Assembly (NCBI GenBank): GCA_029210545.1
Contig: JARGFV010000028.1
Location: forward strand, 1-26,829
Direction: 5' to 3'
Source of the DNA: a bacterium
GTDB taxonomy: Bacteria > BMS3Abin14
Length of the DNA: 26,829 bases
Part shown: positions 1-26,829 of the stretch, piece after piece
Numbering within the stretch: position 1 is the first letter of the stretch
How the letters are laid out: every line of letters begins with the position of its first letter
Translations under genes and position numbers: made by a program
The notes under the pieces: generated by a model
What the model saw: the letters and a program-made list of their open reading frames with translations, nothing else
Database searches by the model: none
What the model was told of the DNA's origin: nothing

Positions 1-107
1 ACTTTAGTATTCCGCACAAGCGAACGACTCAGCAACGCCGCCGGAACGGAAAAGAACCTCGTGAATAGTCCGGGCTAATAGTAATCCGAGGGAAGAAGGA
101 GATTGAA

Positions 108-338
108 ATGAAACATCGCAAGCCTGGAAGTCTCTTATTGTTGGCCAACTGCTCTCATTGCACCAAAAGTTTCGAGGATGGTGCGGCTCGGTACCTGCTC
201 GGCGCGTTTCCGGCTGAACAGTTCTGTGACTATGAGTGCGCCAATTTTTACCTCAAAGGCGCTGCTACAGGCAAACAACGATTCAACCCCCTCCCCGTCT
301 CTGCGAATGCGAGGGATACCTTTTTAGGCCTGGGATAG
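108..338 (+). CDS. Small zinc-finger-like protein (hypothetical)
   Basis: A 76-residue protein. AAGGAG at 96-101 sits six bases before the ATG, so the start is well supported. Two cysteine pairs are visible, C15-x2-C18 and C40-x3-C44, the second inside FCDYECANFY. This spacing resembles treble-clef/TRASH or MYM-type zinc-binding modules, in which an FCS-x2-C-x3-F pattern closes the site. The N-terminus is basic, with a short hydrophobic run (SLLLLANC) too short for a secure membrane segment. It is monocistronic: a strong terminator follows at 411-447. The zinc site is inferred from cysteine spacing only; the cellular role is unknown. Confidence 0.65.
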   Translation: MKHRKPGSLLLLANCSHCTKSFEDGAARYLLGAFPAEQFCDYECANFYLKGAATGKQRFNPLPVSANARDTFLGLG

Positions 339-410
339 CATCCTGATCCGGTTCTCCTGTTCTCTCAAAGGGAGACCAGGTCTGTTTTTTCACCATATTA
401 TTGCCGTACC

Positions 411-447
411 CACGCACTTCCCCAAACATGGGGAAGTGCGTGTTGTT
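411..447 (+). terminator. Rho-independent terminator
   Basis: A perfect 13-bp stem (411-423 with 430-442, arm CACGCACTTCCCC) closes a six-base loop and is followed by TTGTTTTTATT. It ends the transcript of the small gene at 108-338 and insulates the operon that begins near 590. Confidence 0.9.
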
Positions 448-554
448 TTTATTGCCGAACAGCTTCCATGCACCAGGAAGTCACCCGATATCTCCAACCT
501 GTAATGATCGACGTACAGTAGTGCACCCGTACAGCTGTCGTTTCCTCAAACCAG

Positions 555-583
555 CTGACCCACCCGGGTGGTTGGTATATAAT
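555..583 (+). promoter_or_regulatory. Sigma70-type promoter with a palindrome in its spacer
   Basis: CTGACC at 555-560 (4 of 6 to TTGACA) and a perfect TATAAT at 578-583 are separated by 17 bases. The expected start of transcription is near 590, giving a short leader before the GTG at 616. The spacer contains a perfect 12-bp palindrome, CCACCCGGGTGG (560-571), in a position where a repressor or a DNA-twisting activator could act. It should drive the sensor operon 616-4231. Confidence 0.65.
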
Positions 584-615
584 GGTTAACATCAACGACA
601 GTCGGAGGCCTTAAA

Positions 616-1137
616 GTGGATAAAAAACTCGCCGGATACTATCTTCTCTCCGCCATCTTCCTTTTGGGGATCGGTCTGGCGATAGTGGCAGGAAGGGCCT
701 ACTTCGGGTCAAATGAGTCCGCTGTAAACACGACTCTATCCCAGCCTGGCGAGTCCGGCACGGGCCCGATGCTCGGACCAAAGGAGCTGCCGAGCTTCAT
801 CACCGGGAAAATGGAACCTGGAGATATCCGGTTCGAGCTGAGACCTGAAGGCTCCGATGAAAAAAAGTTCGTTCTTCGCTATTTTGCCAACAGCCACGAC
901 ATTGTTCTCGACGATTTCAACCTCATGGAAACAGTTACTCTTGAGACAGGGCTGGGTACTTTCAGGCCAGCCTCTGCCACACCGATGAGAGGACATCATT
1001 CCAGCGGACTGATCACGTTTGACATCGAACCACCCGAAAGCAATTTTACAGTCAAGGTGACAGGGTTGCCCAGGAAGCTGGACCGATCCTATAAATGGCC
1101 TGGTGATGTCAGCGTTTCAGGGAATGGCAACCGATGA
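616..1137 (+). CDS. Membrane-anchored periplasmic protein, first gene of the two-component operon
   Basis: A 173-residue protein starting at GTG; GGAGG at 604-608 lies seven bases upstream. A single hydrophobic segment at about residues 7-26 (YYLLSAIFLLGIGLAIVAG) acts as signal anchor. The rest is polar and probably periplasmic, with a beta-rich look (ITGKMEPGDIRFELRP, FTVKVTGLPRKL) that could be an immunoglobulin-like or cupredoxin-like fold, though no copper-site motif is visible. Its TGA overlaps the ATG of the histidine kinase by one base pair step (ATGA), so the two are translationally coupled. I do not recognise the family. Position suggests an accessory sensor or ligand-binding partner of the kinase; this is inference. 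Confidence 0.8.
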   Translation: MDKKLAGYYLLSAIFLLGIGLAIVAGRAYFGSNESAVNTTLSQPGESGTGPMLGPKELPSFITGKMEPGDIRFELRPEGSDEKKFVLRYFANSHDIVLDDFNLMETVTLETGLGTFRPASATPMRGHHSSGLITFDIEPPESNFTVKVTGLPRKLDRSYKWPGDVSVSGNGNR

Positions 1138-2864
1138 GCACTCAAGAAGTTGTATTGTATGGCCTGAAATTTCCGATAGTGAGCGGCAGGAAGAACCTGC
1201 TCATGGGAGCGGCCCTTCTCATACCCATTGTCATCGTTTTCCTGATCACCTATCGCAGCGCACGCGTCGAAAGCGATCTCATCGATGAAAGCCTCCACCA
1301 TCAGGCGGAAGTGATCGCCCATGGCCTGGCGGCCAGTCTGAACGTGGGCATAATGCACGCAACGTGGAGTGCGGAGGCTGTTCAGGATCTCCTCAACGCC
1401 AACGCCACGGAATCCGGCGCTCTTCTCATTTACATCACCTCTCCCGAGGGTCTTTTTGCGGCAAGTGAGAGCCGATTGTCCCCCGAAGACCTTCCGGGAG
1501 ATCTTTTTTCGCCCTCCTTTAACGCGCAGATCCCCGGGGACGGCCTCTTCATAAGGGAACCCGGTCTTTTCGTTTATCAAAGACCGGTCAGGGATCTGCC
1601 CGAACCCGGTGAAGGACGACCCTTTGGCAGGCACATGATGGGGAGGTACGGGGCCCGGAGCATATTCCCCACGGGAACCCGCATAACAGTGGTCCTGGAC
1701 GCCGCAGCATCGTACTATCTGAAGGGGCACCACCTGCGCATGAACCTGGCCATGGGCCTCCTCCTGATGGTGACGATCGCGGGGATCGGAGGATGGGGGT
1801 TCTGGAGCCAGAAGGCCCGTGAAGCCGCAACGGCCCTTGCCCGCACAGAGTCCTACGCTCGCGAGATCGTCACCCGTATGCCGGCCGGATTGATCCTGTG
1901 CAATCCGGAGGGAAGGATCGCGGTCACCAACGCCTCGGCATCGGCCATTCTCGGCATGCCGGAGGATCGGCTCAGGGGAATGTCGGCTCAGGATATTTTC
2001 CCGGAACAGCTCCTGCTGTGTGATTCACTCAGGAACGGGATCGATCATCCCGTCACTGAAGGAGACATGGAAGTGGACGGCCGCAGGCTGAAGATAAACC
2101 TTTCGGCCACGCCGCTCCCCGGTGAAGGCAGCGAACCCGGGGGGTTTCTCATCCTTTTCCAGGACATAACAGAACTGGAAACACTGAGGGACCAGCTCGC
2201 TCAATCCGAGAGGCTGGCAGAGTTAGGCAGGCTGTCGTCTACTGTAGCCCACGAGATCCGTAACCCGCTGAGCAGCATCCGCGGGCTTGCGCAGCTCCTG
2301 GCAGGGAAGGTGCCCGGGGAGCAGGGCGCCATGATGGAGGCCATCATCCGGGAGGTGGACCGCCTCAACAGCGTCGTGAGCGGTCTCCTTTCCTATGCCC
2401 GCCAGGAGAACCCCGAGCTGCTTGATTGGAAGGTCCTGGATATCCTGGAGCATGTCAAGGTCCTGGCGGCAGGTGATGCCAGGCTCAAGGAAATAAAACT
2501 GGGAGTGGACAACACTTCAAAAGAGATCTCCTGGCCTATGGACCGGGACATGGTCATCCAGGCCCTCCTCAACCTGGTAATTAACGCCATTGAGGCTTCC
2601 CGGCCCGGACAGACCGTTCAGCTATCCGCCAAGGTCGAGGGAGAGGCGCTTCGGCTGGCTGTCGACGACCAGGGCGAGGGGATTCCCGAGGACAGCGAGA
2701 AGCTGTTTGCCCTCTTCGAAACCTCGAAGGAGAGCGGGACCGGACTTGGACTGCCCATGGTGAGAAAGGTCGCCCGGCTCCATGGCGGGAGGGCTACCCT
2801 CCGTCCGAACCAGGGGGGCGGTACCAGGGCCGCCATCGAGATCCCGAGAAGGGGGGGGGCTTGA
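1134..2864 (+). CDS. PAS-domain sensor histidine kinase (NtrB/ZraS/AtoS type)
   Basis: 576 residues. Two membrane segments (about 22-40 and 203-224) bracket a ~160-residue periplasmic sensor region. A PAS domain follows (about 240-345), then a HisKA dimerisation domain with the H-box VAHEIRNPLSS (phospho-acceptor His373). The HATPase_c domain has N-box NLVINAIEAS (N480, N484), G1 DDQGEGIP and G2 SGTGLGLPMV. It autophosphorylates at His373 and should pass phosphate to Asp60 of the regulator encoded next. The start overlaps the upstream gene (ATGA) and the stop overlaps the regulator start (TTGA). The sensor region matches no ligand-binding motif I can name. A metal or envelope-stress signal is inferred from the ZraS-like layout and the downstream target gene. 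Confidence 0.95.
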   Translation: MSTQEVVLYGLKFPIVSGRKNLLMGAALLIPIVIVFLITYRSARVESDLIDESLHHQAEVIAHGLAASLNVGIMHATWSAEAVQDLLNANATESGALLIYITSPEGLFAASESRLSPEDLPGDLFSPSFNAQIPGDGLFIREPGLFVYQRPVRDLPEPGEGRPFGRHMMGRYGARSIFPTGTRITVVLDAAASYYLKGHHLRMNLAMGLLLMVTIAGIGGWGFWSQKAREAATALARTESYAREIVTRMPAGLILCNPEGRIAVTNASASAILGMPEDRLRGMSAQDIFPEQLLLCDSLRNGIDHPVTEGDMEVDGRRLKINLSATPLPGEGSEPGGFLILFQDITELETLRDQLAQSERLAELGRLSSTVAHEIRNPLSSIRGLAQLLAGKVPGEQGAMMEAIIREVDRLNSVVSGLLSYARQENPELLDWKVLDILEHVKVLAAGDARLKEIKLGVDNTSKEISWPMDRDMVIQALLNLVINAIEASRPGQTVQLSAKVEGEALRLAVDDQGEGIPEDSEKLFALFETSKESGTGLGLPMVRKVARLHGGRATLRPNQGGGTRAAIEIPRRGGA

Positions 2865-4231
2865 AAAATACGGACAATATGGCCCTGAAGAACATCCTCA
2901 TTATCGACGACGACAACGCTCACCGCCTGATGCTCAGGGAGTCCCTAAGGGAACGGGGCTTCAAACCGCTGGAGGCAGCTTCAGGCGAGGAGGGGCTCAA
3001 GACCCTCGAGACGGAGATCGTGGACCTCGTCCTGCTGGACATCAAGATGCACGGCATGGGGGGGATGGAGGCACTGAAACAGATCAGGGGTTTCAACCCG
3101 GCTCTGCCCGTCATCATGATGACCGCTTACGCCACCGTGGAAACCGCCATTGAAGCTCTCAAGGTCGGCGCCGTTGATTACCTCCTCAAACCACTGGATA
3201 TGGAAGAGCTCGAGGAAGCCGTTCGGGCGGCCATTGAGCCTGCTGTGAGCAGGACCGCCGGCAGAACGCCGTCGATGCCTGAGTTGAAGGGCCTGGATCT
3301 TGTCGCCGAGAGCGCCGTGATGAACGACATTCTGGCCGAAGCCGTCAAGGTTGCCCCCACGGACGCGACGGTCCTTCTTACCGGCGAAAGCGGATCCGGT
3401 AAGGAAGTCCTTGCCGAAGCCATCCACAGAATGAGCCTGAGGGCCGGGAAAAGGATCATGACCCTTAACTGTGCCGCCATCCCTGACACCCTCATCGAGA
3501 GCGAACTCTTCGGGCATAAAAAGGGATCCTTCACCGGCGCCGACCGGGACAAGGAGGGACGGTTCCAGGCGGCGGGGGGAGGCACCCTTTTCCTGGACGA
3601 GATCGGGGAACTCCCTCTCCCGGCCCAGGCCAAGCTCCTCAGGGTCCTTCAGGACGGGAGAATCACGCCGGTGGGCGGGACCCAGGAGATCGACACCAAC
3701 GTGAGGATCATCGCCGCCACCAACAGGAACCTTGAGGAGGAGGTAAAGGAGGGCCGCTTCCGCGAGGACCTGTACTATCGTATCTCGGTTTTCCCCATCC
3801 GGATCCCGCCCCTCAGGGAAAGAAAGATCGACATCCCCCCCCTCGCCGAACTCTTTCTCAAGCGATTTTCCAGGCGTCACGGTAAGGATATCAAGGGGTT
3901 TACACCAAGGGCGCTAACAAGTCTCCTCTCCCACGACTGGCCGGGTAATGTGCGCGAGTTGATGAACGTCATTGAAAGGGCCATCATCCTGTCGCGCGGC
4001 GATTATCTTGAGGAGAGAGATCTCCCTGGCATCGGTTCACCGGAGGCAATGGGAAAGGAGGACCCCGCTTCAAGGATCCGGGCCGGCATCTCCCTTCGCG
4101 AGATGGAGAAGATCCTCATTGAAAGAACCCTGACCGACACCGACAGCAACCGGACCCATGCAGCGCGCATCCTCGGGATCACCCGCAAGACCCTTCTTGC
4201 CAAGGTCAGGGAGTACGGTATAGAGGGATAG
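2861..4231 (+). CDS. Sigma54-dependent NtrC-family response regulator (ZraR-like)
   Basis: 456 residues in three domains. The receiver (about 11-125) has acidic pocket D16-D18, phospho-acceptor D60 and K110. The AAA+ sigma54-activation domain (about 145-375) has Walker A GESGSGKE (175-182), the sigma54-contact loop GSFTGA (222-227, a common variant of GAFTGA) and Walker B GGTLFLDE (240-247). A Fis-type helix-turn-helix (about 428-452, RTHAARILGITRKTLLAKV) ends the protein. The start given is a TTG overlapping the kinase stop, with AGAAGG eight bases upstream. An ATG at 2879 (MALKNILIIDDD) is a credible alternative that fits the family N-terminus but has a poor ribosome site. A run of nine G (2851-2859) lies at the junction. 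Likely target: the -24/-12 promoter at 4514-4528. Confidence 0.95.
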   Translation: MKNTDNMALKNILIIDDDNAHRLMLRESLRERGFKPLEAASGEEGLKTLETEIVDLVLLDIKMHGMGGMEALKQIRGFNPALPVIMMTAYATVETAIEALKVGAVDYLLKPLDMEELEEAVRAAIEPAVSRTAGRTPSMPELKGLDLVAESAVMNDILAEAVKVAPTDATVLLTGESGSGKEVLAEAIHRMSLRAGKRIMTLNCAAIPDTLIESELFGHKKGSFTGADRDKEGRFQAAGGGTLFLDEIGELPLPAQAKLLRVLQDGRITPVGGTQEIDTNVRIIAATNRNLEEEVKEGRFREDLYYRISVFPIRIPPLRERKIDIPPLAELFLKRFSRRHGKDIKGFTPRALTSLLSHDWPGNVRELMNVIERAIILSRGDYLEERDLPGIGSPEAMGKEDPASRIRAGISLREMEKILIERTLTDTDSNRTHAARILGITRKTLLAKVREYGIEG

Positions 4232-4249
4232 GCCGGTCTTCGGCGGCCG

Positions 4250-4281
4250 TTCGACAGGCTCACGGCCCTGAGCTTGCCGAA
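4250..4281. repeat. REP-like imperfect palindrome
   Basis: TTCGACAGGCTCA (4250-4262) and TGAGCTTGCCGAA (4269-4281) are inverted copies with two mismatches around a six-base loop. The sequence belongs to the widespread TTCGACAAGCTCA-type dispersed palindromes of bacterial genomes. It lies just behind the regulator gene and could form a transcript-end hairpin. Confidence 0.6.
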
Positions 4282-4351
4282 GGGGAGTTCCGGGTTCCGG
4301 GTTTGAGGTTCCGTGTCACCGCGTCAAACGACCTGTCCTGACCTTAGCCCC

Positions 4352-4367
4352 GCTCCCACGCTCCCAC
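4352..4367. repeat. Tandem octamer GCTCCCAC x2
   Basis: Two exact GCTCCCAC units side by side. The same octamer family (GCTCCCCT) is found in five units at 9608-9647, so this is probably a short member of the same repeat class. Confidence 0.5.
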
Positions 4368-4398
4368 TGGATATTTTCGTAACACCCCCGCGCGCCGC

Positions 4399-4421
4399 CT
4401 GTGGGTAATTAGGTACCACAG
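4399..4421. promoter_or_regulatory. Candidate enhancer (upstream activating site) for the NtrC-type regulator
   Basis: CTGTGG (4399-4404) and CCACAG (4416-4421) form an inverted repeat with 11 bases between; inside the arms GTA and TAC continue the symmetry with one extra base. Its centre is about 104 bp upstream of the -24 element, the usual distance for a sigma54 activator. Assignment to the regulator at 2861-4231 is inference from position and symmetry. Confidence 0.5.
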
Positions 4422-4467
4422 CGCAAAGACCCTCCCCCACCCTGAAAACTATTTGCCAAATTTTTTG

Positions 4468-4491
4468 CTTATAAAACAATATCTTATAAAA
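4468..4491. promoter_or_regulatory. AT-rich direct repeat between enhancer and promoter
   Basis: CTTATAAAA occurs at 4468-4476 and 4483-4491, a 15-bp period, in an AT-rich tract unusual for this GC-rich window. It sits between the dyad at 4399-4421 and the -24/-12 promoter, where DNA bending (for example by IHF) helps sigma54 activators reach the polymerase. It does not match a precise IHF consensus that I can verify. Confidence 0.35.
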
Positions 4492-4511
4492 AACATCCTC
4501 CCTGCCCGGCA

Positions 4512-4528
4512 TTGGCACGGCGTATGCT
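4512..4528 (+). promoter_or_regulatory. Sigma54 (-24/-12) promoter
   Basis: TTGGCACGGCGTATGCT carries the invariant GG (4514-4515) and GC (4526-4527) exactly ten bases apart and an intact TGGCACG, matching the RpoN consensus TGGCACG-N4-TTGC(A/T) closely. Transcription would start near 4539, leaving a ~45-base leader before the ATG at 4585. It lies directly downstream of an NtrC-type regulator gene. Confidence 0.85.
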
Positions 4529-4584
4529 CTATCAGGTGGTGAAGCTCAAAACCAATAACGGTTGACTTGAACAAGGAGGATGTA

Positions 4585-4992
4585 ATGAAAAGGACAGCAT
4601 TGATCGCGGTACTGGCTCTTGCCATCGTCGGCTCCGGCTACGGTCTCGCCAGTGCCCACAACACCTACGGCTGGAACCACATGGGAGATGATTACGGCCG
4701 CATGGGTTACCGGGGCGGAATGATGGACTTCGACGCACCCGGTTACGGGGGTGGCCAGGGCTACTGTGGGAACGTCGACACAGAGGCAAGGAAGTTGGAT
4801 CTCACCGAAAAGGACGCCCAAGAGATCATCACCAACCGGATCACGCGCAGCAATCCGAACCTGAAGGTGGGGAAGGTCAAGGGGACCGAGGACGGATTCG
4901 AGGTCCAGGTCGTGACCAGGAAGGGCGAGGCTCTCGTGGACCGGCTGCTGGTTGAAAAGGATACCGGCAGGATCTACAGGGTTCTTGAATAA
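4585..4992 (+). CDS. Secreted His/Met/Gly-rich protein with PepSY-like C-terminus
   Basis: 135 residues from the ATG at 4585, chosen because AAGGAGG (4573-4579) sits five bases upstream; an in-frame TTG at 4567 lies before that site and is rejected. A cleavable signal peptide ends at about residue 24 (GLASA/HN). The next ~45 residues are rich in His, Met, Gly, Tyr and Asp (HNTYGWNHMGDDYGRMG, GGMMDFD) and carry one cysteine (GYCGN). The last ~50 residues (LKVGKVKGTEDGFEVQVV, VDRLLVEKDTGRIYRV) look like a PepSY-type beta unit. The composition suggests periplasmic metal binding, as in ZraP, but it is not homologous to ZraP by eye. It is probably activated by the upstream two-component system through sigma54. 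Confidence 0.85.
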   Translation: MKRTALIAVLALAIVGSGYGLASAHNTYGWNHMGDDYGRMGYRGGMMDFDAPGYGGGQGYCGNVDTEARKLDLTEKDAQEIITNRITRSNPNLKVGKVKGTEDGFEVQVVTRKGEALVDRLLVEKDTGRIYRVLE

Positions 4993-5005
4993 GGGTACCC
5001 TTCCA

Positions 5006-5041
5006 GGGGGGGGCGGTCATCCGCCCCCCCCCTTTTTTTTT
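5006..5041 (+). terminator. Rho-independent terminator
   Basis: An 11-bp G/C-only stem (5006-5016 with 5021-5031) with loop TCAT is followed by nine T. It ends the transcript of the secreted protein gene before the convergent cytochrome operon. Confidence 0.92.
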
Positions 5042-5144
5042 ATTAAAACAGGGGGCACCTGAAGATCCGCGGGGAGAAGCACCGCCGTCAGACCGGTAAA
5101 AAACAGATCTCACCGGTTCGCGTGTAACGGGCCCCTTTCAGGTC

Positions 5145-5681
5145 TCATTTCAGGGACTTCAGGTATCCCAGAAGATCGTCGAGATCATCCTTCCCCATTT
5201 TCCACTGGGGCATGGTGGGGTCGAGCCGTTTGCCGTCCGGCTCCACGCCATCCGTTATGGCCCGCCGGATATCCTCGTCGGTGTAGACAGGCCCGGCTTC
5301 ACCGTTTTCGCCGTCGTGACCGTGCTCTTCAGATGTCAGGGTCTGGTACCGGATGTCCGTGGGCACCTTCGTCCCCATCATGACGGGAAACCTGCCCTGC
5401 CCGCCGACCCCGTGGCAATTGACGCAGCTGCCGCCCATGGCCCTGAGCCAGTGCGGGCCGCCCCGCGTCCTGATACGGTTCCCCGCGCTGTCGATGCCGA
5501 GGTAGTAGATCCTCTCCCCGTTGGAAGAGTAGGATCCCTTGTCAAGAACCCCTCCGCCGCCCCATCCTGTAAACGGCGCCACGCGTGAACCGCCTGCAAG
5601 AAAGAGGGCCATCCCGGCGAAACCCGCAAGGATGAGCCCCACGCCCCACCAGAGGGTTTTTCCCGATCGCCGCCCATTCAT
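5145..5681 (-). CDS. Membrane-anchored mono-haem cytochrome c
   Basis: 178 residues. An N-terminal segment (about 10-31, LWWGVGLILAGFAGMALFLAGG) anchors the protein. The single haem site is CVNCH at 86-90, and M157 or M162 in PTMPQWKM is the likely distal ligand. The C-terminal TDEDIRRAITDGVEPDGK plus LDDLLGYLKSL is typical of class I diheme/monohaem c domains of the cytochrome c oxidase or alcohol dehydrogenase subunit type. It should be a periplasm-facing electron carrier. GGAG lies upstream of the ATG, and the start overlaps the stop of the SHOCT gene (ATGA). It is last in the minus-strand operon. The redox partner is not in the window. Confidence 0.9.
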   Translation of the reverse strand: MNGRRSGKTLWWGVGLILAGFAGMALFLAGGSRVAPFTGWGGGGVLDKGSYSSNGERIYYLGIDSAGNRIRTRGGPHWLRAMGGSCVNCHGVGGQGRFPVMMGTKVPTDIRYQTLTSEEHGHDGENGEAGPVYTDEDIRRAITDGVEPDGKRLDPTMPQWKMGKDDLDDLLGYLKSLK

Positions 5682-5956
5682 GGCCCGCTCTCCAGGACCT
5701 TCTTCCTCTCCTCGAACTCCTCCGTGCTCATCTCACCCATGGCGTACCTTTCCCGGAGGATCTCCAAAGGATCGCGCGGGGGAGCCAGCCCCTCTCCCTG
5801 ACCGCCGGGAAAGCGGTGTCCGGCGGCGAAATACCTGATAACGAATACCGCGCCGACGATGATCAGCAGCCAGAAAAGGATCATGACGATACCTCCGTAA
5901 CCTCCGTAACCTCCTCCACCCATCATTCCGTAGCCCTGGTTTCCCCAACCCATCAT
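5678..5956 (-). CDS. SHOCT-domain membrane protein
   Basis: 92 residues. AAAGGAG lies six bases before the ATG. The N-terminus is a Met/Gly/Tyr-rich stretch (GYGMMGGGGYGGYGG), followed by one membrane helix (about 23-43, IVMILFWLLIIVGAVFVI). The C-terminus DPLEILRERYAMGEMSTEEFEERKKVL is a clear SHOCT domain, a short helical module often found at the ends of membrane proteins and probably used for oligomerisation. It overlaps the cytochrome c gene by four bases and follows DUF302 after 17 bases. The Met/Gly-rich head recalls that of the secreted protein at 4585-4992. Confidence 0.9.
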   Translation of the reverse strand: MMGWGNQGYGMMGGGGYGGYGGIVMILFWLLIIVGAVFVIRYFAAGHRFPGGQGEGLAPPRDPLEILRERYAMGEMSTEEFEERKKVLESGP

Positions 5957-5973
5957 AATCAGCTCCTTTCAGT

Positions 5974-6375
5974 TCAATGCCTTTCCATCGCCATGATCAC
6001 TTTTTTGAGTTTTTTGGCCACCTCGCATGCCGTGGTCTTCACCTTGGTGATCCCCACGGGCTCCATGGCCACTTCGGGGTTGATGGCCGACACCCGGCAC
6101 CCACCCTCAGTTTCCTGGACCACGACGTTGCACGGAAGCAGAAGGCCGATCTGCCCGTCGGCCTGAAGGGCGCGGTGGGCCAGGGACGGGTTGCAGGCGC
6201 CAAGGATGACGTAGGGCCTGAAATCCACATCCAGTTTCTTCTTCAAGGTTGCCTGGACGTCGATCTCGGTGAGAACACCGAAACCCTCTTCGGCCAGGGC
6301 CTTCTTTGCCGCCTCAACGGCCTTGCCGTAAGGCAGCTTCAGTTCTGTTTTGAAGTAGTACCTCTCTTGATCCAC
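5974..6375 (-). CDS. DUF302 family protein
   Basis: 133 residues starting at GTG, with AAAGGA about a dozen bases upstream. The family core GFGVLTEIDVQATLKKKL, RPYVILGACNPSLAHRAL and IGLLLPCNVVV matches DUF302, a dimeric alpha/beta fold often found near copper/metal or sulfur genes; its biochemical activity is not established. No signal peptide is visible, so it is probably cytosolic. The family N-terminus (YYFKTELKLPYGKAVEAAK) begins right at this start, so the 62-base overlap with the end of lgt is probably real and implies translational coupling. Confidence 0.9.
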   Translation of the reverse strand: MDQERYYFKTELKLPYGKAVEAAKKALAEEGFGVLTEIDVQATLKKKLDVDFRPYVILGACNPSLAHRALQADGQIGLLLPCNVVVQETEGGCRVSAINPEVAMEPVGITKVKTTACEVAKKLKKVIMAMERH

Positions 6376-7153
6376 TGTTTGTTTTTCCTTTCCGGCAAAG
6401 ATAAAAGGTGCCAGCCAGAGCGGCGGGAACGAGGAGTGCGCTGATCCACTGGCCCGTGGAGAGCGTCAGCCCCGCGAAGGCCGCCTCACCCCTGGGGTCT
6501 CCCCTTAAAAACTCGATGAAAAACCGGAACGTTCCGTACAAAAGGACGTAACTGGCGAAGACCTGCCCCCGGAACCTTCGCCTCCTGCCCACGATGACAA
6601 GTATAGCCGAAAGAAAAAATAAAAAAGCGGAGGAATAGAGCTGTGTGGGGTGCACCGGGATACCAAGGATGTCCCGCGCAAGGGAGTTGGGATCGGTGAA
6701 GGTAACGGCCCAGGGAACATCGGTGGGGCGGCCGTAACAGGAACCGGCGAAGAAACACCCCAGGCGTCCCAGGGCGTGACCCAGGGCGATGCCGGGTGCC
6801 ACGCTGTCCGCCAGGTCCCAGAGATCCAGCTTTCTGATCCGGACAGTTACAATGAAAGCGAGTGCCCCTCCGATGAATCCCCCGTAAAACACGAGACCGC
6901 CCTTCCAGACCATGAGGACCTCGATGGGATGGCGCAGATAATACTCATGCTCCACCAGTACGAACAGGGTCCGGGCGCCCAGGAAAACCCCGGTCACGAC
7001 GGGAAAGGCCATGTCTGCAATGATTCCCGGTGTGCCGCCGTCACGCCGGTGGAGGTGCTCTGCCAGGCCGACGGCAGCCAGGATACCCAGGGCGTAAAAC
7101 ATCCCATAGGTGTGAACGGTCAAGGGACCAAGGTGGAAAAGTTCAGGGTTCAT
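6314..7153 (-). CDS. lgt: Prolipoprotein diacylglyceryl transferase
   Basis: 279 residues, a multi-span inner-membrane enzyme that transfers diacylglycerol from phosphatidylglycerol to the lipobox cysteine of prolipoproteins. Family landmarks: LTVHTYGMFYALG at the N-terminus, WKGGLVFYGGFIGG (83-96), the signature HALGRLGCFFAGSCYG (126-141) in its Cys-rich variant rather than the E. coli GRIGNFINGE form, and HPTQLY (168-173). GGGAGGT precedes the ATG by five bases. The C-terminal tail beyond the last membrane helix (CRKGKTNSGSREVLLQNRTEAALRQGR region) overlaps the DUF302 gene by 62 bases. It might be a second lgt copy specialised for this operon, but one window cannot show that. Confidence 0.93.
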   Translation of the reverse strand: MNPELFHLGPLTVHTYGMFYALGILAAVGLAEHLHRRDGGTPGIIADMAFPVVTGVFLGARTLFVLVEHEYYLRHPIEVLMVWKGGLVFYGGFIGGALAFIVTVRIRKLDLWDLADSVAPGIALGHALGRLGCFFAGSCYGRPTDVPWAVTFTDPNSLARDILGIPVHPTQLYSSAFLFFLSAILVIVGRRRRFRGQVFASYVLLYGTFRFFIEFLRGDPRGEAAFAGLTLSTGQWISALLVPAALAGTFYLCRKGKTNSGSREVLLQNRTEAALRQGR

Positions 7154-7190
7154 CCGGACCTCCCGGCTTCAGGTTCATCGTCGCCCGAAG

Positions 7191-7280
7191 TCACCATTTA
7201 AAGATACGCTCCTCCATGTTGGGGAGGCCGCGCACGACGATGCGGAAGTGATCGGGATCAAGGTCAATATTTTTTCCCAC
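7191..7280 (-). CDS. Possible micro-protein, start unclear (A6 slippage site)
   Basis: A 29-codon frame from GTG ends 37 bases before lgt, reading IDLDPDHFRIVVRGLPNM then EERIFKW, which looks protein-like. GGAGG (minus strand, about 7292-7296) is ideally spaced not for this GTG but for an ATG at 7282-7284, whose frame (MSGKKY) stops after six codons. Loss of one A from the A6 run (7270-7275) would join that ATG to the longer frame. Either a GTG-started micro-protein, a slippage site, or a sequencing indel. Function unknown. Confidence 0.3.
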   Translation of the reverse strand: MGKNIDLDPDHFRIVVRGLPNMEERIFKW

Positions 7281-7393
7281 TCATTATCTCTGCCTCCGGG
7301 GACTCGTGGTCCTTCTTCAGACAACGGGGGGAGGCGTGGGGAGCTGTTCGCTCCCCTTCGCCCTGAAATACCCCCCGTCATATTTACCAATGA

Positions 7394-7549
7394 TCACATA
7401 CCTTCGTGCCCGCCGCCATTCATGTCTCCGTCGGTGAACCCGGGGAAGCCGAACACGATGTTCGTGTGGGTCGCCAGATCCAGGCCGTTTGTGACGTAGA
7501 TGAGATCGGAACCGTGACGGAACGCGAAGTTATCCTTTCTTTTTTCCAT
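7394..7549 (-). CDS. 51-residue micro-protein (hypothetical)
   Basis: A short frame with AAAGGAGG at proper spacing before the ATG at 7547-7549. It begins MEKRKDNFAFRHGSDLIY, continues with VTNGLDLATHTNIVFGFPG and ends in a Gly/His-rich tail (GGGHEGM). No signal peptide, membrane helix or cysteine is present. It lies between a small membrane-protein gene (67 bases upstream) and the micro-ORF before lgt, all on the minus strand, which supports one transcript. I do not recognise the family; a remnant of a larger protein is possible. Confidence 0.5.
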   Translation of the reverse strand: MEKRKDNFAFRHGSDLIYVTNGLDLATHTNIVFGFPGFTDGDMNGGGHEGM

Positions 7550-7616
7550 GGCCATCCTCCTTTCGAGGTGTGAGCATGGTTATTGTGGTGAAACGCTTCA
7601 GGGAACAAGTGTTCAG

Positions 7617-7871
7617 TCAGGTACGGGGAGGTCTTTCCAGGCGGAAAGGGATGGCGGCGCCATTGTTGACAGGCACCTGGATGGTGAACGGAACGACGCT
7701 CAAGGGGATGTAGACACCCGTGGACGCGAGGATGAAGGCGCAAACAGTGAGCAGGCACACGGAATAGGCGCCTGAATGACACGATGCGTGCAGGGCCGCG
7801 AAGGCTATGATCGCGATAACGGCAAAGATCGTGATCACCATCACATTTTTGTTAACCGTTTTGCTCAACAT
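7617..7871 (-). CDS. Small membrane protein (hypothetical)
   Basis: 84 residues with GGAG upstream of the ATG. Two hydrophobic segments are visible (about 10-28, VMVITIFAVIAIIAFAALH, and 35-58, AYSVCLLTVCAFILASTGVYIPLS), followed by a short polar tail ending in RLERPPRT. It is probably the first gene of the minus-strand lgt/DUF302/SHOCT/cytochrome run. An 8-bp inverted repeat lies at 7909-7943 upstream. No family recognised. Confidence 0.65.
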   Translation of the reverse strand: MLSKTVNKNVMVITIFAVIAIIAFAALHASCHSGAYSVCLLTVCAFILASTGVYIPLSVVPFTIQVPVNNGAAIPFRLERPPRT

Positions 7872-7908
7872 ATCTCCATTTCAGTTGGTTACCTGTTCTC
7901 TTTGAGCC

Positions 7909-7943
7909 TAATCATGAAAAACATATCTTCAAGAGCATGATTA
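7909..7943. promoter_or_regulatory. Inverted repeat upstream of the minus-strand operon
   Basis: TAATCATG (7909-7916) and CATGATTA (7936-7943) are perfect 8-bp inverted arms with a 19-base AT-rich centre, 38 bases upstream of the membrane-protein ATG. This is a plausible operator. No convincing -35/-10 pair was found with it. Confidence 0.4.
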
Positions 7944-7976
7944 ATTCACCGGGGAGGCATAGGCCTTAAAACAGGA

Positions 7977-8004
7977 AAAGACCCTCCAACCCGGGAAGGC
8001 CCTT
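7977..8004 (-). terminator. Probable terminator behind the binding-protein gene
   Basis: Read on the minus strand, GGGCCTTCC and GGAGGGTCT pair with three G-U wobbles around a six-base loop and are followed by TTTTCC. It lies about 105 bases behind the stop of the binding-protein gene. Confidence 0.45.
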
Positions 8005-8079
8005 TCTCGACTTAAATGATAGAGATATTGTCGGTGAGTGTCAAGGCGGGACTTTTCATGACCTATTAATATCCCGGGG

Positions 8080-8105
8080 AAATGGAAAAGCGTCTTTTTC
8101 CATTT
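8080..8105. repeat. Hairpin element with GCGTC loop (copy 1)
   Basis: AAATGGAAAA (8080-8089) pairs perfectly with TTTTCCATTT (8096-8105); the loop is GCGTCT. It lies directly behind the stop of the binding-protein gene. The core AAGCGTC(G/T)TTTTCC recurs at 10799-10828 and, inverted, at 17512-17541. Probably a transcript-end hairpin. Confidence 0.6.
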
Positions 8106-8107
8106 CC

Positions 8108-9268
8108 TCACTCGATGATCTTCCAGGCTCCCTCTTCGATGCGGACCATGACCAGACCGTCGATGGTCAGGCCGTTGTGATCGTCGGAACTGAGGTTGTA
8201 GACGCCGCCAATGCCGGGCAGCGAAGCGGTCTTATCCAGACGGGACCTGACGCCTTCCCGGTTGACCTTGACGCCCAGCTTGTCCATCTCCTCCAGGGCG
8301 GCCGCAAGGAGGCGCACAGCGTCATACCCGTGTCCCCCGAAGGTGTTGGCAGGTTCGTTATATGCCTTCTGGTAGTCCTCCCTGTATTTCATCAGGACCG
8401 GTTTCTGGGGATCGGAATCCGGCAGCTGATCCGCGATCAGGACCTTGCCGACGGGGAGCATGATCCCCTCGGCGTCCTTTCCGGCCAGCTCGATGAACTT
8501 TTTGGACGCGACGCCGTGGGAGTTGTAAATGGGCATGGTTATACCCAGCTGCCTCGCGTTTTTCGCGACTATGGCCGGACCCGGGTTCGTTCCCCAGCAG
8601 ATAAGAGCCTGCGATCCGGAACCCTTGATCCTGGTGAGCTGGGCCATCATGCTGGTGTCGGACGCACCGAAACGCTCGTCAGCGATGACCTCAATGCCGT
8701 ACCGGCCGGCCATCTCCAGGAGCGCTTCCCTTCCGGAGCTCCCGAAGCCGTCGGAAACGGTGAGCAAGGCCACTTTCCGGTTGCCGTCCTTCCGGAGCTT
8801 GTCGTAGATCTTTTCCACGACCAGGCTGTCGGAATGGGTGACCTTGAAAACGTTGGAGAGAACCGGCTGGACGATCTTCCTGCTCGATGCGCACGACACG
8901 AGGGGGACGCCCGCCTGCTCGACCAGGTCCATCACCGCGAGGGTCGTCCCGGAGGTCGTCGGCCCGACGATGGCCACCACATTGTCCTTGTTGATCAGTT
9001 TTTTCACGACCATGACGGTCTTTGTGGGGTCTCCCTCGGTATCGTAACAGATCACCTTGAGGGGAACGCCCCCGATCCCGCCGCTGCCGTTGATCTCCTT
9101 GACCAGCATCTCGACGGAGTTCTTTTCCGGAGTACCCAGCATGGCCGCTGGACCGGTGGTGGCAAGGGCGGCGCCGATGTGGATCGCTTCGCTCGATCTG
9201 GAGCACGAAGCCGACACGAAAAGTGCCAGCATCAAACCCATTGCTAAAAACTTTCCCGTGGTAGTCAT
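8108..9268 (-). CDS. Branched-chain amino-acid type periplasmic binding protein (LivJ family), probable lipoprotein
   Basis: 386 residues from the ATG at 9266-9268, chosen because a GAGGGGGA ribosome site precedes it and a signal sequence follows at once (MTTTGKFLAMGLMLALFVSASC); a longer upstream frame is rejected. The cysteine at about 22 may be lipidated, though the residue at -3 is not ideal. The body is a type I periplasmic binding fold: IGAALATTGPAAMLG, VAIVGPTTSGTTLAVMDL, GVPLVSCASS, GHGYDAVRLLAAAL. It would capture an amino acid or small carboxylate for an ABC importer. No LivHMGF permease or ATPase genes are nearby, so it is an orphan component here. A hairpin follows the stop directly. 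Confidence 0.9.
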   Translation of the reverse strand: MTTTGKFLAMGLMLALFVSASCSRSSEAIHIGAALATTGPAAMLGTPEKNSVEMLVKEINGSGGIGGVPLKVICYDTEGDPTKTVMVVKKLINKDNVVAIVGPTTSGTTLAVMDLVEQAGVPLVSCASSRKIVQPVLSNVFKVTHSDSLVVEKIYDKLRKDGNRKVALLTVSDGFGSSGREALLEMAGRYGIEVIADERFGASDTSMMAQLTRIKGSGSQALICWGTNPGPAIVAKNARQLGITMPIYNSHGVASKKFIELAGKDAEGIMLPVGKVLIADQLPDSDPQKPVLMKYREDYQKAYNEPANTFGGHGYDAVRLLAAALEEMDKLGVKVNREGVRSRLDKTASLPGIGGVYNLSSDDHNGLTIDGLVMVRIEEGAWKIIE

Positions 9269-9607
9269 GGTTCCCCCTCTGTTACGCTTACGGCAGTCGG
9301 CAGAGCCGGTTGACCGCGGGACATTCGCGGATAATTTCGAAGATAATGGGTATGGCAGGCAGCGGCATCGAACCCCATGGCACGCCAAACCCGCACCGGA
9401 TCGGACCTTTTGCCCAGTGCATACCCCACAAAAAACCTGTGAACTTTACCACGAGTTTTGAGTTGTGGAAAGCTGGAAAAGATGCTGGAAAAGGGGCGGT
9501 GTCGCAGTTGGGGGCCTTCGTCAATCTGGTGGAGGCCAGGACGGGCAAAGGAATCGCCTCCGATGACGCCAAAGGAGTGATTACCCCTATACCGCTCTTC
9601 CCCCCCC

Positions 9608-9647
9608 GCTCCCCTGCTCCCCCGCTCCCCTGCTCCCATGCTCCCCT
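9608..9647. repeat. Tandem octamer GCTCCCCT x5
   Basis: Five consecutive eight-base units: GCTCCCCT, GCTCCCCC, GCTCCCCT, GCTCCCAT, GCTCCCCT. It resembles the short tandem octamer at 4352-4367. The rest of 9269-9659, about 390 bases, holds no gene that I can support. Confidence 0.7.
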
Positions 9648-9659
9648 TCGCCCTGTGTT

Positions 9660-10070
9660 TTAATCCTCCCCCAGCATGCTCAGCCAGTAAGCCGCTGCGA
9701 TCCCCCAGACGGCGTTGAGAACCACTACCAAAAAGGGCGTCAACCCTCCAAGCTCCAGGCCCAGGTAGCCCTTGTAGGCCATGTGAGGAAACAGCACGAA
9801 CAGCTGGACTGCCGAGGGAGCCAGGCTGTAGAGTACTCCCCTTTTAAAGGGCGAATGCTTCAGCACGGGGATGAGAAACAGCGCCGCCCAGATACCACCC
9901 CAGATCATCCTCGGGTAAAGCCACACGGGTGTGAACGCCGGGGCCAGGTTTACCCCCATCATGGCGGTGATGCCGAACCGGCCCATCGCCCACAGGGCGA
10001 TGCTGTTGACGAGGCCTCCAAGAACACCGGCTGAGAACAAAAGGCTGACCCTGCGCAGAAAAACTTCCAT
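9660..10070 (-). CDS. Small integral membrane protein (hypothetical)
   Basis: 136 residues; GGGAGGG lies six bases before the ATG. Four hydrophobic segments are visible: about 9-30 (LLFSAGVLGGLVNSIALWAM), 50-70 (WLYPRMIWGGIWAALFLIPVL), 80-97 and 112-132 (FLVVVLNAVWGIAAAYWLSML). The loops are short, and the N-terminal MEVFLRRVS suggests a cytosolic N-terminus. No catalytic or metal-binding pattern stands out. It is transcribed alone on the minus strand, divergent from the ferritin-like gene. Function unknown. Confidence 0.75.
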   Translation of the reverse strand: MEVFLRRVSLLFSAGVLGGLVNSIALWAMGRFGITAMMGVNLAPAFTPVWLYPRMIWGGIWAALFLIPVLKHSPFKRGVLYSLAPSAVQLFVLFPHMAYKGYLGLELGGLTPFLVVVLNAVWGIAAAYWLSMLGED

Positions 10071-10335
10071 TAAACCCTCCCTCTTCCTTCGACTGACCGG
10101 TTACGAAAACAGATGCTGCACTGATTGTACGGACGGGAGGGGCGGTTTGTAAAGCCAGGAAGGGGAAAGAGATAGAACAAACCTTTCCACTTGTTACCTT
10201 CTACCGATTTTCCGTCCCATTCCCAGCGCCGCCCTCAACGGTTGCCCCAAAAGTTATCGATGCGGGGGGTTCGCTGACAGACTCCTGGTTCTATGCTAAA
10301 AAGAATTATGTGAACAAACCCGGGAGGAGGGAATC

Positions 10336-10770
10336 ATGCCGGCAAACCGCAGAGCCGTTCGTATCCTGAAAAAACTTTTCAACCTCGAGGTCATGGCTGT
10401 GGAGATCTACCGCACCCAGCTCGGCGCCCTGGCCGGGGCCGGGGAACGTTCCATGATGGCGGCCGCCCTGGAGAACGAGGAGCACCACAGGGAGACCTTC
10501 CGTTCCCTGCTGCAGGCCAGGGGGCTCGCACCATCCCCCCTCCATAACCTCTTCTGGATCGTGGGCCAGGCCATCGGCAGGACCACCTCCCTCCTCGGCA
10601 GGAAGGCCGTCCTGCGGGGCGATATCACCTTCGAGGACAAGGCCGCCGGTGAATACACCGAATTCGTCAAGGAGGGAAGCTTCACCGAGGAAGAAGCGGC
10701 CTTTATCGGTGAGTTCCTGGAGGACGAAAAACGGCACTCCGCGAACTGGAGGCGGCTGCTGGAAGGATAG
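10336..10770 (+). CDS. Ferritin-like di-iron protein, COQ7-type four-helix bundle
   Basis: 144 residues with GGAGG before the ATG. Four helices carry a repeated E...ExxH pattern: E18/E23 in LEVMAVEIYRTQL, E48-x2-H51 in ENEEHHRETF, E106 in DKAAGEYTEF and E131-x2-H134 in LEDEKRHSANW. This is the di-iron ligand set of the COQ7/demethoxyubiquinone hydroxylase and rubrerythrin-like families. The protein is shorter than usual COQ7 (about 170-220), so the substrate cannot be assigned; oxidative-stress or ubiquinone/menaquinone-linked roles are both possible. It is convergent with the DUF5661-like gene, with hairpins between them. Confidence 0.8.
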   Translation: MPANRRAVRILKKLFNLEVMAVEIYRTQLGALAGAGERSMMAAALENEEHHRETFRSLLQARGLAPSPLHNLFWIVGQAIGRTTSLLGRKAVLRGDITFEDKAAGEYTEFVKEGSFTEEEAAFIGEFLEDEKRHSANWRRLLEG

Positions 10771-10780
10771 GAGGGAAAGG

Positions 10781-10828
10781 CCGCCCTGTGGGCGGAGGGG
10801 AAAGGGACAAGCGTCGTTTTCCCTTTCC
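10781..10828. terminator. Bidirectional hairpin pair between convergent genes (GCGTC element copy 2)
   Basis: First hairpin: CCGCCC (10781-10786) with GGGCGG (10790-10795). Second: GGAAAGGG (10799-10806) with CCCTTTCC (10821-10828) around a loop containing AAGCGTCGTTTT. The second is a member of the element also seen at 8080-8105 and 17512-17541. Lying between two convergent stops, it probably ends both transcripts. Confidence 0.6.
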
Positions 10829-10901
10829 TCTGGTATTAAAACAGATCCGCCGTCGGGATGTCCGACAGGCCATCGTCGGCCACTGCCGGCGGCCGCGTCG
10901 C

Positions 10902-11351
10902 TTACCCCGCCGCGCGCTGGAGCTGCTTCTCCTCCCACCGGGCCAGCTCCAGACGTGCGCCGGTGAGCTTCCCCTGCTTGGCGAGAGCCTTCCGGGCGTC
11001 ACCGGCAAGGAGGGCTTTGAAAATATCCCCCTCGATCTCGGCCACATCGAGGCGCAGGTAGTAGTCGAGCATCTCCCTGAAGTGCGCGATCACGATCTTG
11101 CCGGTCAGGAGAGGGTGGTTGTTGGTGACGTTGACGTCCTGGAACATGGTGCCGTGCTCCAGCTCGACCTCGAGCCCCTTCCTGAACTCCTCCAGGTCGA
11201 TGTCGAGATCCGCCGGTCTGACCTTCCCGAAAATGATCCCGGCCTCCCCGGCAGGGACGTCGGTTCCTGTGCGAATCGACCAGTCGCTGATCCCCAGCTC
11301 CGAGCAAACTTTCCGGACTTCTTCCTTGCTGACATATTCCGGGATTTTCAT
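10902..11351 (-). CDS. DUF5661-like protein
   Basis: 149 residues from the ATG at 11349-11351, preceded by AAGGGGGAC; a longer frame reaching 11438 lacks a ribosome site and is rejected. The central section DIDLEEFRKGLEVELEHG, then NVTNNHPLLTGKIVIAHF and LDYYLRLDVAE, matches the DUF5661 pattern ELEHG...NVT...DPLLTGKIALAHL...DYY as I remember it. It is cytosolic by composition. A sigma70-type promoter and a GTGGGT/ACCCAC dyad lie upstream. Biochemical role unknown. Confidence 0.8.
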   Translation of the reverse strand: MKIPEYVSKEEVRKVCSELGISDWSIRTGTDVPAGEAGIIFGKVRPADLDIDLEEFRKGLEVELEHGTMFQDVNVTNNHPLLTGKIVIAHFREMLDYYLRLDVAEIEGDIFKALLAGDARKALAKQGKLTGARLELARWEEKQLQRAAG

Positions 11352-11399
11352 TCCGTCCCCCTTTTCGGCTTGAATGCTTTCGCGTTTGATAATGCCCCC

Positions 11400-11453
11400 G
11401 TGGGTGAGCGTACCCACATAGTAAATTATAATCCCCAACCGCCTCCGGGTGAA
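11400..11453 (-). promoter_or_regulatory. Sigma70-type promoter with operator-like dyad
   Basis: On the minus strand, TTCACC (complement of 11448-11453, 4 of 6) and a perfect TATAAT (11425-11430) are 17 bases apart. Just downstream, around the expected transcript start, GTGGGT (11400-11405) and ACCCAC (11412-11417) form a 6-bp inverted repeat. This suggests a repressible promoter for the DUF5661-like gene. The rest of the gap up to 11761 holds nothing I can name. Confidence 0.6.
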
Positions 11454-11761
11454 AAGGAAACGGTGGTTCCGTCGAAATCGCAGTACCCCTGGTTATTGAG
11501 GTGTGGATCTTGTCAATAATATCAGAACAGCATGCCGGCCTGAAAGGGAATCTTCAGGCCCGAAATCCGCGATTGGTTTGGGCCGGCCTCCGGTCGGGGT
11601 GTCTGAGGGGTCTGTTTTTGACACGCCGGTCCTGGTACCTGGACTTTTCGGCATCGACGCCACCCGCCGACCCCGAAGTCCCGACCAAACGGGCCTTCCT
11701 CGCGGATTTCGGGTATGAAGAATCCGGTGTCAGAGCACATGGTTCCCGGCAGCCATGAAGT

Positions 11762-12727
11762 TCAAACGGAAAAAGCACGCTGGAGAGCGCCGCTGCTGTT
11801 GTAGCCCAGGGTCTTGCAGTGGAAATACCGGACGATCTCTTTCTTGCCCTCCACGGGGGCCACCCGCTTGACGAGAGAGTAGATCTGTTCCCAGGACAGG
11901 CGTTTGAAAGCTCTCGTCTCGTTGTACCCGACGTGACGGCCGAACAGGTGCTCCACATCCTGATCTTTCCTGTTAAGGACCAGGTTGACCAGGAAGAAGT
12001 TGCGCCTGAGCTTTTCATTGGCGATCCACGTCCCGAGCAGCCACAACCGCATCAGCACATAGAAACTTTCCTCGTTGGCCACCCTGTCGAAGTCGACCCC
12101 CGTTTTAAATACCTTACCGAACCAGCCGTCGCCGCCGGTTTCATATCTCTTTTTATTGTCCGGGTTGCCGGGAGCCGTTTTGTTCCCCGAAGCCAGCCTG
12201 GTTTCGAAAAAATAGACGTTGCCCTCCGTTTCGATGACAAGGTCGGGCTCCGTGCCCTGGGTCGCCTTTTCTCCGAACTCCTCCCTCGCCAGGGTCAGCG
12301 GTTCCCAGGGGCCGCCCGCGGCCTGGTCGAAAGACCAGTAGACCACCCTGCCCCCTTCATTGCCGGACCTGGAGATGGAATCGAGGAACGGCTTTACAAG
12401 CCCCTTCTTTTCGAGATACCGGAACACATTCCAGACAGCGGCATTCTCGCTCTTTTCCTGGGTCATCCTGTATTCACGTTTATCCGCAAAGATCCTTTCC
12501 AGGAGAGCCTTGTCCCCCTCGTCGATCCAGAGCAGGTTGTCCTCGAACTTTTCATATTCGAAGGTTGACGGGGTGATATATATCCCGTGTTTAGGGCATT
12601 TGTACTCCTCTGTCTTCTGATACCGCCCCTTCTGCCTTTCGACCTGCACGGAGCAGCCCCGGACGGGGCAGGGAACACCCTTGTCTGACAGGACACGCTC
12701 TGCTCTCAGGTCGCTGTATAGAAACAT
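11762..12727 (-). CDS. Zinc-ribbon plus PD-(D/E)XK nuclease-like protein
   Basis: 321 residues from the ATG at 12725-12727, which has GGAGGGG at ideal spacing; a longer frame without ribosome site is rejected. The N-terminus has a four-ligand zinc module: C20, C25, C44, H47 (CPVRGC, CPKHG). The middle reads TEPDLVIETEGNVYFFETRL (about 159-178), matching the PD...(D/E)xK nuclease core, with E160/D162 and E175. Here the usual lysine is arginine (ETR177), so activity may be altered. A conserved-looking block follows (ETGGDGWFGKVF, LMRLWLLGTWI). It may be a defence or repair nuclease, but no methylase or partner is adjacent. It begins one base after the stop of the membrane-protein gene at 12729-13076. 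Confidence 0.65.
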   Translation of the reverse strand: MFLYSDLRAERVLSDKGVPCPVRGCSVQVERQKGRYQKTEEYKCPKHGIYITPSTFEYEKFEDNLLWIDEGDKALLERIFADKREYRMTQEKSENAAVWNVFRYLEKKGLVKPFLDSISRSGNEGGRVVYWSFDQAAGGPWEPLTLAREEFGEKATQGTEPDLVIETEGNVYFFETRLASGNKTAPGNPDNKKRYETGGDGWFGKVFKTGVDFDRVANEESFYVLMRLWLLGTWIANEKLRRNFFLVNLVLNRKDQDVEHLFGRHVGYNETRAFKRLSWEQIYSLVKRVAPVEGKKEIVRYFHCKTLGYNSSGALQRAFSV

Positions 12728-12728
12728 C

Positions 12729-13076
12729 TCACCCCTCCAGGTCCTTTTTCTTTCCGATCCTGTAGGCATCGGCGATCCCGAAGATCCAGCAGGCGACGAT
12801 CACCAGGAACCCGAGCCTGTAAATGACGCTGTCAGAAGCGGTCAAAGCCCGGGCGGCCGCGTCGGTAATTGCCTTTATTTCAATGACCCCTCCCTGCAGC
12901 TCGATCCTTTCGAGAATGGTGAAGGCATATTGCACGGCTTTGACCGCGATGATCATCAGGCCGGCGAACACCGTAAGCATCAAAAGAATGCCGCGTTTAT
13001 AATGTTTTAAAAAGACCTGGCCGAGGCCCGGGAAAATTACACCGGACAACAGCGCTCCTTTTAGTGCATTATTCAT
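12729..13076 (-). CDS. Small membrane protein, TM2/DUF5683-like
   Basis: 115 residues. Two or three hydrophobic segments: ALLSGVIFPGLGQVFLKHY (about 8-26) with an adjacent helix LLMLTVFAGLMIIAVKA (31-48), and VIYRLGFLVIVACWIFGIADAYRIG (about 84-108). The PGLGQ-x-Y/H-x2-G pattern and the DAYR ending are typical of small TM2-like proteins of unknown function. A GGAGAGAAG ribosome site precedes the ATG. Its stop lies one base from the next start, so it is co-transcribed with the zinc-ribbon nuclease-like gene. Confidence 0.75.
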   Translation of the reverse strand: MNNALKGALLSGVIFPGLGQVFLKHYKRGILLMLTVFAGLMIIAVKAVQYAFTILERIELQGGVIEIKAITDAAARALTASDSVIYRLGFLVIVACWIFGIADAYRIGKKKDLEG

Positions 13077-13369
13077 GCATGCTCTTCTCTCCGCTCGTTC
13101 AGGAAGTTCCGCGGGATTTTACAGCTTACATTGTATCACCCGGCTCTCCCAAAAATTTAATAAACTTTAAAAGCATCGACACCGCAATGCCGGGATCATG
13201 GGCGTGTGGCCCCAGAGCATGGGGTTTCTCACAGAGGCAGAGGCCACAGAGGAAAGCTTAAATCCAGGGGGAACAACAGTTCCTGTGAAAGCGGCAAGAG
13301 CCAGCTAACCACAGCGCGGCCGGCTAAAGGCCGCTCCGCAGGGTTACGCAGGGTAAGGCGAAACTCCTC

Positions 13370-13590
13370 ATTCTCCCTCTCCCCTCCGTGGCGCAGTCCT
13401 GAGCAAACAAAGTGCGTCGAAGGGGAGAGGGTCGGGGTGAGGGGGTGGGTCACCCTCCCCTCACCCCGACCCTCAGCTGCCTTCGCATAGAGCTTCGTCG
13501 GGCCAGGAGGGAGGGGAAGATTAACGAAGGTGATTACATTAGGAAGCAATCCCGGGTCCTGTAAAAGCGGAAAGAGCTGACTAACCGCGG
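13370..13590. repeat. ~220 bp intergenic repeat, intact copy
   Basis: Nearly identical to 21392-21527 continued at 21735-21819, where the second copy is split by a 205 bp insertion. It contains a perfect 18-bp inverted repeat (13427-13444 with 13457-13474, arm GAGGGTCGGGGTGAGGGG, 12-base loop), then CTTCGCATAGAGCTTCGTCGG (13481-13501), and ends with TCCTGTAAAAGCGGAAAGAG. A related TCCTGTGAAAGCGGCAAGAG copy stands alone at 13281-13300. No protein-coding potential is seen. Confidence 0.85.
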
Positions 13591-13591
13591 A

Positions 13592-13633
13592 GTTGATGGC
13601 TTGCAAGAAGTCATCAACGCGCCCCGCGCGGGG
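13592..13633. repeat. Composite palindrome (GATGG-type hairpin plus GCGCCCCGCGCGGGG)
   Basis: GTTGATGGCTT (13592-13602) pairs with AAGTCATCAAC (13608-13618) with one G-T pair. GCGCCCCGCGCGGGG (13619-13633) follows directly. The same order of two palindromes occurs at 17426-17472. It lies immediately upstream of the ribosome site of the MFS gene. Confidence 0.65.
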
Positions 13634-13648
13634 ACAGGAGTTAACGGC

Positions 13649-14827
13649 ATGAGCAGTTCCACGGACGACAAGACGATCAGGGTTTACCGCAACCCCAATC
13701 TGCGGATCATCTTCGCCGTCACCCTCATGGGGGTTCTCGGGGTGGCCAGCATCACCCCCGCATTCCCCAGGATCATCCAGGACCTGGGGATCGAGGCCGG
13801 CCGGATCGGCCTTCTCATCATCGTCTTCACCCTTCCCGGCATCTTCCTGTCTCCCTTCCTGGGCATCCTGGCGGACCGTTTCGGAAGGAAGAGGATCCTC
13901 GTCCCTTCTCTGGCGCTTTTTGCCGTCGCAGGCGGCTCGTGCGGCCTGGTCCGGGACTTTAACCTTCTCCTCGTCCTGAGGTTCTTCCAGGGGGCAGGAG
14001 GATCGGCGCTGGCCTCCCTTTCCGCGACGGTGATCGGCGACCTGTTCGAGGGCAGGGCCCGCGCCGCGGCCATGGGCTACAACGCCAGCGTCCTTGCAGT
14101 GGGGACCGCCGCCTATCCTGCCGTCGGCGGCATGCTGGCCCTCTTCGGGTGGCATTACCCGTTTCTCCTGCCTTTCCTGGCCCTGCCGGTGGCCTGGCTG
14201 GTTTTCTTCCGTATGGACACGCCGGAACCTTCCCGGAAACAGGGGTTAAGTGAATACCTGAAGGGCGCCGGGGTGATCCTGGCTAACCGGCGGGTCATCG
14301 GTGTTTTCATGGTCAGCGTGGCCACCTTCATTATCCTCTACGGCTCCCTGCTGACCTTCTTTCCCCTCCTCGCGTCCCGGCGTTTCGGTGCGTCGACCCT
14401 GGCCATCGGGCTCATCATGTCGTGCATGTCCATAACCACGGGCATCACCTCCACCCAGCTGGGAAGGCTGACGAGAACGTTCTCCGAGGCGAGCCTGATA
14501 AAGATCTCCTTCCTCTTTTACGGCGCGGCCCTCGCCATCATCCCTGTCGCCCCCAGTCTCGAGTTCTACCTGGTCTCCTCTTTCATCTTCGGCCTCGGCC
14601 ACGGCATGAATATCCCCTGCATCATGTCCCTCATGGCCGGGTACGCGCCCATGGAGCACAGGGGCGTCCTCATGTCGGTCAACGGAACCGTCCTGCGCCT
14701 GGGGCAGACCCTGGGACCACTGGTGATGGGGCTCGCGTTTACGCTGTGGGGGATCACCGGGCCGTTTTTTGCCGGCGCGGTCCTCGCCGTGCTCGTCTTT
14801 GTCGTGGGATTCGTTTTTGTCAGGTAG
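13649..14827 (+). CDS. MFS transporter
   Basis: 392 residues from the ATG at 13649, chosen because AGGAG (13636-13640) is eight bases upstream; an in-frame TTG at 13601 falls inside a palindromic repeat and is rejected. Twelve hydrophobic segments fit the major facilitator fold. Motif A is GILADRFGRKR (72-82) in the loop between helices 2 and 3, and LRFFQGAGGSA follows in helix 4. A second motif-A-like site lies near the middle (STQLGRLTRTFSE). It resembles drug:proton antiporters (DHA1), but the substrate is not predictable. It is convergent with the LysE-family gene, with a 14-base gap holding a small hairpin. Confidence 0.9.
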   Translation: MSSSTDDKTIRVYRNPNLRIIFAVTLMGVLGVASITPAFPRIIQDLGIEAGRIGLLIIVFTLPGIFLSPFLGILADRFGRKRILVPSLALFAVAGGSCGLVRDFNLLLVLRFFQGAGGSALASLSATVIGDLFEGRARAAAMGYNASVLAVGTAAYPAVGGMLALFGWHYPFLLPFLALPVAWLVFFRMDTPEPSRKQGLSEYLKGAGVILANRRVIGVFMVSVATFIILYGSLLTFFPLLASRRFGASTLAIGLIMSCMSITTGITSTQLGRLTRTFSEASLIKISFLFYGAALAIIPVAPSLEFYLVSSFIFGLGHGMNIPCIMSLMAGYAPMEHRGVLMSVNGTVLRLGQTLGPLVMGLAFTLWGITGPFFAGAVLAVLVFVVGFVFVR

Positions 14828-14841
14828 ATGCCTGCGGCATC
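14827..14841. terminator. Small hairpin between convergent genes
   Basis: GATGCC (14827-14832) pairs with GGCATC (14836-14841) around TGC, occupying nearly the whole gap between the two convergent stops. There is no T-run, so termination efficiency is uncertain. Confidence 0.35.
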
Positions 14842-15528
14842 CTATCTTCCCAGCAGAACCGAAACCGCCGTGTAAAGACCAAGCAACACGAAGAGAACGC
14901 CCACTCCCGCCCGGACCCTCTGGAGCAGCCCGTCCCCCACCTTCATGCGGAACTTTCCAGCCGCGGCGCAGATGAGAGTGAACCACACCAGGGCCCCGAA
15001 TACGATCCCCGCGACCATCACGAAGGACTGCCAGGCAAAAAGGCGCGGGGAACTGAGCCCCAGCATGGCAAAGGCTCCAAGGTAAAAACCGAGGGTAAGG
15101 GGGTTGGAAAGAACCAGGGTGAAGTTGAGCAGCCCCAGCTGGACAGGCCCGAAACTTTCCTTCAACTCTGTCCTTTCCATCCTGTAACGGGTGTAAAGCC
15201 TCAGGCCCATGACGATGAGGATGACGCTGGCGATGAGCCTGAGCCAGAGCCGGCCTCCCATGACAGCCGCAGAAAGGTACCCGGAGCCCAGTGCCGCGAT
15301 GACCCCGAAAATGCCGTCGCCGGCCACCGCTCCCAGGGTGGGCCCGAAAGCCCGCCAAAACCCCAGGGACATGGCGCGCTGGATGGTCAGGATGCTGATG
15401 GGACCGATGGGGGCCGCGGCGGCAAGGGCCACCCCCGCGGCGAGGAAGAACTGCAACAGGCCCGGCGGGCCTCCTGAAGATATCGTTTCCGGCATCATGA
15501 TGGTGTGGTCAAGGACAACCCGGTGCAT
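14842..15528 (-). CDS. LysE/RhtB-family exporter
   Basis: 228 residues with six hydrophobic segments. The hallmark APIGPISILTIQRAMSLGFWRAF (about 39-61) followed by GDGIFGVIAALG is the conserved first part of LysE-type amino-acid exporters (family pattern PGP...G...G..GD), and VLSNPLTLGFYLG is the conserved NP segment of helix 4. It should export amino acids or derivatives across the inner membrane. No clear ribosome site precedes the first ATG; M11 or M12 (15495-15498) are possible shorter starts, also without a good site. No LysR-type regulator gene is adjacent. Confidence 0.85.
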   Translation of the reverse strand: MHRVVLDHTIMMPETISSGGPPGLLQFFLAAGVALAAAAPIGPISILTIQRAMSLGFWRAFGPTLGAVAGDGIFGVIAALGSGYLSAAVMGGRLWLRLIASVILIVMGLRLYTRYRMERTELKESFGPVQLGLLNFTLVLSNPLTLGFYLGAFAMLGLSSPRLFAWQSFVMVAGIVFGALVWFTLICAAAGKFRMKVGDGLLQRVRAGVGVLFVLLGLYTAVSVLLGR

Positions 15529-15658
15529 GAGGTGCAGCAGACCAGGGCATCAGGCGCAGAGAGGGCCTTGAGTGGCTTCCTGCACCTGTGCACCCGTGCA
15601 CTCCCGCCCCGCTCTTTCCCCCGCTTCACCTTGTCACCGTGCTTGCCACGCCGTAGCT

Positions 15659-17170
15659 TCAGCAAAGGCGGGTCCCCGCGTCCGCTCTTCCACCCTGACG
15701 GCTGCGTGCCCGCTCCGCCGCCATGGTTACGTCGGCAAAGCTCCGGGGCAGGTGGATCATGAGGGCCGACGGACCGCTCGTGGACATCCCATCCAGCACC
15801 TTCAGGTAGGCACGGTTCCGGCGATTCCACCTGGCGTTGATCCTCCTTGCATAAATATAGATGGCGGTGCGGGTAAACTTCAGCTTTGCCAGGTTCACCA
15901 GGCTTCGGAACCTGGAGTAGAACCGCCAGTGCGCGACGATCTGGGTCTTCTGAAGGCTTTTCGGTTTCAGGTTCAACGGATCGAATACGACATGATGGCC
16001 GTCATAAAGGTTCCAGTCGGTGGAAAGGAGACGGTCCTCGCCCTTGAGCCGGTCGAAGAGGGCCGTCCCGGGGAAAGGTGTCAGGAGAAGGAACTGGGCC
16101 GTCGTGATGGGGACCTTCCTGGCAAAGCGCAGCGTAGCCGCGAGGTCGGGTGCCCTGTCGGAATCGAAACCGAAGATAAACATCCCATGGACCTCGATAC
16201 CCGCTCCACGGATGGTCCGGACGGCCCGGGCCATCTCGTCCGCGGATTGGGACTTGCCGCTCTCGAGGAGGGCCGCCGGGTTCACCGACTCGAACCCGAT
16301 AAACAGCGTCCGGCACCCTGCCTCGTACATGAGGGCCAGGAGGCCTGGATCGCGGGCGACCTCCAGCCTCGCCTGGGCGCTCCAGGTCAGTTTCAGCCCG
16401 GCTTCGACAATGGATCGGCACACACCCCGGGCGTGCTCGAGGCTGGCGGTAAAGTTGTCGTCGTAAAAAAAAGCCAGGGCCTTTGTGTCACGGTACTTCT
16501 CCAGTTCCGCTACGACGCCGGCGGGGCTCCGTTTGCGCAGCTTGCGGCCGAACATGGCGGTAACCGAACAGAAGTTGCACCGGTACTGGCACCCGCGGGT
16601 GGTCTGGATGGGAACCACCCTGCTGAACAGGGAGTCCCTGTTGACGTAACCGTGGATGAGCGACAGGTCCGGAGCGGGCAGATCCCCGAAATTCACCGGT
16701 TCGTCAGGCAGGGGGTTGTGGACGATACGGTCACCGTCCCGGTAAGAGAGGCCCGGCGCCGAATCCAGGCCGCCCCCGCCCATGAAATAGTCCGCAAGGG
16801 CGAGGATCGGCTGTTCTCCCTCCCCCCGGACGACCAAGTCGGCGTGCTCGAGTCCTTCCTCGGGAAGAAACGTCACGTGGGGCCCCCCCAGCACCACCGG
16901 GACCCCTGACCGGCGGATCTCCCTCGCGAGGGCATAGGACCGGGGGGCGGTGGAAGTGATGGTGGAGATTCCCACCATGTCCGCCCGCAGGACCTCGTCG
17001 AAATTCACCGGAGCAACCTCCTCGACGAAGACCGTGACTTCCCAGCCTCTTTCGCGAAGCAAGGTGGCAAGGAGCACTCCGCCGAGGCGTGGCAGGGCAT
17101 ACAGGGAAAAGATGTGGGGGTCAGGGGGCCTGGGTTCGATGAAGACGGCCCTGGGTGGTCTGGGATCCAT
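15659..17170 (-). CDS. B12-binding domain radical SAM protein
   Basis: 503 residues; GGAG precedes the ATG. The N-terminus (about 8-130) is a cobalamin-binding Rossmann domain (LPRLGGVLLATLLRERGWEV, ADMVGISTITST, VVLGGPHVTFLPEEGL, VVRGEGEQ). The radical SAM core follows with C194-x3-C198-x2-C201 in TTRGCQYRCNFC, the 4Fe-4S ligands, then YDDNFTASLEHA and GMFIFGFDSD. The C-terminus FYSRFRSLVNLAKLKF is typical of the BchE/HpnJ/HpnP-type group. Such enzymes methylate or rearrange unactivated carbons in lipid, pigment or natural-product pathways. No hopanoid or pigment gene is adjacent, so the substrate is unknown. Confidence 0.92.
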   Translation of the reverse strand: MDPRPPRAVFIEPRPPDPHIFSLYALPRLGGVLLATLLRERGWEVTVFVEEVAPVNFDEVLRADMVGISTITSTAPRSYALAREIRRSGVPVVLGGPHVTFLPEEGLEHADLVVRGEGEQPILALADYFMGGGGLDSAPGLSYRDGDRIVHNPLPDEPVNFGDLPAPDLSLIHGYVNRDSLFSRVVPIQTTRGCQYRCNFCSVTAMFGRKLRKRSPAGVVAELEKYRDTKALAFFYDDNFTASLEHARGVCRSIVEAGLKLTWSAQARLEVARDPGLLALMYEAGCRTLFIGFESVNPAALLESGKSQSADEMARAVRTIRGAGIEVHGMFIFGFDSDRAPDLAATLRFARKVPITTAQFLLLTPFPGTALFDRLKGEDRLLSTDWNLYDGHHVVFDPLNLKPKSLQKTQIVAHWRFYSRFRSLVNLAKLKFTRTAIYIYARRINARWNRRNRAYLKVLDGMSTSGPSALMIHLPRSFADVTMAAERARSRQGGRADAGTRLC

Positions 17171-17255
17171 GTTAAGTCTCCGTCTTTCCGGGATGAGAAG
17201 GCCGTTTACCGGCCGACCCTGTTCAGACTCCCTTCGGGTCGGGCTTGATGTCGTA

Positions 17256-17508
17256 TTGATGGAGTCGCAGAAAGTCCATATATATTGTACCCCAATTTCC
17301 CCGGGCGGGTTGACTTTTGACTGTTGCCCACCGATCAGGATATTAAAGGAGTCCGACTATGACGGATTCGCAGAAAGTCAATCATGCAATTATCCGGCGG
17401 AAAGGAATCCTGAAACACCCCCATGTTTGATGGACTCGCAAAAAGTCCATCAAAGCGCCCCGCGCGGGGCGCCCAAATCAATGACTCACTCCGTAAGTCA
17501 TTGATTTG
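17256..17508. repeat. Cluster of GATGGACT-type palindromes
   Basis: Four related units. R1 at 17256-17280 and R2 at 17359-17385 share TCGCAGAAAGTC. R3 at 17426-17454 is a perfect 11-bp hairpin (TTTGATGGACT with AGTCCATCAAA, loop CGCAAAA). The palindrome GCGCCCCGCGCGGGGCGC follows at 17455-17472. R4 at 17474-17508 has perfect 13-bp arms (CAAATCAATGACT with its inverse). The spacing is irregular, so it is not a CRISPR array. The composite R3 plus GC palindrome recurs at 13592-13633. No gene is present in 17171-17612. Confidence 0.75.
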
Positions 17509-17511
17509 TAA

Positions 17512-17541
17512 GGAAAGGGAAAACGACGCTTTTCCCTTTCC
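17512..17541. repeat. Hairpin element with GCGTC loop (copy 3, inverted)
   Basis: Perfect 12-bp stem GGAAAGGGAAAA (17512-17523) with TTTTCCCTTTCC (17530-17541), loop CGACGC. On the minus strand the core reads AAAAGCGTCGTTTTCCC, the same as at 10808-10823. It lies downstream of the minus-strand PLP-enzyme operon and may end its transcript. Confidence 0.65.
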
Positions 17542-17612
17542 GACGAAGACGGACTTGTCACGGCAATAAGGGCGCTGACCGGTGAACCGGCAAGATCCCC
17601 CATGAAGTCGGT

Positions 17613-17699
17613 TTAGAGGATCCCCTGCTCGCAGGCGCCGCACAGGTCGCATTCGACCACGCAGGCTACAGGCTCCTTCGCGGCGGGAACGGCGTCCAT
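17613..17699 (-). CDS. Cysteine-rich micro-ORF or ferredoxin-like remnant
   Basis: A 28-codon frame (start ATG at 17697-17699). Its second half reads PVACVVECDLCGACEQGIL, with cysteines spaced x3, x2, x2, like a 4Fe-4S or zinc ligand cluster. No ribosome site precedes the ATG, and an upstream in-frame stop limits extension to a few codons. It lies 54 bases beyond the zinc-ribbon micro-gene on the same strand. It may be a tiny metal-binding peptide or the tail of a decayed ferredoxin-type gene. Confidence 0.3.
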   Translation of the reverse strand: MDAVPAAKEPVACVVECDLCGACEQGIL

Positions 17700-17753
17700 C
17701 CAGTTATCGGCTGAGACGAGTCAGACAGCGCCGAGCCCATTTCCCCGGGACAC

Positions 17754-17939
17754 TCAGGAACCAAGATCCTCACCGCAGAACTTGCAGAAGGCGGCGTCCG
17801 GGTCATGCCCTTCCCGGCCGCAGTTGAGACAGGCCTGTCGAGAGCTTCCCTTTCCTGACTCCCTGTGGATTTCCTTCGTTTTTTCCCGTGTCAAGGTCGA
17901 TCTGAGATCTGAGATTTGAGATCTGAGATTTGAGATCAT
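17754..17939 (-). CDS. Zinc-ribbon micro-protein coupled to the PLP enzyme
   Basis: 61 residues. The C-terminal half has two CxxC pairs (ACLNCGREGHDP and AFCKFCGEDLG), a classical zinc ribbon. Its ATG overlaps the stop of the PLP-enzyme gene (ATGA), and GGGGG lies just upstream inside that gene, so translation is probably coupled. The first ~14 residues (MISNLRSQISDLRS) are encoded by a tandem heptamer repeat (17903-17937), suggesting that the N-terminus arose from or is prone to repeat change. Function unknown; zinc binding is inferred from the motif. Confidence 0.55.
   Translation of the reverse strand: MISNLRSQISDLRSTLTREKTKEIHRESGKGSSRQACLNCGREGHDPDAAFCKFCGEDLGS
17903..17937. repeat. Tandem heptamer TGAGAT(C/T) x5
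   Basis: Five adjacent seven-base units alternating TGAGATC and TGAGATT, equivalent to 2.5 copies of a 14-mer. It spans the first codons of the zinc-ribbon micro-gene. Unit number changes not divisible by three would shift that gene's frame. Confidence 0.85.
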
Positions 17940-19078
17940 CCCCCGGCGGCCTGGCTGATATCCTCCATAAGGTCTTCCACGTTCTCGATCCCCACCGAAA
18001 GGCGCAGCAGGTTGTCCCTGATCCCCTGCCTGGCCCGCGCCTCGGGGGACATCTTGGCGTGGGAGGTCCTCACCGGATCACAGATGGTGCTCTCCACCCC
18101 TCCAAGGCTGACGGCAGGCCTGACCAGCTTCAGATTTTTCAGGAAACCGTCCACCGTAAGGTCCGGCGAAGAACCGTGAAGGTCCAGTTCGAAGGAGAGC
18201 ATGGCCCCGAACCCCTTCATCTGCCTGCCGGCGACGGCATGCCCGGGATGATGGGCAAGGCCGGGATAGTTGACCTTGCTGACAAAAGGCTGATCGTCCA
18301 GGAACTTTGCCAGGGCAAGGGCGTTTTCGGTCTGCTGCCTGACACGGATGGCCAGGGTCTTTAAGCTCCTCTCAAGGAGGTAGCAGGTCAAGGCGTTGAT
18401 GTTGCCCCCGAAATTGAGGACGGCGGCCCTGATCTTCGACGCCAGTTCCGAACGTGTCAAGGCGGCCCCGCACGACAGATCGCTGTGGCCGCCCAGGTAC
18501 TTGGTTCCGCTGTGGACCACGACATCCATCCCGTGCTCGATGGGGTTTTGAAGGATGGGGGTCGCGAAGGTGCTGTCAATGATCGAGATGCAGTTGTTGC
18601 GCCTGGCCACGTCGGCAACCGCCCGGATATCGATGACGTTGAGCAGGGGGTTGGTAGGGGTCTCGATGAAGATCACCTTCGTTTCCGGCCTGATGGCGGT
18701 TTCCATGGCCTGGGCGCTGGTGGCGGCAAAGGTGCACGCTATCCCGAACCGCTGGAAAAACTTCTGTACGAAGGCGTGGCTGCCGCCGTAGATCTCGTCC
18801 TGCAGCACGGCGTGGTCACCGGCCTTCAGGAACGAGAGGAGGACCGAGCTTATGGCCGCCATCCCCGAAGAGAAAACGAAGCCGGCCTCGGCGCCTTCCA
18901 GCTCGCAGAGCTTCTCCACGACCGCCTTCTGGTTCGGGGTGTTGAAATACCTGGGATAGACCGCCTCTTCTAAATCCAGGTATTCGAAGGCCGACGAGGG
19001 GTAGATGGGGGTGTTCAGCCCCCCGGTAATCTCATCGGCGATGGTGCCGGAGTGAACGCACCTGGTGTCGATACGCAT
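17936..19078 (-). CDS. Cys/Met-metabolism PLP-dependent enzyme (cystathionine gamma-synthase/lyase type)
   Basis: 380 residues, full family length; GAGGAG precedes the ATG. The pyridoxal-phosphate lysine is K193 in HSGTKYLGGHSD. Other landmarks: TRCVHSG at the N-terminus, FSSGMAAISSVLLSFLKAGDHAVLQDEIYGG (70-99, cofactor phosphate and substrate binding), IETPTNPLLNVIDI, and SLGGVESTICDP near the C-terminus. The family includes MetB, MetC, cystathionine gamma-lyase and methionine gamma-lyase; sequence alone does not separate these here. Cytosolic, in methionine/cysteine interconversion. It is coupled to the zinc-ribbon micro-gene downstream. Confidence 0.92.
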   Translation of the reverse strand: MRIDTRCVHSGTIADEITGGLNTPIYPSSAFEYLDLEEAVYPRYFNTPNQKAVVEKLCELEGAEAGFVFSSGMAAISSVLLSFLKAGDHAVLQDEIYGGSHAFVQKFFQRFGIACTFAATSAQAMETAIRPETKVIFIETPTNPLLNVIDIRAVADVARRNNCISIIDSTFATPILQNPIEHGMDVVVHSGTKYLGGHSDLSCGAALTRSELASKIRAAVLNFGGNINALTCYLLERSLKTLAIRVRQQTENALALAKFLDDQPFVSKVNYPGLAHHPGHAVAGRQMKGFGAMLSFELDLHGSSPDLTVDGFLKNLKLVRPAVSLGGVESTICDPVRTSHAKMSPEARARQGIRDNLLRLSVGIENVEDLMEDISQAAGG

Positions 19079-19250
19079 GGGTTCTCCTCATTAAAAAGGT
19101 ACGAGATAAAAGATACGGGATACAAGGTGCGGGATACAGGCAGACACGATTCATTGTCCCTTGTCCCATAACCTTGTACATGGTCCCATTTAAATTTTCC
19201 ACGGTGTCGGAAAAAATGCAGGGAGGATCCGCCGTCGCCAAGGCTTCCGA

Positions 19251-19271
19251 CTTCGCATGAAGCTTCGTCGG
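19251..19271. repeat. Solo fragment of the 220 bp repeat
   Basis: CTTCGCATGAAGCTTCGTCG matches 13481-13500 and 21505-21524 (CTTCGCATAGAGCTTCGTCG) with two adjacent differences, but the rest of the repeat is absent. Around 19099-19140 are also short near-repeats of GATAC(G/A)GGATACA. The stretch 19079-19410 holds no gene. Confidence 0.55.
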
Positions 19272-19414
19272 ACAAGATGGCGGACAAGGGGAGGAGGGTT
19301 GGCCGTTTTCGTAAGTGCGTATGTGCGTAAAGCGTGAAAGGGGGGACCTGCCGCTCCACGCAAACACGCTTAACTCACACCAGATGTTCAGCTGGCACCA
19401 GCGGGACTTCAAAA

Positions 19415-19452
19415 AAAAAGCCCCGCCGGCGTTATCGCCGACGGGGCTTTTT
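19415..19452 (-). terminator. Rho-independent terminator of the cold-shock gene
   Basis: A 17-base arm (19415-19431) pairs with 19436-19452, with one mismatch and a TTAT loop. Read on the minus strand it ends in GGGGCTTTTTTTTT. It lies 20 bases behind the cold-shock stop codon. Confidence 0.93.
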
Positions 19453-19472
19453 GTGGTCTTTAGCGTAAAGGC

Positions 19473-19673
19473 TTACGCACCCTGGATATTGGAAGCCTGG
19501 GGGCCCTTGGGGCCGTCCGTGACCTCGAAGGTTACGCGCTGACCCTCGTTGAGGGTCTTGAAGCCGTCACCCTGGATCGCCGAGAAATGCGCGAAAACAT
19601 CCGGGCCGTCAGCCTGCTCGATGAAACCGAAACCTTTTGCGTCGCTGAACCACTTGACTGTTCCTTCTGCCAT
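19473..19673 (-). CDS. Cold-shock protein (CspA family)
   Basis: 66 residues, one OB-fold cold-shock domain, normal length. RNP1 is KGFGFIEQ (13-20) and RNP2 is VFAHFSAI (26-33), the aromatic nucleic-acid-binding patches. GAAGGAG precedes the ATG. It binds single-stranded RNA/DNA and acts as an RNA chaperone in the cytosol. The gene is divergent from mltA, with a ~255 bp AT-richer leader region between. That leader could carry the temperature-responsive 5' UTR usual for csp genes. Confidence 0.95.
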
Positions 19674-19842
19674 TTTACTTCTCCTTCTTCCTTCTTTTCT
19701 GTAGCTTTTGGATCAGCTTTTTCCGGTTCATCCAAAAAAAAGCCCTGCAGCTTTGAGCCCAGGACCGTTGAACGTGCTCCATCAAGCTTTTCCGCACCTA
19801 CATTTTCTAGTAAGCCGATGGGAAATTCCATCAGCACTAGTG

Positions 19843-19870
19843 ACTGTACGCTGATACCCGGTAATAGCAA
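19843..19870 (-). promoter_or_regulatory. Candidate promoter for the cold-shock gene
   Basis: On the minus strand, TTGCTA (complement of 19865-19870) and TACAGT (19843-19848) are 16 bases apart, giving a leader of about 160 bases before the csp ATG. A T8 tract (19733-19740 on the plus strand as A) lies inside the leader. Weak match; no alternative was clearly better. Confidence 0.3.
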
Positions 19871-19928
19871 GAGAATAATCGCTGCCTGGCGATTGACCGC
19901 CGCCTGCCAAGGGATTAATGTAATCCTC

Positions 19929-21104
19929 ATGCTGAAACGTACAGGAAAGCTCCTTTGTGTTCCCCTGGTCTTTGTGCTGATCGCCTCGTGCTCCCTGCCG
20001 CGGCGTCCCGGGCCCCCACCGCCGACACCGCTGCCATCGACCCCGCTGGCGCCTGTGGATTGGAACAGGATCGAGGGCTGGCAGGAGCACGGTCCCGGAC
20101 TTGTCCTGGACGCCTTCCTCAACAGCTGCATCGCCCTGGGTCAGCGCCCTCAATGGCAGAAGGTCTGTTCCGGGGCCCCCGCCCTTGAAGGCAGCTCGGG
20201 ATCGGAACTCCGGGCCTTTTTCGAGGACAATTTCACTCCCTATCAGCTGCGCCAGCCCGACGGCAGCCCGATCGGCCTTGCCACCGGCTACTACGTTCCG
20301 GACCTGCGGGGCAGCCGGGAGCCGTCCCCGGACTACCCCTACCCCCTCTATCGCCGTCCCGACGACCTCCTGGTCATCGACCTGGGCGATGCCTATCCGG
20401 AGTTGGCCGGCTACCGGCTGAGGGGCCGACTCGCCGAGCGCCGGGTGCTCCCCTACTGGGACCGGGCGGCCATCGAGGGGGACCGTCGTCCCCTCTCGGG
20501 GCAGGAGTTGCTCTGGGTGGACGACCCGGTGGAGCTTTTCTTCCTGCACATCCAGGGGTCGGGCCTCATCCACTTCGAGGATGGCAGCTGGTCCATGGTC
20601 AACTACGCCGACCAGAACGGCCATCCTTTCCGGTCGGTGAGCCAGTGGCTGATCCAGCGGGGGATCATGACACGCGACGAGATGTCCATGCAGAACATCA
20701 AGGCGTGGGCCCGGGACAACCCGGACCAGGTCAGCGACCTCCTCAACACCAACCCGAGCTACGTCTTCTTCCGGGAATCGCCCGGAGATACCGGAACCCC
20801 CCCGGGCGCCCTCGGCGTGCCCCTTACCCCGGGGCGCAGCGTCGCCGTCGACCGCCGCTACACCCCCCTCGGCGCCCCGGTCTTCCTGGCGACCACCTGG
20901 CCCAACACCGACCGCCCCCTCTACAGGCTGATGGTGGCCCAGGACACCGGCGGGGCGATCAAGGGGCCGGTGCGGGCCGACTTCTTCTGGGGGATGGGGG
21001 ACGACGCCGGCCTCCAGGCGGGCAGGATGAAACAGCCCCTCAGGATGTGGGTGCTGCTGCCGACCGTGTCTGTAGAAAATCAGGAGAATAGTAATAGTAA
21101 TTAG
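19929..21104 (+). CDS. mltA: Membrane-bound lytic murein transglycosylase A (lipoprotein)
   Basis: 391 residues from the ATG at 19929, chosen because a lipoprotein signal follows at once (MLKRTGKLLCVPLVFVLIASC, lipobox IASC); the frame is open further upstream but crosses the cold-shock gene. A Pro-rich linker follows (PGPPPPTPLPSTPLAP). The MltA core has GYYVPDLRGS and DPVELFFLHIQGSGLI (about 199-214). The C-terminal 3D domain has AQDTGGAIKGPVRADFFWG with D339 as the likely catalytic acid. It cleaves peptidoglycan glycan strands to 1,6-anhydro products from the outer membrane. The ribosome site is poor (AAGGG 16 bases upstream). Confidence 0.92.
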   Translation: MLKRTGKLLCVPLVFVLIASCSLPRRPGPPPPTPLPSTPLAPVDWNRIEGWQEHGPGLVLDAFLNSCIALGQRPQWQKVCSGAPALEGSSGSELRAFFEDNFTPYQLRQPDGSPIGLATGYYVPDLRGSREPSPDYPYPLYRRPDDLLVIDLGDAYPELAGYRLRGRLAERRVLPYWDRAAIEGDRRPLSGQELLWVDDPVELFFLHIQGSGLIHFEDGSWSMVNYADQNGHPFRSVSQWLIQRGIMTRDEMSMQNIKAWARDNPDQVSDLLNTNPSYVFFRESPGDTGTPPGALGVPLTPGRSVAVDRRYTPLGAPVFLATTWPNTDRPLYRLMVAQDTGGAIKGPVRADFFWGMGDDAGLQAGRMKQPLRMWVLLPTVSVENQENSNSN

Positions 21105-21179
21105 GTTCATCGAAGAAATGCGTACCTGGTGCCCACATTTCGGTGGAGAGGTGAGAACTTCAAAAACATTCACCACGGA

Positions 21180-21345
21180 GAAAATCGGCTTGTCACGGCG
21201 ACTTGTCACGGCGAAGTTCGACTTGTGAGGGCATCTTGTCACGTCATAGCCACAGGCGGCGACGGAAGCTGCAAGCGACGCCCCAAGAACGAAGACGGAA
21301 GTCCGAAGGACGTAGACGGAAGTGACACGGAGAAGGGCTGGACTT
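21180..21345. repeat. Short direct repeats (CTTGTCACGGCGA and GACGGAAGT types)
   Basis: CTTGTCACGGCGA-like units occur at about 21190, 21203 and 21235, and GACGGAAG(C/T)-type units at about 21260, 21295 and 21317. A related CTTGTCACGGCAA occurs near 17556. The whole gap 21105-22038 holds repeats and a MITE, and no gene that I can support. Confidence 0.45.
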
Positions 21346-21391
21346 TGGGTAAAGCTTATCATTGAGAACTGCTGAAATAGTCAGTTTCATT

Positions 21392-21819
21392 ATTCTCCCT
21401 CTCCCCTCCGTGGCGCAGTCCTGAGCAAACAAAGTGCGTCGAAGGGGAGAGGGTCGGGGTGAGGGGGTGGGTCACCCTCCCCTCAATCCCCTCCCCTCAG
21501 CCGCCTTCGCATAGAGCTTCGTCGGGCTAGCAGCGTGTCGGAAAACCTCTTGACACGCTGCTATAGGTTTTTCGGAAAGCCCTTTTTTGGGTCTTTTCTT
21601 GAAAACAAGAGCATTAAACCGGTAAATAACTCCGGTGAATTACCAAATGTGCCATGTATTTGTTTTTTTCGGGCTAAATGCTACTTCCGAAAAACTATAT
21701 CCAGGAGCCTGCATGGGGTTCTCCGACAGGCTCCTAGGAGGGAGGGGAAGATTAACGAAGTTGATTACATCAGGAAGCAATCCCGGGTCCTGTGAAAGCG
21801 GCAAGAGCGGGTTAACCGC
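21392..21819. repeat. ~220 bp intergenic repeat, copy split by a MITE
   Basis: 21392-21527 matches 13370-13505, and 21735-21819 matches 13506-13590, with the insertion 21530-21734 between. The long inverted repeat of the intact copy is damaged here (CCTCAATCCCCTCCCCTCAG replaces one arm). The copies share the end TCCTGTGAAAGCGGCAAGAG, also present alone at 13281-13300. Confidence 0.85.
21530..21734. mobile_element. 205 bp MITE with terminal inverted repeats and TA duplication
   Basis: Flanked by TA (21528-21529 and 21735-21736), where the undisrupted copy at 13370-13590 has a single CA. The left end GCAGCGTGTCGGAAAACC and the inverse of the right end GGAGCCTGTCGGAGAACC match at 15 of 18 positions. 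Each end is itself a hairpin (21530-21539 with 21552-21561; 21703-21711 with 21727-21735). An inner inverted pair (21562-21577 with 21685-21700) follows. The interior is AT-rich and codes for nothing. The transposase family is not identifiable here; TA targets are typical of IS630/Tc1-type elements. Confidence 0.8.
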
Positions 21820-22038
21820 AAAATAAAAAAAGTTACGCGAAGTTAAAACAGAAAGGTTTAATTTTGACCTCCTTCGCGAAACTTTGCGTACCCTGCGGTG
21901 GATGCTTTCAGGGGTTTTGCGGTGTGCGCCTGAACCTTCCTGCCGCTATTCCTGCTCCTGTTACGAATACTATTACGATAACTCCCGGCCCGAGCCGGCC
22001 CTTTGCCTGCACAGCCGGACACCGCAAGGAGAAAACCG

Positions 22039-22728
22039 TTGGACGCCATCATCCGCATCGAACAGCTCTGGAAGTGCTACGACGGCCAGGAGTGCGGGGA
22101 GACGTCGGCCCTCCGGGGACTCGACCTGGAGGTCCGGCAGGGGGAGATCGTTGCCATCTTCGGGAAGAGCGGCTCGGGAAAATCCACCCTCCTTAACCTC
22201 ATCGCGGGACTGGACAGCCCCACCCGGGGGGCTATCATCCTCGAGGGCCGGGACATCCACGACCTGCCGGAATCCGGGCGCACGCAGCTGAGGCGCTCCC
22301 GCCTCGGCTTTGTTTTCCAGTTCTTCAACCTCATCCCCACCCTGACGGCCCTGGAGAACGTCTCCCTTCCCCTGGAGATGCTGGGCCGGGACAAGGCCCG
22401 CGCCCGCATCACACTGGAACAGGTGGGTCTTTCCGGGAAGGAGGGCCGGTACCCCCACGAACTTTCCGGGGGAGAGCAGCAGCGGGTCGCCATCGCCAGG
22501 GCCATCGTCAAGGACCCTGCCCTCATACTGGCCGACGAGCCCACGGGAAACCTGGACACCGAGACCGGGGATCAGGTCCTGGCCCTCCTCGAGGGGATGG
22601 TCCGGAACACAGGCACCACCCTCATCCTGGCCACCCACAGCGAGCGTGTTTCGCGGATCTCCGACCGCGTCCTGACCATGACTGACGGCCGCATCACCGG
22701 GGGCCCTTCTGCCCGGGACCTTCCGTGA
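22039..22728 (+). CDS. ABC transporter ATPase, LolD/MacB type
   Basis: 229 residues from TTG at 22039, chosen because AAGGAG (22026-22031) is seven bases upstream; an in-frame TTG at 22003 lacks a site. Walker A GKSGSGKST (42-50), Q-loop Q94 in VFQFFNLIP, signature LSGGEQQR (142-149), Walker B ALILADE (161-167), D-loop NLD and switch H200. It hydrolyses ATP to drive the FtsX-type permease encoded next; the stop overlaps the permease start (GTGA). The group contains lipoprotein-release (LolCDE) and AttE-like mechanotransmission transporters. Confidence 0.95.
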   Translation: MDAIIRIEQLWKCYDGQECGETSALRGLDLEVRQGEIVAIFGKSGSGKSTLLNLIAGLDSPTRGAIILEGRDIHDLPESGRTQLRRSRLGFVFQFFNLIPTLTALENVSLPLEMLGRDKARARITLEQVGLSGKEGRYPHELSGGEQQRVAIARAIVKDPALILADEPTGNLDTETGDQVLALLEGMVRNTGTTLILATHSERVSRISDRVLTMTDGRITGGPSARDLP

Positions 22729-25208
22729 CCATCGTCCTTCGCTCCTTTTTGCGTTCCCTTTTCAGGCGGCGGTCCCTGACCCTGTTCCAGCTCGCCGGCG
22801 TCGCCTGCGGGGTGGCGGCCGTCGTGGGGATGCTCCTCGCGTCGGACACCGCCCTCACCAGCTTCCGGAAAGCGGTCCGGTTCCTCCAGGGAAGTTCGAC
22901 CCACGCTCTCAGCCTGCCCGTCGGCCCCATGCCCGAATCGGTCCTGACCGAGCTCATGGCCGATCCCGGAGTCACCGCCTTCGCCCCGGTCCTGGACCGG
23001 CAGCTGGGCCTCGCCGACGGCTCCTCCGTCAGGGTCCTGGGCCTCGACCCCTTCCTGGATCACGCGGTGAGGCCGGACCTCGTCTTTTCGGCGGAACCGG
23101 GCGATTGGGAGGAAAGCGTCGTCCTGGACCTCCTGCTGGAAAAGAACACGGCGATCCTGGAAAGCCGCCTGGCGCAGAGCCTGGGCGCCGGCCCCGGCAC
23201 TCCCCTCGTCACCGGCAACGGCGTCCTGAAGGTGCTGGGGACCTTCACCCACCCGGTGGGCGAACCGATCATCCTGATGGACATCGCCCACGCCCAGGAG
23301 TTCTTCGGGGCGGCGGGAAAGATCGACCGCGTAGACCTCATCCTCGAGGACCCGCCGGCCTTTGCCGCCTCGTGGTCCTCCCGGGGCTACCAGGTGGCCT
23401 CCCAGGGTGAACGCCAGGCCGTGTTCGAGGAGATGCTCCGCGCCTTCCGCATGAACCTGGAGGCCATGTCCCTCCTCGCCCTCATGGTGGGGGTCTTCCT
23501 CGTCTACAACACCTCCATGTTCAGCGTCATCAGCCGCAGGAAGAGCGTCGGGGTTCTCCGGAGCCTGGGCGCCACCCGCCTGGAGATCGTGGCGGCGGTG
23601 ACAGCCGAGATCTCCCTCCTCGGCGCCCTGGGCGGGGCGGCCGGCGGGGTGCTGGGGTTCGCCCTGGCCCACTTCCTCACGGGGATCGTCGGCGATACCA
23701 TCAACCGCCTCTACTTTTTCCTTCGCCCCCTCCCCCCCCGGTGGTCCTGGTCCATCCCCCTGTCCGGCGCCGGGCTGGGCCTGCTGGCTTCCCTCCTCGG
23801 GGGGGCCTTTTCCCTCTTCCGGCTGTCGGTTGAGGACCCGGTGAAAGCCCTGACCGGCCGCGTTCCCCAGGTCTGCCAGGACCGGACCGCATGGTGGACC
23901 GCCGCCGCGGGTCTCGTCCTGACCGCGGCAAGTGTCCTGGTCCTGGCCGGCTCCAATTCCATCACGACAGGCTACATCGGGGCCTTCGGGGTGATCCTGG
24001 GCCTGAGTTTCATGTGCGGGGTGCTCCTCATCGTGTCCTCCCCGGCCTGGAAAATGCTCCTCAGGACCTTTGCCGGGCCCATCGGGCCCATCGCGGCGGG
24101 GAACGTGCGCCGCAGCCTGGGCAGAACAGCGGTGGCCGTGGCGGCTTTCGGCATCGCCCTCTCCCTCCTGGTGGGACTGGGGAGCATGATCGGCAGCTTC
24201 CGCCGGACCCTGATCTGGTGGATGGAGGGGCAGATCCGGGCCGATTACTACATCCAGGCCCCGACGGGAGGCCAGATCCCCCTGGAGCTTTACCCGGAAC
24301 TGGCCCGCCTGCCGGGCGTGGGCGGCGTAGACCCCTACCAGAATTTCACCGTCTCCTACCGCGACACCATCATCCACGTGGTGGCCCTCGACCCCGACGT
24401 CCTCTACAGGTTCGCGAGGTTCGCCTGGTACAGGGGTGACGACCTCGCCTGGAAGGACGTCAAGGCGGGTGGCGCCATTGTCTCGGAGAGTTTTTACAGG
24501 CGTTTCGGCCTGGGTCCCGGCGGGGAGGTCACCCTCACCGGCAAGGCGGGCGAACGTTCCTTCGCCATCTCCGCGATCTTTTACGACTACACGACCGAGC
24601 ACGGTCTCGTTATGATGTCCCGCGAAAGCTTCCTCGAGCTGTTCGGGGACCCTGCCATCGATACCCTGGCCGTGTTCCTCGAACCCGAAGGGAACCGTCC
24701 GGCCGGGACCGGGGAGAGGGTCCGGGACCTGGCCCGGGGTGCCGGTATGATCGTCGCCGACAGGACCGGTTTCGAGGAGAAGATCCTGGGCATCTTCGAC
24801 GCGACCTTCACCATCACCCACTCCATGCGGGCCATCGCCGTCATCGTTGCCTTCTTCGGGATCACCGGGGCCCTGCTCACTCTGTTCATGGAAAGGCGCA
24901 AGGAGTTCGGGATCTACCGCGCCCTCGGCCTGACGGGCCGGGAAGTGGCCCTCATGACTCTCCTGGAGGGCCTGGGCATGGGCCTGGCCGGGTTCATCCT
25001 GAGCGCCGTGGCGGGGACGGCCATCACCTTCATCCTGATCCGGGTTATCAACGTCCAGAGTTTCAACTGGACGATCTTCTACTACTTCGACGCCGTCCCC
25101 TACCTCACCGCCGCGGTGATCGCTCTTTCCGCCAGCGCGGGGGCCGCCGTCTTTCCCATGATCCGGGTCGTGAGGACCTACCCTCAGCTCCAGATCAGGG
25201 AGGAGTAG
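22725..25208 (+). CDS. FtsX-type ABC permease (long, two-FtsX-domain form)
   Basis: 827 residues starting at GTG inside the stop of the ATPase gene. The first membrane helix is at about 21-40, followed by a ~200-residue periplasmic domain (MacB_PCD-like). Three helices follow near 249-268, 293-320 and 345-365 (first FtsX domain, VYNTSMFSVISRRKSVGVLRSLGATRLE). A central pair lies near 392-437. A second half repeats the plan with a helix near 468-490, a periplasmic domain and three C-terminal helices, including FMERRKEFGIYRALGLTGREV. This duplicated form works as a full transmembrane unit with one ATPase. Substrate unknown; the CrtC/AttH-like gene next to it points to an AttEFGH-like system. 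Confidence 0.92.
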   Translation: MTIVLRSFLRSLFRRRSLTLFQLAGVACGVAAVVGMLLASDTALTSFRKAVRFLQGSSTHALSLPVGPMPESVLTELMADPGVTAFAPVLDRQLGLADGSSVRVLGLDPFLDHAVRPDLVFSAEPGDWEESVVLDLLLEKNTAILESRLAQSLGAGPGTPLVTGNGVLKVLGTFTHPVGEPIILMDIAHAQEFFGAAGKIDRVDLILEDPPAFAASWSSRGYQVASQGERQAVFEEMLRAFRMNLEAMSLLALMVGVFLVYNTSMFSVISRRKSVGVLRSLGATRLEIVAAVTAEISLLGALGGAAGGVLGFALAHFLTGIVGDTINRLYFFLRPLPPRWSWSIPLSGAGLGLLASLLGGAFSLFRLSVEDPVKALTGRVPQVCQDRTAWWTAAAGLVLTAASVLVLAGSNSITTGYIGAFGVILGLSFMCGVLLIVSSPAWKMLLRTFAGPIGPIAAGNVRRSLGRTAVAVAAFGIALSLLVGLGSMIGSFRRTLIWWMEGQIRADYYIQAPTGGQIPLELYPELARLPGVGGVDPYQNFTVSYRDTIIHVVALDPDVLYRFARFAWYRGDDLAWKDVKAGGAIVSESFYRRFGLGPGGEVTLTGKAGERSFAISAIFYDYTTEHGLVMMSRESFLELFGDPAIDTLAVFLEPEGNRPAGTGERVRDLARGAGMIVADRTGFEEKILGIFDATFTITHSMRAIAVIVAFFGITGALLTLFMERRKEFGIYRALGLTGREVALMTLLEGLGMGLAGFILSAVAGTAITFILIRVINVQSFNWTIFYYFDAVPYLTAAVIALSASAGAAVFPMIRVVRTYPQLQIREE

Positions 25209-25211
25209 AAA

Positions 25212-26339
25212 TTGCTGAAGATCTTTCCCCGGACCGCCGCCGTTGGGGTCTGCCTCCTCCTGGCCGGACTTGCAGCGCCCCCGTTCGCGGCCGGCGAGGG
25301 ATTTGACGGGTGGCGGGAAGCGGCAGGCGTAAGGTCCTGGTCCTTTCCCGCCGACCACGGGTCCCACCCGGATTTTCAGACCGAGTGGTGGTACTTCACC
25401 GGCAACCTGGTCTCCCCCGGGGGGCGGCAATGGGGGTACCAGCTGACCTTTTTCCGCATGGGGCTGGCCACAGAGGCGGCGCTGCCCGAAAACCCCTGGT
25501 CCGTGCGCGACCTGTACCTCGCCCACCTGGCCGTCACCGACGTGCAGGGGAAGCGGTTCTCCTGGGACGAGAGAACCTCCAGGGCTGGCCCGGGTCTCGC
25601 GGGCGCAAAGGAAGGGGAACTCGAGGTCTGGCTCCTGGACTGGAGAGCCGTCATGGAGGACGGCTCCATCGCCCTCGCGGCCCGGTCCGGGGAGATGGAG
25701 ATCGATCTTGTCCTGACACCCGGCAAGCCTCCCGTGCTCCACGGCGAAGGCGGCTTGAGCGCCAAGGGCCCCGCACACGGCCAGGCCTCCTGGTACACCT
25801 CCATCACCGACCTGCGGACCACCGGGTCGGTCAGGGTTGCCGGGGAGGAGGAATTCGAGGTCAGCGGGAAAAGCTGGTTCGACCACGAGTTTGGGTCCAA
25901 CCAGCTGACCGCCGGCCAGGAGGGATGGGACTGGTTCAGCCTGCACCTTGCAGACGGCACCGAGATCATGCTCTACCGGATCAGGAGGACCGACGGCTCG
26001 GTCGAACCGGCTTCCTCGGGAACCCTCGTCACCGCCGACGGGTCGGCAGAGCATCTGGCCCTTGCGGATTTCAGTGTCGAGGTGGTGGAAAAATGGAAGA
26101 GCCCGGCCAGCGGCGGCGCCTACCCCGCCGGGTGGAAGATCCGCATCCCCAAAGCCGGCCTTAACATCGACGTGTCGCCCCTGGTCAAGGACCAGGAACT
26201 CACCACCCGGGGAACGGCCGGAATCACCTACTGGGAAGGGGCAGTCCGGGTAGAGGGGCGGTCAGGGGAAAGGGAAGTCACCGGGGCCGGGTACGTGGAA
26301 TTGACCGGGTACGCCGGAAGCCTGGGAGGGATTTTTTGA
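25212..26339 (+). CDS. CrtC/AttH-like lipocalin-fold protein
   Basis: 375 residues starting at TTG with AGGAG six bases upstream, three bases behind the permease stop. A signal peptide ends near residue 28 (AAPPFAAGE). Family landmarks: FQTEWWYFTGNL (55-66), GYQLTFFRMG, DLYLAHLAVTD and SGKSWFDHEFGSNQL (about 217-231). These match the CrtC/AttH family, two lipocalin-like domains, named for carotenoid 1,2-hydratase, but most members occur beside LolD/FtsX-type ABC genes and have no proven enzymatic role. Likely periplasmic, working with the ABC transporter. No carotenoid genes are present in the window. Confidence 0.9.
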   Translation: MLKIFPRTAAVGVCLLLAGLAAPPFAAGEGFDGWREAAGVRSWSFPADHGSHPDFQTEWWYFTGNLVSPGGRQWGYQLTFFRMGLATEAALPENPWSVRDLYLAHLAVTDVQGKRFSWDERTSRAGPGLAGAKEGELEVWLLDWRAVMEDGSIALAARSGEMEIDLVLTPGKPPVLHGEGGLSAKGPAHGQASWYTSITDLRTTGSVRVAGEEEFEVSGKSWFDHEFGSNQLTAGQEGWDWFSLHLADGTEIMLYRIRRTDGSVEPASSGTLVTADGSAEHLALADFSVEVVEKWKSPASGGAYPAGWKIRIPKAGLNIDVSPLVKDQELTTRGTAGITYWEGAVRVEGRSGEREVTGAGYVELTGYAGSLGGIF

Positions 26340-26414
26340 AGTTCCATCAGACTTCTCCCCTTTAACAGTCAAGTACTGTATTGCCTGAGCATCCATAGAT
26401 CCGGCAACCGGGTG

Positions 26415-26756
26415 TCAGGATACTTTGGCAGCAAAACGTAAAAACCACCTTCCGGGCGGAAGGCTTTCCGGCGCGAGGACTTCTCTTAACGTATCGTAGC
26501 TGTACACTTGTGCGTCATTGGGGTATTCGTTGTCCGCGGATGTTACCGGATACCTCATCAGGGCAGCCCGAACCTGGCGGACATTGGATACGGCCGCTTC
26601 CAGGGCGGCCGCGTCCTTCTGGTCATACATTCGCTCGATGGGCCTTATCACCTCTTCTTCGACGGTCCTCTCGCACCCGCAGGGAAGGCAGACCATAACA
26701 AGACCCGCACACAGCAGGATTGTCGTCCTTAATATTTTCTCCGGTCTAAGTGGCAT
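26415..26756 (-). CDS. Lipoprotein, pilin-like C-terminal region, probably frameshifted
   Basis: 113 residues. Signal/lipobox region LLCAGLVMVCLPCGCERT suggests a lipoprotein or a disulfide-bearing signal. The helix IERMYDQKDAAALEAAVSNVRQVRAALMRYP, then NEYPNDAQVYSYDTLREVL, resembles the helix and first loop of small type IV pilin-like proteins. The last 14 residues look out of frame. Dropping one base from GGG (26454-26456; CCC on the minus strand) lets the chain continue SLPPEGGFYVLLPKYPD and on to a stop at 26369, about 128 residues. That reading is far more protein-like, so a frameshift (biological or sequencing) is likely. GGGGGGGA lies about a dozen bases upstream of the ATG. Confidence 0.6.
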   Translation of the reverse strand: MPLRPEKILRTTILLCAGLVMVCLPCGCERTVEEEVIRPIERMYDQKDAAALEAAVSNVRQVRAALMRYPVTSADNEYPNDAQVYSYDTLREVLAPESLPPGRWFLRFAAKVS

Positions 26757-26829
26757 TATGGGAAGGTCCCCCCCGGATTTCAGAGCACTTTGAAGATACC
26801 ATCCTAGATGATGAGGGCAGCTTGATCGA

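Follow-up and report, generated by a model that had tools for sequence, protein, structure and literature searches.

The transcription unit and its genes

A gene for a small, predicted secreted protein lies directly downstream of a two-component system in this DNA, which raises the question of what switches the gene on, and in response to which signal. We analysed a stretch of 26,829 nucleotides (the window) and compared it with a family sample of 12 genomes and with more distant lineages. The genes considered are as follows.

108–338, plus strand: small Cys-rich protein (CxxC...FCxxxC, TRASH/YHS-like by eye), judged from sequence and peripheral
616–1137, plus strand: N-terminal membrane anchor and Ig-like domain with a conserved MxGHH, coupled to the kinase gene
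1134–2864, plus strand: membrane histidine kinase with periplasmic sensor, PAS, HisKA and HATPase regions, from domain search
2861–4231, plus strand: NtrC-type response regulator with receiver, sigma54 AAA+ domain bearing GSFTGA, and Fis-type HTH
4585–4992, plus strand: predicted 135-aa secreted protein (signal, head and C-terminal domain), hereafter the target
Minus strand: cytochrome c, SHOCT, DUF302 and Lgt genes, window neighbours not counted as circuit parts

The preliminary description of this DNA had named an NtrC-type regulator, and domain searches agree, finding the receiver, sigma54-AAA+ and Fis-type HTH domains with GSFTGA present. The periplasmic sensor region of the kinase contains a conserved GMM and Met-rich stretches. 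Upstream, the gene at 616–1137 overlaps the start of the kinase gene by 4 bp and is translationally coupled to it. Protein-family and solved-structure sequence searches with its Ig-like product gave nothing useful; among many generic Ig matches to its structure model was the copper protein CrdA (Z 7.8), and this match and the MxGHH motif offer weak evidence pointing to copper. Relatives of 616–1137 occur near the PepSY-like gene in G011, G001, G009 and G004, one of them with a Met/Gly-rich head. The product of 108–338 has no Pfam match, and a resembling Cys-rich protein is encoded directly 5′ of the PepSY-like gene in G001 (L021 6918–7133). On the other strand, the SHOCT-domain membrane protein at 5678–5956 has a Met/Gly-rich start, and a relative lies directly 3′ of the PepSY-like gene in G225 (L126 4869–5222).

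The target is a predicted periplasmic protein with a Met/His-rich head

The secreted, His/Met-rich character attributed to the target in the preliminary description was borne out by its sequence. Residues 1–24 form a Sec signal with cleavage at ASA|H, residues ~25–69 a disordered head rich in Met, His, Gly and Tyr, and residues 70–135 a small PepSY-like alpha-beta4 domain of one helix and four strands. In the structure model, residues 1–69 are disordered and residues 70–135 are confidently predicted (pLDDT ~85). The closest solved natural folds to this domain are YpeB (Z 6.7, 2.7 Å over 62 residues) and YpmB (Z 6.6), both below the secure value of Z 8, and the match is suggestive of a PepSY-like fold. 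The earlier label 'PepSY-like' has support from the fold, with YpeB and YpmB the top natural matches, but not from Pfam sequence models, as the PepSY family PF03413 matched none of 10 homologues even at E 10. The ZraP/Metal_resist family PF13801 likewise gave no match for the window protein at E 10, and matched one of the 10 homologues at E 8.6. Sequence searches of protein families and solved structures with the target yielded nothing useful.

Homologues, aligned with L132 left out, have in common the C-terminal motif NPNLKVGKV...EVxVVTKxG..V..L.V.K.TG. The Met/His-rich head is present in almost all of them, with Met exceeding His in most. Many are predicted to begin with histidine after cleavage (AxA|H, the site being judged by eye), as do histidine-brace copper proteins.

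A conserved sigma54 promoter with paired operators

Between the end of the regulator gene (4231) and the start of the target (4585), a 353-bp stretch holds the promoter and its candidate operators; a terminator follows the gene.

4366–4384, plus strand: distal operator ACTGGATATTTTCGTAACA, the second-best motif match in the window
4399–4421, plus strand: proximal operator, dyad CTGTGG-N11-CCACAG, with a conserved 19-bp core at 4400–4418, TGTGGGTAATTAGGTACCA
4474–4486, plus strand: IHF-like element AAACAATATCTTA of the AT-rich spacer, one mismatch away from WATCAANNNNTTR
4513–4528, plus strand: sigma54 −24/−12 promoter TGGCACGGCGTATGCT, from consensus scoring and conservation
5006–5031, plus strand: strong intrinsic terminator, a stem of 11 G-C pairs and then a T run

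The −24/−12 box reads TGGCACG-GCGT-ATGCT, with GG at 4514–4515 and GC at 4526–4527. A promoter with GG-N10-GC spacing had been reported here before; it is real, but the coordinates given for it (4512–4528) were one base off. It matches the consensus at 11 of 12 positions and is the sole site reaching at least 11/12 when both strands of the 26.8-kb window are scanned. The start codon lies 56 bp 3′ of the box, preceded by a good match to a ribosome-binding site, AAGGAGGA, at 4573–4580. Because the terminator at 5006–5031 closes the gene, the box would drive one gene only. The sigma factor itself is encoded in the genome (PF04552 match at G000:C2:3131, E 4e-60), and rpoN is present in 12 of 12 family genomes. 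Taken alone, the box pattern occurs ~15 times in the organism's own genome, which is not above a reversed control, so the case for the promoter rests on its position and on the operators.

The position is well kept. Across the 10 full-length target copies with a box in the family, the box lies 56–86 bp 5′ of the start codon and scores 9–11/12; in a shortened copy in the own genome the distance is 47 bp. A similar box precedes nearly all close homologues, including orthologues and paralogues of other genera. Two promoters deviate: in G009-C4 and G004-C59 the box is weaker and the operators are placed too near it.

The inverted repeat previously described at 4399–4421, CTGTGG-N11-CCACAG, is exact. 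About 1.4 exact dyads with 6-bp arms and loops of up to 20 bp are expected by chance in the 281 bp that separate the regulator gene from the box; the dyad alone is therefore within chance expectation, independent evidence is needed, and it is conservation that makes it significant. The 200 bp 5′ of each of 10 boxes at other loci, with the window left out, served to train a 19-bp operator motif, which scored 233 bits against 134–146 in shuffled sequence. When the window (~53,600 positions) was scanned with this motif, 4400–4418 ranked first and 4366–4384, a distal operator overlooked in the preliminary description, ranked second. The chance of both top matches falling inside these 281 bp is ~1e-4. 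We set aside the idea that the outer CTGTGG/CCACAG arms form the operator proper, as it is the inner 19 bp that make up the conserved core. By leave-one-out scoring, most promoters carry two operators, 31–34 bp apart (the second weak in some), which lie ~104–116 and ~135–148 bp 5′ of the −24/−12 box. Two copies of CGCTCCCA at 4351–4367 abut the distal operator.

The spacer between operators and promoter had been noted for an AT-rich direct repeat. The repeat, CTTATAAAA at 4468 and 4483, exists, but it is not conserved as a repeat and was dropped as a functional one. It overlaps the IHF-like element at 4474–4486, whose position is conserved: an IHF-like sequence is found at one offset and on one strand in 8 of 10 promoters. 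The formal probability of this positioning, 5e-13, is too optimistic since the sequences are related; its fixed place is nevertheless striking.

Searched genome-wide, an IUPAC operator pattern has three matches in the own genome, each followed ~90–110 bp downstream by an 11/12 sigma54 box. They belong to the window gene, to the target copy on contig C40 and, at C40:269, to an orphan promoter that no target gene follows. In the genomes that encode the regulator clade described below, 13 of 22 operator matches adjoin a box of at least 10/12, against none of 6 in genomes without it. The C40 copy (L130 5859–6071) retains an intact promoter and 5′ leader and is missing its signal peptide and head, leaving an in-frame 70-aa PepSY-like domain, through either natural deletion or assembly collapse. 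The orphan promoter (L130 269–395, minus strand) has a full operator and an 11/12 sigma54 box, adjoins a CsoR-CopA pair, and has a ribosome-binding-site-like AGGAGGG downstream with no target gene.

Co-occurrence of regulator and target

The regulator belongs to a clade with support of 100/100 that is found in 7 of the 12 family genomes. A sigma54-driven target copy is present in 6 of these 7 and in 0 of the 5 genomes without the clade (p=0.008); the exception, G005, is a genome with a completeness of 78%. Within the clade the recognition helix hardly varies; it differs in G042, whose promoter carries another dyad, TGTCGAAAGTTCGACA. In four of six family genomes the kinase–regulator pair is located away from the target and the operators are still present, so linkage of regulator and target is not required.

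The own genome has three target copies, and more are found in 7 other family genomes and in distant lineages; no homologue was found in the plasmid records searched. A check proposed in the preliminary description was whether homologues always follow a −24/−12 site beside an NtrC-type regulator. They do not always do so: the own-genome paralogue C38, G010 and the distant L124, L126 and L129 have no sigma54 site, and L004 is also listed with these. The order kinase, NtrC-type regulator, target recurs in G042 and G109, which come from other families, with target boxes of 10/12 and 9/12, respectively; the G109 kinase is also preceded by an 11/12 box, as in zraSR. The regulators of both are 44–48% identical to the window regulator and fall outside its clade, so the association of kinase, regulator and target may be ancient or may have originated on more than one occasion. 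NtrC-type regulators of a sister clade (L044, L046, L049, L050) have their own 10–11/12 sigma54 box, located 150–215 bp 3′ of the regulator gene; this box precedes, in G001, G003 and G007, a small conserved gene (MYYRMVIEGGHLGAGK...VRYFR), by eye unrelated to metals.

That the box and dyad arose by chance, the gene being constitutive or sigma70-driven, is a reading we consider very improbable. It could appeal to the expected frequency of the dyad, to the ~15 genomic box matches that do not exceed the reversed control, and to one weak sigma70-like match at 4453–4480, but it leaves unexplained why the box, operators and IHF-like site keep their positions across genera and are absent where the regulator is absent. 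The preliminary description had staked its reading on conservation of the −24/−12 site and dyad in related genomes, and both proved to be conserved. Judged by sequence comparison, the kinase–regulator pair almost certainly switches on 4585–4992 via the conserved sigma54 promoter.

Target copies adjoin copper genes

A CPC motif together with HMA domains of the GMHCASC or GMSCASC type is the usual mark of a Cu(I) transporter; SCO1 is itself a copper protein. Target copies on C40 of the own genome and in G001 adjoin a CsoR-type repressor and a YHS-HMA-CPC ATPase; the copy in G011 adjoins a CPC ATPase, that in G042 an HMA-bearing ATPase (MSCASC), and that in G109 HMA, cupredoxin and SCO1 proteins. 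The second ATPases of C40 and G011, and the ATPase of G270, have CPH, not CPC. The window copy has no copper ATPase beside it. On the strength of the copper ATPase, CsoR and SCO1 neighbours, our best guess, through guilt by association, is that copper or silver is the likeliest signal, and the same neighbours suggest that the target helps to handle toxic copper outside the cytoplasm. The Met-rich motifs of the target's head and of the kinase sensor count on the same side. The preliminary description had proposed a metal or envelope-stress circuit with the metal left open; its ZraSR-like sigma54 circuit with a PepSY-like effector other than ZraP stands, and the neighbours now point to copper or silver.

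Comparison with known systems

ZraSR-ZraP (HydHG) of Escherichia coli and Salmonella likewise combines a membrane kinase, an NtrC-type regulator, sigma54 and an adjoining gene for a small periplasmic metal-linked protein. The window regulator's best NCBIfam score is indeed to ZraR, at 464.8 bits, which is below the NF007689 cut-off of 760. The effector here differs in having no ZraP/Metal_resist match, and further target copies, located apart from this one in the genome, have these operators too. A divergent promoter serves zraSR for autoregulation, whereas we found no sigma54 promoter before the kinase operon in the family: no box of at least 9/12 lies within 300 bp 5′ of the kinase or operon start (only 107 bp precede 108–338). 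G109, from another family, has one. As the tests for ZraR, ZraP and autoregulation all failed, we did not file the system under Zra.

SilE, PcoE and CopI-type proteins are periplasmic His/Met-rich binders of copper or silver. Like the target they are secreted, have flexible stretches rich in Met and His, which in the target are predicted to bind metal, and are encoded near copper efflux genes (for CopI, PMC13308877). They differ from it in the fold of the C-terminal domain, and here an NtrC-type sigma54 activator is in control.

For UipA, we know of no sigma54 control. UipA resembles the target as a PepSY-type protein with a metal-binding role, and is set apart by its other metal, both as described in a paper that cites the work (PMC12714742). 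A parallel in gene content is DbfQRS of Vibrio cholerae, together with PA2658-BqsRS, in which a small secreted PepSY-type protein (DbfQ also has 135 aa) accompanies a kinase and regulator; DbfQ binds the DbfS sensor, and PepSY-two-component neighbourhoods are enriched more than 60-fold (PMC12714742). By comparison, the system described here has an NtrC-type regulator with sigma54, a Met/His-rich disordered head and no Pfam PepSY match, and its target can lie far from the kinase. The earlier statement that no named system has this effector was therefore overstated, given the PepSY two-component systems (DbfQRS, and PA2658 beside BqsRS) and the metal-binding PepSY protein UipA (PMC12714742); in the literature searched, with most subscription journals outside its scope, we found no sigma54-driven PepSY two-component module.

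A proposed circuit and its alternatives

In the circuit that we propose, the membrane kinase would sense a periplasmic metal, with Cu(I) and Ag(I) as the likeliest candidates, or else the harm that the metal does, and would phosphorylate the NtrC-type regulator. The regulator would bind the two tandem operators, ~105–115 and ~140–150 bp 5′ of the −24/−12 promoter, and a bend at the IHF-like site would bring it to the sigma54 polymerase, yielding a single-gene transcript. The flexible Met/His-rich head of the exported product would bind metal in the periplasm, and the PepSY-like domain would either hand the metal on or dock on the kinase, damping the signal. We regard this full reading, from a Cu/Ag-sensing kinase through an NtrC-type regulator and sigma54 promoter to a metal-binding secreted protein, as probable. 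Sequence comparison shows that the promoter, the operators and their spacing are conserved, that regulator and target co-occur, and that the protein has an export signal, a probable fold class and copper genes near its relatives; phosphorylation, binding, looping, which metal is sensed and what the protein does are inferred.

An envelope-stress circuit like ZraPSR or DbfQRS, in which the kinase senses damage, the protein is a chaperone or a kinase-damping partner and metal binding is incidental, seems to us unlikely. It has precedents, as ZraSR is regarded by some as an envelope-stress system (PMC7657598), while the 135-aa PepSY protein DbfQ binds the sensor of its kinase in a pathway that responds to outer-membrane stress (PMC12714742), and in three lineages the target directly follows the kinase–regulator pair. 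It fits poorly, however, with the recurrent copper ATPase, CsoR, HMA and SCO1 neighbours, with a Met/His-rich head in almost all homologues, and with the placement of the target away from the kinase in four family genomes. Less likely still would be the same circuit tuned to another metal: Zn, to which ZraSR responds, or Ni, Fe(II) or U. Precedents cited in PMC12714742 are BqsS, which responds to iron, and UipA, which binds U and Fe, but the ATPases adjoining target copies have CPC and GMHCASC or GMSCASC HMA domains, SCO1 is also among the neighbours, and Met exceeds His in the head of most homologues.

Returning to the copper or silver circuit, a broader and more tentative idea, which we hold as possible though doubtful, is that the secreted Met/His-rich PepSY-like proteins, many with a predicted N-terminal His after cleavage, form a hitherto unnamed family of dedicated sigma54-controlled periplasmic copper buffers that feed back on their own kinase and were joined to NtrC-type two-component systems on more than one occasion in distant phyla. 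The circuit unites two known themes, NtrC/sigma54 control and kinase-paired PepSY proteins. Sigma54 circuits for metal or envelope stress are known mainly from enterobacterial ZraPSR; the system described here would add, in lineages that have been little studied, a second effector type with a defined operator and a predicted regulon of few members, along with a clear copper hypothesis.
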